A stretch of DNA of 64,000 nt from Natronomonas halophila (GTDB taxonomy: Archaea; Halobacteriota; Halobacteria; Halobacteriales; Haloarculaceae): contig NZ_CP058334.1 in NCBI RefSeq assembly GCF_013391085.1, forward strand, positions 1,302,001 through 1,366,000, written 5' to 3'. Below the pieces are notes generated by a model, which searched no databases, had not been told where the DNA came from, and saw nothing but the letters and a program-made list of their open reading frames with translations. The position numbers and the translations under genes were made by a program. Below, in pieces: positions 1 through 64,000 of this stretch; the stretch's first letter is position 1; the number at the start of each line of letters is the position of its first letter.

Positions 1-633
1 CTTGTGAAGCGGCGCGTCGGGGTCGTCCAGTCGGTCCTCGCAGTCGTTGTAGGTCTGGCGGGCGTCCGAGTGGATGACCGATTTATAAATGTCGATGGAC
101 TCGTGGGAGAGTGTCTCGCCGTTGATGTGCATCTCGACGGTGTGGGCCAGTCGGTCCTCGTTGGGAACGAGCGAGCAAACCGTCTCGGCGAGGATGGGCG
201 GCAGCATGTGCATCGTGTAGCCCGGCAGGTAGACCGTGTTGCCGCGCTTCTGGGCTTCCTCCCACATCTTGGTCTCGGGATTGACGTAGTGGGTGACGTC
301 GGCGATGTGGACCCACAGCCGGTAGCCCTCCTCGGTGCGTTCGATGGAGATGGCGTCGTCGAAGTCCTGGGCGTCGGCGGGGTCGGTCGTCCACGTCGTC
401 AGGTCCCGGAGGTCCTTGCGCTCTTCGAGTTCCGTCTCGATGTCGCCTTCGGGGTCGCTGGCGACCTCTTCGGCCTCGTTGAGTACTTCACGGGGGAATT
501 CGTCGCGGATGTCGAACTCCTCGAAGAGTTCCTCCCGCTTGTTTTCGAGGTGCCGGGCGAGTTCCTCGTCGATGACGACGGGGCCTTGCCCCTCCGCAGT
601 GCCGGCATGCGCCTGTTCGTCGGTGTCAGTCAT
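1..633 (-). CDS. RNase R-like exoribonuclease (RNB domain), partial
   Basis: The N-terminal 211 residues of an RNB-family 3'-5' exoribonuclease; the C-terminal part lies beyond the left edge. Residues 84-94 read DPADAQDFDDA, the acidic metal-binding signature that opens the RNB catalytic domain. Conserved blocks WVHIADVTHYV and the YLPGYTMHMLPP region follow, matching RNase II/R order. About 75 charged residues precede the RNB domain and show no obvious cold-shock domain, as in short archaeal versions. The ATG at 633 gives a typical start (MTDTDEQ). Family knowledge: processive degradation of RNA in the cytoplasm. It is divergent in function from, and separated by under 70 bp from, the zinc-ribbon gene upstream. 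Confidence 0.88.
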   Translation of the reverse strand, partial: MTDTDEQAHAGTAEGQGPVVIDEELARHLENKREELFEEFDIRDEFPREVLNEAEEVASDPEGDIETELEERKDLRDLTTWTTDPADAQDFDDAISIERTEEGYRLWVHIADVTHYVNPETKMWEEAQKRGNTVYLPGYTMHMLPPILAETVCSLVPNEDRLAHTVEMHINGETLSHESIDIYKSVIHSDARQTYNDCEDRLDDPDAPLHK

Positions 634-700
634 ACCGACAGGTAGTAGCGAGGAGTAGTTAGGAGTTGTGTGCGACAGCCACGTTCGAGACGGGACTGGG

Positions 701-1000
701 CTACTGTTCGGGGCCGCGTTCGCTCTCGCCGTCGGCCGCGCCGTCGACCGCTTCGCTGTATCGTCGGAGGAACTCCGATCGGGGAACGTCGCCAGCGCCG
801 GACTCCGACAGCAGCGATTCCAGACCTTTGCGGGGCTGGTGGCACAGCGTCCGGTAACAGGGTTTACAGAGGTGTTCGAACTCCTTGTCCTCCCGGTCCC
901 AGCGGTCGCCGTGTTTGTCGTACTCGCGGGCCTTCGACCGGGGGACGCTCTCGCCGCAGGCGATACAGGTCACCTCGGTCCGGCTTCCCCGTTGCCACAT
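701..1000 (-). CDS. Small zinc-ribbon protein (haloarchaeal, function unknown)
   Basis: A 99-residue acidic protein with two CxxC knuckles, CIACGES near the N-terminus and CKPCYRTLC in the middle, which should bind one zinc ion. The C-terminal tail (SERGPEQ) is low complexity. I chose the ATG at 1000 (MWQRGS) over a GTG at 1015. Small double-knuckle proteins of this kind are abundant in Halobacteria and mostly uncharacterised; binding of nucleic acid or protein is possible but not shown. It lies upstream of and in line with the RNase R gene, so co-transcription is plausible. Function is not inferred beyond metal binding. Confidence 0.75.
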   Translation of the reverse strand: MWQRGSRTEVTCIACGESVPRSKAREYDKHGDRWDREDKEFEHLCKPCYRTLCHQPRKGLESLLSESGAGDVPRSEFLRRYSEAVDGAADGESERGPEQ

Positions 1001-1054
1001 GACTGGGCGTAACACGGGCCGGCACTTAGCATTATCTCAGTCGGAGAGTCGAAG

Positions 1055-1061
1055 ACATATA
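1055..1061 (+). promoter_or_regulatory. TATA-like box for the M29 aminopeptidase gene
   Basis: ACATATA lies 24-30 bp before the ATG at 1085, the spacing expected for a leaderless haloarchaeal transcript. Assigned by sequence and spacing only. Confidence 0.45.
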
Positions 1062-1084
1062 GGGGTGCATAACAACACTCGGAT

Positions 1085-2176
1085 ATGGACCCGCGAATCC
1101 GTGAACACGCAGAAATCATCGTCGACCACTCCACCGGGGTCGAACAGGGGGACAACGTCGTCATCAGCACGCCGCCTTCGGCCGAGGACCTCGCGGTCGC
1201 CCTCCACGAAGTCGTCGGCGACCGGGGCGCGACGCCCATCCATCTCGCCAGCAACGCCCGCGCCGGTCGCGCCTACCTACAGGCCGTCGACGACGACGAG
1301 ATCGAGACGCCGACCCACGCGAAGGCCCTCTACGAGGAAACCGACGTCCTGATTCGCGTTCGCGGCGAGGGTAACGCGACCGAACAGAGCGACGTCCCGC
1401 CCGAAACGCAGGCCGCCCACACGAAGGCCCGCCGGCCCGTCCAGGAGGAAGCCCTCTCGAAGCGCTGGTGTCTCACTCAGTTCCCGACGCAGAGCCACGC
1501 CCAACTCGCGGGCATGAGCACCGAGGGCTACGAGAACTTCGTCTACGACGCCGTCAACAAGGACTGGGACGCCCAGCGAGAGCATCAGGCCCAGATGGTC
1601 GATATCCTCGACCCCGCCAGTGAGGTCCGCATCAAAAGCGGCGACACGACCGACGTGACGATGTCCGTCGACGGCATGACGACCATCAACGACTACGCCG
1701 AGAAGAACCTCCCCGGCGGCGAGGTCTTCACCGCGCCCGTCCCCGACAGCGTCGAGGGCGAAGTCCTCTTCGACAAGCCCCTCTACCATCAGGGTCGCGA
1801 GATTACGGGCGCCCACCTCGTCTTCGAGGACGGCGAAGTCGTCGAACACAGCGCCGACCAAAACGAGAACCTGCTGACCGAGGTGCTCGATACCGACGAG
1901 GGCGCGCGCCGTCTCGGCGAACTCGGGATCGGCATGAACCGTGACATCGACCAGTTCACCTACAACATGCTCTTCGACGAGAAGATGGGCGATACCGTCC
2001 ACATGGCCATCGGCCGCGCCTACGACGAGTGCGTCGGCGAGGACCGCGAGGCCAACCAGTCGGCCGTCCATCTGGACATGATCGTCGACATGAGCGAGGA
2101 CTCCTTCATCGAAGTCGACGGCGACATCGTCCAGCGTGACGGTGCGTTCCGTTTCGAAGACGACTTCGAGGAATAA
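1085..2176 (+). CDS. Aminopeptidase, M29 family
   Basis: 363 residues, full length for thermophilic-type M29 metallo-aminopeptidases (usually 360-410). The typical metal-ligand blocks can be seen: an E in VEGEVLF, YHQGREI, DTVHMAIGRAYDEC and SAVHLDMIVDM near the C-terminus. Family knowledge: cobalt- or zinc-dependent removal of N-terminal residues from peptides in the cytoplasm. The protein is strongly acidic, as expected for a halophile. No signal peptide. The gene stands alone, with its own TATA-like box and the convergent LVIVD gene 42 bp downstream. The start ATG at 1085 is well placed and the first residues (MDPRIREHAEII) align with the family N-terminus. Confidence 0.93.
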   Translation: MDPRIREHAEIIVDHSTGVEQGDNVVISTPPSAEDLAVALHEVVGDRGATPIHLASNARAGRAYLQAVDDDEIETPTHAKALYEETDVLIRVRGEGNATEQSDVPPETQAAHTKARRPVQEEALSKRWCLTQFPTQSHAQLAGMSTEGYENFVYDAVNKDWDAQREHQAQMVDILDPASEVRIKSGDTTDVTMSVDGMTTINDYAEKNLPGGEVFTAPVPDSVEGEVLFDKPLYHQGREITGAHLVFEDGEVVEHSADQNENLLTEVLDTDEGARRLGELGIGMNRDIDQFTYNMLFDEKMGDTVHMAIGRAYDECVGEDREANQSAVHLDMIVDMSEDSFIEVDGDIVQRDGAFRFEDDFEE

Positions 2177-2218
2177 GCGCGGAATCGCAGGCGGTTCTCT
2201 TAAAAGGAACGTCGGGCC

Positions 2219-4453
2219 TTAGAGCGCCGTGTCGATACCGACGACGTTGATGGACGTGACCGCGCCGTTTTCCTTCCGCCAGAGGCGGTTGGTCGTCGAG
2301 TTGCCGCCGCCGAACTTGCTGTCGACGAGGGCGTTGCCGTTTCCGTCGGAGCGGGCATACTCGACCGGTCCGAAGGTGTAGCTGCCGGAGTTTTCGGGTG
2401 CGGTCCCATCGGGCGCTTCGACGACGTAGGTGCCTTCGAGGACGCCATCGTTCTCCGTGAGTTCGACTTCGACGAGATTTCGGTAGCCCTCGATTTCGGT
2501 AATCTCGACGTTGCTCGGGGTGTACTTCTCGTAGACGGTCCATGTCGCGGGGACGGCGTCACGAACCACGACGTCCTCGTCGGCGTCGGCGCGGATGGTC
2601 ACGCGGTGGGTCTGGCCGGCCGTCACGACCGAGGCGTCGTGTTCACGTTCGATATCGACGTCGACCGGCGTGTCATTGCCGACGGCCGCGCCCTCTTTAT
2701 GCATCACATGCGGGCCGGAGTTGATGCCGCCCGCGAAGACGACGCCGTTGCGCTCGACGGCGTTCCAGAAGAACGGCGTCGAGGCGGTCAGGCCGTCGAT
2801 GGAAACGGGCGACTGTTCGGGCGTGTCGTAGGCCATCGCGCGGTCGGTGGGAATCTCCTTGCCCTCGCGGAAGTAGCCGGCCGGGTCGATGGTGCCGTCG
2901 GCCGTCTCGAAGAACCGGGCGCCGGCGTGGTAGTGGCCGGCGTAGAGGCGGCCGTCGGTGTCCATGTCGATGTTGTGGGTCGAGACGCGGAAGTCGGAGA
3001 AGCCGTTCTCCTGAAACGCTCCGGGGTCTTTGCCTTGTTCGGCCCGGCCCGCCTCATCGTCGAAGCCGGGCGCCTGTCCCCAACCCTGACCGTCCTCGAT
3101 GAGGGCCCAGTAGTCGAGTTCCGACTCGTCGCGGAGCGTCTTCACCGTCGGGTCGTCCGGCGCGTCGTACATCTGGTAGGGAGCGCGCGAGAGCTGTTCG
3201 GCGGGGCCCTCTCGGACGGATGTCGCACAGCCGAGGTAGACCTTCTCGACGTCGGATTCGGGGTCCAGTGCGTCGTCCAGTGGGTCACAGTCCACGAGGT
3301 TGTACCGACCCGTCTCGTGGCCGTCGATGTGTGCGTGGTAGCTCGAATCGGGGTTCTCGTGGCCGGTAACTGCGACGCGCCTTTCCTCGCCGTCGATTTC
3401 AATCAGCGCGGGCGCGGGCACGGCGTGGTGAGCGCCGTACTGTTCGAAGACGCCGACTTCCTGAACGTTCAGCGGGTCGGAGACGTCGAAGATGCGCAGG
3501 CCGGCGTCCCAGCAGTGGAGGTACGCCAGCGGCACGCCGTATCGAGGGTCCTCCTGAACGTTGATGTCGTGGTGATACCACTGGTTGCTGTCGGCGCCGT
3601 AGGAGCCCTGCGAGAGGTTGGTGTCCCACGACCAGGCGTTGACCTGCTGGAGTTGGCCGCTCGCGCGGTCGAACTGGAACGTGTTGACCTTGCTCGCCGC
3701 GCCGGAGGTGCCGTGGACGGTGAAGAAGTACTCCTCGCCGCCGATCTGGTGGTACCAGCCGTTGTGCGGCCCGACCGACCAGTGGCTCAGGGATTCCTCG
3801 TCGGTCACCTCGGGATTGCCGGGGTCCGAAACGTCGACTGCGACGAGCGACGCGGCACCCGCGCTGTTACCGTGGTTGTCCGTGTTCGGTTCGGCACCCT
3901 GCGCCTCGCCGAACAGCGCCGTGACGGCCTGCTTGCAGACGAAGATGTAGTTCCCGTCGTCGCTGACCTTCACGTCCATGCAGGCGGCCTGAGTGTTGTC
4001 GTTGCGGACGAAGGACAGCAGCGAGAGTTCGGCGCTGTCGAGTTCTTCGGCCCCTTCCGCGCGGGTGAAATCGCTGATATCGAAGATGGCGACCCCGCGC
4101 TGGGAGTCCTCCCCGCGGGCGGAGAAGACGCTCGCGAACGCGAGGTCGTCGTGGATGCGGAACTCCGAGAAGGCGCCCCGGTGGGCGTTCTCCGGCTGGC
4201 CCGAATAGCTCGCGGGTCCGACACCGCCGCCGCTGTGGTAGCCGACGAGGCTGACGTTGTCGGACGAGGTTTCTGCGACGTTGTTACCGAGATAGCCCTC
4301 GGTGCCGCCGTAGAACTTGTTGTTCTCGCCCGTGAGGGAGCCGGGATGGCCCGCTGCCGTCCCGATGGACGCTACGCCGAGGGCCGCGCCTGCTGCTTTC
4401 AGGACGGCACGCCGGGTCTTTTCGCCGATGTCGATGTTGGGTTTGGGAAGCAT
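2219..4453 (-). CDS. Secreted LVIVD-repeat beta-propeller protein (Tat substrate)
   Basis: A 744-residue exported protein. A twin-arginine signal is visible near residue 14 (TRRAVLKAAGAALG followed by a hydrophobic stretch and an Ala-rich cleavage region). Repeats of the LVIVD type, such as VAIFDISDF, LVAVDVSDPGNPEV and LRIFDVSDPLNVQEV, indicate a beta-propeller fold. His/Asn-rich loops (YHHDINVQED, HAHIDGHETG, STHNIDMDTDG) could bind metal, but this is speculation. The C-terminal 180 residues form separate beta-rich domains. The ATG at 4453 is preferred over a TTG five codons upstream because it puts the RR motif at normal distance. Substrate or partner unknown; located outside the membrane. 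Confidence 0.82.
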   Translation of the reverse strand: MLPKPNIDIGEKTRRAVLKAAGAALGVASIGTAAGHPGSLTGENNKFYGGTEGYLGNNVAETSSDNVSLVGYHSGGGVGPASYSGQPENAHRGAFSEFRIHDDLAFASVFSARGEDSQRGVAIFDISDFTRAEGAEELDSAELSLLSFVRNDNTQAACMDVKVSDDGNYIFVCKQAVTALFGEAQGAEPNTDNHGNSAGAASLVAVDVSDPGNPEVTDEESLSHWSVGPHNGWYHQIGGEEYFFTVHGTSGAASKVNTFQFDRASGQLQQVNAWSWDTNLSQGSYGADSNQWYHHDINVQEDPRYGVPLAYLHCWDAGLRIFDVSDPLNVQEVGVFEQYGAHHAVPAPALIEIDGEERRVAVTGHENPDSSYHAHIDGHETGRYNLVDCDPLDDALDPESDVEKVYLGCATSVREGPAEQLSRAPYQMYDAPDDPTVKTLRDESELDYWALIEDGQGWGQAPGFDDEAGRAEQGKDPGAFQENGFSDFRVSTHNIDMDTDGRLYAGHYHAGARFFETADGTIDPAGYFREGKEIPTDRAMAYDTPEQSPVSIDGLTASTPFFWNAVERNGVVFAGGINSGPHVMHKEGAAVGNDTPVDVDIEREHDASVVTAGQTHRVTIRADADEDVVVRDAVPATWTVYEKYTPSNVEITEIEGYRNLVEVELTENDGVLEGTYVVEAPDGTAPENSGSYTFGPVEYARSDGNGNALVDSKFGGGNSTTNRLWRKENGAVTSINVVGIDTAL

Positions 4454-4829
4454 GACTCTCTGTCCCAACCATCCCTGTACTCCCTTTGAAGGCTTCTGGC
4501 AAACCCGTCCAAAGGTCGGCCCGAAACACGCGCGAGACCGTACAATAGGGGACAGAGATGGATATTCGTGGAATAAACATCCGTCACAGAGCAGGCATCA
4601 CCTCCCCCGACAGCAAGCAGACGCCGAGCGATAGCGAGGCGTTTCTCCGGACGCGAGCGGAGCGAGACGCGACTGCAAGGAGCGTCTCGGAAACGCGAAC
4701 GGGGAGCGAAGCGACCCGTGAGCGAAGGGAGCGTCCGGCAGAGTTTTTCCCCAAGTTTTTGCGACGAGTAGTGCCCGCAGCGCGCCGGAGGCGCGCGAGG
4801 ACACCCGAGGAGTAAAAAGTGGGTGTGAA
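4454..4829. other. Intergenic region, no gene; GC-rich palindromes
   Basis: No convincing ORF with a promoter is present. The half nearest the tRNA is built from GAGCG/AGCGA-type words and contains the folded element described separately at 4647-4738. A T-rich stretch (GTTTTTCCCC...GTTTTTGCG) lies at about 4743-4762. The left part should hold the promoter of the LVIVD gene. Confidence 0.6.
4647..4738. repeat. Three-armed palindromic element
   Basis: CCGGACGC (4647-4654) pairs with GCGTCCGG (4731-4738). Inside this, CGAGACGC (4663-4670) pairs with GCGTCTCG (4682-4689) across an 11-nt loop, and ACGGG (4699-4703) pairs with CCCGT (4715-4719). The result could fold as a three-way junction in RNA or ssDNA. 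The inner arm resembles the hairpin at 46755-46785, which has the same core and the same loop length. Confidence 0.55.
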
Positions 4830-4933
4830 CGGGCGCGATGGGATTTGAACCCACGACCGTCGGATGTCTCCCCACGCCGGAGTCCCGGCGCGGATAGAAG
4901 TCCGACGCTCTATCCGGACTGAGCTACGCGCCC
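4830..4933 (-). tRNA. tRNA-Arg(UCU) with an intron of about 29 nt
   Basis: Acceptor arms GGGCGCG / CGCGCCC close perfectly, the discriminator is G and no CCA is encoded. The T arm is GTGGG-TTCAAAT-CCCAT. The anticodon stem TCGGA/TCCGA closes a loop CTTCTAA once about 29 nt (roughly 4866-4894) are removed between positions 37 and 38, the canonical archaeal site. The anticodon is then TCT (Arg, AGA). The intron itself contains a perfect 6-bp stem, CGCCGG-GACT-CCGGCG, consistent with a substrate for the archaeal splicing endonuclease. The mature tRNA would be 75 nt. The exact splice points are inferred, not proven. Confidence 0.92.
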
Positions 4934-4974
4934 TCGGATGCGAAAAAGGACGGTATCCTCAAAAGCGATACGGG

Positions 4975-5352
4975 TTAGCCGTCGTAGCGGTACAGCGACA
5001 GCACGAACGGCAGCCGATGCAGCATCCAGATGGCCACGGGCAGGCCGACGACGGTAATCGCGAGGACGTTGGCGACGTTCGCCCAGATGAAACTGGCCCA
5101 CCAGCCGACGAAGACGAAGTAGAGGGCACGAACGAGCAGATTATGCTGGCCGCGGCCGGCTTCGGGGCCGATGGTCGATTCGGGCGATTTCAGCGTCAGT
5201 GCGGTCGGCACGAGGTTGATGAGTTTGACCGAAACCGGCAGGAGGACGACAGTAAGGCCGAGCAGCCACGCCGCGTTGACCAGAATCGGCGTCAGCCACC
5301 AGCCGACGAAGACGAACCACAGCGCGCGTGTGAGGAGGGAGCGTTGGGCCAT
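4975..5352 (-). CDS. YccF-like membrane protein
   Basis: 125 residues made of two similar halves, each starting with the pattern RALxFVFVGWW (RALWFVFVGWWLTP and RALYFVFVGWWASF) followed by a long hydrophobic segment ending in VVLLPVSVKL or VVGLPVAIWM. This duplicated arrangement is characteristic of the YccF (DUF307) family of small inner-membrane proteins, whose function is unknown. Four transmembrane segments are likely. The ATG at 5352 (MAQRSLL) starts just before the first hydrophobic segment. It is divergent from the UPF0200 gene. Confidence 0.8.
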   Translation of the reverse strand: MAQRSLLTRALWFVFVGWWLTPILVNAAWLLGLTVVLLPVSVKLINLVPTALTLKSPESTIGPEAGRGQHNLLVRALYFVFVGWWASFIWANVANVLAITVVGLPVAIWMLHRLPFVLSLYRYDG

Positions 5353-5436
5353 AGCTTCGATAGCGTCGCGGCGGGGATGAGACTGGCGGCCGCCGAGCAA
5401 AGCGGTTAAACGGCCGCTCGGACTACCGACGTACGA

Positions 5437-5976
5437 ATGCAGGTCATCGGAACCGTCGGGCTGGCCGGCAGCGGCAAAGGCGAGTTCGCGAACGTCGCCG
5501 AGGAGCTGGGCGTCCCCGTGGTCACGATGGGCGACGTCATCCGCTCGGAGTGTCGCGAACGCGGGCTGGACCCCGCCGAACACCACGGCGAAATCGCCCA
5601 GAAGTTGCGGCAGGAGAACGGTCCCGCCGCCATCGCCGAGGAGTCGCTGCCGCACATCGAAGCGGCACTGGAAGACGACGATACGGTACTGGTCGACGGC
5701 ATCCGGTCGGGCGTCGAGGTCGATGTCTTCGAGGAGCGGTTCGGCGACGATTTCACGCTGGTGAGCATCGAAGCGCCGTTCGAAGTGCGGAGAGAGCGGG
5801 TCACCGACCGCGGCCGCGACAAGGTCGGCGAGGACGGCGAGAGCCTCGAAGCCCGCGACGAACGCGAGTTGAGTTTCGGCCTCGACGAGGCGCTCGCACG
5901 CGCCGACGTGACAATCGACAATACGGGCACGCTCGAGGAGTTCCGCGAGCAGGCCCGGGAGCTACTCGACCAATGA
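5437..5976 (+). CDS. UPF0200-family nucleotide kinase-like ATPase
   Basis: 179 residues. The N-terminus IGTVGLAGSGKGEF is a P-loop (GxxGSGKG), followed by TMGDVIRSEC, which resembles the substrate-binding region of dephospho-CoA and adenylate kinases, and by VLVDGIRSGVEVDVF. These are hallmarks of the archaeal UPF0200 / COG1936-like nucleotide kinase group. The actual phosphate acceptor is not established. The stop codon overlaps the ATG of the next gene (ATGA), so the two are translationally coupled. This pairing with a COG1325 RNA-binding protein recurs in archaea (established association from memory), which hints at a role in RNA or ribosome biology. Confidence 0.85.
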   Translation: MQVIGTVGLAGSGKGEFANVAEELGVPVVTMGDVIRSECRERGLDPAEHHGEIAQKLRQENGPAAIAEESLPHIEAALEDDDTVLVDGIRSGVEVDVFEERFGDDFTLVSIEAPFEVRRERVTDRGRDKVGEDGESLEARDERELSFGLDEALARADVTIDNTGTLEEFREQARELLDQ

Positions 5977-6389
5977 TTTACAGCGTCGACATCCAGATTA
6001 CCGCGCCGGTAAAGGACACCGAGGTAAGCGACCGGGTGGCCGACGCCATCCGCAACCTCTTCCCGGAGGCCGACATCGAATCGCATCCGGGCGAACTGAT
6101 GGCGACCTGCCATACGATGGACCATTTCTCGGAGCGTCTCCACGAGCAGGCGATTCTCGACACCGCCCGCGGGCAGTTCTTCGCGAACCTCGAAAACGAG
6201 ACGTTCAGTTTCGACCTGAAAAAGCAGGCGGCCTTCCGCGACGTCATCAACTTCGCCGTCGGCAACGGCAGCGAGTTGGGCGACATCCACGTCCGCGTGT
6301 CGGTGACCGACCCCGACGCCGAGACGTTCATCGACCACATCGCGCCGCCGACCGAAGAGGGCCGGCCGGTCGATTCCGAGCGTCGATAG
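5973..6389 (+). CDS. RNA-binding domain protein (COG1325 / DUF54)
   Basis: 138 residues. The sequence IYSVDIQITAPVKDTE... and the block THMDHFSERLHEQAILDTAR-like region (here CHTMDHFSERL) with the closing DIHVRVSVTDPDA is typical of the archaeal COG1325 family, small proteins predicted to bind RNA and sometimes linked to the exosome gene neighbourhood. The start ATG at 5973 sits inside the stop region of the upstream kinase-like gene (ATGA overlap) and is clearly the correct start. Role in RNA metabolism is an inference from family annotation. Confidence 0.82.
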   Translation: MIYSVDIQITAPVKDTEVSDRVADAIRNLFPEADIESHPGELMATCHTMDHFSERLHEQAILDTARGQFFANLENETFSFDLKKQAAFRDVINFAVGNGSELGDIHVRVSVTDPDAETFIDHIAPPTEEGRPVDSERR

Positions 6390-6395
6390 CCCGAG

Positions 6396-7457
6396 TTAGC
6401 GGACGCCGCTGACGAAAATCGCGACGCGCTCGCTGTGGTCCCGACGCCGCTTGATTCGGACTTCTTCGACCCATTTCACCCACTGGAAGCCGCGGCGCCC
6501 GGGCGCGACCAGTCGGACCGGAAAACCGTGGCCGTGGGTCAGCCGGTCGCCGTCGACATGGGTCGCGAGCAGGGCATCCCGGGCCTCTTCGATGGGGAGG
6601 CTCCAGCGGTAGCCGGTGACCGACCGGAAGGAAACCCAGCGGGCCTCAGCGTCGGGGTTGGCCGCATCAAGCAGCGAGGCGACCGACACGCCCTGCCAGT
6701 CGTGTTCGGAGTACCAGCCGCTGGTACAATCGAGGACGGCTCGGCGTTCGTCGCCGCCGAGTTCCTCGTAGTCGAACTCCAGCGGGTCGGCGACGGCGCC
6801 GTCAACGGACAGTGACCACTCTGTGCGGTCGACAGGTCCGGGGTCGTCGGCGACCCAACTCGTGACCGGGAAGCCGTTGCCGTCGTCGCTGCCTTCCTCC
6901 CGGGAGCCGGTAAAGCGGCGCTCCGAGCCGGCGGTTTCGAGGGCGCTGTTGACCGCCGTCTGCGCCCGGTAGGTCGCCGCCCCCGCGACGACGAGGGCGG
7001 TGTAGCGGAGCGCGGTCCGTCGGCCCTCGAAGTCCGACCGACTGGGCAGGCGAAACCGCGAGCGGAGATGGACGACGAGTAGGGCTGCGACGACCAATCC
7101 GAGGCCGATATGCAGGTTCAGCAGGCCCCATGGCCCCAAATCCAGCGAGGCGCCGAAAACCCACGCGACGCCGGAGGTCAGGGCGGCGAGCGTGACGACG
7201 GCGAGAAGTACCGAGAGGGCGATAACGGCGCTTTGGCGGGCGCCGGCCACGCGGTGGCGAACGCGCCGGAGTTTTAGGCCGACGAGGCCCGCCAGCACGA
7301 GGCCGCCGAGGCCGTGGGTGAGAAACACCCATGCCCGCGAGGGGCGGCCGGAAAACAGGCTCACGATGCCCGTCGCGAGCACGAAGCCGACGCCGAGCAG
7401 GAGCGACCAGTCGAGAACGCGGGGGTTGGGCGCGGTCAACCACGCGGGCCGGGCCAT
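6396..7457 (-). CDS. Membrane-anchored molybdopterin oxidoreductase (sulfite oxidase/MsrP-like)
   Basis: 353 residues. The N-terminal ~165 residues contain about four hydrophobic helices (for example LLLGVGFVLATGIVSLF) resembling a cytochrome b-type membrane anchor. The C-terminal half is a molybdopterin-binding domain of the sulfite oxidase superfamily: VLDCTSGWYSE holds the candidate Mo-ligating cysteine (about residue 245), and GHGFPVRLVAPGRRGFQWVKWV is the typical cofactor-binding block near the end. Family knowledge: oxidation or reduction of sulfite, sulfoxide or similar small substrates. The substrate is not predictable here. Having anchor and catalytic domains in one chain differs from the bacterial MsrPQ two-gene layout. 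Confidence 0.8.
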   Translation of the reverse strand: MARPAWLTAPNPRVLDWSLLLGVGFVLATGIVSLFSGRPSRAWVFLTHGLGGLVLAGLVGLKLRRVRHRVAGARQSAVIALSVLLAVVTLAALTSGVAWVFGASLDLGPWGLLNLHIGLGLVVAALLVVHLRSRFRLPSRSDFEGRRTALRYTALVVAGAATYRAQTAVNSALETAGSERRFTGSREEGSDDGNGFPVTSWVADDPGPVDRTEWSLSVDGAVADPLEFDYEELGGDERRAVLDCTSGWYSEHDWQGVSVASLLDAANPDAEARWVSFRSVTGYRWSLPIEEARDALLATHVDGDRLTHGHGFPVRLVAPGRRGFQWVKWVEEVRIKRRRDHSERVAIFVSGVR

Positions 7458-7518
7458 TGCCGAGAATTGGCGTTGCAGTCGCTAATAAGTTCGGCTGGCG
7501 GGAAAGCGAGAAACCGAG

Positions 7519-7728
7519 TTAGCGGCAGTAGGCGTTGTCGTCGTCCATGAGGTTCCGCATCCGCGCGAGCGAGAGCGGGTCGAACTGCTGGGGGGCGTCG
7601 GCCGCGGTAAGGTCGGCGGCCTCGTTGGTCTCCTCGGTCGCCCAGGGGTCGGTACCGCGGGCGCTGATTTCGGTCGTGCGGGCGTCGGTCAACTGCGAGT
7701 CGTACGTCGTGGAAGGTTCGGTGCTCAT
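7519..7728 (-). CDS. Small acidic protein, unknown
   Basis: 69 residues from the ATG at 7728 (MSTEPSTTYDSQL) to RMRNLMDDDNAYCR. Composition is Thr/Ala/Asp rich with no membrane segment or metal motif. Codon use fits the neighbours, and the reading frame is clean, so it is probably real. It follows the molybdopterin oxidoreductase gene on its upstream side and may form a transcription unit with it (61 bp apart). I do not recognise the family. Confidence 0.55.
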   Translation of the reverse strand: MSTEPSTTYDSQLTDARTTEISARGTDPWATEETNEAADLTAADAPQQFDPLSLARMRNLMDDDNAYCR

Positions 7729-7927
7729 TGGTTCGGTGGGTCGTGTGGTCGTCGTCGGTGCGGTCGGCCGGGGAGAATCAGGGATGTACACCTACGACGG
7801 CAAGAAGCGAACCTCGTGTGCGGCGATTGTCTCGCATGTACTTTCGTGATAGTACACGGTTGTTCATAAACCTACCGACGAGTGGCAATCGTTGCTGACG
7901 GATGTCCACCGATCGTGGTAACTCAAC

Positions 7928-9010
7928 TCATGGTTCGTAGACCACGATAGCGGCGTCGAGGCGGCCATAGGGGATGTCGTAGCGTTCGACCGGTTCCAGC
8001 GGCAGGAATTCCGGTTTCGTCGTGAGCGCAACGGCGCGGTCGACCGGCCCCTCCACCAGTCGGTCGGCGAAGGCCTCGTAGAGGTTCCGCAAATCCTCGT
8101 CGACGCGGACGCCGAACGGGAGGTTCGTGACGACACAATCGGCATCCAGCGTCGCCTCGCGGGCGTCGGCCTCGACGACGGCGATTTCGTCCCCCAGCCC
8201 GGCGGCATCCCGATTCTTTCGGGCACAATCGAGCCACTCCTCGCGCCGGTCGCGGGCCTCGATATCTAGCGTCGATACTCGGAGTTCGTGGGCGTCTCGA
8301 CGCTCAGCGAACGCCTCGGCGTCGTATCGCGGGAGGACGCCGAAAGCCGGGTCGTGGTCGGGACACGGCGGCCGGGCGGTCGCCGCCAGCGCGGCCTCGA
8401 TGGGGATGGTCCCCGACCCGGCCATCGGGTCGATGAGGCTATCGTCTGCCGAATAGCCGGCAATGCGAAGCATCGAGTAGGCCATCGTCGGCCGAATCGG
8501 CGACTCGTGCTCACAGACGCGATACGGACGTTTGTGAAGCGATTCGCCAGTCAAATCCACCGCGAGCGTGAATCGGTCGTCGTAGAGATACGCCTCCAGT
8601 CGAACCGTCGGGTCGTCGAGGTCGACCGGCAGGCGCTCGCCGGTCGCCTCCCGATACTCGTCGATGACCGCCTGCCCGACCCGTTCGCTAACGTCCATAC
8701 TCGTGAACTCGTGGTGGCCGTGGCGCGTGCTGACGACGCCGAAGTCCTCGAAGGGGAGGTGGGTGGCGACGTCGATTTCGCGGGTGCGGTCGTAGACGTC
8801 TTCGAGGTCGTCGATGGAGGCGTCGACCAGCACCTCCATGAATCGGTGGCAGGTCCGCGAGCGGTAGTGGAGGTCGTAGACCGCCTCCCGGTCGGCCTCG
8901 AACTCCACGACGCCGCGGTGGTGGCGCTCGGCGTCGGCGCCGGCGAGTTCGTCGAGTTCGCCGGCCGTCACCGACTCCAGTCCGCCGTTCGTCGTTGCCA
9001 GAAGATGCAC
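7928..9010 (-). CDS. THUMP-domain RNA methyltransferase (COG0116 / Trm14-like)
   Basis: 360 residues with a GTG start (VHLLATTNGGLE). An N-terminal THUMP-type RNA-binding region covers roughly residues 1-150. The C-terminal half is an AdoMet-dependent methyltransferase: motif I DPMAGSGTIPIEAA at about residue 193 and the catalytic motif TNLPFG at about residue 294, in the place of NPPY/NLPY in N2-guanine methyltransferases. Family knowledge: archaeal relatives methylate tRNA (Trm14 at G6, Trm11 at G10) or rRNA. The precise target cannot be chosen from sequence alone. The frame stays open upstream, but the first conserved residues are at the GTG. Confidence 0.85.
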   Translation of the reverse strand: MHLLATTNGGLESVTAGELDELAGADAERHHRGVVEFEADREAVYDLHYRSRTCHRFMEVLVDASIDDLEDVYDRTREIDVATHLPFEDFGVVSTRHGHHEFTSMDVSERVGQAVIDEYREATGERLPVDLDDPTVRLEAYLYDDRFTLAVDLTGESLHKRPYRVCEHESPIRPTMAYSMLRIAGYSADDSLIDPMAGSGTIPIEAALAATARPPCPDHDPAFGVLPRYDAEAFAERRDAHELRVSTLDIEARDRREEWLDCARKNRDAAGLGDEIAVVEADAREATLDADCVVTNLPFGVRVDEDLRNLYEAFADRLVEGPVDRAVALTTKPEFLPLEPVERYDIPYGRLDAAIVVYEP

Positions 9011-9202
9011 ACGCTCGCTTGTGTTGGTGGGAGGAAAAGGGTAGCGTGGCGAGGGTCGGAGCGACCGTAGGGAACGAGAGCCAGAGTTAGCGGAGAAAAC
9101 CATCCAAAACATCTCACAACACCTTGAGAAGTTTTGTGAGTGGTGCGACGAGTGGCACATCGCCACGTAGGGTTCATTTTACTGGCAGTTGATTGTTGCT
9201 CC

Positions 9203-9607
9203 ATGTATGAGGAGACACCAAACAAAGAAGAGATCGACTGGTTAGCCGAGCGGGTGAGAGAGATCTATGACTACGAGAGATTGAAGGATTGTGACATTGA
9301 TTACCTCTATAATCAAGAGTACGGGATGCAGGCTGACGCTAAAATATTTGAGATGTTATTTCCAGACGACGAGAGCGCCCTCCAAGGCCCTATGCGAGCA
9401 TTCATAATGGACGAAGAGAACGCCGACAGAGAAGCACTAACCCAGGCAGAAAGAGTTCGTCTACAAATGCTGAAGAAGGAGGCTGAAATAGAGATTCACC
9501 GCGCTTTTGGACATCGGAAAGAACTCCACCGAAAGCACAGAAGCAAACTTTCTAATGCAGTCTCAGATGCGCTAAGCGCCCTCGAATCGATATTCTCTTG
9601 GGGCTAA
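9203..9607 (+). CDS. Unknown charged protein in an AT-rich islet
   Basis: 134 residues (MYEETPNKEEID...). The middle and C-terminus are rich in Glu, Lys, Arg and His (ERVRLQMLKKEAEIEIHR, GHRKELHRKHRSK), suggesting a helical or coiled-coil protein, with a short hydrophobic end (ALESIFSWG). It is less acidic than the surrounding proteome and uses AT-rich codons such as ATA, AGA and TTA, which neighbours avoid; this points to recent transfer. TTCATTTTAC at 9173-9182 could be its TATA box. The membrane-protein gene follows 57 bp downstream. No family recognised. Confidence 0.65.
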   Translation: MYEETPNKEEIDWLAERVREIYDYERLKDCDIDYLYNQEYGMQADAKIFEMLFPDDESALQGPMRAFIMDEENADREALTQAERVRLQMLKKEAEIEIHRAFGHRKELHRKHRSKLSNAVSDALSALESIFSWG

Positions 9608-9633
9608 TCAGGGATAAGGTGAGGCAGCGAAGG

Positions 9634-9657
9634 TTTTTATCGGTGGTATTCCACCGA
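9634..9657 (+). promoter_or_regulatory. TATA-like box overlapping an 18-bp palindrome
   Basis: TTTTTAT (9634-9640) lies 25-31 bp before the ATG at 9665. It is followed immediately by the perfect inverted repeat TCGGTGG-TATT-CCACCGA (9640-9657), which would cover the transcription start, a normal place for a repressor operator. Confidence 0.5.
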
Positions 9658-9664
9658 AATACAA

Positions 9665-10522
9665 ATGGCGGATAGGGGTGTCAGAGAGCGAGTTGATGAA
9701 GACATCAACAATCGTATAGATACTACAAGAGAACGGATACACTTGTTCTACAGTGCAATCAAACGGATGCCAGAGGGCCCACTACGGGTAGCACGTTGGA
9801 GCAAGAAAAATATATACAAACTCGGAAATGATTTGTCTGCTTTCATAAGCTCGATAGTTATTGTAACACTTCCTATAGGATTTCTATTCATAGGAGGGGC
9901 CGTGCCTATCTTAATATTTGACTTTCCGATCCCCGACTGGTTTGAGACAGTTTTTGGACACTTTAAACTCTTCACAGGAATCGCTTTATTCGCGGTTGCT
10001 GGAATATATGCAGTCAGAACATGGAATCGGATTCGCAATCTACTCACATCACCCGCGGAAGCCAAACAGCCAAGATTTCAGACAGAACAAGATTATGAAA
10101 TAGAGGATTTAGAACATTCAACGGGAAATCAGCTCCAGTTGAAATATCGATACTGGCTCTGGGGAATTCTCTGCCATTTTATTTTCATTACTGTCTTCGA
10201 TAGGCTCCAACAATGGGGATATTCAGTAACAGAGTGGAGATTCCCATACTCCATTCCCTCATTCGTAGGCAGTTTTACAAAAGAGATGAGCGTAATCTGG
10301 ATTGTCGACGGTCTTCGTGCGGTAGCGACTGGACTTACACTTGGTCAAGCAATCGGCATTCTGCTAATCTTCGCTATTCCCGCAGGCCTCATTGCATATG
10401 GTTTACAGATTCACATAGAATACTTGAAATCAAGAGAAGATTGGAATATCATTGATGGGATTTTCGAACTTGGAAAATTACTCTGGACAACTGGCTTCGT
10501 AATAGTTGTATTAGCTTCGTAA
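9665..10522 (+). CDS. Unknown membrane protein in an AT-rich islet
   Basis: 285 residues with an amphipathic, charged N-terminus (about 55 residues) and four or five hydrophobic segments: IVIVTLPIGFLFIGGAVPIL, LFTGIALFAVAGIYAV, WGILCHFIFITVFD, AIGILLIFAIPAGLIAYG and a final LLWTTGFVIVVLAS. No transporter or enzyme signature is recognisable. Codon use is AT-rich, unlike the flanking genes, and matches the upstream 134-residue ORF, so the two probably arrived together. It has its own TATA box and palindrome. A role as membrane effector is only a guess. Confidence 0.7.
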   Translation: MADRGVRERVDEDINNRIDTTRERIHLFYSAIKRMPEGPLRVARWSKKNIYKLGNDLSAFISSIVIVTLPIGFLFIGGAVPILIFDFPIPDWFETVFGHFKLFTGIALFAVAGIYAVRTWNRIRNLLTSPAEAKQPRFQTEQDYEIEDLEHSTGNQLQLKYRYWLWGILCHFIFITVFDRLQQWGYSVTEWRFPYSIPSFVGSFTKEMSVIWIVDGLRAVATGLTLGQAIGILLIFAIPAGLIAYGLQIHIEYLKSREDWNIIDGIFELGKLLWTTGFVIVVLAS

Positions 10523-10719
10523 TATCTTCTTGAATCTCCAGGCGTCACTTGATTATTGACTCAGTATATCACTTCTAATCGTCTATGTTCTCGATATTCA
10601 CGGGAATCGCATGACGGAGCGGACTAGTGGCACGATAGATGCCGAATACACATCCCCGAAAGCCCCGTGTTTATCAGAGGATTCTGAAGATTCGATTATC
10701 GTCCACCATCAAAATCGCC

Positions 10720-11703
10720 CTACACTGCCAACAACAGCACCAGCGCGATCGCAATCCAGAGAATCTTCAGCGCGGTGTTGACCACGACCACCTTCCCACC
10801 GAACTCGGCGCCCCAGATACCGAACTGGAAGGGAATCGACCGCTTGAACGTTGAGACGGTAAAGGAGACGATACCGCCGACGAGCATCGTCGCGACCGCG
10901 GTCCGGGCGGTGAAGATGCCGTCCTCGATGAGCGGTGCAATCGTCAGTGCGCCACTGGTCGTATCGAAGGCGTAGACGACGATGACGGGCACCGCGGCGG
11001 CGGGCAGGCCCGTCAGGCTCTGCAGGGGGTCGGCTGCCCCACCAGTCATCGACTGGATGTCGTAGTAGGTCGTCGCCACGACGACGAGCGTGTAGACGAC
11101 CGCAAGTCGGGGCAGAATCTCCCACGTCTTTTCGAGGGCCGACCGGACGGCCTCGCGAATCTTCTCTTCGGCAGTCTCCGCGTCGCCGCCGTCGGGGCGG
11201 GCCTCGGGGTCGGATTCGACCACCGTGTCGGGATTCACGTTCCGGTCGGAGAGCAACACCGCACCCGCGAGGACGCCCGTGATGGTAATCGCCAGCGAGA
11301 CGCCTGCACGGACGCCGACGTACAGCAGGCCGACCCGGAGTCCGAGAATCGGGATGAGCACCGGCGCGTAGAAGGTGAAGATGTGCTGGACGAAGCCGAA
11401 GAAGGTGTTGATGGTGACAGCGACGAGCGTCGCCCGGTCGTCGAGCAGCCCCGAATCGCGGTATTCGGCGAGCATCCCGTAGCCCGCCGTCGTGGAGGCC
11501 GCCGTCGTCAGGATGGCGCTGCCCACCTCGTCGGGCAGGTTCGCCGGCCGCGTCAGCGGCTTGGAGAGCGCCGCGATGTACTGGATGGCGCCGAAGGCGA
11601 CGAGAATGTTGGCGAAGGCGACACCGCCCGCGATGGCGAGGGCGATACCCAGAATACGGGGTAGCACCTCGCCGACGAGCAGGCTCCCGAGCGACGGGTC
11701 CAT
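10720..11703 (-). CDS. Nucleoside-recognition (Gate) domain membrane protein
   Basis: 327 residues with about eight hydrophobic segments in two blocks separated by a charged loop (ESDPEARPDGGDAETAEEK). The first block contains the pattern LTTAASTTAGYGMLAEY, the second AFDTTSGALTIAPL and GGIVSFTVSTFKRSIPF, matching the paired Gate/nucleoside-recognition domain proteins of archaea. Such proteins are annotated as putative transporters of nucleosides or related solutes, but none is characterised in this group. The AT-rich islet lies directly downstream. The start ATG at 11703 precedes a short hydrophilic N-terminus. Confidence 0.72.
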   Translation of the reverse strand: MDPSLGSLLVGEVLPRILGIALAIAGGVAFANILVAFGAIQYIAALSKPLTRPANLPDEVGSAILTTAASTTAGYGMLAEYRDSGLLDDRATLVAVTINTFFGFVQHIFTFYAPVLIPILGLRVGLLYVGVRAGVSLAITITGVLAGAVLLSDRNVNPDTVVESDPEARPDGGDAETAEEKIREAVRSALEKTWEILPRLAVVYTLVVVATTYYDIQSMTGGAADPLQSLTGLPAAAVPVIVVYAFDTTSGALTIAPLIEDGIFTARTAVATMLVGGIVSFTVSTFKRSIPFQFGIWGAEFGGKVVVVNTALKILWIAIALVLLLAV

Positions 11704-11748
11704 CGGCGGAAGGAAGGGCCGCCGGCAGGGAAACGGTTTCCCTTCCGG

Positions 11749-12396
11749 TCAGTCGTGGGTGTCGAAGGCCCGCCAGTAGTCGGAGTCGTCCGGGATGCCT
11801 CGGGTCCGGAGTTCGGCGCTGTCGGCGCCCTCCCGGACCTCGATGCGGCCGTCGCAGAACTGGCTGGCGGTGCTGATGGTGCGGTCGTCGTGCATTCCGG
11901 GGTCGATGAGGAACAGGCCGATGCCGCCGGTCTTGCCGATGCGACCCGCCAGCGTGTGGACGAACCGCGAGGCGGTCTGCAGGTCGCTGAAGGAAAGCAG
12001 CGTCGACAGCGAGAAGACGCCGGTTCGGACCCGCTTGATATCCTCGCTGGCGAACTTCCGGTAGGCGTCCGAAAACCGGATGCCGATACCAGTGAGGTCC
12101 TCGGGGCCGGAGACCGACAGCACCCGCGCCTCCGCGACATCGCCGCTGCCGTCCGTACAGTCGACGATGGAGAGTGTATCCGGGCCGACGTCGGCCCCGG
12201 AGTCCCGGTAATCCCGGACCAGTCGCTCGGCGCTTTTGTTCGTCGTCACGACGATGGCGCCCTCGCCGTTTGGACTGCGAATCATCCGGCTGGCGAGGTC
12301 GCGGACGCCGCCGTGTGTCGGCCCCGCCACCAGCAGACTCGTCCCGGGAGCGATATCCGGCAGCGGGAGGTCCGGAAAGACGTAGTCGTCGCTCAT
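11749..12396 (-). CDS. DUF7504-type RecA-like signalling protein
   Basis: 215 residues resembling a shortened RAD55/KaiC-like core: LLVAGPTHGGVRDLASRMI near the N-terminus sits where the Walker A loop should be but lacks the GKS/T residues, and GGIGLFLIDPGMHDD is the Walker B-like strand. A paralog lies at 31660-32292; the two share the blocks LTGIGI/LTGLGI and DPGMHDD/DPGAHDD. The gene starts with ATG inside the stop of the receiver-GAF gene (ATGA), preceded by a Shine-Dalgarno-like GAGGTGA at 12403-12409. Halobacterial proteins of this type often sit next to two-component genes, so a role in signal transduction is inferred. Confidence 0.7.
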   Translation of the reverse strand: MSDDYVFPDLPLPDIAPGTSLLVAGPTHGGVRDLASRMIRSPNGEGAIVVTTNKSAERLVRDYRDSGADVGPDTLSIVDCTDGSGDVAEARVLSVSGPEDLTGIGIRFSDAYRKFASEDIKRVRTGVFSLSTLLSFSDLQTASRFVHTLAGRIGKTGGIGLFLIDPGMHDDRTISTASQFCDGRIEVREGADSAELRTRGIPDDSDYWRAFDTHD

Positions 12397-13262
12397 GCGG
12401 TCTCACCTCGGGCCTGCTGCTGGAGTTCCATGCCGGCGATGGCTTCGTCGGCCAGCGTCGAGAGCAGTTCGCGGTTCCGCTCGGAGAAGGACCGCGGTTC
12501 GGAATCGTACAGACAGAAGGTGCCGATGGCGTGGCCCTCGCTGGTGACGAGCGGCGCGCTGGCGTAGAAACCGATGTCAGCCTCGATGAGCCCCTCGTTC
12601 CCCTCGAACCTGGGGTCCGCCTGCACGTCCTCGATGACCGTCACGTCGTGGTCGAGCAGCGCGTACGTACAGATGGTCTCTTCGCGGTCGATTCGGCCGA
12701 ACGACCGACCGCGACAGGCGACGAACTGCTCCTCGTGGGCATCGACGAGGCCGACCGCCGCCGCTTCGAGGTCGAACAGTTCGGTCGCGATTTCGGTCAG
12801 TCGGTCGACGGAGTCGCTGAATGCGCCCGGGTTCTTCGCGTACGGTTCGAGGGCCTCGATTCGCGCCTGCTCGTCGTCGGGCAAGGGATAGGCCGTCTGA
12901 GTTCGACTGACGGCGCTGAACTCGACGAAATCCACGACACCATCCGGGCCCGCCTCCTTGGGGAGGTATTCGACGACGACATCGCCGAACGCCTCGGTAT
13001 CGATTTCGGCGAACGACGCGTCAGTATAGAGCGCACAGGCCGCATCCGGCGACGTATTCCGTGCGTGCTCGACGAGTTCCAGCCCCGTGCCGTCGGGCAG
13101 TTCGTGTTCGGTGACGAGACAATCGACCGGCCCCCACGAGTCGAGCGTGTCGCTCGCTTCCGCGAGGGACTCCGCCTCCCGAACCGTATATCCGGCATCC
13201 CCCAGAGCCTCCCGAACGGCGGTCCTGTCGCCGGGAGACGGGTCGGCACAGAGAATCTTCAT
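12393..13262 (-). CDS. Receiver-like plus GAF domain protein
   Basis: 289 residues. Residues 1-115 look like a response-regulator receiver (MKILCADPSPGDRTAVREAL, then DCLVTEHELPDGTGLEL). The usual phospho-acceptor Asp at the end of strand 3 appears to be Glu (TEHELPDG), so the domain may be constitutively active or unable to be phosphorylated. Residues ~135-285 form a GAF domain (FDLEAAAVGLVDAHEEQFVACRG, FYASAPLVTSEGHAIGTFCLYD). There is no kinase or DNA-binding domain. It overlaps by ATGA with the downstream DUF7504 gene, and the two probably work in one sensory pathway. The ligand is unknown. Confidence 0.78.
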   Translation of the reverse strand: MKILCADPSPGDRTAVREALGDAGYTVREAESLAEASDTLDSWGPVDCLVTEHELPDGTGLELVEHARNTSPDAACALYTDASFAEIDTEAFGDVVVEYLPKEAGPDGVVDFVEFSAVSRTQTAYPLPDDEQARIEALEPYAKNPGAFSDSVDRLTEIATELFDLEAAAVGLVDAHEEQFVACRGRSFGRIDREETICTYALLDHDVTVIEDVQADPRFEGNEGLIEADIGFYASAPLVTSEGHAIGTFCLYDSEPRSFSERNRELLSTLADEAIAGMELQQQARGETA

Positions 13263-13390
13263 ATACCTCGCTTGGAGGTTGCCACGAAAAGCCTGACGGA
13301 GGTTTCACGGCTAATAGTGGGTCTCCGACCCGAAAAGGGCCGGCAGGAACCGCCGACACCGCTATGGGGGGGCGCCAACACGAGTGCCGC

Positions 13391-14344
13391 ATGGACGTTT
13401 CGGAGGCGGCCGAGACCGCCGAATCGGTCCTCGAATCGGTCTCGGGCGCCGTCATCACGCGGGAGTCGTTCCTCGAAACACTCGTCACCGGCGTCGTCGC
13501 CGGCGGCCACGTCCTGCTGGAGGACGTCCCCGGCACCGGCAAGACGCTGACCGCACAGTCGCTGGCGACCGCGCTCGGTCTGGAGTTCTCGCGAGTGCAG
13601 TTCACCCCCGACCTCCTGCCGGCGGACGTGACCGGTTCGTACGTCTACAACGAACGGGACAGTTCCTTCGAGTTCCGCGAGGGGCCGGTCTTCGCGAACG
13701 TCGTGCTGGCCGACGAAATCAACCGCGCGCCGCCGAAGACACAGGCCGCCCTGCTCGAAGCGATGTCCGAAGAGCAGGTCACCGTCGACGGGACCACCCA
13801 CCACCTGCCGGACCCCTTCATCGTGCTGGCGACGATGAATCCCGTCGAACAGGAGGGCACCTTCCCGCTACCGGAGGCCCAGCGGGACCGCTTCTGGCTG
13901 AAATCCTCCATCGGCTACCCCGAACCCGACCGCGAACGGGAGTTGCTCGACCGCCGGGCCGAACGCGAGACGAGCACGCCCTCCGCCTGGAAGGTACTCT
14001 CGCCCGATGCCGTCCGGGAGTTACAGGCCGTCCCCGAGACGGTCTCGGTCGATTCGGACCTCCGCGGCTACATGACCGAACTCGTCCAGCGCACCCGGCG
14101 CCACGAGGCCGTCGAGGTGGGCGTCTCACCCCGCGGCCTCCAGCGGCTTTTCGAACTCGCCCGTGCCCACGCGACCATCGAGGGCCGCGCGTACGTCATC
14201 CCCGCCGATATCGAGCGCGTCGCCGTTCCCACCCTCTCCCATCGGCTCGTCCTCACGCCGGAAGCCCGCGTCGGCGCGACCGACCCGGCCGACGTCATCG
14301 AGTCCGTCTTCGAGTCGGTTCCCGCGCCGACGGTTCAGCGATAG
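13391..14344 (+). CDS. moxR: MoxR-family AAA+ ATPase
   Basis: 317 residues. Walker A is DVPGTGKT (about residues 46-53) and Walker B is VVLADEINRAPPKTQAALLEAM; the sensor block ATMNPVEQEGTFPLPEAQRDRF is typical for MoxR. The ATG at 13391 (MDVSEAAETA) is preferred to an upstream GTG. Family knowledge: a chaperone-like ATPase that helps assemble or activate partners, usually with DUF58 and VWA or transglutaminase proteins. Here those partners are encoded on the opposite strand and the gene converges on their operon with 17 bp between the stops, an inverted version of the usual arrangement. Confidence 0.92.
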   Translation: MDVSEAAETAESVLESVSGAVITRESFLETLVTGVVAGGHVLLEDVPGTGKTLTAQSLATALGLEFSRVQFTPDLLPADVTGSYVYNERDSSFEFREGPVFANVVLADEINRAPPKTQAALLEAMSEEQVTVDGTTHHLPDPFIVLATMNPVEQEGTFPLPEAQRDRFWLKSSIGYPEPDRERELLDRRAERETSTPSAWKVLSPDAVRELQAVPETVSVDSDLRGYMTELVQRTRRHEAVEVGVSPRGLQRLFELARAHATIEGRAYVIPADIERVAVPTLSHRLVLTPEARVGATDPADVIESVFESVPAPTVQR

Positions 14345-14361
14345 CGAGAAGCGGCACCGGG

Positions 14362-15636
14362 CTACCGCATCGCCAACCCGAGCGCGACGACGCCCGAAAG
14401 CAACAGCGCTCCGCCAAGACCGGGGTCGGCCGCCGGCACCCTGCCCGAAAGCGCCACCACAGCGACCGCGCCGACGCCGACGGCGCTGGCCGTCACGCCG
14501 ATACGGGCGAGTTCCGTCCGCGGCGGTGGCTCGATTCCCTCCGTCGGCGCGAGCAACACCCACGCCAGCACCGCGAGCGACCCGGCAAGGGCTGTCACGG
14601 GCGCCGACTCCCCCGCAAGTGCGACGGCGACCAGCAAACAGCCGACGCCGACCCCGGCCGGCCGCCCGGCAACCGCGCGGCCGAGAACCGGCGTCCGAAT
14701 CGGGACGACGAGCGCCAGTGCCAGTCCCGCGAGCGTCACCGCCGCGACGAAGGACCGAGCGGCGTCGCCCGGTGCCGTCTCCGCAATCGCGCCGACCGCA
14801 CCGCTTGCGGGCGGCACTCCGGCGAGTATCAGCCGAACGAGAACACCTCCATCGAACGCGACGACGACAGCGAGCACCGTCGGGCCGGTCGCCACCGCCG
14901 CCCACATCGGCGGCCGTCGGTATCGGTGGTCCGTCGCCGCGACGGTTGCGGCGAGTGCGGTCGCCAACAACGCCATCGTCGCCGCCCACACCAGAGCGTA
15001 GGCGAGCGGCGCCGTTGCCACGATACCGGCGAGCAGCGCGTCGATGTTCGCGCCGTCCGCGGCCAGCATGGCCGCCCCGCCCGCCAGCGCGCCCGCCGGA
15101 GCGATGGTGAGCAGCAACGGCGGAAGGTCGGCATCCCGCCAGCCGCCGACCGCGACGGCGCCGGCACCGGCCGCGAGGATGCCAGGGACGACCAGAGCCA
15201 CGAACCCGGGGCCGAGCCACGTAAGGCGGGCGCCGAGCAGGCTCCCCGCGGGTTGTGCCGAGGCGACCGATACCGCGAACCAGCCGACCGGAAGCAGACA
15301 CAGCGCCGCCCACGCGCCGACGAGCGCGCCGACCGAGCCGCGCTGCCCGTCGCCGACCGCTGCGGCGAGACAGCCAGCGAGGCCGATAGCGGCCACCAGT
15401 GCCGCGAGGGTTCCGGCCGCCGTCGCGGCGCTCGGCGCGCCGAAGGCTGCCAGCAGAACCGCCGCCGAAAGCGCCAGACTCGCCGCCGCGGTCCCGGCAG
15501 TCCCGCGGTTGGCACCCCACGCGGCGACCGCACCGAGACCGCCAGCGGCGATGGCCGGGAGCGGCACACCGAGCAGCAGTACCGCGCCGACCGCCGCGAG
15601 CGTCCCCGCGGCGGCCGTAATCCGCCTCACGTCCAC
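14362..15636 (-). CDS. Polytopic membrane protein of the MoxR-DUF58 cluster
   Basis: 424 residues, about 50% Ala/Gly/Val/Leu, with 12 or more predicted membrane spans and very few charged loops (one RYRRPP, one PTEGIEPPPRTELAR). It starts with GTG inside the 3' end of the DUF58 gene (10-bp overlap) and is the last gene of the operon. Similar hydrophobic proteins (DUF7519-like) accompany haloarchaeal DUF58/transglutaminase genes, but no activity is known. The extreme GC and Ala content makes homology weak to judge; the gene is supported mainly by overlap and position. Confidence 0.65.
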   Translation of the reverse strand: MDVRRITAAAGTLAAVGAVLLLGVPLPAIAAGGLGAVAAWGANRGTAGTAAASLALSAAVLLAAFGAPSAATAAGTLAALVAAIGLAGCLAAAVGDGQRGSVGALVGAWAALCLLPVGWFAVSVASAQPAGSLLGARLTWLGPGFVALVVPGILAAGAGAVAVGGWRDADLPPLLLTIAPAGALAGGAAMLAADGANIDALLAGIVATAPLAYALVWAATMALLATALAATVAATDHRYRRPPMWAAVATGPTVLAVVVAFDGGVLVRLILAGVPPASGAVGAIAETAPGDAARSFVAAVTLAGLALALVVPIRTPVLGRAVAGRPAGVGVGCLLVAVALAGESAPVTALAGSLAVLAWVLLAPTEGIEPPPRTELARIGVTASAVGVGAVAVVALSGRVPAADPGLGGALLLSGVVALGLAMR

Positions 15637-16853
15637 GTCTCGAACACCTCCGCGACGGCGCGTTCGAGCGGCGCCTCGACGTCCCAGTCGACGACCCGGA
15701 TGCCGGCCCCCGAGAGCCGGTCCAGCCGTCCGGCGCGCTCGGCGCGTTCGATGACCGCACCCGGAGAATCACCGCCGATGGCGGGCGATAGCAGGCCGAT
15801 ATCGCCGCCGCTGCCGTGGACCGACTCGACGAACTCGACCGGCCGGTCGTCGAGGCAGGGCGAAAGCAGCACGACCCGACCCGTTCGACGAAGCCGCTCG
15901 GGAAGGCCGCCATCGGCCGTTGGTACCTCCGTCGGAGCGGAAACCTCGCCGTCACCCCACGGGAACGCGCCGTGTCGGTCGAGGAGTCGGCGGACCCGCT
16001 CGCGGTGCGGGCGTCCGCTTCCGGGCGGCACCGCGACCGGCGACTCCGGATACAGGCCGATACCGACCTCGATGCCACGGTTCGTCAGCGCCGCCGCCAA
16101 CCGCTCGGCGGCGTCCGCACAGTAGGCCACCGCGGTCGGTTCGGCGGCGCCGCCCCGGACCGCACACAGCGGGCGCGCGTCCACGAGCAGGTGCAGCGAC
16201 TCGGGGGCGTCCTCGCGGAACTCGACGGTCGTCAACTCCCCGGAGCGGGCGAATCGGCGCCAGTCGATACGCCGCTGGGAATCCGAGGGCCGGTATTCAC
16301 GCACCGAGTGGAACTCGACGCCGCTGCCGGCAGTGTCGCTGCTCCGGTCGCCGGCCCGTCGGCGCACCGTCGGTCGCAGCGACAGCGGTCGGCTCTCGGG
16401 CCGACACCGAAACGTCGTTTCGACGGCCTCGGAGACCGACGCGTCGGCCGTCAGCCCCCGCGACGTGACCGTCACGTCGCCGAACGCGTACGTCCCGCGG
16501 CGAGCGACGACAGTGTATTCCAGCGTCGCCGTCGCCCCCGAGGGCAGGCGCACGCTCGTCTCAGTCGCGTCCAGCGCGCCGATAGCCGACGGCAGGTCGT
16601 CGGCGATATGGCAGTCGGCTATCGACCGCCCCTCGTTGGTGACCGCAACGCGGACGGTCACCCGCTCGCCGAGTTCGGGCGAGTCCGTCGAGAGCGTTCG
16701 CGAGACCGAGACGCTGGGCGTCCGCGGCGCCGTCAGCGACCCGGCAGCGAGGCCGGCAAGCGGTACCGCCGCGAGCAGAACGACGGCCGGCCGCCCGACG
16801 AACGCACCCACGCCGGCGATGCCGAGCGCCGCCGCGAGCAGGCCACTCCTCAT
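15627..16853 (-). CDS. DUF58 domain membrane-anchored protein
   Basis: 408 residues. Two N-terminal hydrophobic segments (about 1-45) are followed by an Ig-like beta region and then the DUF58 signature SVREYRPSDSQRRIDWRR at about residues 183-200, with a VWA-like C-terminal half (LHLLVDARPLCAVRG, RVVLLSPCLDDRPVEF). Family knowledge: works with MoxR ATPases, function unclear. The start at 16853 overlaps the stop of the upstream gene (ATGA) and has a GGAGGGG Shine-Dalgarno-like sequence 5' of it. Confidence 0.88.
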   Translation of the reverse strand: MRSGLLAAALGIAGVGAFVGRPAVVLLAAVPLAGLAAGSLTAPRTPSVSVSRTLSTDSPELGERVTVRVAVTNEGRSIADCHIADDLPSAIGALDATETSVRLPSGATATLEYTVVARRGTYAFGDVTVTSRGLTADASVSEAVETTFRCRPESRPLSLRPTVRRRAGDRSSDTAGSGVEFHSVREYRPSDSQRRIDWRRFARSGELTTVEFREDAPESLHLLVDARPLCAVRGGAAEPTAVAYCADAAERLAAALTNRGIEVGIGLYPESPVAVPPGSGRPHRERVRRLLDRHGAFPWGDGEVSAPTEVPTADGGLPERLRRTGRVVLLSPCLDDRPVEFVESVHGSGGDIGLLSPAIGGDSPGAVIERAERAGRLDRLSGAGIRVVDWDVEAPLERAVAEVFETWT

Positions 16854-17395
16854 ATCATCCCCTCCAGCACGCGCGCAGTGTGTCTGGCACGCGAGACGGT
16901 CCGCGGCGTCGCCGACAGTGCCTCGCGCCACCGCACCGACGCCGGAGCACGCGGCGACCCGAGGAAGGCGGCCGCCACGGGGTCGTCGGTCCATTCGCCG
17001 CTGTCGACCCGACTGGCGGCCGCCTCCCGGTCGAGTCCCTCCCGTCGAGCGGTGGCGGCTATCGCGGCCTCCCGAAGGCGCTGGCGGACGTCTTCGGGCG
17101 CCTCGGAGCGCCGCAGTTCCGTGCTGCTCATTCGCTCGATTCGTGCCAGCGTCTCGTCGAACTCCGCGCCGAGCAGGTCGCCCGGCGGCGATTCGGACGT
17201 CGGGGACGCCTCCCCAGGGTTCTCGGCGTCCAGCGAGAGACCGAGGACGCCCGCGAGTGCGACTACACCGCCGAGTGCCGCGAGCATGGTCGGCGTGACA
17301 GCCGACGAGAATCCGCCGCCGAGGGACGGCGAAAGTGAGAAAACGGTGCCGGCGACCACCAGCGTCGCGCCAACGGCAGCGAGGTCCGTTCTCAT
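16850..17395 (-). CDS. Two-span membrane protein of the MoxR-DUF58 cluster
   Basis: 181 residues with two N-terminal hydrophobic segments (AAVGATLVVAGTVFSL and MLAALGGVVALAGVLGL) and a cytoplasmic, Arg/Glu-rich tail (SSTELRRSEAPEDVRQRLREAA). It resembles the small DUF7269-type proteins that sit between transglutaminase and DUF58 genes in Halobacteria. Both ends overlap neighbours (ATGA at 17392-17395 and 16850-16853), so expression is tightly coupled. Possibly a scaffold for the complex; no enzymatic motif. Confidence 0.72.
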   Translation of the reverse strand: MRTDLAAVGATLVVAGTVFSLSPSLGGGFSSAVTPTMLAALGGVVALAGVLGLSLDAENPGEASPTSESPPGDLLGAEFDETLARIERMSSTELRRSEAPEDVRQRLREAAIAATARREGLDREAAASRVDSGEWTDDPVAAAFLGSPRAPASVRWREALSATPRTVSRARHTARVLEGMI

Positions 17396-20367
17396 GTCGC
17401 CTCCCGGATGTCCTCGATGGCCTCGCGAGCGCGCCGTTCGCGTTCCTCGGTCGGGTCGCCGTCGCCGTATCGTACCTCACGGAAGAGGGTCGTCAGTTCG
17501 GCCACCGCGTCGGCCGGCAGCCCGTGTTCGAGCGCCTCCTCGGCGACGGCCGCGGGCGTCCGTTGGGTACCGTCGAGACCGTCGGCGAGGGCCGCCCACG
17601 CCTGATACACGTCGTTGTCGTCGGCCGGTTCGACGAGAAACGGTCCCGTCACCTCGGCCGCCTCGTCGGGGCGGGGCGTCGGTGATGTACCCGCATCCCG
17701 CGTGGCGAGCAGGTCCGCGAAATCCGCGGCAAGCGTTTCGAGCGCGTCGCCAGCCGCGGCGAGGAGATGCCGCGGGTTTCGGGCGACGGCTCGAACCGAC
17801 CCGCGCGTGCCGAAGACGGCGACGGCGGTGCCACAGACGATGAGCGCGAGCAGCCAGTAGACGGCCGGATAGCCGGCATGCGCCGACCCCGAGGCCGCGC
17901 CGCGTTCGACTGCGATAGTGAGTGACCCCGCCCTCGGGGGCACCCCCACGGTCGCCTCGCCGTTCGCGTCCGTCGTGCCGACGGCCTCACCGCCGGCCAG
18001 TATCGTCGCGTTCGCGACGGGCGCGCCGCCGAGCGTCGCCCGAACGTCGACGGTGCCGCCCGGATAGGCCAGCCCCCGGGTTTCGACAGCGATGTCGGTC
18101 GGCAGCACGGGCGTCAGTTCCGCGCGGGCCTCACCGCGCTCGACGACCACCGTAGTCGTTTCGGCGTAGGGTAACCGGATTCGGGCACCGCCAAGGGCGT
18201 CGGTTTCGGTGACGACCCCCCCGTCGATGGAGACCGTCGCGGCGCGCAGCGGGTAGTCGCCGACGCTCGCGCGGAGTCGGACGGACAGGCCCGGAACCGG
18301 CTCCGAGAGGTCGATGGAAGCCTCATCAACCCGCGGGCGAATCGGCCGAGAGGCCTCGAAGTCACCGCGCTGGACGGTGAAGCGGCCGGGGCCGTACGGC
18401 GCCGGAATCCGCGCCCGGCCGTCCGCGTCGGTCGTGGCCCGCTCGACGCCGTTGGTCACCGTCGCGTTCTCGACGGGCGCGCCCTCGACGGTCGCGGTGA
18501 CCCGCCACGAGGCGCCGGGAGCCGGTTCGCCCTCGAACGTGGCGTCGAGCCGTCCCTGAACCGAAATCGATACGTTGCCGGAGGCGGCCCCGCGTTCGAC
18601 GCGTATCTCGGCCGGGCGCTCGTAGGGGGTCGGGACGACCGCGACGCCCTCGGCGTTCGTCGTTGCCTCGGATTGGCCCGCCAGCACCGTCGCGTCGGCG
18701 ACGGGTTCGCCTTCGATGGTGGCTTCGACCCGAAGCGGGCGGCCGGGCAGCACATCGAAACGTTCGTCGAATCGGACCGTCCCGTTCTCCTCGCGGCCGG
18801 GCGTCAGGGCGACGTCGATGGTCGTGTTCAACGCGAAGGTCCGCTCGCTACCGAGCGTCGCCGTCGTGCTCGCCCGTGGGTGTTCCCCGATGAGTGACGC
18901 CGCCACCGGAGTCGCGTCGTCCTCGGGCGTGCCGACCGCGCCGTCCTCGACCGGGTCGCCGCGCCGGACGACCGTTCCCTCGGTCACCGTCGCGCGGAAG
19001 AGCACCTCGTCGGAAAGGGCGGTGATGCTTCCCGAGAGACGCGCGTCGGGGCCAGCATACCGGAGGTCCTGAATGCTGTTCGAGCCGCCGGTTGCCGTCC
19101 CTGCCGAAGGGTCGCTACCGACGACCGGCGGCGGGTCACCCTCGCCCTCGTAGACGTAGGCCGCGACGGTGAGGTTCTCGGCGTAGGGGACCGTGGCAGT
19201 GACCATCCCCTCCGCGTCCGTCCGCCCGACCGGGTTCCCGTTGAACCGCACCTGCGCGTCCGATATCGGGTCGCCGGTCTCGGGGTCGCGGACGATGACC
19301 GTCGTTTCGGTACCGGGAACGAGCGAGCCATCGACTTCGATAGCGACGTCGAGTTGCCGCCAGCCCGATGACTCCTCGCCTTCCTGTGTCAGCGTCGAGA
19401 ACCTGCCGCGGAGCGCCGATTCCTCGTCGGCAGCGTCTTCGGCGGTCGCGACGCCGCGGGCCGCCGCGCGCTCGGTTTCGGGCGTGGGGTCGAAGGGGAT
19501 CCAGCCGACGCCCGGGAAGTAGACCTCGACCCACGTGTGGGCGTGCTTGCCCCGGATGACGTGCTCGCCCGCCCCGACCTGTTCGTACGGCGAGTAGCCG
19601 GTGACGTAGCGGGCGGGCACGCCCTCGGCGCGCAGCATGGCGGCCATCGTCGTCGCGAAGTAGGTACAGTAGCCGGCATCCATTTCGGTCGCGAAGGCCG
19701 TCGCGACGTCGCTTCGGGGACGGTCGACCGACAGCGAGTAGTTCTTCTCCTGCTGGAGCCAGCGGTTGACCGCGACGGCTTTCGCGTAGGGCGTTTCGGC
19801 GTCGGCTGTCGCCTCGCTGGCGACCGTATCGAGTTCCGCGGGCGTGTCGTCGGGGAGTTGCCGATACCGTTGGACTTCGGCAGGATAGTCGGTGCCCGCG
19901 TTCCGGAGGTCGCCCTCGGTCCAGACCGGCCGCCGCGAAGTGACGGTAAACTGGTCGCCCGGTTGCAGTTCCGCGACTGGTTCGGGCGCGCCGGCGAAGA
20001 CGGCGACTTCGGGACCTTCGTAGGCCGTCGGTCGCCACAGTGCCGGTGTCGTCCGAACGGGCGCTTGCACCTCGTATCGGATAGTCACGCGGTCAGATTC
20101 CCCGGGCGGCGGGCCGAGCGCATCGGTCGTCGATGGCCCGCTGGTCCGTTCCCATCCCTGCCCGGTATAGCGGTCGTAACTCGCCACCCGGAAATACGAC
20201 CCCTCGATAGGGCCGTAGTCGGGGGCGGCCTCGTCGTCGTCCTCACCGAAGGTGGCCGATAGCGGCGGCTCATCGGTCGCTATCTGCGGCGCGGCGAGGG
20301 CGAGTGCTGCGACACAGAGACCCACGACGACGAGCGAGGCGAGTCGCACTACCCACGTTGGGTTCAC
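17392..20367 (-). CDS. Transglutaminase-like membrane protein with repeated beta domains and DUF4129 tail
   Basis: 991 residues. A signal anchor (LASLVVVGLCVAALALAAP) is followed by a transglutaminase core with the triad in order: Cys in AGYCTYFATT (about 233), His in KHAHTWVEVY (about 277) and Asp in PFDPTP (about 290). Residues ~320-820 contain at least six carboxypeptidase-regulatory-like beta modules with the recurring pattern VxNATVxxGxxxxTTDAxGxAxVxxPY. A second membrane span (YWLLALIVCGTAVAVFG) precedes a cytoplasmic DUF4129-type tail. GTG start. First gene of the four-gene operon. Likely acts on cell-surface protein or on secreted partners; substrate unknown. Confidence 0.87.
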   Translation of the reverse strand: MNPTWVVRLASLVVVGLCVAALALAAPQIATDEPPLSATFGEDDDEAAPDYGPIEGSYFRVASYDRYTGQGWERTSGPSTTDALGPPPGESDRVTIRYEVQAPVRTTPALWRPTAYEGPEVAVFAGAPEPVAELQPGDQFTVTSRRPVWTEGDLRNAGTDYPAEVQRYRQLPDDTPAELDTVASEATADAETPYAKAVAVNRWLQQEKNYSLSVDRPRSDVATAFATEMDAGYCTYFATTMAAMLRAEGVPARYVTGYSPYEQVGAGEHVIRGKHAHTWVEVYFPGVGWIPFDPTPETERAAARGVATAEDAADEESALRGRFSTLTQEGEESSGWRQLDVAIEVDGSLVPGTETTVIVRDPETGDPISDAQVRFNGNPVGRTDAEGMVTATVPYAENLTVAAYVYEGEGDPPPVVGSDPSAGTATGGSNSIQDLRYAGPDARLSGSITALSDEVLFRATVTEGTVVRRGDPVEDGAVGTPEDDATPVAASLIGEHPRASTTATLGSERTFALNTTIDVALTPGREENGTVRFDERFDVLPGRPLRVEATIEGEPVADATVLAGQSEATTNAEGVAVVPTPYERPAEIRVERGAASGNVSISVQGRLDATFEGEPAPGASWRVTATVEGAPVENATVTNGVERATTDADGRARIPAPYGPGRFTVQRGDFEASRPIRPRVDEASIDLSEPVPGLSVRLRASVGDYPLRAATVSIDGGVVTETDALGGARIRLPYAETTTVVVERGEARAELTPVLPTDIAVETRGLAYPGGTVDVRATLGGAPVANATILAGGEAVGTTDANGEATVGVPPRAGSLTIAVERGAASGSAHAGYPAVYWLLALIVCGTAVAVFGTRGSVRAVARNPRHLLAAAGDALETLAADFADLLATRDAGTSPTPRPDEAAEVTGPFLVEPADDNDVYQAWAALADGLDGTQRTPAAVAEEALEHGLPADAVAELTTLFREVRYGDGDPTEERERRAREAIEDIREAT

Positions 20368-20475
20368 GGATACCCAAAGTGGTTACCCCGGGAAAGCGCG
20401 GGGAACGAAGTAGGCCCGCGGCTGGTCGGGGAGGAAACGGCTGCAGAAATGAGGGTCGAAGGGTTCCGCTTGTCG

Positions 20476-20592
20476 TTAGTCAGCGCCGGCACATTCGCGC
20501 CAGCCGCAGTCCGCACAGTAGCGGTTACCAGCGATGAACGCGGTCGGTGCGCCACAGCGGAGACAGGCCGCGACTTCCGTCGAGACGGCCAT
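20476..20592 (-). CDS. Tiny zinc-ribbon protein coupled to the ALDH gene
   Basis: 38 residues (MAVSTEVAACLRCG...YCADCGWRECAGAD) with two CxxC knuckles, CLRCG and CADCG, a complete small zinc ribbon. Its ATG at 20592 shares a base with the TGA of the aldehyde dehydrogenase gene (TGATG), which is good evidence for translation by coupling. Micro-proteins with two CPxCG-like motifs are common in Halobacteria and some affect metabolism and biofilm traits, but this one has no known role. Confidence 0.7.
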   Translation of the reverse strand: MAVSTEVAACLRCGAPTAFIAGNRYCADCGWRECAGAD

Positions 20593-22100
20593 CAGTCGTC
20601 CTCGGTCTTGATGTCCGCCGAGAGACCCTGTGCCATCTCGATATCCGAGGAGTTGTTCAGCGTCCACGCCGTCCGTTCGGTGACGGCCTCGATGACCTCA
20701 CGCGCGGAGGGGTAGCCGTTACCGGACTTCTTGACGCCGCCGAACGGCAACTGGACCTCGGCACCGATACACGGCAGGTTTCCGTAGGCGAGGCCGAGTT
20801 CCGCGTGGTCGCGGTAGTAGTTGATCTGCCGGTAGTCCTCGCTGATGATGGAGCCGGCGAGGCCGTACAGCGTCGCGTTCTGGAGTTCGACGCCGCGCTC
20901 GATGTCGCCCTCGTACTCGATGAGGGCGACGTGGGGGCCGAAGACCTCCTCGTGGATGCAGCGGAGGTCCGGGTCGTACTCCGTCTCGTAGACGAACGGG
21001 CCGATCCAGTGGCCGTCCTCGTGGCCGTCGGGTATCTCGTCGGCGCCGAGGTCGGCGCGGTCGACGAGCACGTCGACGCCCTCCTCGCGGGCGAGGTCGT
21101 TGTATTTCTGGACCTTCTCGCGGTGTTCGGCCTCGATGAGCGGCCCCATGAAGGTGCCCTCGTCGAGGGGGTCGCCGACCGCGACCTTCTCGGCGGCGGC
21201 GACGAAGCGCTCCTTGAACTCGTCGTAGACGTCCGTGTGGACGATGAGCCGTTCGCTGGAGACACAGCGCTGGCCGGTCGTCTTGAAACTCGACAGGGTC
21301 GCGGCGGGCACCGCGAGGTCGAGGTCCGCCTCGTCGGTGACCAGCACGGCGTTCTTGCCGCCCATCTCGCAGGCCGCGAGTTTGCCGGGCGTGCCGCCGA
21401 CCTCGTCGGCGATGCCGTGGCCGACTTCGGCGCTGCCCGTAAAGAGGACCGTCTCGACGTCGCTGTCGACGATGGCGGCGCCGGCGTCGCCGTAGCCCTG
21501 AACCATGTTGAAGACGCCCTCGGGAATCCCGGCGTCGACCATCAGTTCCGCGATGGCGTGGGCGCACTTGGGCGTCTGTTCGGCGGGCTTCCAGACGACG
21601 GTGTTGCCCTCGACCAGCGCGACGGCCATGTGCCAGAAGGGGATGGCGATGGGGAAGTTCCACGGCGTGATACAGCCGACGACGCCGCGGGGTTTGCGGC
21701 GCATGTAGGCGTCCTTGCTCGCGATTTCCGAGGGGACGACATCGCCGTGGGGGTGGCGGCCGTTGCCGGCGGCCCATTCGACCATGTGGGCGGCCTCGAC
21801 GATGTCGGCGCGGCCCTCCGAAATCTCCTTGCCGCACTCGCGGGTGACGAGTTCGCCGAGTTCGTCGGTGCGGGCCTTCAGTTCCTCGTAGACGTCCCAG
21901 AGGTACTCGGCGCGGTTCGGGTAGGAGAGTTCGCGCCATTCCTCGAAGGCCTCCTCGGCAGCGTCGACCGCCGCGGCCACGTCGTCTTCGGTCCCTCGTG
22001 GGAACTCCCCGAGCGACTCGCCGGTCGCCGGGTTCGTACTCTCGAAGGTCTCCTCGCCGGATACCCACTCGCCGTCGATGTAGTGTGCGTGTTGCTCCAT
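20592..22100 (-). CDS. Aldehyde dehydrogenase, probable 1-pyrroline-5-carboxylate dehydrogenase
   Basis: 502 residues, full length. The catalytic cysteine is in TTGQRCVSSERL (about residue 279) and the general-base glutamate in CEMGGKNAVL (about 243); ITPWNFPIAIP and FTGSAEVGHGI are NAD-binding blocks. Many haloarchaeal ALDHs accept various substrates, so the assignment to P5C rests on context: a proline dehydrogenase gene lies 0.9 kb away and the two promoter regions share a palindrome. P5C dehydrogenase turns the product of proline oxidation into glutamate with NAD(P)+. The start ATG at 22100 gives the expected MEQHAHYIDGEWVSG N-terminus. Confidence 0.82.
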   Translation of the reverse strand: MEQHAHYIDGEWVSGEETFESTNPATGESLGEFPRGTEDDVAAAVDAAEEAFEEWRELSYPNRAEYLWDVYEELKARTDELGELVTRECGKEISEGRADIVEAAHMVEWAAGNGRHPHGDVVPSEIASKDAYMRRKPRGVVGCITPWNFPIAIPFWHMAVALVEGNTVVWKPAEQTPKCAHAIAELMVDAGIPEGVFNMVQGYGDAGAAIVDSDVETVLFTGSAEVGHGIADEVGGTPGKLAACEMGGKNAVLVTDEADLDLAVPAATLSSFKTTGQRCVSSERLIVHTDVYDEFKERFVAAAEKVAVGDPLDEGTFMGPLIEAEHREKVQKYNDLAREEGVDVLVDRADLGADEIPDGHEDGHWIGPFVYETEYDPDLRCIHEEVFGPHVALIEYEGDIERGVELQNATLYGLAGSIISEDYRQINYYRDHAELGLAYGNLPCIGAEVQLPFGGVKKSGNGYPSAREVIEAVTERTAWTLNNSSDIEMAQGLSADIKTEDD

Positions 22101-22201
22101 ACGGTGACGTCGTCTCGGATGACCCAGTATCCCATCCCGCCCATGGACGGGTGGAACCAATCCGACCACAGTGCGCCGAAAAGCCTCGAAAGTAGCACCA
22201 C

Positions 22202-22215
22202 CCTACCATGGTCGG
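22202..22215. promoter_or_regulatory. Shared palindromic operator, site 1 (ALDH / regulator intergenic)
   Basis: CCTACCATGGTCGG, 13 of 14 matches to the perfect palindrome at 23863-23876. It lies between the divergent ALDH and HTH-10 regulator genes, its centre about 60 bp before the regulator ATG and 108 bp before the ALDH ATG. ACCATCGG at 22227-22234 may be an additional half site. Confidence 0.6.
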
Positions 22216-22268
22216 GCCGATTTTGAACCATCGGCAACCTCATACTGGTTGATACCCTTTCCAATACG

Positions 22269-23000
22269 ATGAGTAACGCACAGTCCGGGTCTGGAACACG
22301 GCTCACGCTCGATTTGTGGCATCCGAACTGTTGGGCCTGCGAGTCGACGTCGGAGGTACCGGGCGGTGTGCTGGCACACGCGATTTATAATACGCCGAAG
22401 GCGGACATCGAACGGGACTCCGTCAACGGCCTGTTTACGGCGTTTGCCGACAGCACCGAGGAAATCGAGGAGTTGCTGTCGACCATCGAATCCTCGCCAC
22501 ACAGCGGCGAGTTGCTCGAACTACAGGAGCGATTCGGCACCGGCCACGCGGCGCCGGGCAACGTCGTCCGGGAGTTCTTCCTCGAATACGACCCCGGCGA
22601 CATGGTCTGTCCGGTGTTGCTCGAACACGGTTTCGTCCACAGCCAGCCGGTCCGCATCCAGAACGGCCGCGAGTACTGGCAGGTGAGTTTCGCCGGCGAG
22701 CGCGGCGACATCCAATCGGCCCTCGACGGCGTCCGCGAGGACGCGAGCGCTGAGGTCACCATCGAACGCATCGCCTCCGCGGGCGAGACCGGCAGTCGTG
22801 AGCGGAACCGCCGCCTCGACGCCCTGACGCCGACCCAGCGGAAGGTCTTCGACCTCGCACGCGAGATGGGCTACTACGAGTGGCCCCGTGGCTGTTCGAC
22901 GCGCGACTTGGCGGACGAACTCGACGTCTCGAAGACGACGCTTCTGGAACACCTGCGAAAGGCCGAAGCGAAACTGCTGGACCCGTCTAGCGACCGATAA
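22269..23000 (+). CDS. HTH-10 (Bat-type) transcriptional regulator
   Basis: 243 residues. The N-terminal half starts with LTLDLWHPNCWACESTSE, the form seen in single-domain halobacterial HTH-10 regulators, and should be a ligand-sensing region. The C-terminal HTH-10 reads LTPTQRKVFDLAREMGYYEWP then STRDLADELDVSKTTLLEHL, ending in AEAKLL. Family knowledge: activators or regulators of specific metabolic operons (Bat, DmsR-like). It is divergent from the ALDH gene and convergent with proline dehydrogenase (14-bp overlap of 3' ends), so control of proline use is a good inference. It has no PAS or GAF domain. Confidence 0.85.
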   Translation: MSNAQSGSGTRLTLDLWHPNCWACESTSEVPGGVLAHAIYNTPKADIERDSVNGLFTAFADSTEEIEELLSTIESSPHSGELLELQERFGTGHAAPGNVVREFFLEYDPGDMVCPVLLEHGFVHSQPVRIQNGREYWQVSFAGERGDIQSALDGVREDASAEVTIERIASAGETGSRERNRRLDALTPTQRKVFDLAREMGYYEWPRGCSTRDLADELDVSKTTLLEHLRKAEAKLLDPSSDR

Positions 23001-23826
23001 CCGCACGCAGTGCGAACAGCGCGTTCGATTTTCGCTCCCGAATTCGCCGGTAGAAGTAGGAGAACCACTTGTTGCCGTAGGGGACGTACTGGTAGGTGGG
23101 AACGCCCTCGGCGGCGAGGTTCCGCTGGGCCCCCTCACGGACGCCCATCAGCATCTGGACCTCGTAGGGGGTGCCGTGTTCTTCGTGGAGGTCCGCAGCA
23201 TAGTCGAGCATCGCGGGGTCGTGGCTGCCGACGGCGACGCCATCATCGAACTCCTCGAAGGCGTATTCCAGCAGGTCGCGGTAGGCAGCATCGACGTTCT
23301 CGCCGCCCTTGTGGGCGACCGATTTCGGCTCGTCGTAGGCGCCCTTGACGAGTCGCACTTTGCCGGGCAGGTTCGCGAGGCGCTCGATGTCCTCAGCGGT
23401 CCGCTTGAGGTTCGCCTGAATGCAGACCCCGACGTCGCCGTCGGTCGCCAGCGCGTGTTCCTCGAAGGCATCGAGGGTCACGTCCGTCGTCGTGTGGTCT
23501 TCCATGTCGATCCAGACGAAGCAGTCGTGTTCCTGTCCGACTTCGACGATGCTCGCGAGGTTCTCACGGAAGGCCTCGTCGCCGACGTCGAGACCGATTT
23601 GCGAGGGCTTGACGGAGACGCAGGCGTCGACGCCCGCCTCGTCGATATCGCGGATGAGGTCCATGTACGCGCGGGCGTCCGCGTCGGCCGGCGCGCGCTT
23701 GTCGTAGTGTTCGCCGAGTAGGTTGAGGATGGCCCGAACGCCGTCGTCGTTGCAGTCCCTGACGTGGTCGATAGCCGTCGCAGCATCTTCGCCCGCGACG
23801 AAGTTGCTAGCGATAGGTGGGAGCAT
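22987..23826 (-). CDS. putA: Proline dehydrogenase
   Basis: 279 residues, the usual length of monofunctional PRODH. Conserved blocks include FVWIDMEDHTTTDVTL, the barrel strands QANLKRTAEDIERL and VRLVKGAYDEPK, VGSHDPAMLDYA and YVPYGNKWFSYFYRRIRER, the last providing the substrate-binding arginines. Family knowledge: FAD-dependent oxidation of L-proline to 1-pyrroline-5-carboxylate, passing electrons to the quinone pool at the membrane. The ATG at 23826 starts MLPPIASNFVAGED. A perfect 14-bp palindrome is centred 43 bp before the start codon. The 3' end overlaps the end of the HTH-10 gene by 14 bp. Confidence 0.93.
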   Translation of the reverse strand: MLPPIASNFVAGEDAATAIDHVRDCNDDGVRAILNLLGEHYDKRAPADADARAYMDLIRDIDEAGVDACVSVKPSQIGLDVGDEAFRENLASIVEVGQEHDCFVWIDMEDHTTTDVTLDAFEEHALATDGDVGVCIQANLKRTAEDIERLANLPGKVRLVKGAYDEPKSVAHKGGENVDAAYRDLLEYAFEEFDDGVAVGSHDPAMLDYAADLHEEHGTPYEVQMLMGVREGAQRNLAAEGVPTYQYVPYGNKWFSYFYRRIRERKSNALFALRAVIGR

Positions 23827-23862
23827 ACTCGTAGTCGGTTGGCCAGCGGCCTCAAGCCCGTC

Positions 23863-23876
23863 CCGACCATGGTCGG
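23863..23876. promoter_or_regulatory. Shared palindromic operator, site 2 (proline dehydrogenase)
   Basis: CCGACCATGGTCGG is a perfect 14-bp palindrome centred 43 bp upstream of the proline dehydrogenase ATG, just above where a TATA box would lie. Near-copies occur at 22202-22215 and 28923-28936. Confidence 0.65.
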
Positions 23877-23914
23877 ATGGCCAAAAGAGCGCCGGAAGTT
23901 CCGGAATCCGGCGG

Positions 23915-24628
23915 TTAGCCGCCGAGATACAGCTGTGAGACTTCCTCGTTGTCCAGCAGGTCGTCGGCGGTGCCCTCGAAGCGGACGGTCCCCTGGTCGA
24001 GGACGTAGCCGCGGTCGGAGATGCCGAGACCCTTGGTCGCGTTCTGTTCGACCATGAGGATTGCCGTGTCCATGTCGTTGACCGCCTGCACGTCCTCGAA
24101 AACCTCGTCGGCCGTGTTGGGCGCAAGCCCGGCCGACGGCTCGTCGATGAGCAGCACGTCGGGTTCCATCACGAGCGCGCGGGCGAAAGCCAGCACCTGT
24201 CGCTGGCCCCCCGAGAGGGTCCGCGCCTTCGCGCTCTTCTTCTCGCGGAGGATCTCGAAGCGGTCGTAAAGGTCTCTCATGACCGATTCGAGGCCGTCCT
24301 TCCGGGCGACGCCGCCCATGCGGAGGTTCTCGTCGATGGTCAGCGACCCGAACACGTTGTCGGTCTGGGGGACGTAGCCGATGCCCTCACGAACGATGTT
24401 TTCGGGCGCCATCCCGCTGATGTCGCGGCCGTGGTAGGTGACCGACCCCTCCCACGGCGTCAGCATGCCGAAGGCCGTCTTGAGGACAGTCGACTTGCCG
24501 GCGCCGTTCGGGCCGATGAGACAGACGATTTCGCCCGCATCGAGATGCAGGGTGAGGTCGTCGAGAACCTGTACCTCGCCGTAGCCGCCGTCGACGTCCG
24601 ACAGCGACAGTACGTGGTCGGCGCTCAC
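23915..24628 (-). CDS. livF: Branched-chain-type amino-acid ABC transporter ATPase
   Basis: 237 residues, LivF subfamily. Walker A is GPNGAGKST, the Q-loop region is YVPQTDNVFGSLT, the signature LSGGQRQVLAFARAL, Walker B VLLIDEPSAGLAP and the His switch lies in LMVEQN (typical LivF substitution of the ADH loop region). It is the last gene of the liv operon. The GTG start at 24628 overlaps the upstream TGA (GTGA) and is preceded by a GGAGGTG Shine-Dalgarno-like sequence at 24633-24639, which decides the start. Works at the inner face of the membrane with LivG, LivM and LivH. Confidence 0.93.
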   Translation of the reverse strand: MSADHVLSLSDVDGGYGEVQVLDDLTLHLDAGEIVCLIGPNGAGKSTVLKTAFGMLTPWEGSVTYHGRDISGMAPENIVREGIGYVPQTDNVFGSLTIDENLRMGGVARKDGLESVMRDLYDRFEILREKKSAKARTLSGGQRQVLAFARALVMEPDVLLIDEPSAGLAPNTADEVFEDVQAVNDMDTAILMVEQNATKGLGISDRGYVLDQGTVRFEGTADDLLDNEEVSQLYLGG

Positions 24629-25440
24629 GTGCCACCTCCGAGGTACGCCTCGATGACACGGGGGTCGGACTGGACCCGCTGGGGCGGCCCCTCCATGAGG
24701 ACGCTGCCCTGGTCGAGGACGACGACGGGGTCGGCCAGTTTCATGACGAACTCCATGTCGTGTTCGATGAGCAGGAAGGTCGTGCCCTGCTCGTTGAGGC
24801 GGCGAATCTGGTCGGCGAGTTTGTTCCGGAGCGTCGGGTTGACGCCGGCGACTGGTTCGTCGAGCAGGAGGATTTCCGGCTCGGCCAGCATGGCGCGGGC
24901 CAACTCGACCAGTTTCATCTGCCCGCCGGAGATGTCAGTGGCGGGCTGGGTCGCGAGGTGGTCGATTTCGAACTCCTCGAGGATGCGCTGGGCGTCTTCG
25001 AGGTTCTTCGATTCGTGTTCGCCGACGGCGCCGGGCGAGGTGAACAGTTTGATAAAGGACTCGCCGGGCTGGCTGCGCGGGCCGACGAGCATCGCCTCGC
25101 GGACGGTCATCCCTTCCAGTTTCCGCGGCGTCTGGAACGTGCGGATGAGGCCGTGGTCGGCCACCTGGTAGGGTTCGGCGCCGGTGACGTCGGTGCCGTT
25201 GACGGTGACGGTGCCGCCGTCCGGTTCGTAGAACCCCGAAATGAGGTTGAAGATGGTCGATTTGCCGGCGCCGTTCGGCCCGATGAGGCCGGTAATCGTC
25301 CCGCGTTCGACCGAGAAGGTGGCGTGGTCGGTCGCGACGAGGCCACCGAAGCGCTTCTGGAGGTCCTCGACGTGCAGGACGACGTTGTCGTATTCGGAAT
25401 CAGTCGATTCGTCGGTGTCATCGAATTCGGACTCACTCAT
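24625..25440 (-). CDS. livG: Branched-chain-type amino-acid ABC transporter ATPase
   Basis: 271 residues, LivG subfamily. Walker A GPNGAGKST, Q-loop RTFQTPRKLEGMTV, signature ISGGQMKLVELARAM, Walker B ILLLDEPVAGVNP and switch LIEHDMEFVM are intact. An acidic N-terminal extension of about 25 residues (SESEFDDTDESTDSEYD) is a halophilic feature. ATG at 25440 is chosen because AGGTGA five bases upstream is a good ribosome-binding site; an in-frame GTG at 25449 lies inside that site. The start overlaps the end of livM by 8 bp. Confidence 0.93.
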   Translation of the reverse strand: MSESEFDDTDESTDSEYDNVVLHVEDLQKRFGGLVATDHATFSVERGTITGLIGPNGAGKSTIFNLISGFYEPDGGTVTVNGTDVTGAEPYQVADHGLIRTFQTPRKLEGMTVREAMLVGPRSQPGESFIKLFTSPGAVGEHESKNLEDAQRILEEFEIDHLATQPATDISGGQMKLVELARAMLAEPEILLLDEPVAGVNPTLRNKLADQIRRLNEQGTTFLLIEHDMEFVMKLADPVVVLDQGSVLMEGPPQRVQSDPRVIEAYLGGGT

Positions 25441-26647
25441 TGTCTTCACCTGCCTTCACGTCACGAACGCCGGAGTCGGGTCGTTCCGGCGCGGCGTCGT
25501 CGATGGAACTCGGCCAGATGAGTTCCCGCTGTGGCGGCAACACACCCTGCGGTCGGAACCGCATGACGAGGATGATGATGACGCCGATGAGCAACAGGCG
25601 CAGCGGCGCGACGTCGAACGGCAGCGGGACGTATCGCACCGGCGAGATGCCGACGGGAATCATGATTTCGTTGAGGAACCGCGTGCCCTCGCGGATGGCG
25701 ACGACTATGATGCCGCCGAAGAGCGCGCCGCGGTTCGAGCCGCTGCCGCCGAGGATGACCGCGACCCAGACGTAGAACGTCGTAATCGGGTCGAGGTCGC
25801 CGGGGCTGACATAGAGGTTCAGATGCGCGTAGAAGACGCCCGCAAGCGCCATGATGAGGCTCCCGAGGACGAACGACTGCATCTTGAACGAGTAGGTGTT
25901 CTTCCCGAGCGCTCGCGCGAGGTCCTCGTCGGAGCGAATCGTCCGGAGGACGCGCCCCCACGGCGAGCGGTGAGCACGCTTGAGGACGGCGTAACTGCCG
26001 CCGGCAAGCGCCAACACGAGCGCGACGTTCAAAAGCGCGCGCCAGAACGAGGAATCGAGCACGATGGGCGACCCGGGGATGATGAGTATCTCCAGGCCGG
26101 GCATCGCGCTCGGGAACGTCGCCAGAAGCGGCCACCCTTCGAAGAAACTCGGGATGCCGCGAACCCCGGCGCTGCCGTTGGTCCATTCGCGCTCGTTGAG
26201 AACGACGAGGCGGACGACTTCGGCGAGGCCGAGCGAGGCAATCGCGAGATAATCCGCGCGGAGTCGCAGCGTCGGCACGCCGATGAGGACCGCCAGCACG
26301 GCCGCAAGAATCAACGCGACGACGAGGCCGAACACCGGCAGGTAATCGCCGGCAATCGGCGAGGTGTTCCCGCTCATGAGGGCCGCACCGTAGGCGCCGA
26401 CGCCGAAGAAGGCGGCGACGCTGAAGTTGATGAGGCCGGTAAAGCCCCACTGGGAGTTCAGGCCGAAGGACAGCAGCGCGTACATCCCCGCGAGACCGAC
26501 GACGTACAGGAAGTACGTCGGGCCGAGCCAGCCGGTCACGAGGCCGATGAAGAGGAGGAACGCGAACGCGCCGATGAGGACGGTGACGCCCTGTTCGGGT
26601 TTCGTGAGATTCCCCCAGAACTCGCCGGGGGCGGAACGGAGACTCAT
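25433..26647 (-). CDS. livM: Branched-chain-type amino-acid ABC transporter permease
   Basis: 404 residues with about 9-10 membrane spans. The LivM features are visible: GLNSQWGFTGLINFSVAAFFGVGAYGAAL in the first half and the cytoplasmic coupling loop SPWGRVLRTIRSDEDLARALGKN. The C-terminal tail (SIDDAAPERPDSGVRDVKAGEDNE) is acidic and cytoplasmic. It forms the translocation pore with LivH. One nucleotide separates it from the livH stop, so the genes are co-translated. Confidence 0.93.
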   Translation of the reverse strand: MSLRSAPGEFWGNLTKPEQGVTVLIGAFAFLLFIGLVTGWLGPTYFLYVVGLAGMYALLSFGLNSQWGFTGLINFSVAAFFGVGAYGAALMSGNTSPIAGDYLPVFGLVVALILAAVLAVLIGVPTLRLRADYLAIASLGLAEVVRLVVLNEREWTNGSAGVRGIPSFFEGWPLLATFPSAMPGLEILIIPGSPIVLDSSFWRALLNVALVLALAGGSYAVLKRAHRSPWGRVLRTIRSDEDLARALGKNTYSFKMQSFVLGSLIMALAGVFYAHLNLYVSPGDLDPITTFYVWVAVILGGSGSNRGALFGGIIVVAIREGTRFLNEIMIPVGISPVRYVPLPFDVAPLRLLLIGVIIILVMRFRPQGVLPPQRELIWPSSIDDAAPERPDSGVRDVKAGEDNE

Positions 26648-26648
26648 C

Positions 26649-27617
26649 TCAGGCCCCCTCCCCGTCGCCAGCGATACCGTTCGGACGCACGAGCAGGACG
26701 GCCACCATGATGACGAACGCGATGGCGTTGGCGTACTCGATGCCGATGGTGATGCCGACGCTGTCGGGAACGTACGGGACGTACGACCCGAAGTCGGTGA
26801 GAAGCCGGATATCGGAGAGGATCGGTGTCAGTTGGTTTATCATGCCGATGAGGAAGCCGCCGAGGACGGCCCCGTAGACCGATCCGATACCGCCGAGGAT
26901 GACCGCCGCGAAGATGATGAGCAAGAGGTTAAAGCCCATCCGGGGAGCCAGCTGGTTGAAGAGGCCGAGGAAGACGCCGCCGGCACCGGCGAGGCCGGCG
27001 CCGATGACCCACGCGACGAGTTTGACGCGGTCGGTTCGGATGCCGCTGACCCGCGCGAGGTCGGGGTTGTCGGCCATCGCACGCATCTTCCGGCCGAGGT
27101 CGGTATGCTGCAACAGCAGGTGCAGGCCGACGACGAGCACGGCCGCCGTAATCACGATTGCGACGTCGTGTTCGGTGATGCGGATGCCGTAGGGAATGAG
27201 CCACTCGATGGGGCGTAGCGTCGGGAGGTCGTACCGCGTGAAGTCGGCGCCGAAGCCCATCTGGATGATGGCCCGATAGACGAAGGCGACGCCGATGGAG
27301 GTGATGAGCATCCCGATAGAGCCCACGTCGAGCGGTTCGTAGATGATTCGGTCCGTAATCACCGCAACGACGACGGCGACGACCATCCCGACCAGCAGCG
27401 CGATGAAAAAGCCGAGCGGGAGGCTCAGGATGCCGCCGGTGATGCCGCCGATGGCGCCGAAGGTGACGAAGGCCCCGTAGGCGCCGACGGTCATCGTGTC
27501 CCCGTGGGCGAAGTTGGCGAAATCCGCGATGCTGTAAATCAACGAGAGGCCGATACTCCCGAGGACGATGATGCTGCTGAACACCAGGCCGTTCGCCAGA
27601 TATTCGAGAAGGGCCAT
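26649..27617 (-). CDS. livH: Branched-chain-type amino-acid ABC transporter permease
   Basis: 322 residues with about eight membrane spans. The N-terminal LGSIGLSLIYSIADFANFAHGDTMTVGAYGAF and the coupling loop GRKMRAMADNPDLARVSGI are typical LivH sequences; GSVYGAVLGGFLIGM is the conserved block near the end. It pairs with LivM. Seven bases separate it from the upstream substrate-binding protein gene. The ATG at 27615-27617 is unambiguous. Confidence 0.93.
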   Translation of the reverse strand: MALLEYLANGLVFSSIIVLGSIGLSLIYSIADFANFAHGDTMTVGAYGAFVTFGAIGGITGGILSLPLGFFIALLVGMVVAVVVAVITDRIIYEPLDVGSIGMLITSIGVAFVYRAIIQMGFGADFTRYDLPTLRPIEWLIPYGIRITEHDVAIVITAAVLVVGLHLLLQHTDLGRKMRAMADNPDLARVSGIRTDRVKLVAWVIGAGLAGAGGVFLGLFNQLAPRMGFNLLLIIFAAVILGGIGSVYGAVLGGFLIGMINQLTPILSDIRLLTDFGSYVPYVPDSVGITIGIEYANAIAFVIMVAVLLVRPNGIAGDGEGA

Positions 27618-27624
27618 TGGTGGA

Positions 27625-28875
27625 TTACGACTCGATGAAGCCGGTGCCGACGTAGTCGTGGTCTTCCACAGTCAGGATTTGCAGGTAGCCGACGGGGTCG
27701 CCGTCCTCGTTGAAGTCGATGGGACCGCTAACACCCTGATAGTCGACGTCGCTCGGGGTGCCGCCGTCGGCGAGAATCTGGCTTGCGGCCTCGAAGGAGG
27801 TCACTTTCTCGCCCTCGGGACGGGAGACCTCCCGGACGGTCTCCTGCAGCGCGGCGCCGGAGAACTCGTCGGCGGCCTGAATCGCCAGCGCCGCGTTGAC
27901 GACGCAGTCGTAGGCGTAGGCGGCCCACGCGGTCGGCTGCTGGTCGTATTCCGCCTCGAAGGCGCTGGCGAACTCCTGGTAGTTCTCCTGGTCGACGGGC
28001 GCGGAGGGGACGACGATTTTCATGCCGTCCATGCTGCCTTCGGGGGTGTTCTCGAGGACGTTGTCGCCGGAGACGGAGTCGGCGCCGTAAAACTGGGCCT
28101 CGTAGCCGCTGGAGTAGGCCTCGTTGACCATCGTCGCGAACTCCGCCTGATAGGTGATGAACAGCCACGCCTCGGCCCCGGAGTCGTTCATCTCGGAGAT
28201 GACGCTGGAGTAGGACTGCTGTTCCTGGTCGTGCGGGGAGTTGTAGACGACGTCGCCCTCGTAGGCATCGACGAAGGCGTCGGTGAGGCTCTGGCCGTAG
28301 TCGTTGTTGACGTAGGTGACCGCGATCTCGTCGTAGCCGTCCTCCGCGATGATGTTCGAGAGCGCGAGCGACTGGGTGCGACCGGTCGGTGACATCCGAA
28401 GCAGGCCGGGGAACTCCGTCAGATTGAGCCCCGTAGAGTTCTGGCTCAACTGGACGACGTCGGTGCTCTCGATGACGCTCTCGTAAATCGCCAAGGAGAC
28501 GCCGGACCCGACCGCGCCGATGAGGAACGGCACGTCGTCCTGATTGACGAGTTTCTGGGCGGCCGAAACCCCGCCCTGACTCTCGGATTCGTCGTCCTCG
28601 ACGGTAATCGCCAGTTCGCGGCCGTCGATGGTGACGTCGTTGACGCGGCCGAGCGCGAGGTCCTTCCCCCGCTGGTTCCGTTCGCCGAAGGCCGACAGCG
28701 ACCCGGTCAGCGAATCGACCATCCCGATGGTGTAGGGGCCCGTCCCGTCACCGTTGCCGTTTCCGTTGCCGTTGCCCGTCTGACTGATACAGCCAGCCAG
28801 CGCCGCGAGGCCGGCCGCACCGGACGCCTTCAACAAGGTCCGTCGGTTCGTACTGCTAGTGGTATCCTCACTCAT
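27625..28875 (-). CDS. livJ: Amino-acid ABC transporter substrate-binding lipoprotein (Tat-exported)
   Basis: 416 residues. A Tat lipoprotein signal, NRRTLLKASGAAGLAALAGC, puts the lipobox cysteine at about residue 29; a Gly/Asn linker (GNGNGNGNGDG) follows, then a periplasmic-binding-protein type I fold (YTIGMVDSLTGSLSAFG, LVNQDDVPFLIGAVGSG, AVTYVNNDYGQSLTDAF, YEAQFYGADSVSGDN). It sits outside the membrane and delivers ligand to LivHM. Branched-chain amino acids are the family default, but the shared palindrome with proline genes makes proline or a related amino acid a reasonable alternative. First gene of the operon. Confidence 0.9.
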   Translation of the reverse strand: MSEDTTSSTNRRTLLKASGAAGLAALAGCISQTGNGNGNGNGDGTGPYTIGMVDSLTGSLSAFGERNQRGKDLALGRVNDVTIDGRELAITVEDDESESQGGVSAAQKLVNQDDVPFLIGAVGSGVSLAIYESVIESTDVVQLSQNSTGLNLTEFPGLLRMSPTGRTQSLALSNIIAEDGYDEIAVTYVNNDYGQSLTDAFVDAYEGDVVYNSPHDQEQQSYSSVISEMNDSGAEAWLFITYQAEFATMVNEAYSSGYEAQFYGADSVSGDNVLENTPEGSMDGMKIVVPSAPVDQENYQEFASAFEAEYDQQPTAWAAYAYDCVVNAALAIQAADEFSGAALQETVREVSRPEGEKVTSFEAASQILADGGTPSDVDYQGVSGPIDFNEDGDPVGYLQILTVEDHDYVGTGFIES

Positions 28876-28922
28876 GGTGTATCTACGAGTACAGTAGGAC
28901 AACAAGCAGGGTCAATCCGCAC

Positions 28923-28936
28923 CCTCCCATGGTCGG
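28923..28936. promoter_or_regulatory. Shared palindromic operator, site 3 (liv operon)
   Basis: CCTCCCATGGTCGG matches the perfect palindrome of site 2 at 12 of 14 positions. It is centred about 54 bp upstream of the livJ ATG. Confidence 0.55.
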
Positions 28937-29037
28937 GGTGGGCCGTAAATCAGGGGAAACCGCCCGCAAACGGCCGATTGCGGCAGGTCACCCATAGCGC
29001 AGAACCGCGACCCGGGTCGCGGGCAGTCCGAGAACGG

Positions 29038-29991
29038 TTACTGTGTGGCGTCCAGTCCCGAGACGGCCGCCCGAATCGCGTCGTCGGAGGCGTCGACCAT
29101 CCCGATGAAACTCGCGAAGCCGTGAATCATCGACTCGTAGTGGGCGTGGAAGACGTCGACGCCGTCGGCTTCGAGCGCCTCGGCGTACTCGATACCCTCA
29201 TCGCGCAGCGGGTCGAACCCGGCGGTCACGACCGTCGCCGATGGCAGCCCCGAGAGGTCGTCGGCCAAAAGCGGCGCGAGGTACTCGTTGCGGTAGTGGA
29301 CCGCCGACTGGACGTACTGGTCGTGGAACCACTCCATCGTATCGCGTTCGAGGAAGTACCCCTCGGCGTTCTCCTCGCGACTCGGATACTCCTCGAAGGG
29401 CGACCCACAGACCGGATAGAAGAGCACCTGATGGGCGATGTCCGGACCTGTCTCCTCGCTCGTGACGTTTCGCTCGACGTCGCGGGCCATCAGCGAGACG
29501 CCCGTCGAGAGGTTCGCGCCCGCGCTGTCGCCGCCGACCGCGACCGTCCCGTTGCCGTTGGCGATATCGGGGTTTTCCGTTATCCATTCGGTCACCGCGT
29601 AGGCGTCCTCCAGCGCCGCCGGGAACGGGTGTTCCGGCGCCAGCCGGTAATCCACCGAAATCACGTTCCAGCCGCTCTCGTCGGCCAGTTTCTGACAGAT
29701 GTTGTCGTGGGTGTCCAGTCCGCCGACGACGAACCCGCCACCGTGGAAGTAGACCACCACCGGCCGTTCGCCCTCGCCCGCGAGATAGACGCGCGCGTCC
29801 AACTCGCCGTCGGCGCCCGGCACCCGCGTATCGAACTCGTCGTAAACCTCGTGGGAGGGCGTGAACGCCGATACCGCGTCGAACTGCTGGCGTGCCATCT
29901 CGACGCCGACCTCTTCGAAGTTCGGCGTGTCAGAGACCATATCCAGAATCGGCTTCAACTGCTGGTGTGGCTCGTCTGCTTCGTTTGCCAT
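29038..29991 (-). CDS. Alpha/beta hydrolase, hormone-sensitive lipase (family IV) esterase
   Basis: 317 residues. The oxyanion-hole motif HGGGFVVGG and the nucleophile elbow GDSAGANL identify the HSL/family IV group; the acid is in TAGFDPLRDEG and the catalytic His in MIHGFASF near the end. There is an N-terminal cap region of about 70 residues. Family knowledge: hydrolysis of short-chain acyl esters. The physiological substrate is unknown. No signal peptide, so it acts in the cytoplasm. The ATG at 29991 is chosen (MANEADEPHQQLKP) over an upstream GTG that would add eight basic residues. Monocistronic. Confidence 0.9.
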   Translation of the reverse strand: MANEADEPHQQLKPILDMVSDTPNFEEVGVEMARQQFDAVSAFTPSHEVYDEFDTRVPGADGELDARVYLAGEGERPVVVYFHGGGFVVGGLDTHDNICQKLADESGWNVISVDYRLAPEHPFPAALEDAYAVTEWITENPDIANGNGTVAVGGDSAGANLSTGVSLMARDVERNVTSEETGPDIAHQVLFYPVCGSPFEEYPSREENAEGYFLERDTMEWFHDQYVQSAVHYRNEYLAPLLADDLSGLPSATVVTAGFDPLRDEGIEYAEALEADGVDVFHAHYESMIHGFASFIGMVDASDDAIRAAVSGLDATQ

Positions 29992-30137
29992 GGTTTCGCG
30001 TGCTCGTGGAGCCACTTGAGCGTACTCCCATCCGCAGAAACGTCTTTTAATAAGCGCAGGTCAAACCGGCCGAGGGCTTCGAAGGTCGTGGCCCCGTTCG
30101 AGGACGAAATTCGAAGAGAGAATCGCCGAATGCCCGG

Positions 30138-31541
30138 TCAGAAAACTTCGTCGGCGATAAAGCGGTCGTCGTCGGTGTGGCCGCGGACGGTGACTTCCTG
30201 CCCGAGGTGGACATCGGCGTCGGTTTCGACGTGGACCGTCTCCTCGCCGGTGTCCAGAATCACGGGGTCACCGGGCTGGACGACGGTGCCGGTGACGGTC
30301 TCCTCCTCGACCTCGGTCGCGCCGCCGCTCTCGCCGTCGCTGCCGCTGGAACTCGACCCGCCATCCGAACCCGAAGAGGGCGAGGAGCCGTCGGCGAACT
30401 GGTCGAGGCCCGCCGAATCGCCGCCGCGGTCCGGTTCGGCGCCGTCGATGACCGTCACCGTCGAACGCCAGCCGGCGGAGGCTTCGAGGTCGTCCTGCCA
30501 GCCCTCCTGAATCTCGACGTCGGCACAGAACACCTCGTCGCCGGGACCGAGGTCGATATCGGCCTTGTCGCCCCACAGCGCGACGCGGATGTCGCCGGTC
30601 TGGTCCTGCACGCGGATGTTACGGACCTGCCCCTCCGAGCCGTCGTCGCGGTCGAAGGTGCGCTTGGGGTCCGCCGAACGGACGACCCCCGCGATGTCCG
30701 CCTCCTCGTCCAGTTCCAGCGAGCCGATATCGGTAGCGTCGGGGACGAACTCGACGGCCTCGTCGAGTTCGTCGATTTCGCTGCGCTCGCCGACGTGGAG
30801 TTCGAGGTTGCCGTCCCGCTCGCGGACGTAGCCGTCGATAATCTCGATGCTCTGTCCGGCATCGAGTTCGTTCGCGAGGTCGGCCTTGTCGTCCCAGAGG
30901 GTGACGCGCACGCGGCCGGTCTCGTCGCCCAGCGTGACGTTCGAGACGCGGCCCTCGCTGCCGTCGTCGCGGTCGAAAGTTCGGATGGAATCGGAATCGA
31001 GGACGACGCCGCGGAGATTCACGTCGGACTGGCCGAGGGTCAACGAGTCGATGGTCGACTCGCCGTCGAGGTCGATATCGATGTCGGCCTCCTCGTCCGG
31101 TTCGACGCGGTCGGCGTTGACCTCGACGCCGTTGTAGCCGTCCTTGGGGCGGCCCTTGATTCGCATGACTTGCCCGCGTTCGAGTTCTTCCTTGGCGGCG
31201 ACGGCGTCGTCGTCCCACAGCGCGGCCCGGATGGTGCCGGATTCGTCGGCGAGTTCGAGGTTCAGAACGTGGCCGTCCTCGTCGTCACCGTCGCGTTCGA
31301 ACGTTTTCAGTTCGCCGACGCTGACGATTTTGCCGAGGAACTTCACCTCCTCGAGGCCGGCTTCGATGTCCGCGATGGTGTCGACCTCGCCGCCGTCGAG
31401 GTCGTGTGCGATGAGCATCGCGGCGGTTTCCTCGTCCGCCAGTCCCCCCATCTGTTCGACCTTCGCCTCGACGGCCTCGCGGAACTCCTCCTCGGAGACG
31501 TCGGCCTCTAGGTCCGCATAGATGTCCTCGATAGCGCCCAT
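30138..31541 (-). CDS. RPA-like single-stranded DNA-binding protein with multiple OB folds
   Basis: 467 residues. After an acidic helical N-terminus (IEDIYADLEADVSEEEFREAVE) come at least three OB folds with a recurring core, for example KTFERDGDDEDGHVLNLELAD, RTFDRDDGSEGRVSNVTLGDETGRVRVTLWDDKA and KRTFDRDDGSEGQVRNIRVQDQTGDIRVALWGDKA. A Ser/Gly linker (SSPSSGSDGGSSSSGSDG) leads to a small C-terminal OB-like domain. No zinc finger. It resembles the stand-alone Rpa2-type protein of Haloferax (from memory). Role: protects ssDNA in replication and repair. The two internal OB repeats are strikingly alike, indicating recent duplication. Confidence 0.88.
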   Translation of the reverse strand: MGAIEDIYADLEADVSEEEFREAVEAKVEQMGGLADEETAAMLIAHDLDGGEVDTIADIEAGLEEVKFLGKIVSVGELKTFERDGDDEDGHVLNLELADESGTIRAALWDDDAVAAKEELERGQVMRIKGRPKDGYNGVEVNADRVEPDEEADIDIDLDGESTIDSLTLGQSDVNLRGVVLDSDSIRTFDRDDGSEGRVSNVTLGDETGRVRVTLWDDKADLANELDAGQSIEIIDGYVRERDGNLELHVGERSEIDELDEAVEFVPDATDIGSLELDEEADIAGVVRSADPKRTFDRDDGSEGQVRNIRVQDQTGDIRVALWGDKADIDLGPGDEVFCADVEIQEGWQDDLEASAGWRSTVTVIDGAEPDRGGDSAGLDQFADGSSPSSGSDGGSSSSGSDGESGGATEVEEETVTGTVVQPGDPVILDTGEETVHVETDADVHLGQEVTVRGHTDDDRFIADEVF

Positions 31542-31659
31542 TGCTACGGAAGGCAAGCACGGGCTCCCGAAAAGCGTTGTCGTTGTCGGTGCGACAGGGT
31601 GGGTTCGATAGTCGGCATACGCTCGTTGGTCGCGCTATCGGTCAAAAACCCTCGGGCGA

Positions 31660-32292
31660 CTATCGACCGCTGATGGACCAGCTGCCGTCCTCGAACTCCG
31701 CGATGGCGTCGAACAGCGAGGTCAGCGTTGCCACGGCCTGGTCGTCGTGGGCGCCGGGGTCCATGTGGTAGTAGGCCGTCGCACCGACCGTCTGGACGCG
31801 GTTGGCGAGCACGTGGAGAAAGCGGAAGGCCCGCTGGAGGTCGACGTACTGCAGCAGAACCGTCAGCGAATCGAAGGTCAACACGGTCTGGTCGGTTCCC
31901 TCGTCGGCGAGATACTCGCTTATCGTAATCCCCAGCCCCGTCAGGTCGGTCGGGCTCTTGAGGCAGGCGACCGTGTTCGGCCCCCGATGGGCCGTCCGGG
32001 GCGAGTCCCCGGAGACCGACCGCGTCGTCTCGTCGACGCTGACGATGGTACATCGTTTCGGCCGTGCGCCCATCCGTCGGTCCCACTCGTCGAGCCACTG
32101 GTCCGGCGACTGCCGGTAGTCGATAGCCAGTACGTCGAGCGATTCAGGCGGCCCCGGTAGTAGCGTCTGGTAATACGACGCCCGTGCGTCCCCGTCCATC
32201 GTCGACGAGAGGACGAGCACGTTCGATGCCCCGTCAAGGCCGGTCTCTCCCCCCGAATCGACCGGTTCACTCACTGCATCCCCCCTAGCCAT
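31660..32292 (-). CDS. DUF7504-type RecA-like signalling protein, second copy
   Basis: 210 residues, paralog of the product of 11749-12396: NVLVLSSTMDGDARASYYQTLL occupies the degenerate P-loop position, and SPTDLTGLGITISEYL, LTFDSLTVLLQYVDLQRAFRFLHVL and AYYHMDPGAHDDQ match blocks of the other copy. The lack of GK(S/T) suggests it does not hydrolyse ATP. A TATA box at 32315-32324 gives a leaderless start at the ATG at 32292. No partner gene overlaps it here, unlike the first copy. Signal transduction role inferred from the family only. Confidence 0.68.
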   Translation of the reverse strand: MARGDAVSEPVDSGGETGLDGASNVLVLSSTMDGDARASYYQTLLPGPPESLDVLAIDYRQSPDQWLDEWDRRMGARPKRCTIVSVDETTRSVSGDSPRTAHRGPNTVACLKSPTDLTGLGITISEYLADEGTDQTVLTFDSLTVLLQYVDLQRAFRFLHVLANRVQTVGATAYYHMDPGAHDDQAVATLTSLFDAIAEFEDGSWSISGR

Positions 32293-32314
32293 GGCCTTAT
32301 TTGACGTGACTACA

Positions 32315-32324
32315 TTTATAAATA
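32315..32324 (-). promoter_or_regulatory. TATA box of the second DUF7504 gene
   Basis: TTTATAAATA on the + strand (TATTTATAAA on the minus strand) lies 23-32 bp upstream of the ATG at 32292, which fits a leaderless transcript. Confidence 0.65.
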
Positions 32325-32402
32325 TATTGGCTTTAATGGCAGCCCCCAGATACGTTTCGGCGGGCCGTTCGAACGTATCCCCCGGCGGTCGAATCGTAAC
32401 CC

Positions 32403-32408
32403 CTATAC
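32403..32408 (+). promoter_or_regulatory. TATA-like box of tRNA-Arg(GCG)
   Basis: CTATAC lies 26-31 bp before the tRNA 5' end in otherwise GC-rich sequence. Confidence 0.4.
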
Positions 32409-32433
32409 GTCAATCCGGGTTAGGGATGAATGA

Positions 32434-32506
32434 GTCCGGATAGGGTAGTGGACTATCCTCTTGGCTTGCGGAGCCAGGGACCGGAGTTCAAATCTCCGTC
32501 CGGACG
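32434..32506 (+). tRNA. tRNA-Arg(GCG), integration target
   Basis: Acceptor GTCCGGA / TCCGGAC with discriminator G and no encoded CCA. The anticodon stem TTGGC/GCCAG encloses loop TTGCGGA, giving anticodon GCG (Arg, CGC). The T arm is CGGAG-TTCAAAT-CTCCG. The 3' part from 32463 is repeated exactly at 40710, marking this gene as the attachment site of the integrated element; because the repeat replaces the lost 3' half, the tRNA stays functional after integration. Confidence 0.93.
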
Positions 32507-32507
32507 T
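32463..32507 (+). repeat. attL: 45-bp tRNA 3'-half direct repeat
   Basis: Covers the anticodon loop, T arm, acceptor 3' strand, discriminator and one further base of tRNA-Arg(GCG). It is identical over 45 bp to 40710-40754, and identity stops sharply on both sides (T versus A before; A versus T after). Confidence 0.9.
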
Positions 32508-32509
32508 AT

Positions 32510-32524
32510 GACGGCTTCGCCGTC
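32510..32524 (+). terminator. Hairpin behind tRNA-Arg(GCG)
   Basis: GACGGC-TTC-GCCGTC is a perfect 6-bp stem three bases after the attL repeat, followed by GGTTTTCGG. Plausible transcription stop supplied by the element. Confidence 0.4.
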
Positions 32525-32698
32525 CCGCGGTTTTCGGCTGTGACAAGACAAACAGAACGTCATGTCGCAAGCCAAGCACCAATACGAATACTCTCGAATA
32601 GACCGCCGTCTGGCGATTTCTAATTCCTGTCAGACCAAGCAAAAGCACCAGCGCCGTGTGCCGATTCCCGAACGGAAGCCAAGGAACAGGGTTCTCGC

Positions 32699-33817
32699 AT
32701 GAGTCTCGATGGAGGCGAAATGGAGGGTATCATCCTCCTTCCCGAACCCTCGCGCGCGGTCCTTAGCGAACGCCAGCAAACCGACTACATCGACCATCGG
32801 GAAACGCTGATTGAGTGGTTACTGGTATTCGGTAAGAACCCCGACAAAGCAGAGGGGTACGCACGCGCGACCACCAAGAACACCGCAGAGCGGCTTGACG
32901 CGTTCTACAGGTGGGTGTGGGCCGAATATGATGGCTACACGACCAGCATATCCCACGACCACGCGAACGCCTACATGAAAGAAATCGCACGCCGTGACGA
33001 GGGCAACTACTCACGGAACAACACACAGAGTTCCCTCAAGCGACTGTTCAAATGGCACAAGCACGAGCGCGGTGGGGAACTGTGGGAGCCTGAAATCGTC
33101 TTCTCGGAGCCATCTGGGACGGGAGAGCCACGCGATTACCTGACGCGTGAGGAGCGCGGTCAGATACGTGAGGCGGCTCTTGAATACGGCTCAATCCCGT
33201 CCTACAACAATCTCTCGACCAAGGAGCGAGACAAATGGAAAGCCTACCTTGCACAGCGATTCAGCAAGCACAAAAAGAACGTAACGCCCGATGATTGGGA
33301 CCGAGCGAACAGTTGGAAATTCCCGAGCTTGGTATGGGCAAGTCTCGATGCCGGTCTACGACCAATCGAGGTCGAGCGTGCCCGGACAACATGGGTAGAC
33401 GTTGATAATGCCCTGCTTCGGATTCCTCGGGGTGAGAGTTCGAAGAATGACGGGAACTGGACAGTCAGTCTTCAAGACCGCACAGCGAAGGCTCTGGAAC
33501 GGTGGTTGACCGAGCGCAAGCAGTACGACCTCTACCAAGGTACAGACCGGCTGTGGCTTACCCGGTTCGGGAACCCCTATCAGACGAATTCGCTTCGTCA
33601 AGTCCTAAACCGTCTGTTCGAGAGCGCGGGTATCCCGACAGAAAACCGGAAGGTATCGTGGTACATGATTCGGCACTCCGTGGGGACATACATGGCCCGT
33701 GAAGAAGGCTTGGCAGCGGCCCGAGCACAGTTACGCCACAAGTCGGTTCGTACGACTGCGCGCTACGACAACGCCCCACCAGAGGACAGGAGGGATGCTT
33801 TAGACCGAATGGGCTGA
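32699..33817 (+). CDS. int: Tyrosine recombinase (integrase) of the element
   Basis: 372 residues. A SAM-like core-binding domain covers about 20-150 (TTKNTAERLDAFYRWVW, SLKRLFKWHKHERG). The catalytic domain has Arg in DAGLRPIEVERA, Lys in GESSKNDGNW, the second Arg in WYMIRHSVGTYM, His in AQLRHKSVRTT and the nucleophile Tyr in ARYDN. The first position of the HxxR box is Tyr (YMIR) instead of His. The gene is uninterrupted and lies about 190 bp from attL, reading into the element. It should catalyse integration and excision at the tRNA repeats. ATG at 32699 is used; a later in-frame ATG (MEGIILL) is possible. Confidence 0.92.
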   Translation: MSLDGGEMEGIILLPEPSRAVLSERQQTDYIDHRETLIEWLLVFGKNPDKAEGYARATTKNTAERLDAFYRWVWAEYDGYTTSISHDHANAYMKEIARRDEGNYSRNNTQSSLKRLFKWHKHERGGELWEPEIVFSEPSGTGEPRDYLTREERGQIREAALEYGSIPSYNNLSTKERDKWKAYLAQRFSKHKKNVTPDDWDRANSWKFPSLVWASLDAGLRPIEVERARTTWVDVDNALLRIPRGESSKNDGNWTVSLQDRTAKALERWLTERKQYDLYQGTDRLWLTRFGNPYQTNSLRQVLNRLFESAGIPTENRKVSWYMIRHSVGTYMAREEGLAAARAQLRHKSVRTTARYDNAPPEDRRDALDRMG

Positions 33818-34222
33818 AAATAGCCTAACAAAACGTAAAGCGCCCAACACGCTGAATTAGAGTCGAGCGTTCCGATACATCGAGGGGTATTTTGTCTTAT
33901 ACATAATCATGCATACTCATCCATACGACCCGTTCCATCATCCTCGACGCGTGAGATTTTGGACTCTAACTCGGATTTTAGACGAAGTCTGATGGACTAA
34001 CCCCCGGGGTTGAAGCGCGGAAATAACCTCCAAATTTCGAAAGAATCACGCCTTCTACTGGCGGTTATCGGCACTCTTATGGTTCTGGACCTTGTTTATA
34101 GAGTGAAGGCAGATTCTCGCGGGACTCCCTTTCGAGCAGTCGTGGCTATCGCGTTATTCTCGGAGTGATTCGCCACATCGAGGGGGATGATACCACGGAG
34201 AATTCTTCATTTAGCTCAGATT
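33818..34222. other. Non-coding region between integrase and helicase genes
   Basis: About 400 bp, AT-rich. No ORF I would defend. It contains CTTATACATA (near 33895), several short palindromes and two copies of the word CATCGAGGGG (33878 and 34176). The promoter of the helicase gene, and perhaps a replication origin or attachment accessory sites, would have to lie here. Confidence 0.5.
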
Positions 34223-36223
34223 ATGACGACAGACTCAATCTCAAATAGCGACGGCTACAGCGAATCGACGGACAACTCCCATCAAGTGACCACCGATGAA
34301 GCCCGCGACCGGCTCGAAGGTGCCATATTCTCAGCGCTCGAATCCGGAGAAAACACCCTCATCAAGGCCCCGACCTCCCTCGGGAAATCGTATCAAATCG
34401 CGACGACTCCATGGCGCGAATACCCGGAGGTCACAGGTGGCGACCTCGTCATTCACATTCACCAAACTCGGGATGCACGGGACGAAGCTGTGGCGGAAAG
34501 CAAGGCCGCTGATGGTGTCTCATGTCGTGTTTACGAAGGCCGAGAGGATACCTGTCCAACTGCTGCCGGCAAGTACGATGATGCCCTCACAGCGCCACAC
34601 GGCTACTCTCCGTCTGAGTGGTTCGAGTGGATGTGTGACGTGCGGAAAAACGGCTTCTACTCTGCTCACCTCGAACTGGAGAAATACTGTGATACGCCAT
34701 GTACGGAGAACGGAGACTGTCCAGCCCTCAAGCAGTGGTGGCAAACGCTTCGAGACGACGACGGTAATCCAACGGTCGATGTGGTTCACACGACCGCGAA
34801 CTTTGCTCACGTAGAAGCCCTCACCGAGGACGCAAACTTGGTGTTCGATGAACGCCCTGATTACGCGCTAAACCTGAAGGATTCGGAACGCCAACAGGTC
34901 CGGGATTCAGTCTCGAACCTCCTTGAGTATCGCTCAAATGGCGAGTATGCTATCGCAGACCTAACGACCGCTAACCGCCACGGAAACACCGAAAGAATCC
35001 GAGAGCTACGGACCTTGCTCGACGAGGATGTAAGCCGGGACTGGTATTTCCGCCGGGAGGAAACGCATCGTCTCGCCTCAGAAATCGGATTGGCGATACT
35101 CAACGCAGAGGAAATCATCGAAAACCGATGGGCGGGTGAAGACGTGAACCTGTCAGGCCGAAGAATGGGCCAGTATCAAGGTGTCAAAGTCGTGCTAAAC
35201 AGCAAGGGAAAGCTTCGACACATCCAGTATAACCCTTCTCTCTCCGACGCACGGTGTATCATCGGACTTGATGCGTTCCCCTCCGAGTATCGCTGGCAAC
35301 TCAACACCATGGACGACCTTACGTGTGAGAACGTCTTGCCACCGGCAGACCGGCGTCGATGGCGTCAGGAAGAACGCGGGCTAACGGTCGTTCAAGTCGG
35401 AGATAAGACCCGTTCGTACACGTCCGGGTGGGACGGAGCAGGGGACGAACGTGCAGAAGGACTTATTCGCGCGCTCAGGCGGAAACATGGTGATGAGTTC
35501 CGGACGTGCATCACTGCGGGGAGCATCGAGGACGATGTACGCCGATTCATGCAGGAGGCAGGTATCAAGTCTCCACCACCGCTTGATGGAAAGAGCGTAG
35601 AGCCAACCATGCACTACGGCGGGCAGAACAGTCGGAACGACTTCGAACGCGAAGTGTTGGGGTTGCTCATTGGGTGCATCGACCCCGGCGACAAGAACAT
35701 TCTCGACTTGCTGGCTCTCGGTGGCCGGTCTGCATGGCCGGAGATGACGACTACGGAAGATGGGGAGAGAACTCGAAAGACAGGCCGTTCATTCGAGGGT
35801 CCAGATACGGGTACTGCGCGGGAGATTCTGGTATCTGTTCGTGAGGCGAATATCGCTCAAGGGGCAGGACGGTATGCTCGCAATCCTGACTCGTCGGATT
35901 CTTCGGCACTGGTGTACGTCTGGTCCGATGTTTGCCCGTCGTCGTTGACGGATGAGATTCTCGGGGTTAGCTATCATTCAATCTCAGGCAAGCGAAAGTC
36001 CGTGATGCAGTTGCTTCAGGAGGGCTATCGAACGCGGCGTGAAATTGAGGAGGCGTCTGGTGCGGATAAGTCCTACATCCATGAGTGCCTGAATTCGTTT
36101 CGTGAGGAAGGGCTTGCTGAGGAGAGTGAGGGGACCGAGAAATATGGTGCAAGTGGGTGGAGTTGGGTAGGGCCAAGATGTGGGAGTGAACCATCAGATA
36201 CGCTCGTTGAACTGGATTCCTGA
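34223..36223 (+). CDS. XPD-like SF2 helicase with cysteine cluster and C-terminal winged helix
   Basis: 666 residues from the ATG at 34223 (MTTDSISNSDG); an ATG twelve codons upstream is an alternative. Motif I is KAPTSLGKSY, the Walker B-like motif is LVFDERPDY and motif VI is AQGAGRYARN, the order of superfamily 2 helicases. Between motifs I and II lie cysteines in CRVYEGREDTCP, WMCDVRKNG and KYCDTPCTENGDC, a pattern like the [4Fe-4S] domain of XPD/DinG helicases. The last ~80 residues (MQLLQEGYRTRREIEEASGADKSYIHECLNSF) form a winged helix. Probably the replication or maintenance helicase of the element. Function inferred; no primase motif seen. Confidence 0.72.
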   Translation: MTTDSISNSDGYSESTDNSHQVTTDEARDRLEGAIFSALESGENTLIKAPTSLGKSYQIATTPWREYPEVTGGDLVIHIHQTRDARDEAVAESKAADGVSCRVYEGREDTCPTAAGKYDDALTAPHGYSPSEWFEWMCDVRKNGFYSAHLELEKYCDTPCTENGDCPALKQWWQTLRDDDGNPTVDVVHTTANFAHVEALTEDANLVFDERPDYALNLKDSERQQVRDSVSNLLEYRSNGEYAIADLTTANRHGNTERIRELRTLLDEDVSRDWYFRREETHRLASEIGLAILNAEEIIENRWAGEDVNLSGRRMGQYQGVKVVLNSKGKLRHIQYNPSLSDARCIIGLDAFPSEYRWQLNTMDDLTCENVLPPADRRRWRQEERGLTVVQVGDKTRSYTSGWDGAGDERAEGLIRALRRKHGDEFRTCITAGSIEDDVRRFMQEAGIKSPPPLDGKSVEPTMHYGGQNSRNDFEREVLGLLIGCIDPGDKNILDLLALGGRSAWPEMTTTEDGERTRKTGRSFEGPDTGTAREILVSVREANIAQGAGRYARNPDSSDSSALVYVWSDVCPSSLTDEILGVSYHSISGKRKSVMQLLQEGYRTRREIEEASGADKSYIHECLNSFREEGLAEESEGTEKYGASGWSWVGPRCGSEPSDTLVELDS

Positions 36224-36668
36224 AATCGTTGGGTGTTACACTTAGGGTACTTATGTGGAAGACCCAACGGTCTTACCGACTGCTCCAATTCATCGAGGGA
36301 GTGTTGAACTGAACAGGCGAGGGCGTAGCGGCACGCCGTTCAGATGTAACTAATACAGTCTCGCGGCGTTCGGGGAGGTCGTGGGCTATCTCACTAATAC
36401 CCCGATGTGTAACTCCCTATGACCTACTCGGAGCGTTCAAATGCATCGAGGAGGATACGGCACGAAGTTCCTATCGAGCATTTCACTCGACGTTTAGCCC
36501 CCAACCCATTCGCTGCCTCACCCTCCTCGATGCAGTCGGACGCTCGGAGTCGTTCGGAGAGCCTCGCCACGTCGGTCTTCATTCGACGGCTTCCGTTGGG
36601 CGTACTTCTTAGGGGAAGTATCACACATGGTTATGTTTTTATGTTAAGGACATGGCTATGAATAGAGA
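36224..36668. other. Non-coding region upstream of the restriction endonuclease gene
   Basis: About 445 bp. Two words, TGCATCGAGGAGG (from 36443) and its inverted copy CCTCCTCGATGCA (from 36526), bracket about 70 bp. A minus-strand frame at 36424-36582 could encode 52 residues but lacks support. The right end carries the TATA-like TTTTTATGTT at 36636-36645, 24-33 bp before the endonuclease ATG. Confidence 0.5.
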
Positions 36669-38210
36669 ATGGCGAGGGAAGACACGGACCTTGCAACAGG
36701 GGATTTGTTTGGGCCTGCGCAACTTGATGTATCTGACAACGATAGGTCCGAGCTACCAGTCGTCCTCGAACTCGTGAAGGAGTACGAAGGTCGCCCGTCT
36801 GATTTCGATGATATGGTAGCAAAGCGATTTCTATCAGATAGTAAGAATCCTGAAGACCGCAAAGGGAACTTGCGGTATGGGTTAGGGTCGAATTCAGGAT
36901 ATGGACTCGTGGATGAGAACTTCTACTTGACCGATACTGGTGAAGAACTGTACGAGCTTCGGGACGATGAGGAGGAGTTGTACGAGCGGTTTGCGAAGTA
37001 CATCTTGTTAGAGTGTGATGGCCTGAAACTCATCGAGATAGTGGATGATATGCAGGCAGCCGGAGAAACCCCGACTTTGACATCGATTGCTGACGCCTTC
37101 GAGGAGCAGTACGATATACATCTCCACGGGACAACTTCTGAAGTCAGTCAGATGCGTGCTTGGCTGAATAAGGCGGGCGTAATCGGAACTGGGAGAGACT
37201 ATGACATCGACTGGAGTGTCGTTGAAGACTTGATAGGGATTGATTCTGAGGGGCTGCTCGAATTATCCGAAGTTACCACAGAGCAGCGCGCGTTCCTCAA
37301 AGCACTCGCACGAATCGACCCAGATGAAAGGATTCCCCAAAATATCGTTCGCGAGATTGCGGAGAATGCCTACGGAGTCAGCTTAAACCCGAAAAGCATC
37401 GTCAAGAATGTTCTGACGCCTCTACAGGAAGATGGCTATATCGAGTACGTGAATCCATCAGATGTATCGGGGAAAGCAAATCTGGTGATAGTCACAGACA
37501 AATTCGAGAAGGAAGTTCGCGCACCGATACTGGATAATATAAGTGAACGAACGGGAATTCCTCGACACATCCTCCGTACCTCCTTCGAAGACATCAGGGA
37601 GCAGATGGATGCTGACTCAAAGCATGAGCGGGGGCTGGCTCTCGAAGTATTAGCAGTAAAGCTCGGAAATCTGCTCGGCCTCGATTTCGAAGGGTGGCAT
37701 ATTCGAGGTCGTAATACCGGAGGCGCGGAGGTAGACGTTATTATGGACTCAACAGATGTGTCATTTACGCGCTGGCAAATCCAATGTAAGAACACGAAGA
37801 AGTCTCTCAGGACGAAACATGTGAAAGAGGAGGTTGGAGTTGCCCGGATGCTCCAAACAAATATCATCCTGATGGTCGCAAGGTCTGGAGTATCTTCGGA
37901 CGCTCGACAGTTTGCCAGTCGAATAATGTTCAGAGATAACCTCACGATTCTATTTCTTGAAGGGGATGAATTGATGCGGTTCGACGAGAATCCAGCAGAG
38001 TTGCTGAATTCACTACGGCAAGAAACGAGACGTGTTGGGCGTCTAAAACAACTAACTGAGGATGATATGGTTGAGGTCGCGGAAGACGATGAGCGTGTTA
38101 ACCGAGAAGAGGAGACACTAAAAGAATATCAGGCGGTCATAGAGGAATACCGCGGTTCAGGTGAAGACGAAGAAAAACAGGAGCAGTTGACAGACTTCAG
38201 CGAAGATTAA
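36669..38210 (+). CDS. Restriction endonuclease with N-terminal winged-helix domains (Mrr-like nuclease fold)
   Basis: 513 residues. Residues ~28-95 (VVLELVKEYEGRPSDFDDMV...FYLTDTGEELYEL) and ~190-290 look like winged-helix modules. The nuclease domain spans ~315-430: Glu in GLALEVLAVKLGNLLG, Asp in GGAEVDVIMDS (about 355) and QCKN (about 372), the E...D...QxK arrangement of Mrr_cat PD-(D/E)xK enzymes. The C-terminus is a charged, helical tail rich in Glu. It converges on a methyltransferase gene with overlapping stop codons, making a restriction-modification pair. Recognition site unknown. A leaderless start at 36669 fits the TATA box. Confidence 0.75.
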   Translation: MAREDTDLATGDLFGPAQLDVSDNDRSELPVVLELVKEYEGRPSDFDDMVAKRFLSDSKNPEDRKGNLRYGLGSNSGYGLVDENFYLTDTGEELYELRDDEEELYERFAKYILLECDGLKLIEIVDDMQAAGETPTLTSIADAFEEQYDIHLHGTTSEVSQMRAWLNKAGVIGTGRDYDIDWSVVEDLIGIDSEGLLELSEVTTEQRAFLKALARIDPDERIPQNIVREIAENAYGVSLNPKSIVKNVLTPLQEDGYIEYVNPSDVSGKANLVIVTDKFEKEVRAPILDNISERTGIPRHILRTSFEDIREQMDADSKHERGLALEVLAVKLGNLLGLDFEGWHIRGRNTGGAEVDVIMDSTDVSFTRWQIQCKNTKKSLRTKHVKEEVGVARMLQTNIILMVARSGVSSDARQFASRIMFRDNLTILFLEGDELMRFDENPAELLNSLRQETRRVGRLKQLTEDDMVEVAEDDERVNREEETLKEYQAVIEEYRGSGEDEEKQEQLTDFSED

Positions 38211-39262
38211 TCGTCATTTGGCTCAACGGTAGCGAAATCACCGAAATCAGATTGGTCGTTATTGACCATCTGCTCGATAGTTCCCATCTCCATGAACCTG
38301 AACTGGGACGTTTGAACGTAGTTTTCCTGCCTTTCGAACGCTAACCAGTTGCGACCGAGGTCGGAAGCAACCTTCCCTGTCAGATTCGAACCGGCGAAGA
38401 TGTCCAAAACGATGGGGCGTTCTCCGTCTTCATACGGTGGGTTCTCCGTAAGGAACTTCACAAAGAACTCAGGAAGCTTTCGCGGGAAACGGGCAGGATG
38501 GGGTTCGACATCAAGCGCACGGCAAGCTTTCAGATAGTGAGTATTCGATGCTGTATTAGCGGCTTCAATAAGGTTGTCTGGGATTGACCCTTCTCCATTC
38601 TCAGGCTCGTCGAATTTATCGCTGATATCGTGGCCAGAGGGTCGCTTCTTGTCCTCGTACCCTTCTTCCATCAGCTTCTTTTGTGAATCGGAATACTCCT
38701 GCAAAACTCTGGTATTGTCGGCTTCTGGTCGTTCTTCCTCACCCTTCGAAAGCCACCAGACGTGGTTAACAGCATCTGTGATGCGGATGCGCTCGATAGT
38801 CACCCATTGAGCGGGTGTCGGAAGCTTGGCAGGATTGTACCAATAGCAGTCCTGCGCCAATTCAAAGGGCCCGTCACTACCGGCAAGCGCCGTCAGGAGT
38901 TCGAAGTGGTACGTTGAACGATAGGGTTCTCCTTTCTGCCACCCTCCGCCGATGTCTACAACGAAAGACCCGTCAGGTTTCAAGACCCGATGAACCTTCT
39001 CGGCGAATTCCATGAACCACTCCTCGTAATCCCCGGCGTCCTTGTTGCCATAGTCCTTCTTTCTATTCAGAGCAAAAGGAGGGGACGTGACTACGAGGTC
39101 AATAGACTCATCGGGGAGTTCATCGAGAAGCTCGCGGCTATCACCGTGATAGCTTGCGCCTCCTTCAGCGGTATAATACGCCTCGGAGTCCATCAAACTC
39201 GTTACTTCGGGTACTTCTTCCATCAACGATGTCCTCTCGGGTTCAGTAGTAGAATGCGCCAT
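38207..39262 (-). CDS. DNA methyltransferase, beta class, probably N4-cytosine
   Basis: 351 residues. The catalytic motif TSPPFALNRKKDYGN lies at about residue 59 and the AdoMet motif DIFAGSNLTGKVA at about residue 294; motif IV before motif I defines the beta class, and SPPF (not DPPY) is typical of m4C enzymes. The region between (ERIRITDAVNHVWWLSKG, SGHDISDKF, ARFPRKLPEFFVKFLT) resembles PvuII-type m4C methylases. It should protect the host from the convergent endonuclease. The stop overlaps the endonuclease stop by two bases. The ATG at 39262 is preceded by an AT-rich control region with repeats. Confidence 0.87.
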   Translation of the reverse strand: MAHSTTEPERTSLMEEVPEVTSLMDSEAYYTAEGGASYHGDSRELLDELPDESIDLVVTSPPFALNRKKDYGNKDAGDYEEWFMEFAEKVHRVLKPDGSFVVDIGGGWQKGEPYRSTYHFELLTALAGSDGPFELAQDCYWYNPAKLPTPAQWVTIERIRITDAVNHVWWLSKGEEERPEADNTRVLQEYSDSQKKLMEEGYEDKKRPSGHDISDKFDEPENGEGSIPDNLIEAANTASNTHYLKACRALDVEPHPARFPRKLPEFFVKFLTENPPYEDGERPIVLDIFAGSNLTGKVASDLGRNWLAFERQENYVQTSQFRFMEMGTIEQMVNNDQSDFGDFATVEPNDD

Positions 39263-39575
39263 ATCTAACTTAAGGTTTCGACATCGGGTTCATCGTGCTT
39301 ACATCCCGCAATTTCCGGATAAATCACCCGAGTCAATCTATCCATTCAATTGAGCTGTTTTTGGATAAGTGTTTCTTTCTTGAGCTGACACACCGGCCTG
39401 TTGACACTTTCCTGAGCTGTTTTACGCGCTAACCGTTCGGTAGAAATCTGACTCTCAGGAAGATATTTCGCAGAGGGAGCCACCATATATACGCGCTTGC
39501 GGGCGCACTTAATGTTCTAACTGGGTGTTCCCCTTCATCGAGGCGGTTGTCTCCTTCCTCTCCCTCGATGCGGTG
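39263..39575. other. Control region upstream of the methyltransferase, with TGAGCTG repeats
   Basis: Three direct copies of TGAGCTG start at 39351, 39381 and 39413 (30 and 32 bp apart, near whole helical turns). CATCGAGG at 39536-39543 and CCTCGATG at 39561-39568 form an inverted pair. ATATATAC near 39486 may be a TATA element. No ORF of merit. Confidence 0.5.
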
Positions 39576-39782
39576 TTACTCCGGTTGCTCACACACAGCA
39601 TCACGTAGCTCGTCGTAGAGGTCGGGATGATATTCGCGGAGTAGTTCCACGTCGGTCGTGAGTTCCTCGTTGATTTTGCGCCGAACACGAGAGACAGCCT
39701 GATAGCGGAGGTCGTCATCAGCATCTTCCCCCTCCTCGATGAGTTCCCGTTCCCGGTCGGTCAGTAGGGCGCGTCGGGCCAT
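39576..39782 (-). CDS. Small helical protein typical of haloarchaeal mobile elements
   Basis: 68 residues from the ATG at 39782 (MARRALLTDRERELIEEG) ending in DELRDAVCEQPE. Composition is helical and charged with RYQAVSRVRRKINEELTTDVELL in the middle; it could be a small DNA-binding protein. Similar short proteins starting with LTxxERE are frequent in haloarchaeal plasmids and proviruses (from memory). A TATA-like TGTTAAG and an operator-like array of TGGGA/TCCCA words lie upstream, suggesting regulated expression. Function not known. Confidence 0.62.
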   Translation of the reverse strand: MARRALLTDRERELIEEGEDADDDLRYQAVSRVRRKINEELTTDVELLREYHPDLYDELRDAVCEQPE

Positions 39783-39822
39783 GTCCGTATCCACGCGGGG
39801 ATGACACTTAACAGCCCGCATT

Positions 39823-39845
39823 TGGGAATACTCCCATATATGGGA
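39823..39845. promoter_or_regulatory. Operator-like array: TGGGA / TCCCA / TGGGA
   Basis: TGGGA at 39823, TCCCA at 39832 and TGGGA at 39841 are spaced exactly 9 bp apart. The last two form the perfect palindrome TCCCATATATGGGA (39832-39845). It lies between the divergent 68-residue and SWIM-protein genes, 41-63 bp upstream of the former. Confidence 0.5.
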
Positions 39846-39954
39846 AGTACTAAGTAGGTGGCCGACATACTACTGAGTACGAAGCGCGGTGTCGCCATCG
39901 CAGAAATGGCCGTGTGCTGGAACACACGACCGGGCTTCGTGGGACGCACGAAGC

Positions 39955-40443
39955 ATGACAGAACACGTATCTACGGCTGATAAGCGCATCGTTGCGGAAC
40001 TAAACTTCGGCTCGAAGACTGCCAAGCGCGTCGGATGGGAAGCATGGGAATTCGCCGTTGAGGGGCCTCATCTCGTTCGCGTGACGAATGCCTCCTACGG
40101 CTGCGAGAAAGCCGACCACAGCTACGTCGTCGGCGTAGAAGACCGTGAGGGCCTTCTTGTCCCGGCTGAGTGTGAGTGTCCGGCCGACAAATATAATGAA
40201 GCGTACGCGTGCAAGCACCGGGTGGCTTGTGCGACGACCGCCGGGCCGGTGGTCCTCCAAGCTGCCGTGGACTTCCCCATCGAGGAGGGGGAGCAGTCCG
40301 AGGCTACGACCGTCGCCGACCGGCTTCGGGCTGACGGGGGAAAAGTTACGGAGGGCTGCCCGGAAGGGAACGAAACCTGTGATGGCCCCGATGGAGAATC
40401 CTTCCCCTGCTATGACTGCTACGACGTGGAGGAGGGCCAATAA
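39955..40443 (+). CDS. SWIM zinc-finger protein
   Basis: 162 residues. ECECPADKYNEAYACKHRVA carries the C-x-C-xn-C-x-H signature of SWIM fingers at about residues 84-99. A further Cys-rich tail (GCPEGNETCDGPDG...CYDCYDVEEG) could bind a second metal. Short SWIM proteins are common in haloarchaeal proviruses and plasmids, where a DNA-binding or protein-interaction role is assumed. ATG at 39955 gives MTEHVSTADKRIVAEL; a GTG or ATG further upstream exists but is less likely. Its TAA overlaps the ATG of the following 41-residue ORF. Confidence 0.77.
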   Translation: MTEHVSTADKRIVAELNFGSKTAKRVGWEAWEFAVEGPHLVRVTNASYGCEKADHSYVVGVEDREGLLVPAECECPADKYNEAYACKHRVACATTAGPVVLQAAVDFPIEEGEQSEATTVADRLRADGGKVTEGCPEGNETCDGPDGESFPCYDCYDVEEGQ

Positions 40444-40568
40444 TGGCGCTCCAATCCGACCCCGCACACCTCGGGGATATTGGCGACGAGGAACCTGAGG
40501 AGGAGCCTGACCCCGACCGTATCTACGAGCGTCAGATGGACCAACGACGGGAACGCCGGGAATCGTAG
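40443..40568 (+). CDS. 41-residue acidic ORF coupled to the SWIM gene
   Basis: Starts with ATG overlapping the SWIM gene stop (TAATG) and encodes MALQSDPAHLGD... to QRRERRES, very rich in Glu, Asp and Arg (EEPEEEPDPDR). Translation coupling and haloarchaeal composition support it. No family recognised. It is the last gene before attR. Confidence 0.5.
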   Translation: MALQSDPAHLGDIGDEEPEEEPDPDRIYERQMDQRRERRES

Positions 40569-40709
40569 CCTGTCGCCACAGCCAGCGGTATGGGTTTTAA
40601 ATACCTTCGACCCTTCCTATTGGTTGTCACAGTCCGGAAATCCTCGTCAAAACCGTGACACGGCCCGGGTACTAAAGGGACTACCTGTGCGCCGAACGAA
40701 GTGAGGCGA

Positions 40710-40754
40710 GGCTTGCGGAGCCAGGGACCGGAGTTCAAATCTCCGTCCGGACGT
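40710..40754 (+). repeat. attR: 45-bp tRNA 3'-half direct repeat
   Basis: Exact copy of 32463-32507. Only the 3' part of the tRNA is present (no 5' acceptor or D arm), so it is the scar side of the insertion and not a second tRNA gene. The DNA to its right is the original 3' flank of the tRNA. Confidence 0.9.
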
Positions 40755-41036
40755 TCACTTCTTCGAGGCGCTCCGCGTTGCGGAGCGCCTGCTTCATCGT
40801 TCACGTCCGGACGTGCCCTACGCTCGCTTCGCTCGCGTAGGACTCCGTCCGGACGTTTCTATCGACGCTGATCGCGGTGTAGCGCCGACAAACTCCGTGC
40901 AGATGTTCCGTCGGCTATTGACGCCCGGACGGGTGAGACGCCCGCTTAAAAGACGAGCCTAAATGTCCAATCAGGAATACCTAAAATATTGGCAAGGCCC
41001 CTTATTGCATTCTCGGACCGCCTGTAAGTGAAGGCG
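40755..41036. repeat. Array of partial tRNA-end copies and hairpins beyond attR
   Basis: CTCCGTCCGGACGTT, the tRNA 3' end, occurs at 40741-40755 and again exactly at 40843-40857; a degenerate copy (12 of 15) is at 40893-40907, and ACGTCCGGACGT is at 40803-40814. Between them are hairpins: a perfect 11-bp stem AGGCGCTCCGC/GCGGAGCGCCT (40766-40790, 3-nt loop) and CTACGC/GCGTAG (40818-40840). No ORF is credible here. Confidence 0.6.
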
Positions 41037-41198
41037 ATGACGCAATCCCCACCCGACCGGATGACCATCGACTGCACCGAGTGCCCTTTCTCGAAAACGG
41101 AGAGTACGGACGGAGACCGACTCCCAGCGGACGTTCTCCAGGAGCATGGGCGACAGACGGGCCACATACTGTCGCTCTCCCCCGCTCACGAGGACTAA
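41037..41198 (+). CDS. 53-residue protein with one CxxC knuckle
   Basis: Encodes MTQSPPDRMTIDCTECPFSK... to SPAHED. DCTECPF is a zinc-knuckle-like motif; HGRQTGH later in the chain could supply two further ligands, giving a C2H2-like set. Codon use is haloarchaeal. Similar short proteins with a single CxxC and a later HxxxxGH are widespread in Halobacteria (from memory). Located just outside the integrated element. Function unknown. Confidence 0.6.
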   Translation: MTQSPPDRMTIDCTECPFSKTESTDGDRLPADVLQEHGRQTGHILSLSPAHED

Positions 41199-41297
41199 CC
41201 GAGACAAGGTTGTGGGCAGCAATCGCTCGGTGAGCGAACGCTTCGCGTGTCCGGTTCAGCAGCCACTCGCCACCATCGAAATCCGACGTAGACGGCA

Positions 41298-41471
41298 ATG
41301 AAGGGAAAACTCTGGATGCTTTCCGGTATGTACGCGGTCGCTGTCGCCGGGTTTCTCTATTCGATAGCGAACAACTCGCTCGAACGGGTCCTCATAGTGA
41401 GTTCCGTGATATACGCGTCGACCATCCCGATTCTGTATCTCGTTTACAAACAGGACCGGCGCGATAACTGA
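41298..41471 (+). CDS. 57-residue two-span membrane protein
   Basis: Encodes MKGKLWMLSGMYAVAV... to VYKQDRRDN with two hydrophobic segments (about 7-24 and 31-50) separated by SIANNSLER. Positive residues at both ends suggest both termini inside. Clean frame with haloarchaeal codons. No family recognised. Confidence 0.5.
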   Translation: MKGKLWMLSGMYAVAVAGFLYSIANNSLERVLIVSSVIYASTIPILYLVYKQDRRDN

Positions 41472-41507
41472 TGGTCGGAACCGGGATTTTCGGGGGCTAC
41501 CCGGCTC

Positions 41508-42971
41508 TCAGTCGTTCGAGGCCGTCATTTCGGCATCCTCCGCCTCCAGACCACCCGATCCGGGGCCGGGCGTCCCGCGGACGTCGCCGTCGCGCCAGGT
41601 CCCCCGACGGAACCACAGCCACGCGATGACGGCGCCGGAGACGTTCGAGACGAAGAACGCCATCCAGATGCCGCGAACGCCGAAGAGGTACTGTGAGGCG
41701 ATATAGGCGATGGGCAGGCGCACGCCCGCAAGCGAGATGACCGAGATGGCGGCGGCGATAAGCGTCTTGCCGGCACCCCGGAAACCGCCGGAGAACGACC
41801 GCATGATGCCGATGAAGCCGAACGAGAGGGCGACGACTCTGAGGAACTCCACGCCGACGTCGATGACGGCCGCGTCGTCGGTGAAGACGGCCACGATGGG
41901 GCGCGGAACGAGGAAGATGAGGACGCCCGCGGCGCCGAGGACGACGAACATCACTTTCGCGGCGAGGTAGTTGGCCTGCTCGGCGCGGTCGTATTGTCCG
42001 GCGCCGATGTTCTGGCCGCTCATGGTCTCGACGCCGCGCGCGACCGCGATGGCGGGCAGGAAGATGACCGAGAAGACGCGGGTCCCGATACCGTAGGCGG
42101 CGACGACGGTCGTCGAAAAGAGGCCGACGACGATGAGCAGGGCGTTAATCGAGAGCGCCCGGCCGGTCCCCTCGACGCTGGCCGGAATCCCGATTTCGAG
42201 GATTTTCCGCAGGTACTCGAAGTCGGGCCGCATGTCGCGAAGCCGGATGCGGATGCCGCGAGAGCCCGAGAGCATGATGGCGATACCGACGGCCATCGCC
42301 AGAAACCGGGAGAAGACCGTCGCGACGGCCGCGCCCTCGACGCCCATCTGGGGGAACGTGACGGTCCCGACGAACGGCGCGCCGCTGACGACCGTCCAAC
42401 CGTTGATGAGGAACGGGTCGAGGATGACGTTGATGATGACGGTCCCGAGCATGACGAACATCGGCGTGACCGTGTCGCCCGCCCCGCGCATCAGCGAGAT
42501 GAACACGAAGAAGCCGAACATGAACGGGAGACCGAGCGCGATGACCTGCATGTAGGCGGTGGCGCCGGGCAACACCTCGGGAGACGCCCCGAGGAAGGCG
42601 AGGAACGGCCGGACGAACGGGTAGCCGAGCAGGCCCAGCGCGGCCGACCCGATGAAGGCGAACGAAACCGTCTGTGAGGCGGCGTATTCAGCCTTCTTCG
42701 GTTCGCCGGCGCCGGTGTGCTGGGCGACGAGGACGCTCCCAGCGACCGAGATGCCCATCCCGAGAGAGATAAGCAGGAACACCATCGGGAACGCAAAGGA
42801 GATGGCCGCCAGCGCCTCCGTGGAGTAGCGGCCGAGCCAGAAGGTGTCCGCGAGGTTGTAGGCCGTCTGCAGGAGGTTCGTGACGATGATGGGCAACGAC
42901 AGGAAGAAGAGCGGCTTGAGGATGCCGCCCTCGGTCAAATCGAGTTCCTCCGGGCCCTTGAAGAAACTCAC
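41508..42971 (-). CDS. MATE-family efflux transporter
   Basis: 487 residues with 12 membrane spans. The N-terminal pattern LFFLSLPIIVTNLLQTAYNLADTFWLG and the repeated half GILIEIGIPASVEGTGRAL-like block (here EIGIPASVEGTGRALSIN) are typical of the DinF/NorM superfamily. Family knowledge: sodium- or proton-coupled export of drugs or metabolites. The start is GTG at 42971 (VSFFKGPEELDLTEG), overlapping the TetR stop (GTGA) and preceded by GGAGGTG at 42977-42983. Co-expressed with, and probably controlled by, the TetR gene. Confidence 0.92.
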   Translation of the reverse strand: MSFFKGPEELDLTEGGILKPLFFLSLPIIVTNLLQTAYNLADTFWLGRYSTEALAAISFAFPMVFLLISLGMGISVAGSVLVAQHTGAGEPKKAEYAASQTVSFAFIGSAALGLLGYPFVRPFLAFLGASPEVLPGATAYMQVIALGLPFMFGFFVFISLMRGAGDTVTPMFVMLGTVIINVILDPFLINGWTVVSGAPFVGTVTFPQMGVEGAAVATVFSRFLAMAVGIAIMLSGSRGIRIRLRDMRPDFEYLRKILEIGIPASVEGTGRALSINALLIVVGLFSTTVVAAYGIGTRVFSVIFLPAIAVARGVETMSGQNIGAGQYDRAEQANYLAAKVMFVVLGAAGVLIFLVPRPIVAVFTDDAAVIDVGVEFLRVVALSFGFIGIMRSFSGGFRGAGKTLIAAAISVISLAGVRLPIAYIASQYLFGVRGIWMAFFVSNVSGAVIAWLWFRRGTWRDGDVRGTPGPGSGGLEAEDAEMTASND

Positions 42972-43552
42972 GTCGACACCTCCGGCGCCCACCCGAGTCG
43001 CTGTTCGAGGTAGGCTTCGATGAGGCGTCGCGTGTCGGCCTGGCTCTCGCGGAGGACGACCTCACGGACGTATCCGCCGTTGATGGTCGTGACGACGAAC
43101 AGCGCGATTTCGTCGGGGTCGACCGCCTCGAAGTGACCCGCCTCGATGCCGTCACGGACGGCCTCGGCGACCGTCGCTCGCATCCGCTCGTCGACGGCGA
43201 CGAACCGTTCGCGGTAGGTGTCGTGGTGCGGAGCCTGCGATTTCAACTCCATCAGCGCGATGGCGAAATCGTCGTCGGGGCTCTCGGCAGGGGTGAACAC
43301 CACGCTCAAGAACGTCTCCAATCGCTCCCGCGGGTCGTCGTTCTCGCAGGCCAGTTGCCGCTCGAACTCGTCGATAAAGTAGTCGAGAAACGCGTTCAGC
43401 AGGTCCTCTTTCGTGTCGAAGTGATAGTGGATGGCCGCAGACGTCATCGACGACTCGTCGGCGATGCGCTGCATCGTCAAATCGGCGTACCCGTGCTCGC
43501 AGAGGGCGCTGCGGGTCGCCTCCAGTATCTCCTCGATACTCTCCGTTTCCAT
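42968..43552 (-). CDS. TetR-family repressor of the MATE transporter
   Basis: 194 residues. The N-terminal HTH is ILEATRSALCEHGYADLTMQRIADESSMTSAAIHYHFDTKEDLLNAFL, a textbook TetR domain. The C-terminal ligand domain contains IALMELKSQAPHHDTYRERF. It is the first gene of a two-gene operon with the MATE pump. A perfect 14-bp palindrome 40-53 bp upstream of the ATG is the likely operator, so autorepression and repression of the pump released by a pump substrate is the expected scheme. Confidence 0.9.
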   Translation of the reverse strand: METESIEEILEATRSALCEHGYADLTMQRIADESSMTSAAIHYHFDTKEDLLNAFLDYFIDEFERQLACENDDPRERLETFLSVVFTPAESPDDDFAIALMELKSQAPHHDTYRERFVAVDERMRATVAEAVRDGIEAGHFEAVDPDEIALFVVTTINGGYVREVVLRESQADTRRLIEAYLEQRLGWAPEVST

Positions 43553-43591
43553 TCGTTATCGGATGATAGTGGTCGGGCACGGAAGAGACTT

Positions 43592-43605
43592 ACTGACTAG
43601 TCAGT
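43592..43605. promoter_or_regulatory. Candidate TetR operator
   Basis: ACTGACTAGTCAGT is a perfect 14-bp palindrome between the divergent tetR-MATE operon and the DUF309 gene, 40-53 bp before the tetR ATG. Confidence 0.65.
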
Positions 43606-43661
43606 CAGCCTCGGAATCGAGGCGACGACGGCGTTTTATCGCCCGCGACGTTACCCCGGAT

Positions 43662-44240
43662 ATGGACCACCTCCGTGCCGGGGCGGCGCTTTTCAACGCC
43701 GGCCACTATCTGGCGGCCCACGAACCGCTGGAGGAGCGGTGGCTGCAGGCACCCCGTAGCGAGCGCGACGACTGCCTGCAGGGGTTGGTGCAGGCGGCCG
43801 CGGCCGTCCACAAGGCCCGGACCGGCAACTGGTCGGGCGCCGTCGGCCTCGCCGAAAGCGGGGGTGCGTATCTGGCCGACTGCGGCCACGAGAGCCTGCG
43901 AGCGTGGCTCGACCGGCTCGCTTCGGACCCAGAACTCGCCGAGCGCGAACGGCCGCCCCGCGTTCGCGTCGACGGCGACGTCGTCACGCCCGCCGACCTG
44001 CGGTTTCCCGCGGCGGGCATCGCCGCCGAGGCGCTCGCCGAAACGCGCGAAGACGGCCCTATCGTGCAAGCCGTCGAATACGCCGAGCGGGACATCGCGG
44101 CCGGCGACGAGACCAGCGATTTCGTCACGCTGACGCTGGCGTATCTCCGCGACGAGGGGCCGGCCGTTCGGGACCGACTCGTCCAGCACGTCGAGCGGCG
44201 GCGCGCCAAGGAATCGGACGTACAGGGTCTTTTCGAGTAG
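43662..44240 (+). CDS. DUF309 family protein
   Basis: 192 residues. The N-terminal block HLRAGAALFNAGHYLAAHEPLEERWL then DDCLQGLVQAAAAVHKARTGNWSGAVGL is the DUF309 signature (HExLE-like helix pair with conserved His and Glu, possibly metal binding). The C-terminal ~90 residues are haloarchaeal-specific. Activity unknown. GTTTTATC at 43633-43640 is a TATA-like box at leaderless distance from the ATG at 43662. The TetR palindrome lies further upstream, so both genes may respond to the same repressor. Confidence 0.82.
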   Translation: MDHLRAGAALFNAGHYLAAHEPLEERWLQAPRSERDDCLQGLVQAAAAVHKARTGNWSGAVGLAESGGAYLADCGHESLRAWLDRLASDPELAERERPPRVRVDGDVVTPADLRFPAAGIAAEALAETREDGPIVQAVEYAERDIAAGDETSDFVTLTLAYLRDEGPAVRDRLVQHVERRRAKESDVQGLFE

Positions 44241-44302
44241 CCCCTGGCGCTCCTCGCCGCGTGCGCCCCGAGTGATTTGTAGCCTCGCCGAGAACACCCG
44301 CT

Positions 44303-44836
44303 ATGCGCGGACTCGTCATCGGCCGCTTCCAGCCGTTCCACCTCGGCCACCGCTTTCTCATCAACCGCATCGACGAGGAGGTCGACGAGGTCATCGTCGG
44401 CATCGGCAGCGCCGGCCAGTCACACTCCCTCAAAAACCCCTTTACCTCCGGCGAGCGCGTCCACCTCGTTCAGGACAGTCTCGACCAACTCGACGCCAAG
44501 ACGTATCTCATCCCCATCGCCGACATCGACCGGGACGCGATGTGGGTCAAACACATCGAAATCCTCTGTCCGTCCTTCGACGTCGTCTACTCGAACAACC
44601 CCTTCGTCGAACGCCTCTTCGAGGAGGAGGGCTACGAGGTCCGAGAGACGACCCTCCACAACCGCGAGGAGTACTGTGGCTCCGAAATCCGACGGCGGAT
44701 ACTCGACGGCGAGGAATGGGAACATCTCGTCCCCGACGTCGTCGTCGAGGCCATCGAGGAAATCGGGGGCGTAGCGCGCCTACGAAAAATCGACGAAACG
44801 GACGAACCGGACGGCGAGGACCCGCGGACCCGTTAG
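44303..44836 (+). CDS. nadM: Nicotinamide-nucleotide adenylyltransferase, archaeal type
   Basis: 177 residues, the normal size of archaeal NMNAT. GRFQPFHLGHRFLI (residues 7-20) is the HxGH nucleotidyltransferase motif region, GIGSAGQSHSLKNPFTSGER the substrate loop and CGSEIRRRILDGEEW the C-terminal phosphate-binding block. Reaction: NMN + ATP to NAD+ + pyrophosphate, in the cytoplasm. The gene converges with the SDR gene, with stops overlapping by four bases. Start ATG at 44303 is fixed by the conserved N-terminus MRGLVIGRFQP. Confidence 0.95.
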   Translation: MRGLVIGRFQPFHLGHRFLINRIDEEVDEVIVGIGSAGQSHSLKNPFTSGERVHLVQDSLDQLDAKTYLIPIADIDRDAMWVKHIEILCPSFDVVYSNNPFVERLFEEEGYEVRETTLHNREEYCGSEIRRRILDGEEWEHLVPDVVVEAIEEIGGVARLRKIDETDEPDGEDPRTR

Positions 44837-45612
44837 TTCTCGTCGTCGATGTCCGCTTTCCGTTCGCCCTCGAAGGTGAACTCCGCGGAGTTGTCCATCG
44901 GTTCGTAGCCGAGGGCTTCCTTGGCGCGTTCCAGCGAGTAGTATTTTCGGTCGTTATCCGAGATGCCGTAGACGATTTCGTAGTCGTAGTCGGCCTTGAG
45001 CGCTCGGTCGTGGAGGTGGGCACAGTCCCGGTAGGAGAGCCACATCGCCTGTCCGCGCTCGTACTCCTTCGGCGGGTGGTTCTTCGTCAGGTTCCCGATG
45101 CGGATGTTGCAGACGTCGATGCCGTACTCGTCGTGATAGTAGCGGCCGATGATTTCGCCGGTGGCTTTCGAGATGCCGTAGTGGTTGCCCGGCCGGGGTA
45201 GTTCCGTCCCGTCGAGTCGGAAGTCGTCGTCGGTCCGGTAGAGGTCGGGTTTGCGCTCGGTTTCGAAGTGGCCGACGGCGTGGTTCGAGGAGGCGAAGAC
45301 GAACGTCTCGATGCCCTCCTCGATGGCAGCGTCGTAGATGACCTTCGTCCCGTGGATGTTGTTCTCCAGAACGGAGTCCCACGGCGCGTCACGGCGGGGG
45401 TCGCCGGCGAGGTGGACGATGGCGTCCATGCCCTCGCAGGCCTCGGCCATCAACTCCTCGTCGATGACGTCGCCGACGAGATAGGGGTGTTCGGGCTCGA
45501 AGGGCGGCGGGTTATGAAAGAGGTACCGCCAGTCGTACTCGTCTCGGAGGCCCTCGCGGATGGCCGTCCCGACGGACCCCTTCGCCCCCGTGAGTAACAC
45601 GCGCTCTACCAT
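44833..45612 (-). CDS. azf: NAD-dependent glucose-6-phosphate dehydrogenase (Azf-like extended SDR)
   Basis: 259 residues. TGAKGSVG (8-15) is the dinucleotide-binding loop and YGISK (about 145-149) the SDR catalytic pair; FVFASSNHAVG and the block HPPKEYERGQAMWLSYRDC are shared, as I recall, with Haloferax volcanii Azf, the haloarchaeal glucose-6-phosphate dehydrogenase of the oxidative pentose phosphate pathway. NAD preference is inferred from the Azf assignment. An alternative is another sugar-nucleotide epimerase/dehydratase. Converges with nadM. Confidence 0.75.
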   Translation of the reverse strand: MVERVLLTGAKGSVGTAIREGLRDEYDWRYLFHNPPPFEPEHPYLVGDVIDEELMAEACEGMDAIVHLAGDPRRDAPWDSVLENNIHGTKVIYDAAIEEGIETFVFASSNHAVGHFETERKPDLYRTDDDFRLDGTELPRPGNHYGISKATGEIIGRYYHDEYGIDVCNIRIGNLTKNHPPKEYERGQAMWLSYRDCAHLHDRALKADYDYEIVYGISDNDRKYYSLERAKEALGYEPMDNSAEFTFEGERKADIDDEN

Positions 45613-45664
45613 TTGCGTGATGGAACGTGGGAAACGCGTAAGAAACGTGCGGTTCGCTCGCCGC

Positions 45665-46189
45665 TTACTCGGCCAGTTTGGCCGCCATCTCCAGCTCGAA
45701 GCCGCCGGTGTCGCTGGACTCGAAGCCGACCTTCTGATAGAGGGAGACGGCGGCGTTGTTCCAGCGTTCGACGGTCAACCAGACCCGGTCGATACCGGCT
45801 TCGCGGCCGGCTCCCAGCAGCCCTTCGATGAGTTCGGTGCCGATACCCGCTTCCTGATACTCCCGGAGGACGAAGATGGCCAGTTCCGAAGCGCCGTGCT
45901 CGTCCGAGACGAGCGTGGCGTGGCCGACCGGGTCGTCGTCGTGCCACGCGACGACGTTGACACAGTCCTCGGCGAGCAGGGCATCGAGCCACTCCCGGAT
46001 GCCCTTCTCGGGGGTCGGCGGAATCCCCTGTGCCCGGTCCTCGGGGTTGAAATCGAGATACATATCGACCAGCGCTTCGAGTTCGCCGTCGTACCGTCTG
46101 ACCTCGATTTCGCGGTCCTCGCGGTCGGTGAACGAACGGGGTGGGGCCTCGTACGGACCGGCCACCTCGTCGGGATATTCGCGGCTCAT
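45665..46189 (-). CDS. GNAT-family N-acetyltransferase
   Basis: 174 residues. The acetyl-CoA binding motif A is visible as ELAIFVLREYQEAGIGTELIEGLL and motif B as VWLTVERWNNAAVSLYQKVGF, ending in ELEMAAKLAE. Acceptor is unknown; could be a protein N-terminus, amine or antibiotic-like compound. Its ATG overlaps the stop of the upstream UspA gene (ATGA at 46186-46189), so the two form a transcription unit. Confidence 0.85.
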   Translation of the reverse strand: MSREYPDEVAGPYEAPPRSFTDREDREIEVRRYDGELEALVDMYLDFNPEDRAQGIPPTPEKGIREWLDALLAEDCVNVVAWHDDDPVGHATLVSDEHGASELAIFVLREYQEAGIGTELIEGLLGAGREAGIDRVWLTVERWNNAAVSLYQKVGFESSDTGGFELEMAAKLAE

Positions 46190-46554
46190 CGGATGAGCGT
46201 CACCGTCGTCTGTGCGTTCAACAGGACGAACTCCGCGATCGACCCGAGCTGTACCTTTCCGAGCGGACTCGTTTCGCCGCCGCCCAGCACGATGCGGTCG
46301 TAATCCTCGCGTTCGGCGAGTTCGAGCAACTGACTGCCCGGATGGCCCGACAGTTGCCGGACGTCCGCCTCAAGCGCAGCCTCGTCGAGTACCTCGTCGA
46401 CCCGCTCGCGGAGGTCGGACGGCTCCCGGGTCGATTCGGGGTTCTCGACGATGCCGATAGTCAACTCGTCGCCCGCTTCCTTCGCCCGGTCGACGGCCTT
46501 CTCGAGGGCGCGAAGTGAGTCCTCGCTTCCGCCGATTCCCAGCAGGACCTTCAT
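46186..46554 (-). CDS. Short universal stress protein (UspA)
   Basis: 122 residues. MKVLLGIGGSEDSLRALEKAVDRAKEAGDELTIGIVENP is a Usp N-terminus, and VLGGGETSPLGKVQLGSIAEFVLLNAQTTVTLIR holds the G-rich ATP-binding loop and last strand. The ATG at 46554 (MKVLL) is chosen over one four codons upstream because Usp domains begin there. Coupled to the GNAT gene. Function in stress or persistence is by family only. Confidence 0.85.
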   Translation of the reverse strand: MKVLLGIGGSEDSLRALEKAVDRAKEAGDELTIGIVENPESTREPSDLRERVDEVLDEAALEADVRQLSGHPGSQLLELAEREDYDRIVLGGGETSPLGKVQLGSIAEFVLLNAQTTVTLIR

Positions 46555-46754
46555 AAATGGCATCTCGGTGCGGGGCAGCAAAAGCCTCCCGGCTATATTT
46601 CTCTGTAAGGCCGAACTGCCGTTCGTTTTTGGTGGGCCGCGCAATCCGCGGTCAGCCGACAATGCGGCTTACGGTTCGCTGCCCTCACCGTTTCGACCGT
46701 AGGGAGAACCACGCGGCTCGCGGGTCGTCACTACGTTCCTCCCCGCTCGCTCGG

Positions 46755-46785
46755 CGGGAGACGCTCACTCCGTTCGCGTCTCCCG
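46755..46785. repeat. Perfect 10-bp hairpin upstream of the DUF5806 gene
   Basis: CGGGAGACGC (46755-46764) pairs with GCGTCTCCCG (46776-46785) across 11 nt. The core GAGACGC-11 nt-GCGTCTC is the same as in the arm at 4663-4689. Confidence 0.55.
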
Positions 46786-46844
46786 TACGCCACCCGTCAG
46801 ACATCGCCGACACGCTTTTTCGGCACGGGAACGGTACGCTCAGT

Positions 46845-47501
46845 ATGGACGACGACACGCAGGCGGCGGACGGGGAGGAACCGACGCCCGCGGTCAGGCG
46901 CGTCTCCGAGGAGGCAGCGGACGAGGGGGTCTCCGACGACGTACAGGACGTCCCGGAAGACGTCCGTGAATACACGCGGTTCTCGAAGATCGACGGCGCC
47001 ACCTACGACCGAGCCAACGAGTTCCTCCGCGAACGCACCTACATCACCGCCCGCGAGTGGGCAATCGCGCGGCTCTGTGCCGACTTCCGCACCGAGACCG
47101 GCGTCGAGATGACGAAAATAGGCGAGAACCTGCCGGAACTCGTCCCCTTCATGACCGACACCTACAGCCCGCAGGCAGTCAATCAGGCCCGCTCCTCGTT
47201 CGACGAGAAGGTCCGCAAGGCGGGTGCGACGTTCCTCTACGGCGCGATGTGTGATTTCTACACCGCCGAGGAACTCGACGAACTGATGTACGAGATTACG
47301 GAGATTGCGAAGTTCCTGCTGGAAGTCGAGGGCGTCGAACTCACCGTCGACGAGGAACTGCAAGCCGAAGAGCGCATCTCCAGCGTCATGCGCGAGGTCC
47401 GGGAGTCCTCGGCGGCGCTTCGCCACGACGAATGTCCCCATTGCGGCCACGACCTCGACGGTGCCGAGGGCCACGCAGTCGACGAACCCGCGGACGACTA
47501 G
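46845..47501 (+). CDS. DUF5806-like haloarchaeal protein with C-terminal CxxC
   Basis: 218 residues. After an acidic, disordered N-terminus (about 40 residues) comes a helical region (YTRFSKIDGATYDRANEFLRER, YITAREWAIARLCADFRTETG, ELVPFMTDTYSPQAVNQAR) that suggests a DNA-binding helix bundle, and a C-terminal CPHCGHDL half knuckle. Proteins of this kind are widespread in Halobacteria, often one per genome, without known function. The 3' end overlaps the dihydroorotase gene end by four bases. Confidence 0.75.
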   Translation: MDDDTQAADGEEPTPAVRRVSEEAADEGVSDDVQDVPEDVREYTRFSKIDGATYDRANEFLRERTYITAREWAIARLCADFRTETGVEMTKIGENLPELVPFMTDTYSPQAVNQARSSFDEKVRKAGATFLYGAMCDFYTAEELDELMYEITEIAKFLLEVEGVELTVDEELQAEERISSVMREVRESSAALRHDECPHCGHDLDGAEGHAVDEPADD

Positions 47502-48760
47502 GCGCGGACGTTCTCGCCGTTTCCTTCCGCGAACTCGCCGTCGTGGTAGACGACCGTCCCGCGAACCATCGTCAGTTCGGGGAAGACCGCATCCCGGCCG
47601 TCGAACGGCGTCCAGCCACACTTCGAGTGGAGTTTGCCGCCGCGAATCGATACTGACGCTTCCGGGTCCACTAACACGAGGTCAGCGTCCCTTCCCTCCT
47701 CGATGCGACCCTTCGATGGCAGGTCGAAGATTTCGGCGGCGTTCGCGGCGGTCACGTCTCGAACCCGCTCGTAGCTGAGCGTCCCCTCGCGGGCTTCCTC
47801 CAGCAGAAGCGGGAGGGCCGTCTCGACGCCCGGCACGCCGCTCGGTGCGTCCCAGATGCTCGCGTCCTTCTCGTCGCGCGTGTGCGGCGCGTGGTCTGTC
47901 GCGACGATATCGACGGTGCCGTCGGCGAGTCGCTCGAAGACCGCTTCGCGTCGCTCCTCGCTTCGCAGCGGCGGGTTCATCCGACCGAGCGTCCCCAGTT
48001 CGTCGAGGTCATCCCGGGAGAGGAAGAGGTGGTGCGGCGTCACCTCGCAGGTCATTCCCGCCTCGGCGGCGATATCGACGCCCTCCGGCGTCGACGTGTG
48101 GGCGATATGGGCGTCGACACCGACTTCGGTCGCCGTCTCGCAGGCGCGCTCGACGGCGGTGGCCTCGGCCTCGGCGGTCCGGTAGGCGCTCCAGGCGTCG
48201 GCGTCCTCGCGCTCCTTGGCGGCCTCCTCGAAGAGGTCGGCGTCCTCGGCGTGGACGGTGACCGTCACGCCGGCGTCGGCGGCGCGTTCCAGCGCCTCCT
48301 CGAAAAGGTCGACGTCGATACCCATGTCGCCCGTCGAATCCGCGAGGAAGACCTCACCGAGGGCGGCGAGCGGTTCGTCCAACAGTTCGTCGGGCTGCCA
48401 GTCCTCTGTGACCCCGCCGTTGATGCCGTAATCGACCGACGAGACGGACGCAAGGTCGGCCTTCTCCTCAAAACTCCGGGCGTCGACCGTCGGCGGGTCG
48501 GTGTTCGGCTGGTCGAAAACCGTCGTCACGCCGCCCGCGGCGGCGCTCCGGGAACCGGTCGTCCACGTCTCCTTATGTGAAAACCCGGGTTCCCGGAAGT
48601 GGACGTGTGCGTCGATCATGCCCGGCAGCAGGCGTTTCTCGTCGGCCTCCAGTACGTCGCCGTCGCCGTCGAGGTCCGTGCCGATTTCGGCAATCGTCTC
48701 GCCGTCGACCCGAACGTCTCGTATCCGGTCGTCGGCCAGCGTCGCGTTACGAATGAGCAT
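47498..48760 (-). CDS. pyrC: Dihydroorotase
   Basis: 420 residues, class I dihydroorotase of the amidohydrolase superfamily. The metal ligands are in AHVHFREPG (His52, His54), HAED, IAHTSTPEG and ATDHAPHT, all intact; NPPLRSEE is the substrate-binding loop. Reaction: ring closure of carbamoyl aspartate to dihydroorotate in pyrimidine synthesis. The ATG at 48760 (MLIRNATLADD) is chosen; the upstream frame codes unlikely residues. Next to the lipoate ligase gene in the same direction, 32 bp apart. Confidence 0.94.
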   Translation of the reverse strand: MLIRNATLADDRIRDVRVDGETIAEIGTDLDGDGDVLEADEKRLLPGMIDAHVHFREPGFSHKETWTTGSRSAAAGGVTTVFDQPNTDPPTVDARSFEEKADLASVSSVDYGINGGVTEDWQPDELLDEPLAALGEVFLADSTGDMGIDVDLFEEALERAADAGVTVTVHAEDADLFEEAAKEREDADAWSAYRTAEAEATAVERACETATEVGVDAHIAHTSTPEGVDIAAEAGMTCEVTPHHLFLSRDDLDELGTLGRMNPPLRSEERREAVFERLADGTVDIVATDHAPHTRDEKDASIWDAPSGVPGVETALPLLLEEAREGTLSYERVRDVTAANAAEIFDLPSKGRIEEGRDADLVLVDPEASVSIRGGKLHSKCGWTPFDGRDAVFPELTMVRGTVVYHDGEFAEGNGENVRA

Positions 48761-48792
48761 TACCGAGCGTGCGAAGGGAGGCTCCCTAAGCC

Positions 48793-49503
48793 TCACGGTG
48801 CCGAGTCATCGGACTCCAACAGCGCTTCGGCGGCAACCCGTTCGATAGCGTCCCCGTCGGCGAAGGCGATTTCGAGCGCGTCGATGACCGTATCGGGGTC
48901 GCTCGGGCCGCCGGCTCCCTCCACGCTGCCGACGCTTTCGGGGTCGAACGGCACGTCAAGCGCAGCATAAATCGGGTCGAGGACATCGCCGAGGGCGCGT
49001 TCGTCGGCCTCGCTGACGACGAGACAGCCACCGACGACGGCAGTCTCGCGGCGCACACGCTGGGCGATGCCAGCCAGTTTGCCGTCCTGCTGCAAGGAGT
49101 GGTCGCCGGGACAGAAGGCGGCCTCGGGTTCGCCGCGGTCAACCGTCGCGCCGAGGCGCTCCAGCACTCGCTTCAGTCGCGCCGTCGTCCGCTCGTATCG
49201 CGACTGAATGCCGTCGTCCCCCTCGTTCGGGACGACATGCGAGAAGGCGAGTACGGTCCCCGTATAGGCGACTGCTCGACCGCCGACCTGTCGCTCGATG
49301 GGCGTGTAGCCGCGTTCGCGGGCCTCCGTACAGGCGCGGTCGTAGCCATCGGCGGCCGTATCGCGCCGTCCGAACGCGACCTGTCGGTGCGGCGTCCACG
49401 CACGGAACACGGGTTCGCCACGTTCGGAGAGGAGGTCCGGCAGGGCGTCGGTGACCGCTCTATCCGCGTCGATATCGGCCGGCCGACCGCGGACCACGAG
49501 CAT
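48793..49503 (-). CDS. lplA: Lipoate-protein ligase A-like protein
   Basis: 236 residues of the BPL/LplA/LipB fold. RQVGGRAVAYTGTVLAFSHV is the lipoyl-AMP binding block (RRxxGGxxV type) and DGKLAGIAQRVRRE carries the conserved lysine (K142). Family knowledge: attaches lipoate to 2-oxoacid dehydrogenase E2 or GcvH; in archaea a separate C-terminal-domain protein (LplB) is often needed. This copy lacks the accessory domain of bacterial LplA, so it may need that partner or act as an octanoyl transferase-like protein. ATG at 49503. Confidence 0.82.
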   Translation of the reverse strand: MLVVRGRPADIDADRAVTDALPDLLSERGEPVFRAWTPHRQVAFGRRDTAADGYDRACTEARERGYTPIERQVGGRAVAYTGTVLAFSHVVPNEGDDGIQSRYERTTARLKRVLERLGATVDRGEPEAAFCPGDHSLQQDGKLAGIAQRVRRETAVVGGCLVVSEADERALGDVLDPIYAALDVPFDPESVGSVEGAGGPSDPDTVIDALEIAFADGDAIERVAAEALLESDDSAP

Positions 49504-49554
49504 ACCCTCGCTTCGTGCCGACGGGGCTAAAACCGACCGGGCCGAACCGGAGGC

Positions 49555-50388
49555 ATGGTCTCGCTTCCGGCCGACGTGGTCGCGCGCTACGAGCGATTCT
49601 CGCTCTATAACTCGCCGTATCCGGCCCACGACGCCGGCTGTGCGGTCGATCTGTATCCGGGCGACGACGATGCGCGTTCTCCCGTCGCGGGCGAGGTACT
49701 GGAGACGCGGACCGTCAGCTGTCCGCCGAAATCCTACGCCGTCTCGGAGGACCATCTGATTCTCGTCGACTGCGGCGACGTGGTCGCTCGGGTTCTGCAC
49801 GTCGACCCCGCCGTCGAGGCCGGCGATACGGTCGCCGTCGGCGAGTCGCTCGGCACACTCGTCCGGTCGGGCTTTTTCGGCCAGTGGGTGGACAACCACA
49901 TCCATCTCGGCTTTCGGCGCCACGACCAGAACCTCCAGCGAGCATCGGGGTCGCTGCCGCTGTCGCCCGGCGTGTCCGTCGATGGAATCGAGTGGAACGG
50001 CACTGGCGAGGTCGTCGAAACCGGGCCGACTCATATCCGACTCGATGCGCCGAGCCACGACGGTGAGGGCTTTGCGGCCATCGCCAGCGATGAGGGCGTA
50101 CCGATGGATGGCGGACTAATCCACTACACCGGCGGTGGGGCGCTGGGAGGGGCCGATGGGAAGGTGTCCCTGCTGGGAACGACAGTGGGGACAGCTGATG
50201 ACGGCGACGTCACGTGGTCGGACGTGGCCGTTTACGCGAACGACGAACGCGCGACGGGGCTATCGCTGTTCGCCTCACAGGTGCCGTTCGGCGCGAAGGT
50301 AGTCTTCCACGAGGGCCACGACTTCTCGATAGGCGACCGAATCGAGGTGGCCATCGAACCGACCGACGAGCCGGTTCAGTTGGGCTGA
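49555..50388 (+). CDS. M23-like (duplicated hybrid motif) protein, cytoplasmic
   Basis: 277 residues. The first ~140 look like an LytM/M23 beta barrel: AHDAGCAVDLYPG (H..D), VARVLHVDPAVEAGDTVAVGE and DNHIHLGFR with an HxH pair, so a zinc site is possible. There is no signal peptide, and haloarchaea lack murein, which makes a peptidoglycan role impossible. The C-terminal half is a haloarchaeal beta-rich domain. Divergent from the lipoate ligase gene with about 50 bp between starts. Function unknown; could be a carbohydrate- or cofactor-binding barrel. Confidence 0.68.
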   Translation: MVSLPADVVARYERFSLYNSPYPAHDAGCAVDLYPGDDDARSPVAGEVLETRTVSCPPKSYAVSEDHLILVDCGDVVARVLHVDPAVEAGDTVAVGESLGTLVRSGFFGQWVDNHIHLGFRRHDQNLQRASGSLPLSPGVSVDGIEWNGTGEVVETGPTHIRLDAPSHDGEGFAAIASDEGVPMDGGLIHYTGGGALGGADGKVSLLGTTVGTADDGDVTWSDVAVYANDERATGLSLFASQVPFGAKVVFHEGHDFSIGDRIEVAIEPTDEPVQLG

Positions 50389-50540
50389 CAGCCGGCGAGT
50401 TGCGTGGTTCGACGGAGGAGAACCACGAGATCCCGCGGCGGTGCGCCGGACTCCCGCCTCGTTCGCCGCGGACGCGTCTCACGTCACGGGGCAGGATGGC
50501 CTCGGTTTGATATTTAAATCTCAGCCGTGTCGCTCGCGGA

Positions 50541-51131
50541 TTAGACCGGCACGTTCCGCACGGTGAGCCAGCCGGCGATACCGAGCAGAACGACCCCGGA
50601 GACGCGCTGGAGCCACGGCCCCTCGGGGGCGATGGTTCCGGAGAGGGCCCCGACACCGCCAAGGTAGAGGGCCGTAATGGCCGCGTATATCGCCCCCAAA
50701 ACAAGCATTCCGACAGCGGGTGCGCTGTCGGGAGCGAACCCCGGCAGAAAGGCGAGGAAGAACAGCGCAACCTGCGGATTGAGGACGTTGACGGTAAGCC
50801 CCTGGACGTAGGGGTTGCCCTCCGCTTCGTGTGCGTCGGTGCTTTCGGCGGCACGGAGGGTCCGCACCCCAAGATAGGTGAGGTAGACGGCGCCGAAGGC
50901 GACGACGGCGGTGCGTGCCTCGGGGACGGCCCGGAACAGCGCCGCGAGGCCGACCGCAGCGGCGACGGTGTGGACGAGAATCCCCGTCGCGACGCCGAAG
51001 GCCGAGAGGACGCCGGCGCGTTTCCCTTCGCCGGCTCCGCGGGCGAGGACGTACGCCGTATCCGGGCCGGGCGAGAGGATGAGCGCGACGGCCGCAGTCA
51101 GGTAGACGGCCAGCGTGGCGGCGTCGAACAC
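50541..51131 (-). CDS. LysE/RhtB-family amino-acid exporter
   Basis: 196 residues with six hydrophobic segments. LILSPGPDTAYVLARGAGEGKRAGVLSAFGVATGILVHT is the LysE/RhtB signature and NPYVQGLTVNVLNPQVALFFLAFLPGF the conserved middle block. Family knowledge: export of lysine, threonine, homoserine or related compounds. The start is GTG at 51131 (VFDAATLAVYLTAA). Divergent from srp54, whose start is 146 bp away. Confidence 0.88.
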   Translation of the reverse strand: MFDAATLAVYLTAAVALILSPGPDTAYVLARGAGEGKRAGVLSAFGVATGILVHTVAAAVGLAALFRAVPEARTAVVAFGAVYLTYLGVRTLRAAESTDAHEAEGNPYVQGLTVNVLNPQVALFFLAFLPGFAPDSAPAVGMLVLGAIYAAITALYLGGVGALSGTIAPEGPWLQRVSGVVLLGIAGWLTVRNVPV

Positions 51132-51276
51132 GTGCCGTCGTTTTCCGTTCGGCGTGAAACCTCTGTCGGCGCCCACAAAACCGACGCCATTGGGAGCAGG
51201 GGCGTTGAGAATGGCGGAACGGTCCTCCGAGCCAACGAACAAAGCCTTTACCGGCTGGACCATCTACGAACGGTAA

Positions 51277-52668
51277 ATGGTACTCGACGACTTGGGCAGT
51301 TCCCTTCGGGGAACGCTCGACAAATTACAGGGGAAGACCCGCCTCAGCGAGGAGGACGTCGAGGAGATCGTCAAGGAGATTCAGCGCTCCTTGCTTTCCG
51401 CCGACGTCGACGTCGACCTCGTCATGGAGCTGTCGGATTCCATCCGTCAGCGCGCCCTCGAAGAGGAGCCGCCCGCCGGCACGACCGCGAAGGACCACGT
51501 CCTCAAAATCGTCTACGAGGAGATGGTCGACCTCGTCGGCGAATCGACTGACCTCCCGCTGGAAGACCAGACGATCATGCTCGCCGGCCTGCAAGGGTCC
51601 GGTAAGACCACCTCCGCCGCGAAGATGGCATGGTGGTTCTCGAAGAAGGGCCTCCGGCCCGCAATCATCCAGACGGACACCTTCCGGCCCGGCGCCTACG
51701 ACCAGGCCAAGGAGATGGCCGAACGCGCCGAGGTCGACTTCTACGGCAACCCCGACAACGACGACCCCGTCGAAATCGCCCGGAAGGGCCTCGAAGAGAC
51801 CTCTGACGCCGACGTCCAGATTGTCGACACCGCGGGTCGCCACGCGCTGGAGGACGACCTCATCGACGAACTCGAACAGATAGAGCAGGTCGTCGACCCC
51901 GACCGCAACCTGCTCGTGCTGGACGCCGCAATCGGCCAGGGCGCCAAGGACCAGGCCCAGCAGTTCCACGAATCCGTCGGCATCGACGGCGTGATGATTA
52001 CGAAACTCGACGGGACCGCGAAAGGTGGCGGCGCCCTCGCGGCCGTCGACCAGACCGACTCGTCCATCGCGTTCCTCGGGACCGGCGAGGAAGTCGGCGA
52101 CATCGAGCGCTTCGAGCCGTCGGGCTTCATCTCCCGACTGCTCGGCATGGGCGACCTCAAACAGCTCTCCGAGCGGGTCGAACGCGCCATGCAGGAGACC
52201 CAGGAAGAGGAGGGCGACTGGGACCCCGAGGACCTGATGCAGGGTGATTTCACCCTCAAGGACATGCGGAAGCAGATGAACGCGATGAACAAGATGGGGC
52301 CGCTCGACCAGGTGATGGACATGATTCCGGGTCTCGGCGGCGGCATCAAGGACCAACTGCCGGACGACGCCATGGACATGACCCAGGAGCGCCTCCGGGA
52401 CTTCGAGGTCATCATGGACTCGATGACCGAGGACGAACTGGAGAACCCCCGCTCCATCGGACAGAGCCAGGTCGAACGCATCGCCCGCGGCTCCGGCAAA
52501 GAGGAGGAAACCATCCGCGAACTCCTCGAACAGCACAAGATGATGCAGAAGATGATGAAGCAGTTCCAGGGCATGGGTGACGGCGACATGCAGCGGATGA
52601 TGAAACAGATGCAGGGCGGCGGTGGCGGCGGCGGTGGCATGGGCGGTATGGGCCCCTTCGGCGACTAG
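51277..52668 (+). CDS. srp54: Signal recognition particle GTPase SRP54
   Basis: 463 residues with N, G and M domains. G1 is GLQGSGKTT (104-112), G3 DTAGR (about 184) and G4 [10 protein letters not shown] (about 241). The M domain (from ~300) has the RNA-binding region and ends in a Met- and Gly-rich tail ([16 protein letters not shown]). Binds 7S RNA and signal sequences and docks with FtsY for co-translational targeting. CTTTACC near 51245 is a TATA-like box about 28 bp before the ATG. Position after a LysE gene and before a gene-free region. Confidence 0.97.
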
Positions 52669-53345
52669 AGAAGATCGGATTTTCTGGGCTTTATTTAAAA
52701 ACATCAGTCCCGCTCGTAGCTCTTGGTTTTCCTGCAGACTAGCACTCAAAAGGGACCGCAACCCCCGAAGCCCTCGGCCGGCTCGACTCGCGCGGCTCGC
52801 TGCGCGCCTCGGTCGCTCCGCTCCCTGCGGTGCTTGCGTCGCCGTGCTTCGCCGACCCGGCCTCGCCCTTCGAGTCCACCAAGGAACCGCACCGTACCTG
52901 CCCTTCCCCGGGTCGCGAGGGTCGCCAAGGGCGACCACTCGCTCCCGGCCGAGCGTTCATTTATAAATGGCGCGCGCTGGCCGACCGCCGCGAACATCTC
53001 GTGAGCGGCGGTCGGACGGAGCCGTGCGAGGGACGACCGAGCGAAGCGAGGGAGTCGGTTGGGGAGGTTCGTGGTGCGGTCGCGGTCCCTGGAGGAATGA
53101 AAGGGCGAGGGCCGGTGGCGCTTGTTTAGTCGCTAAGCGGGCACTATCCGACCGTAGGGAGGATATCCCGCTCAGCGACCGCACGCGAGGGTCGGAGCGA
53201 CCGCCGGGAGCGAGACCCTCGGAGCGGGAACGGCGACCGAAGGGAGCCGTGACCGCCAGCGGGCCGAGGGCTTTCCGGCTGTTTGCGGTCAGGGGGTCGC
53301 CAAACTCTGTTTATAAAAGAAGGAAACGCCCTACGAACAGTTCAC
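52669..53345. other. Gene-free 677-bp region with strong hairpins and two TATA-like sites
   Basis: No protein gene is credible: frames are spurious translations of GAGCGAAGCGAG-type words. Two strong foldings stand out. CCGACCGCCGC (52981-52991) pairs perfectly with GCGGCGGTCGG (53005-53015). GTCGCTAAGCGGG (53129-53141) pairs with CCCGCTCAGCGAC (53167-53179) with one mismatch, and inside it TATCC pairs with GGATA. ATTTATAAAT (52959-52968) just before the first hairpin could be a TATA box. GAGGGTCGGAGCGACCG at 53187-53203 is identical to 9051-9067. Possibly an RNA gene or decayed repeat family. Confidence 0.55.
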
Positions 53346-54812
53346 CTAGTCGTCACTTCCACCGCCGACCTGTTCGTGCTTGTGCAGCAGCGCCATCCGG
53401 GCTTTGAGGTCGACGCCCTTCTTCTCGTAGGCGCGGATGCGGTAGAAGTAGAGGCCGGCCGACAGCACCATCCACGCGAGGACGACGAGGAACGCGGAGG
53501 GGGCGCTCTGGACGACCAGCAGCGTGAACAGCAGCGAGACGACGACGTTGCCGACAGCGACGACCCGGAGGACGGGCATCGGGAGCTTGTAGAAGGAGTA
53601 CTCGTAGCGCTGGGGGAAGACCTTCGGGAGGTTCCACAGCGCGACGCCGCCGATCATGAACGCGATGAAGATGCCGGTGACGACGATGACGACGAGCCAG
53701 TCCAGCACGTCGGGGCCGGTGATGGCTTCGAGTGGCCCCCGGAAGGGCGCGGCCAGCAGGGGTGGGATGCCGAACAGCAGGACCGCCCGGTGGGGCGTGT
53801 TGTAGTCGTCGTGGACCTTGGCGAAGACGTCGGGGAGGACCTCGTCACGCGCGGCGCGCATGACCGTCCGCGAGTAGGAGGTAAACAGCGTGTTGACCGT
53901 CGTCGCCGCAGCGATGAGTGCAGAGATGCCGACCACCAGCAGGACCGGAGCGGGGAGGATGCCCTCGCCGACCGCAGCGAGGCCGCCCTGGACGGGTTCG
54001 CCGCCCAACTGGCCGCTGACAGTCATGTTCTCGATGGGAATGGCGCCGATGAGCGTGAAGACGATGGCAATCGAAAGCACCGTGACGATGGCCATGCCGA
54101 TGGCGAGGACACGTGGGATGTTCTCGACGGGGTTTTCGAGTTCCTCGCCGATTTCGATAATCATCCCGAAGCCCTGGAAGGGGATATACAGCGTCACGAC
54201 GGCAAGCAGGAACGGTGCGAAGCTATCCGCAAAGGGTTGGCCCTGCTCGGCGGGGAACACCGGCGTGTAGTTCGCGGCGTCGATATGGGGGATGCCGCTG
54301 AGGACGAACGCGAGCATGCCGACGATGAGCATGAGGACGAAAGCAATCTGGACCTTCGTGACGATCTGGACGCCGACGTAGTTCAGAATCAGAAAGAGGC
54401 CGAGCAGGCCCCAGACGGCCGCGACGCTGGGGACCGACGCGCCGAAGCTTTCGAGAATGCCGTTGAGGTAGTCGGCGAAACCGAAGGCCGCGAAAAGCAG
54501 ATACGACCAGACGGCCAGCACGGGCACCGAAACGCCCAGCATTCCCCAGAAGGGGCCGACGAGGCGTGACCCGTAGACGTAGATGCCGCCGGCGACGGGT
54601 ATCGCGCCGCCGAGTTGCAAGAGGAGCAGCACGCCCAGCGTCATCGGGACGATTGAGACGAGAATCGCGATGGTGATGCTCGGGCCGGCGGCAGCGGCCA
54701 TCTGGGTCGGGACGATGAAGATGCTCATCCCGAGTGCGGTCCCCACGAGCAGGGCGACCGCGCCCCAGAGACCGACCTGTTCGTCGATTAGCTTGTAATC
54801 ATCGGCTGACAT
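53346..54812 (-). CDS. APC-superfamily amino-acid transporter
   Basis: 488 residues with 12 membrane spans. The first span region LWGAVALLVGTALGMSIFIVPTQMAAAAG matches the APC fold's unwound helix 1, and IPFQGFGMIIEIGEELENPVENIPR the helix 6/loop block. The C-terminal tail (VDLKARMALLHKHEQVGGGSDD) is short and cytoplasmic. Probably imports an amino acid or polyamine with a proton or sodium. It lies beside UspA genes and a second APC transporter with fused Usp domains. No Usp tail of its own. Confidence 0.88.
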   Translation of the reverse strand: MSADDYKLIDEQVGLWGAVALLVGTALGMSIFIVPTQMAAAAGPSITIAILVSIVPMTLGVLLLLQLGGAIPVAGGIYVYGSRLVGPFWGMLGVSVPVLAVWSYLLFAAFGFADYLNGILESFGASVPSVAAVWGLLGLFLILNYVGVQIVTKVQIAFVLMLIVGMLAFVLSGIPHIDAANYTPVFPAEQGQPFADSFAPFLLAVVTLYIPFQGFGMIIEIGEELENPVENIPRVLAIGMAIVTVLSIAIVFTLIGAIPIENMTVSGQLGGEPVQGGLAAVGEGILPAPVLLVVGISALIAAATTVNTLFTSYSRTVMRAARDEVLPDVFAKVHDDYNTPHRAVLLFGIPPLLAAPFRGPLEAITGPDVLDWLVVIVVTGIFIAFMIGGVALWNLPKVFPQRYEYSFYKLPMPVLRVVAVGNVVVSLLFTLLVVQSAPSAFLVVLAWMVLSAGLYFYRIRAYEKKGVDLKARMALLHKHEQVGGGSDD

Positions 54813-54960
54813 GGTGAGATATGCAAGACGGTGCCCCTAGAGTACCTTTAACGTATCCCCTGTCACAACCAGCCATTTACAAGTAGCCCCACGATACCGT
54901 GATATTTTAACAGAAACGGCGGAGAATCGCGGTACGATTTACGGGAAACGAAATGACACC

Positions 54961-55800
54961 TTAGCGACCGAACAGTCGTTCCCGGAGCGACCGCGAGGAG
55001 GGGCGTTCGGCGAGCAACACGGAGGTATCTAACTCCTCCAGCACCGAGAAGGCCAGCGAACCTGAGACGATGCGGGAGAGCAGACCCTTCTCGGTCGCGC
55101 CGATGACAACCAGCGTCCGGTCGGCGGCCGCGGCCTCGATGTTCGCCTCGACGTCGCCGGTCTCGACGATGATTTCGGCGTCAGCGAGGCCGTGGTCGGC
55201 GGCCCACTCGCCGATGAACTCGTGGGCCTGGGCCCGCTCGCCTTCGTCGGCGACGTAGAGGACCGATATTTCGGAACCGAGGGTGTCCCGAAGCGCGCGG
55301 CCGACCGCCGCCGAGAGGTCCGACGAGTAGCCGCCAGCGGTCGGCAGCAGGACCTTCGAGGGGTCGAACTCCCGGTCCTTGAGGACGAGGAAGTCACAGG
55401 GCAGGTCGTGGGTGAGTTCGTCCAGCGTCGTCTCGGCACGGCCCCCAGCAAAGCGGGCGCCGCCGTGGCCCATCACGACCGTGTCGACGTCGTGGGTGCG
55501 CGCGGCGTCGAAGACCTCTTCGAGGCCGCGATGGGAGAGGATAGTTCTCGTCTCGACGTCGACGCCCATCGCTTCGGCGTCTTCCTTCGCGTCGGCGAGC
55601 AGGCGCTCGGATTCGGCAGTCAGGTCGTCGTTGTCGGCGGCGGCCGAAAGCGGCGTCTGGTCCGGTACCTGCACGATGTGGGTCGCCAGCACCTGCCCGC
55701 CCTGGGCCTTCGCGAGCGCGCCCGCGACGGTCACGAGCGCCCCCTCGGTTCGCGGGTTCGCCAGCGCGAGCATGACCGTCGGGCCGTCGTTGGGTGTCAC
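54961..55800 (-). CDS. Tandem universal stress protein (two Usp domains)
   Basis: 279 residues, two Usp domains. The first (VMLALANPRTEGALVTVAGALAKA ... LPCDFLVLKD) and the second (SKVLLPTAGGYSSDLSAAVGRAL ... GATEKGLLSRIVSGSLAFSVL) closely match, block by block, the C-terminal tail of the transporter at 56611-58962 (for example ETGDVEANI, IGATE.GLLSR.V.GSL and the C-terminal RLFG). It therefore looks like the detached regulatory part of such a transporter. GTG start. It may regulate the adjacent APC transporters by nucleotide binding. Confidence 0.85.
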   Translation of the reverse strand: MTPNDGPTVMLALANPRTEGALVTVAGALAKAQGGQVLATHIVQVPDQTPLSAAADNDDLTAESERLLADAKEDAEAMGVDVETRTILSHRGLEEVFDAARTHDVDTVVMGHGGARFAGGRAETTLDELTHDLPCDFLVLKDREFDPSKVLLPTAGGYSSDLSAAVGRALRDTLGSEISVLYVADEGERAQAHEFIGEWAADHGLADAEIIVETGDVEANIEAAAADRTLVVIGATEKGLLSRIVSGSLAFSVLEELDTSVLLAERPSSRSLRERLFGR

Positions 55801-55857
55801 GGAGAAGCCTCTACGTGGGCTTGCGGACAGGACTACGAAAACGTATCGGCGGTCGTC

Positions 55858-56283
55858 TCAGTCGCCGTCGTCGCCCGGGAGCGCGACGACCGGGATGGTC
55901 GCCTCGCTGACGATGCGGGTGGCCGTATCACCGGACAGCAGACGGACGAGGCGGCCGCCCTCGCGGGAAACGAAGGCCACCGACGTGGCGTCGGCGTCAT
56001 CGGCGGCCCCGAAGATACCGTCGACGACGTCGGTATCGTAGACGACGCGCGTATCGACGGTCACCTCGTCGCCGAGGCGGCCCTCGACGATGCCGAGAAT
56101 CTCCTCGGCGTCTTCCTCGCGCTTCGCCAGCGGTGCTTTATCGACAGCACCGCCGGCCTTCTCGATGACGTGGACGGCGACGACCACGTCGACCTCGTCG
56201 AGATGCGGTTCGAGTGCTTGACACGTCTCCTGTGCGTCCTCCGGCGTGGCGACGGGGACGACTATTCGTTGTAGGATGGACAT
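55858..56283 (-). CDS. Universal stress protein, single domain
   Basis: 141 residues (MSILQRIVVPVATPEDAQETCQAL ... SREGGRLVRLLSGDTATRIVSEATIPVVALPG), a single Usp domain. The ATP-loop is SREGGRLVRLLSGDTA, differing from the usual G-x2-G-x9-G(S/T). In line with the tandem-Usp and permease genes on the minus strand, about 57 bp apart, so these three may be co-transcribed. Partner probably one of the APC transporters. Confidence 0.83.
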   Translation of the reverse strand: MSILQRIVVPVATPEDAQETCQALEPHLDEVDVVVAVHVIEKAGGAVDKAPLAKREEDAEEILGIVEGRLGDEVTVDTRVVYDTDVVDGIFGAADDADATSVAFVSREGGRLVRLLSGDTATRIVSEATIPVVALPGDDGD

Positions 56284-56610
56284 ATGAGAAGCCTCCAATT
56301 ACGCCCGACACGGCGAAAGGGCGGTTGTCCGGCGGTGCGGGCCCTCGGCGGACGGGTCGCTGTGCATACGAACCGTTACTCCGGCCGTTCTGTTAAACCT
56401 TTAGCAGCCACCGCCACCCCCACATCCAACGTCGGTTTCGGCGAGTTTCGTACACGAACTATCGCGGGGGGTCCACGTGATAGTCTCTCGGTCGGCGACG
56501 GAGATGCGCGGATATAAAATGGAGGCCGCGCAAAGAGGCGGTATGTCACCTCTCGGACCACAGACGCATGTACGTGAGTCGACCGACGGTCGGTGTCGCC
56601 TTCGGGTCCG
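56284..56610. other. Divergent promoter region with a possible leader ORF
   Basis: Separates the minus-strand Usp genes from the plus-strand transporter. It holds the TATA box at 56513-56520 and a 23-codon ORF at 56543-56614, described separately. A minus-strand frame ending at 56401 with C-terminus ETDVGCGGGGGC has no start codon near it and is not called. Confidence 0.5.
56513..56520 (+). promoter_or_regulatory. TATA box upstream of the APC-Usp transporter
   Basis: TATAAAAT lies 23-30 bp before the ATG at 56543 and about 95 bp before the transporter ATG. The spacing predicts transcription starting at or near 56543. Confidence 0.6.
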
Positions 56611-56614
56611 ATGA
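56543..56614 (+). CDS. Possible 23-residue leader peptide
   Basis: ATG TCA CCT ... CGA TGA encodes MSPLGPQTHVRESTDGRCRL plus VR. The ATG is at leaderless distance from the TATA box, and the TGA overlaps the transporter ATG (ATGA). This is the layout expected for a translated leader that hands ribosomes to the main gene. No conservation data; the peptide could be an accident of the spacing. Confidence 0.35.
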   Translation: MSPLGPQTHVRESTDGRCRLRVR

Positions 56615-58962
56615 GCGACGAGGAACTCGCCAAGGACCTCGGCCCTCTCGCGGCGCTGACCATCGGCGTCGGGACGATGATCGGTGCCGGCATCTTCGTG
56701 TTGCCCGGCACCGCCGTCCTCCGGGTCGGCCCGCTGGCCGCCGTCACGTTCGTCCTTGGCGGCGTCATCGCCCTCTTTACCGCGCTGTCCGCATCGGAAC
56801 TCGGCACCGCGATGCCGAAATCCGGCGGCGCGTACTTCTACATCAACGAGGCGCTCGGCCCGCTGTTCGGGTCGATTAGCGGCTGGGCCAACTGGCTCGG
56901 ACTGGCCTTCGCCTCCGCGTTCTACATGTACGGCCTCGGCGAGTACGTCAATACGCTCGTCGGCGCACCAGCAGTCGCGTTGGGACCACTCTCGCTGGAA
57001 GCGGCCCAGATAATCGGCCTCATCGGCGCGCTGTTCTTCATCGCCGTCAACTACGTCGGCGCCAAGGAGACGGGCGGCCTCCAGATAGTCATCGTCCTCA
57101 TGCTGCTCGGCATCCTCGGGATATTCACCTTCGTCGGCCTGCTGAACGCCAATCTCGACTCGCTGACGCCGTTCGCACCGCCCGGCGCCGTGGGCGACGT
57201 GCTTCCGGTCACCGCCATCGTCTTCGTCTCCTATCTCGGGTTCGTCCAGATTACGTCCGTCGCCGAGGAAATCAAAGACCCCGGCCGGAACCTGCCGCGG
57301 GCCGTCATCGGCTCGGTTCTGCTGGTGACCGTCGTCTACGCGCTGTTCCTCGTCGTTCTGCTGGCCGCGGTGCCGAACGAACTCGTCGCCGGCAACGATA
57401 CCGCCGTCGTCGACGCCGCCAGCCTGCTGTTCGGTCAGTATTCGATTTTCGGCTTCGACTTGAGCCTCCTCGGGTGGGGGCTGCTGCTGTTCGGCGGCCT
57501 GCTGGCGACCGCGTCCTCGGCGAACGCCTCCATCCTCTCGTCGTCGCGCATCAACTTCGCGATGGGTCGAGAGAAAATCATCACGCCGAACCTCAACGAG
57601 ATTCACCCGCGGTTCGGGACGCCCTACCGGTCCATCGCGGTCACCGGCGCGCTCATCCTCGTGTTCCTGCTGCTCGGGAACCTCGAACTGCTGGCGACGG
57701 CCGGGTCCGTCCTCCACCTCATCGTCTACGGCCTGCTGAACCTCGCGCTTATCGTCATGCGCGAGGCCGAACCGCCGGGCTATGACCCCGACTTCACGGT
57801 GCCGTTGTATCCCTTCGTCCCCATTATCGGCGCGATAACCTCCTTCGCGCTCATCATCTACATCGAGCCGCTTGTCATCCTGCTTTCGGGCGGACTGACA
57901 CTCTTTGCGGCGCTGTGGTACTTCCTGTACGCCCGCCGGAAGGTCGAGAACGCGGGCGTTCTGGCGGAGTGGATTCTCAGCCGTTCGGATGAACTGCCCG
58001 AGACGGCCGTTTCGGCGGCCACCTCGGTTCGTCCCGAGGGCGACGATTACCGCGTGATGGTGCCGCTGGCGAACCCGGCGACCGAAAAGCATCTCATCAC
58101 GCTCGCCTCGGCCATCGCCCACCAGTACGACGGGACGGTCGTCGCGGTCAACATCGCCAACGTCCCCGACCAGACCTCCCTGGAGGCGGCCCGCGAACGC
58201 GGCGCCCACAATGCCGCCCACGACCTGCTGGAGCAGGCCCAGTCCGACGCCGAAACGTTCGGCGTCAACGTCGAGACCCACGTCGTCCTCTCCCACCGGA
58301 CCTTCGAGGAGGTCTTCGACGCCGCCCGCACCTACGGCGCCGACGTGACCGTGATGGGATGGGGCGAGGACTCCCACGGCGCACCCGGCCGCGCGGAGTC
58401 GGCCATCGACGAACTCGCCAAGTCGCTACCCTGTGACTTCCTCGTCTTCAAGGACCGCGGCTTCGACGCCTCGCGGATCCTCGTGCCGACCGCCGGCGGC
58501 CCGGCCTCGGACCTCTCTGCGGGCGTCGCGCGCGTCCTGCAGGCCGAATTCGACGCCGAGGTGACGCTGCTGCACGTCACCGACGACGAGGAACTCGGCC
58601 AAGAGTTCCTCACCGAGTGGGCCGACGAACACGGCCTCTCGGACGCCGAACTGCTGGTGGAGACCGGCGACGTCGAGGCGAACATCGCCCGGGCGGCCGA
58701 GGACGCGACGATGCTCGTCATCGGGGCAACCGAGACGGGCCTGCTCTCGCGGCTGGTTCGCGGTTCGCTCGTCCTCGAAGTGCTCTACGACGTCGACTGT
58801 TCGGTGCTGCTGACCGAACGGGCGCACAAACGGGGCCTCTACGACCGGCTCTTCGGCAGCAGCGACCGGTCGACGGACACCGCGGCGACGGGCGTGACCA
58901 CCGAGCCGAAAACGCCGGACCTCTGTAACCCGGAGGACACGCCCAGAACCGACGACGAATAA
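56611..58962 (+). CDS. APC transporter fused to two C-terminal Usp domains
   Basis: 783 residues. Residues ~1-440 form a 12-span APC transporter (LAALTIGVGTMIGAGIFVLPG at helix 1, FVSYLGFVQITSVAEEIKDPGRNLPR at helix 6). From ~475 two Usp domains follow (VMVPLANPATEKHLITLASAIA and ASRILVPTAGGPASDLSAGVARVL), with the second nucleotide loop VIGATETGLLSRLVRGSLV. Family knowledge: cationic or neutral amino-acid uptake regulated by the soluble tail. ATG at 56611 (MSDEELAKDLGPLAALT) is preferred to an in-frame GTG six codons upstream. Confidence 0.9.
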   Translation: MSDEELAKDLGPLAALTIGVGTMIGAGIFVLPGTAVLRVGPLAAVTFVLGGVIALFTALSASELGTAMPKSGGAYFYINEALGPLFGSISGWANWLGLAFASAFYMYGLGEYVNTLVGAPAVALGPLSLEAAQIIGLIGALFFIAVNYVGAKETGGLQIVIVLMLLGILGIFTFVGLLNANLDSLTPFAPPGAVGDVLPVTAIVFVSYLGFVQITSVAEEIKDPGRNLPRAVIGSVLLVTVVYALFLVVLLAAVPNELVAGNDTAVVDAASLLFGQYSIFGFDLSLLGWGLLLFGGLLATASSANASILSSSRINFAMGREKIITPNLNEIHPRFGTPYRSIAVTGALILVFLLLGNLELLATAGSVLHLIVYGLLNLALIVMREAEPPGYDPDFTVPLYPFVPIIGAITSFALIIYIEPLVILLSGGLTLFAALWYFLYARRKVENAGVLAEWILSRSDELPETAVSAATSVRPEGDDYRVMVPLANPATEKHLITLASAIAHQYDGTVVAVNIANVPDQTSLEAARERGAHNAAHDLLEQAQSDAETFGVNVETHVVLSHRTFEEVFDAARTYGADVTVMGWGEDSHGAPGRAESAIDELAKSLPCDFLVFKDRGFDASRILVPTAGGPASDLSAGVARVLQAEFDAEVTLLHVTDDEELGQEFLTEWADEHGLSDAELLVETGDVEANIARAAEDATMLVIGATETGLLSRLVRGSLVLEVLYDVDCSVLLTERAHKRGLYDRLFGSSDRSTDTAATGVTTEPKTPDLCNPEDTPRTDDE

Positions 58963-58970
58963 AAAGGCCG

Positions 58971-59150
58971 CTACGACGTCGTGAAGCCGGCCGATTCGTC
59001 GTACTCTTCGAGGACCCATTCGAGTTCCTCGATGGCCCGGAGGATGGCCACCTCGGCGGTGTCCTCGAACTCCGAGGACGGCGGGTCGTAGTCGTCGTAC
59101 TGGGATTCGAGTTCCGCGATGCGCTCGCGGATGTCGGATTCATCGCGCAT
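58971..59150 (-). CDS. 59-residue acidic helical protein
   Basis: MRDESDIRERIAELESQYDDY... to ESAGFTTS. Two amphipathic helices (RERIAELESQY and VAILRAIEELEWVLEEY) joined by DPPSSEFEDT suggest a coiled-coil hairpin. Codon use and acidity are normal for the genome. Lies convergent with the transporter (stops 9 bp apart) and divergent from the sensor kinase. Not recognised. Confidence 0.6.
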   Translation of the reverse strand: MRDESDIRERIAELESQYDDYDPPSSEFEDTAEVAILRAIEELEWVLEEYDESAGFTTS

Positions 59151-59239
59151 ACACGAGTCTTCGTGGGAGCCAACTTTGTCCTTGCGGCGATGGCCGGGCG
59201 AAAGTACTTTCTCTCAGAATACCAACACCAGTTAGTACG

Positions 59240-60292
59240 ATGGCCGATGCTGCTCTCGAACGCCTCCTCGACGGGTTCGACTTCAGTGTCGCCTTGCTCG
59301 ATGCCGATGGCGACATCCTCGCGACCAACGAGGCGTGGACGGAGTTCGGACAGTTCAACGGGCTGGAAGGCCCGCCAGATTCTATCGGCCAGAACTATCT
59401 CAGCGTCTGCGAAACCGCCGAGGACGACCCCTTCGCACGGACGGCAGCGTCCGGTATCCGGGCCGTCCTCGACGGCGAGCGCGGATCGTTCCGACTGGAG
59501 TACCCCTGTCACTCCCCGGAGGAAAAACGCTGGTTCCTCATGTATGCCGGCCGCATCGACCTCTCGGATGCTGCCGCACTTGTCGCACACCTGAACATTA
59601 CGAGCCGAAAAGTCTCGGAGTTGACCGTCCAGCGTCGGAATCAAGAGCTAGAGACGCTGGCGAGCATTCTCAGCCACGACCTTCGGAACCCGCTGTCGGT
59701 GGCGTCCGGGTGGACCGAAATCCTCGAAGACGAAGACGAACACGACGAGCGGGCCCTCGAGGAACTCCGGAACGCCCTCGACCGGATGGAGGAGATAATC
59801 GAGGACGCGCTGACGTTCGTCAGGGCCGGCCGCGAACTCGACGAGCGAACCGAAGCCGACCTGAAGGCCCTCGCCGAATCGGCGTGGGACAACGTCCGAA
59901 CGCAGCAAGCGACCCTCATCGTCGAGGATTCGATGACGCTTCGATGCGTCCCGAGCCTCCTCGAAAACGTCTTCGAGAACCTCTTTCGAAATTCAGTGGA
60001 ACACGGCGGCATCGACGTCACCATACGCGTCGGCACCACCGAGGACGGCTTCTACGTCGAGGACGACGGCCCCGGCATCCCGCCGGAGGACCGCGAGAGA
60101 ATCTTCGAGTTCGGCTACACGGGCAGCGACGGGACGGGCATCGGACTCGCCATCGTCCGGACCATCGTTCGGGCCCACGGCTGGGAAGTAAGCGCCGAGA
60201 GCGCCGACGACGGCGGTGCCCGATTCGTCATCACGACCCGTCCCGAACTGCCGCGAAACGCGAACGGAGAGCCGAGCGTCGACGGCCAGTAG
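59240..60292 (+). CDS. Soluble PAS sensor histidine kinase
   Basis: 350 residues without a membrane segment. A PAS domain covers ~10-125 (SVALLDADGDILATNEAWTEFG ... LVAHLNITSRK). The H-box is ILSHDLRNPLSVASGW, the N-box ENVFENLFRNSVEHG, and the G boxes VEDDGPGIPPEDRERIFEFGYTG and GIGLAIVRTIV. Autophosphorylation on the H-box His should pass phosphate to a receiver encoded elsewhere; no response regulator lies next to it. The signal is unknown and cytoplasmic. Confidence 0.92.
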   Translation: MADAALERLLDGFDFSVALLDADGDILATNEAWTEFGQFNGLEGPPDSIGQNYLSVCETAEDDPFARTAASGIRAVLDGERGSFRLEYPCHSPEEKRWFLMYAGRIDLSDAAALVAHLNITSRKVSELTVQRRNQELETLASILSHDLRNPLSVASGWTEILEDEDEHDERALEELRNALDRMEEIIEDALTFVRAGRELDERTEADLKALAESAWDNVRTQQATLIVEDSMTLRCVPSLLENVFENLFRNSVEHGGIDVTIRVGTTEDGFYVEDDGPGIPPEDRERIFEFGYTGSDGTGIGLAIVRTIVRAHGWEVSAESADDGGARFVITTRPELPRNANGEPSVDGQ

Positions 60293-60331
60293 CGCCGCAA
60301 CGGGCAAACGGATGGCGCCCCAAGTGGGTGT

Positions 60332-60730
60332 ATGGCCGATACCAACGAGATTCCCGAAACCGACGAGGAGTGGCGCGAAGTGCTGACCGACGAGGAGTAC
60401 GAGGTGCTCCGCGAGCAGGGCACCGAACCGAAGTTCTCCGGCGACTATCTCGGCAAGGGCGACGACGGCATCTATCGCTGTGCCGGGTGTGGCGCCGAAC
60501 TGTTCGATTCGGAGACGAAATACGACACCAACTCCGGGTGGCCGTCCTTCTACGACGCCAACGACGGCGCCGTCGAGTTGCGCGAGGACCGCAGCCACGG
60601 CATGGTCCGGACCGAAGTCGTCTGTGCGGAGTGTGGCGGCCACCTCGGCCACGTCTTCGATGACGGCCCGGAGCCGACGGGCAAGCGGTTCTGCATGAAC
60701 TCCGTCGCGCTGGATTTCGACGAGGAATGA
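60332..60730 (+). CDS. msrB: Peptide methionine (R)-sulfoxide reductase
   Basis: 132 residues. The zinc-binding CxxC pairs are YRCAGCGAELF and VCAECGGHLGHVF; SGWPSFYD is the substrate-binding block and RFCMNSVALDF holds the catalytic cysteine. Reduces methionine-R-sulfoxide in proteins, using thioredoxin or a similar donor. The sequence is complete. Monocistronic, after the sensor kinase. Confidence 0.95.
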   Translation: MADTNEIPETDEEWREVLTDEEYEVLREQGTEPKFSGDYLGKGDDGIYRCAGCGAELFDSETKYDTNSGWPSFYDANDGAVELREDRSHGMVRTEVVCAECGGHLGHVFDDGPEPTGKRFCMNSVALDFDEE

Positions 60731-60802
60731 CGGCTATCGGTGGGTCCCAGCCTTCGGGACGAAGTGGCAATCCTGATATAAGTCGCCGCGCAAACTCCGA
60801 CA

Positions 60803-61537
60803 ATGAGTTCCAATGACTCGTCCGGTCTGAGCCGTCGCGGCCTGTTCCGCGCCGGCGCGGGCGCGGCAGCAGCGGTCGCGGCGTCCTCCGCGGCATCGAC
60901 GGCCTACGCACAGGAGGAGTTCGACTACGGCGGTTGGTTCGACAACGTCCCGAACTTCGAGGGCACTGTCGACATGACCGGTCAGGACGAAGTCGTCGTC
61001 ACCGTCGGCCCCGGCGGCGACCTGCTTTTCGCCCCGCCGGCGATTCACGTCGACCCCGGCACCACCGTCGTCTGGGAGTGGGAGCAGGGCTTCCACAACG
61101 TCGCCGAGAAGGAAACCGGCGAGCGGTACGCCAGCGAACTCACCGGCGAGGTCGGCACCACCTACGAAGTTACCTTCGAGAGCGACGGCATCTCGACGTA
61201 CGTCTGTGAACCGCACCGTGGCCAGGGGATGAAAGGCGCCGTCGCCGTCGGAAACGGCGAGGGTACCCCCGACATCACCGAGGGCGAAACCGTCGTCGGC
61301 GGCCCCGAGGACGGCGGCAGCGACGGTGGAAGCGAGGGCGGCGAAAACGGCGGGTCCGAGGGCGGCGAGGGCTCCGACGGCGGCGAATCCGGCGGCGGCA
61401 GCGAGGAGCAACCCCCGGCGCTGCGCGTCGACAGCGACATCATCGCGCTCTACGGTCTCGCGGGCGTCATCGCCTTCCTCTCACCGTTCGGCCTCATCTT
61501 CCTGATGTACCGGAACATGCAGGACGAGCAGGTCTAA
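60803..61537 (+). CDS. Halocyanin-like blue copper protein with C-terminal membrane anchor
   Basis: 244 residues. A Tat signal (SRRGLFRAGAGAAAAVAAS, about residues 10-28, cleavage near AYAQ) precedes a halocyanin-type cupredoxin domain; the type 1 copper ligands are His98 (GFHNV), Cys135, His138 and Met143 (YVCEPHRGQGM). A Gly/Glu/Ser-rich linker of about 50 residues leads to a C-terminal membrane helix (IIALYGLAGVIAFLSPFGLIFLMY). It ends tail to tail with the nitric oxide reductase gene, overlapping by four bases, so it is a likely electron carrier of that pathway or of denitrification in general. Confidence 0.87.
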   Translation: MSSNDSSGLSRRGLFRAGAGAAAAVAASSAASTAYAQEEFDYGGWFDNVPNFEGTVDMTGQDEVVVTVGPGGDLLFAPPAIHVDPGTTVVWEWEQGFHNVAEKETGERYASELTGEVGTTYEVTFESDGISTYVCEPHRGQGMKGAVAVGNGEGTPDITEGETVVGGPEDGGSDGGSEGGENGGSEGGEGSDGGESGGGSEEQPPALRVDSDIIALYGLAGVIAFLSPFGLIFLMYRNMQDEQV

Positions 61538-63777
61538 TCGAGACGTTCCGAGAGTTTCTCGGGGGCGTCCTCGCTTGCCTCCCGGCGGTAGCGGTAGGCC
61601 CGTATCGCGCCGCCGAGGAAGACCACTGCGCCAAGTATGACGAGCGTATCGCCCGGCACGCGCGCCCACAGCAGCGTCTGGACGAGCGACTCCTCGTAAA
61701 AGGCAATCGAGCGGGCGGCGGCGTACCCCTCGGTGAAGGACCGCTCCAGTTGCAGAAAGCCCAGCGGCGTCAGCGAGACGAAGACCATCACCGCGAGGCC
61801 GGCGTTCCACAGCCAGAAGGCCGCCCTGAACGGTTCCGGCCACCACTTTTCGGGCCGGGTCGTCACCTGCAGGGCGTAGACGGCCAGTCCCAGCGCCAGC
61901 AGGCCGAAAGCGCCGAAGGTGGCCGCATGCGCGTGAGCGACGGTGAGGTAGGTGCCGTGCTGGAAGTAGTTGATGACGGGGAGATTGATGAACATCCCCA
62001 TCGCGCCGGCGCCGACGAAGTTCCAGAAGCCGGAGGCGACGACGAAGCAGAAGGGAAGTCGGTAGGCGAAGCCGTCGGTGGCGACGAGTTCCCGGTAGCG
62101 ATTGACGGCCTCGAAGAGGACGAACACGAGCGGGATGAACTCCAGCGTCGAGAAGACCGTCCCCAGCGGCAGCCACACCTCCGCGTGGCCGGTCCACCAG
62201 TAGTGGTGGCCGACGCCGACGACGGCGGCGCCCATCACGAACAGCGCCTGAAAGGCGACGGCCTTTTCGGCTGACTCCCGGGAAAGCAGCCCCATCGAGA
62301 CGAAGAGCACGGCGATGACGGCGACGACGAAGAACTCGAAGGCGCCCTCGACCCACATGTGGACGACCCACCAGCGCCAGAACTCCGTCATCACCATGCT
62401 CGTTTCGGGCGTGTAGAGCATTCCGGCGACGAACAGCAGGCCGATTGAGCCGCCCGCGAACAGCGTCAGGTGCGCGAGGCCGAACCGTTCCTCGCGTTCG
62501 AGCAGGGGCCGGAAGCCACGCGCCACGAGCAGGAGCCACCCGACCATCGCCCCCAGCAGGGCGACCTGCCAGAGGCGGCCGACCTCCAGATATTCGAGGC
62601 CCTCGTTGCCGAGCAGCCACCAGTTGTCGATGAAGCCGTGTGAGCCCAGCCAGATGCCCGCCAATCCGCCAACGACGACGGCAACGAGGCCGCCGAGCAA
62701 CCCCGTCACGTATCGACCCTGTTTCGGCGGCTCGTAGCCCGTTAGAAGCGGCGCGAGGAAGAGGCCCGCACCGAGCCATAGCGTCGTAATCCACATGATT
62801 GCGAGGTCGATGTGCCACGTTCGAGCGAGCAGGAAGGGGAGCCACTCGAAGAGGTCGATGCCGGTCGCCTCCGCGAGGCCGAAAAAGCCCGCCCGCTCGA
62901 CGTAGTAGTGGGAGATGAGCGCGCCGAGGAACGTCTGGGCGGCGAAGAGCCCCGCCGCGACGAGGACGTATTTTAGGGCCGCGAGTTGGCTCGGTGTCAC
63001 GTCGACGTCGCCGGGTGGTGGCGCGCCCGCGGCCGTGCCAGAGTCGACTTCCGGGAGTTCGACCGACCGATACAGCGCGACGCCGGCACCGAGGGCCGCG
63101 ACGAGCAGGAAGACGCTGACGACGCTCCAGGTGAAGGTGGTGCCTGTCGGTTCGTTGCCCGCCGCCGGGTCGTAGGGCCAGTCGTTGGTGTAACTGCCGT
63201 CGGCGCCCGCCCGGTCGGTGTGTGAAATCCACGCCGTCCACAGCGCGAAATCGGCGAACCGCTCGGCGGCCTCGGCGGTCGGTATCGTCCCTTCGGGCAC
63301 GCCGCGGCGCTCACTGCCCTCGTGATACCGGGCGACGTAGGTCGCCCGAACCTGCTCGTGGGCGTGGACCTCAGCGGCCGAGTACGACCGGGTATCGAGG
63401 TCGGCCCGCACCCGCTCGTCGATGGTCGCTTGCTCGCCGGCTGAGAGGTCTGCATACGCCGCCCCGTACTCGCGGTCGGCGTAGAACGCGCGCATGAATT
63501 CGACCTTCAGCGAGAGCGCGTCGGCGGTGAAATCCACGCCGAAGTAGGCGCCGTTGCCGAGAATCGAACCGTGGTTCATCAGGCCGTTGCGCTGGAAGAC
63601 GGCCTTGCCCGCCTGAATCTCGGCATCAGTAACGACCGGCCCCTCCGGTCCCTCGATTTCCTCGGGGACCGGCGCCGCGTTCTCGTAGGCGTGAAGCGCG
63701 CCGGCACTCATCACGACGAGGTTGACGACGAACACGACGGCCATCGCCTTCGCCAGCGTCGCCCGCCGGAGTTCCAT
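61534..63777 (-). CDS. norB: Quinol-type nitric oxide reductase (qNOR)
   Basis: 747 residues, single-chain qNOR length. The exported N-terminal region has the qNOR block GKAVFQRNGLMNHGSILGNG, and the catalytic half holds heme and FeB ligands in ARTWHIDLAIMWI, GHHYWWTGH and YLTVAHAHAATFG. About 14 membrane spans. Reaction: 2 NO + 2 e- + 2 H+ to N2O + H2O in the membrane, with electrons from quinol or, in this setting, perhaps from the neighbouring halocyanin-like protein. Start ATG at 63777 (MELRRATLAKAM). No nirK or nor accessory gene is visible within the window. Confidence 0.93.
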   Translation of the reverse strand: MELRRATLAKAMAVVFVVNLVVMSAGALHAYENAAPVPEEIEGPEGPVVTDAEIQAGKAVFQRNGLMNHGSILGNGAYFGVDFTADALSLKVEFMRAFYADREYGAAYADLSAGEQATIDERVRADLDTRSYSAAEVHAHEQVRATYVARYHEGSERRGVPEGTIPTAEAAERFADFALWTAWISHTDRAGADGSYTNDWPYDPAAGNEPTGTTFTWSVVSVFLLVAALGAGVALYRSVELPEVDSGTAAGAPPPGDVDVTPSQLAALKYVLVAAGLFAAQTFLGALISHYYVERAGFFGLAEATGIDLFEWLPFLLARTWHIDLAIMWITTLWLGAGLFLAPLLTGYEPPKQGRYVTGLLGGLVAVVVGGLAGIWLGSHGFIDNWWLLGNEGLEYLEVGRLWQVALLGAMVGWLLLVARGFRPLLEREERFGLAHLTLFAGGSIGLLFVAGMLYTPETSMVMTEFWRWWVVHMWVEGAFEFFVVAVIAVLFVSMGLLSRESAEKAVAFQALFVMGAAVVGVGHHYWWTGHAEVWLPLGTVFSTLEFIPLVFVLFEAVNRYRELVATDGFAYRLPFCFVVASGFWNFVGAGAMGMFINLPVINYFQHGTYLTVAHAHAATFGAFGLLALGLAVYALQVTTRPEKWWPEPFRAAFWLWNAGLAVMVFVSLTPLGFLQLERSFTEGYAAARSIAFYEESLVQTLLWARVPGDTLVILGAVVFLGGAIRAYRYRREASEDAPEKLSERLD

Positions 63778-63900
63778 GGCCGTCGCTGTGTCCGCCGCGG
63801 ACTTATAGGCTGGCCGTCAGGATTCCGGGGCGCGAAAAGAAACCGCAAACAGCGAACGGACAGTTGGGGTCGACTGCCCGGCGAGTGGACAGCGAAGGCG

Positions 63901-64000
63901 TTAGACGTCGGCGCCGACGAGGATAACGTCGTCCTGACCGGCGAATTGGGCTTCCTCGCCAGCGTACTCCTCGTCGTCGACGATATCGGCGATAGCGGGG
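63901..64000 (-). CDS. C-terminal fragment of an unknown protein
   Basis: A minus-strand frame that enters from the right edge and ends at 63901 with ...EEYAGEEAQFAGQDDVILV-GADV. Acidic composition fits a haloarchaeal protein; the upstream part is outside the window, so neither family nor start can be given. Confidence 0.5.
   Translation of the reverse strand, partial: PAIADIVDDEEYAGEEAQFAGQDDVILVGADV

Follow-up and report, generated by a model that had tools for sequence, protein, structure and literature searches.

The window, by which we mean the whole stretch of 64,000 nucleotides of Natronomonas halophila that was analysed, contains a tRNA-Arg(GCG) gene whose 3' half recurs as an exact 45-bp direct repeat, the two copies being spaced 8247 bp apart. 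Between the repeats lie the genes for a tyrosine integrase, a helicase, an Mrr-type nuclease with a convergent DNA methylase, a small regulator (p81) and, divergent from it, a SWIM zinc-finger protein (Table 1). All of these frames are open, and the gene set agrees with the one listed in an earlier note on this DNA. Identity over 45 bp is expected by chance at about 5e-27 per pair of positions, which is negligible, and in the host genome the repeat occurs in two copies only, the tRNA itself and the distal copy. The GC content between the repeats is 0.537 vs 0.656 for the window outside them.

Table 1. Features of the integrated element and its target in the window
Feature	Position	Strand	Evidence
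tRNA-Arg(GCG), integration target, restored by the element	32434-32506	+	ARAGORN, Rfam RF00005
Attachment repeat over the tRNA 3' half (anticodon loop to 3' end)	32463-32507	+	Exact 45-bp direct repeat
Element-borne hairpin GACGGCTTCGCCGTC, directly 3' of the restored tRNA	32510-32524	+	In place of the native flank (seen at empty sites)
Tyrosine integrase, 372 aa, HSTV-2-like	32699-33817	+	PF00589 E=9e-15
Dispersed 36-bp motif CATCGAGG, behind integrase	33856-33891	+	
Dispersed 36-bp motif, upstream of helicase	34154-34189	+	
XPD/DinG-like SF2 helicase with C-terminal winged helix	34187-36223	+	Pfam, AlphaFold, fold search
Dispersed 36-bp motif, 63 nt behind helicase	36269-36304	+	
Dispersed 36-bp motif, first of inverted pair upstream of nuclease	36422-36457	+	
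Dispersed 36-bp motif, second of inverted pair upstream of nuclease	36519-36554	-	
Mrr-fold restriction endonuclease, 513 aa, cargo	36669-38210	+	PF04471 E=6e-8; EVD...QCK motif intact
M.PvuII-like N4-cytosine DNA methyltransferase, 351 aa, cargo, convergent with nuclease	38207-39262	-	1boo E=2e-95; PADLOC MTase_II E=2e-105
Dispersed 36-bp motif, inverted pair at p81 3' end	39514-39549	+	
Dispersed 36-bp motif, inverted pair at p81 3' end	39557-39592	-	
Small regulator p81, divergent from SWIM gene	39576-39821	-	phrog_26393 E=2e-23
Predicted structured RNA leader ending at SWIM start codon	39874-39957	+	Covariance models, folding, covariation
SWIM zinc-finger protein, signature gene of the family	39955-40443	+	PF04434 E=5e-4; invariant CxC...CKH in alignment
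Distal attachment repeat, partial tRNA	40710-40754	+	Exact 45-bp direct repeat

Integration site and class of the element

Six genomes spanning several genera and families (G002, G034, G038, G037, G019 and G046) carry an intact tRNA-Arg followed directly by sequence that matches window positions 40755-40870, and in most of them an RPA gene lies on the other side of the tRNA. In the window this native flank is displaced by 8.2 kb. A further genome without the element (G018) preserves the gene order RPA, DUF7504, tRNA-Arg, DUF309. Since the native flank stands directly behind the tRNA at the empty sites, these provide direct evidence of insertion. The earlier note had recognised an integrated element from the repeats of the tRNA 3' half, an intact integrase beside the tRNA and cargo of low GC, and had made this reading depend on empty tRNA-Arg sites in relatives; such sites exist, and repeats, tRNA, integrase, GC content and empty sites all agree.

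The integrase gene begins 192 bp past the tRNA, and its product has the catalytic motifs GLRPIE, RHS and HKS and the tyrosine within ARYDN. Over its full length it is 47% identical to the type of integrase found in halovirus HSTV-2, a family restricted to Halobacteria according to a review (PMC8371274), but unlike in that virus it is carried here by compact non-viral elements. The tRNA-Arg is also occupied in genome G004 (element L050) and in Halorientalis marina (L139), in the latter again with a 45-bp repeat, by elements with other cargo and related integrases (61% and 74% identical to that of the window, respectively).

An integrase, attachment repeats within a tRNA gene and empty sites in relatives, all found here, are the marks of an integrative plasmid or cryptic integrated element. 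Scans with Pfam and PHROGs of the genes between the repeats gave no match to capsid, terminase, portal, spike or transfer proteins, so that the absence of structural and transfer genes claimed by the earlier note holds for these scans. The element thus lacks, between its repeats, the capsid, portal, terminase and spike genes of a tailed or pleomorphic provirus as well as the relaxase and coupling or secretion genes of an integrative conjugative element. An SSV-type element was ruled out, as the integrase frame is not split and the attachment site lies outside the gene.

Relatives and the shared backbone

Searches with the helicase and the SWIM protein reached 22 elements bounded by tRNA repeats, the one in the window included, and then four more. 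These 26 elements measure 5.5-14.5 kb and occupy 16 tRNA species. Their recurring backbone consists of an integrase gene, a gene for a SWIM zinc-finger protein, a small regulator divergent from it, either p81-like or a winged-helix protein, and often a replication gene; as the siblings were gathered through helicase or SWIM similarity, this backbone is partly a product of ascertainment. The replication gene varies between an XPD/DinG-type helicase, a 548-aa protein and a DnaG-type primase-helicase, and some siblings have no recognisable one. The 548-aa protein has no Pfam match, its likeness to archaeo-eukaryotic primases having been seen by eye only. We regard these as a previously unnamed family of small integrative elements, whose novelty lies in the backbone and most of all in the leader RNA described below. 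The cryptic integrated elements of Thaumarchaeota (PMC6563490) are alike in being small and integrase-bearing, in some cases with a replication gene and R-M genes as cargo, and in having no capsid or conjugation genes; but no signature genes have been reported for them, whereas the haloarchaeal family has the SWIM/regulator pair across families and a structured leader RNA.

The helicase of the window, whose conserved start was placed by alignment at 34223 (M13 of the open reading frame), is probably the replication protein, judging from its sequence relatives. It has the superfamily 2 fold with XPD/DinG architecture according to AlphaFold and a fold search (VIA-align Z 19.6 to DinG), and it shares with these enzymes the Walker A GKS, a DER box, a motif VI-like QxxGRxxR and recurring, partly conserved cysteines between Walker A and B, which are a candidate iron-sulphur site. 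Unlike XPD/DinG proteins, it has a winged-helix C-terminus, and plasmid relatives are fused to a DnaG-type primase domain. The window encodes a short form without this domain. On circular plasmids of 8.9-10.8 kb a long form is the largest gene, and the primase domain is present in L054 and L010. The first of these is a contig of 9,051 bases whose ends overlap by 127 bases, from a genome of the same genus; L009 and L010 are circular plasmids. Scans with peptide patterns for the helicase in genome and viral contigs gave no match, although the whole-genome search did find relatives. Further relatives of the helicase are encoded in the host genome at C1:474951-477014 and C1:516157-518220.

The p81 protein has a conserved start at about 39782, which shortens it to about 68 aa. 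Haloviruses, Humcor1 among them, have relatives of it, and on a Halomarina plasmid a p81 gene is divergent from an annotated SWIM gene in the company of relaxase and coupling protein genes. A fold search with the SWIM protein gave no usable match.

Because circular plasmids have a relative of the helicase as their largest gene, we prefer to see the element as an integrative plasmid, which is also what the suggestion of a minimal integrative plasmid in the earlier note amounts to. An alternative would be a satellite of tailed haloviruses that is packaged by a helper and whose R-M cargo excludes rival viruses. The kinship of the integrase with HSTV-2-type enzymes, the occurrence of p81 relatives and of the leader RNA in Humcor1 and the lack of capsid genes could be accommodated by such a satellite, but no packaging, capsid-size or interference gene, traits of PICI-like satellites, was recognised between the repeats by Pfam or PHROGs, SWIM relatives were not found in the viral contigs and phage records searched, and helicase relatives reside on plasmids, with none found in phage records. 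The p81-SWIM pair of the relaxase-bearing Halomarina plasmid, together with the helicase on circular plasmids, therefore favours an integrative plasmid, and we hold the satellite to be very unlikely. Comparison of the sequences thus makes it highly probable that these 8.25 kb form an integrative element of a haloarchaeal family with a common backbone and exchangeable cargo, for which a small integrative plasmid is the likeliest and best reading. The integrase would recombine the two 45-bp sites across the anticodon loop and excise a circle, the replication of which might be served by the helicase, while p81 and the SWIM protein could control excision and copying.

A motif of about 36 bp around CATCGAG is dispersed over the elements that bear p81, in 3-13 copies each, and is missing from most other elements; in the flanks it occurs about once per 50-100 kb. 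Some of its matches lie in homologous coding stretches, and a leave-one-out model drifted towards these, so that the intergenic matches of the first model are the fair test of the motif. It recurs in particular places: some 52-59 nt before the replication gene, some 63-80 nt past the helicase and, as an inverted pair, at the p81 3' end. Two new p81 loci have the motif, and most new loci without p81 lack it. That p81 alone reads the motif was considered and is weakened by more distant p81 relatives of viruses and plasmids, which are without it, and by L095, which has the motif and no p81. The copies are possibly replication or recombination sites; that they are operators would be a guess.

Restriction-modification cargo

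The nuclease and methylase genes stand together with intact catalytic motifs, as is characteristic of a type II R-M system. Outside the window there are 14 loci with a homologous nuclease gene, and a methylase gene adjoins it at each of them. Over 300 residues the methylase of the window runs collinear with M.PvuII, sharing the TSPPF motif and the order, but unlike in the PvuII system its partner is a 513-aa Mrr-fold enzyme instead of the PvuII nuclease, and the two genes are convergent. By analogy with M.PvuII its target is probably CAGCTG. Avoidance of this sequence, taken as a test of the specificity, was not clear and is uninformative.

Because the pair travels on its own and siblings have other R-M or defence systems or none, comparison of the loci identifies it as exchangeable cargo. 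In a survey of 23 of the 26 elements, with sibling genes called by a simple script, restriction or defence genes were present in 13 elements including that of the window and absent from the others. They comprise Dam/DpnII in L041, six type IIG enzymes in L043, L090, L092, L093, L095 and L104 with a seventh in L139, GmrSD in L048, an AspBHI-like nuclease in L091, Hma-like genes in L099 and a methylase with ParB-like proteins in L096. As these genes differ between the elements and are lacking in others, addiction to an R-M system is not the rule of the family, and the earlier note's proposal that such an element is kept by R-M addiction does not stand as a defining feature. Type IIG genes are enriched: six were observed in 199 kb of elements that had been picked for similarity in the helicase or the SWIM protein and without regard to R-M genes, vs 0.14 expected from 348 Eco57I domains in 146 genomes, with 3.4 Mb per genome assumed.

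R-M genes in Halobacteria are described as patchy, fast-moving and selfish-like in their behaviour, and the part of that study drawn on here names no carrier (PMC6471742). The element family might offer a concrete vehicle for this distribution. The same patchiness, and the presence of R-M or defence genes in about half of the siblings examined, could also be expected of a defence island that came to lie beside a tRNA by chance, with mobility a matter of the past and the R-M pair retained by the host through addiction or for protection. We consider this rather unlikely, because mobility in the recent past is suggested by the perfect 45-bp repeats, by an open integrase with its catalytic motifs and by unbroken frames for the helicase, the SWIM protein and the R-M pair, and because several siblings (L035, L100 and L102) have no recognised R-M gene. 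In the integrative plasmid that we favour, the R-M cargo would shield the cell, and with it the element, against other DNA.

The leader of the SWIM gene

The SWIM reading frame is open from 39889, but the alignment of the proteins put the conserved start at 39955 (M23), and this exposed a conserved leader upstream. The leader of about 81 nt is predicted to form a three-way junction or, mutually exclusive with it, a hairpin that abuts the start codon. Single leader sequences fold as the three-way junction. For all leaders together MAFFT and RNAalifold returned one hairpin only, because two leader subtypes were misaligned, and p81-type leaders alone had no covariation. Covariance models solved this: a model built from nine close leaders found the distant subtype as well as copies in plasmids and in a virus. 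Among 55 aligned leaders 96.3% of the cells are paired, 18 of the 21 pairs have two-sided changes and compensatory cells number 206 vs 59 after shuffling, while slid controls are paired to less than 50%; the alignment had been guided by the model structure, which is thereby favoured, and an earlier count with 25 sequences agrees with these values. A permutation test that is independent of this alignment points the same way: for the closing stem formed by segments 1 and 2, and likewise for the start-codon hairpin formed by segments 2 and 3, pairing within one sequence is better than pairing across sequences, and neither was equalled in any of 2000 permutations (n=43). For the leader of the window the two folds are nearly equal, at -33.0 and -32.1 kcal/mol, that is, less than 1 kcal/mol apart. 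A secondary structure conserved with covariation, the mark of cis-regulatory RNAs, is therefore present, and the leader is well supported as a structure on these comparative grounds.

Among the 30 best loci the match ends exactly on the ATG in nearly all, and it does so ahead of several kinds of genes, 14 of which have a SWIM-type motif while many others encode small Cys-rich proteins. This bears on another explanation, according to which the leader is a DNA element, either a set of palindromic operators or a single-stranded replication structure, instead of a regulatory RNA. Its place between divergent genes is where an operator would be expected, and inverted repeats can covary too if DNA-binding proteins change alongside. 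But an end fixed on the ATG before different genes, the constant strand relative to the gene, the preserved nested three-way junction with its GAAA-bearing loop and the recurrence ahead of genes in plasmids and in the virus Humcor1 all argue for an RNA, and a DNA element is in our view decidedly unlikely.

The leader resembles cis-regulatory leader RNAs and riboswitches in its conserved fold, in its strong covariation and in a pair of helices that exclude each other and end at the start codon. It differs from known riboswitches in matching no family of Rfam 15 and in being confined to haloarchaea in our sample, and literature searches retrieved no description of it. We regard it as a strong candidate for a new RNA switch of haloarchaea. 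We think it likely that it founds a new class, in which a three-way junction alternates with a start-codon hairpin and so controls small proteins that bind zinc and are encoded, throughout the order, by mobile elements, by plasmids and by one virus at least. Expression of the SWIM protein would probably be set by this RNA: with segment 1 paired to segment 2 in the three-way junction the start codon would be free, while pairing of segment 2 with segment 3 would place the hairpin against it. A metal ion, or else the very zinc protein that the gene encodes, would be the first candidate for tipping the balance. As of 2021 the fluoride switch of Thermococcus was the only experimentally determined archaeal riboswitch (PMC8241225). 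If our reading is true, the leader would be among the very few structured regulatory RNAs of archaea, and one that is both short and widespread.

Matches to the leader model are present in 236 of 392 haloarchaeal genomes, with up to 11 per genome. A phylum-wide sample yielded 11 positive genomes, all of the haloarchaeal order and none outside it. In the genome of the host a single copy was found, which is that of the element described here.

Sequences flanking the tRNA-Arg(GCG) gene

The tRNA-Arg(GCG) gene is followed by a hairpin in about eight genomes (that of the window and loci L002-L008), whose arms are identical to the 3' strand of the tRNA acceptor stem and to its complement. Sequence differences between the C-type and A-type tRNAs are matched by corresponding differences in both arms. 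Separately, several tRNAs or att copies in haloarchaea are followed downstream by further copies of tRNA 3' ends, 17-23 nt long and ~90-160 bp apart, which are perhaps scars of past integrations.

Coordinates of the features discussed in this section and below
Feature	Locus	Position
Hairpin behind tRNA-Arg(GCG)	window; also L002-L008	40804-40855 (window)
Extra tRNA 3'-end copies	L036	12565-12978
	L043 (sibling element)	18084
	L041 (sibling element)	17203
	L051	10173
Leader RNA matches	Humcor1 (L145)	27284-27369; 34003-34075
36-bp motif, core CATCGAGG, seven copies	window	33856-39592
Helicase relatives	host genome, C1	474951-477014; 516157-518220

Leader RNA and dispersed motif

Two matches to the structured leader RNA that precedes the SWIM gene were found in the tailed halovirus Humcor1, one of them between a relative of the small regulator gene p81 and a small gene. 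The dispersed 36-bp motif is largely associated with elements bearing p81.

Replication proteins and related plasmids

In two small haloarchaeal plasmids (L054 and L010) and one element (L050, in the same tRNA-Arg of another genome), the XPD/DinG-like helicase is fused with a DnaG-type primase domain, possibly representing a distinct replication protein of archaeal plasmids. The 55-kb plasmid record L150 (NZ_CP119995) looks like a tandem multimer with a unit of ~16 kb, since the same protein accessions recur along it. The host genome encodes two helicase relatives, 41 kb apart, and their identical match scores suggest a recent duplication of another element.
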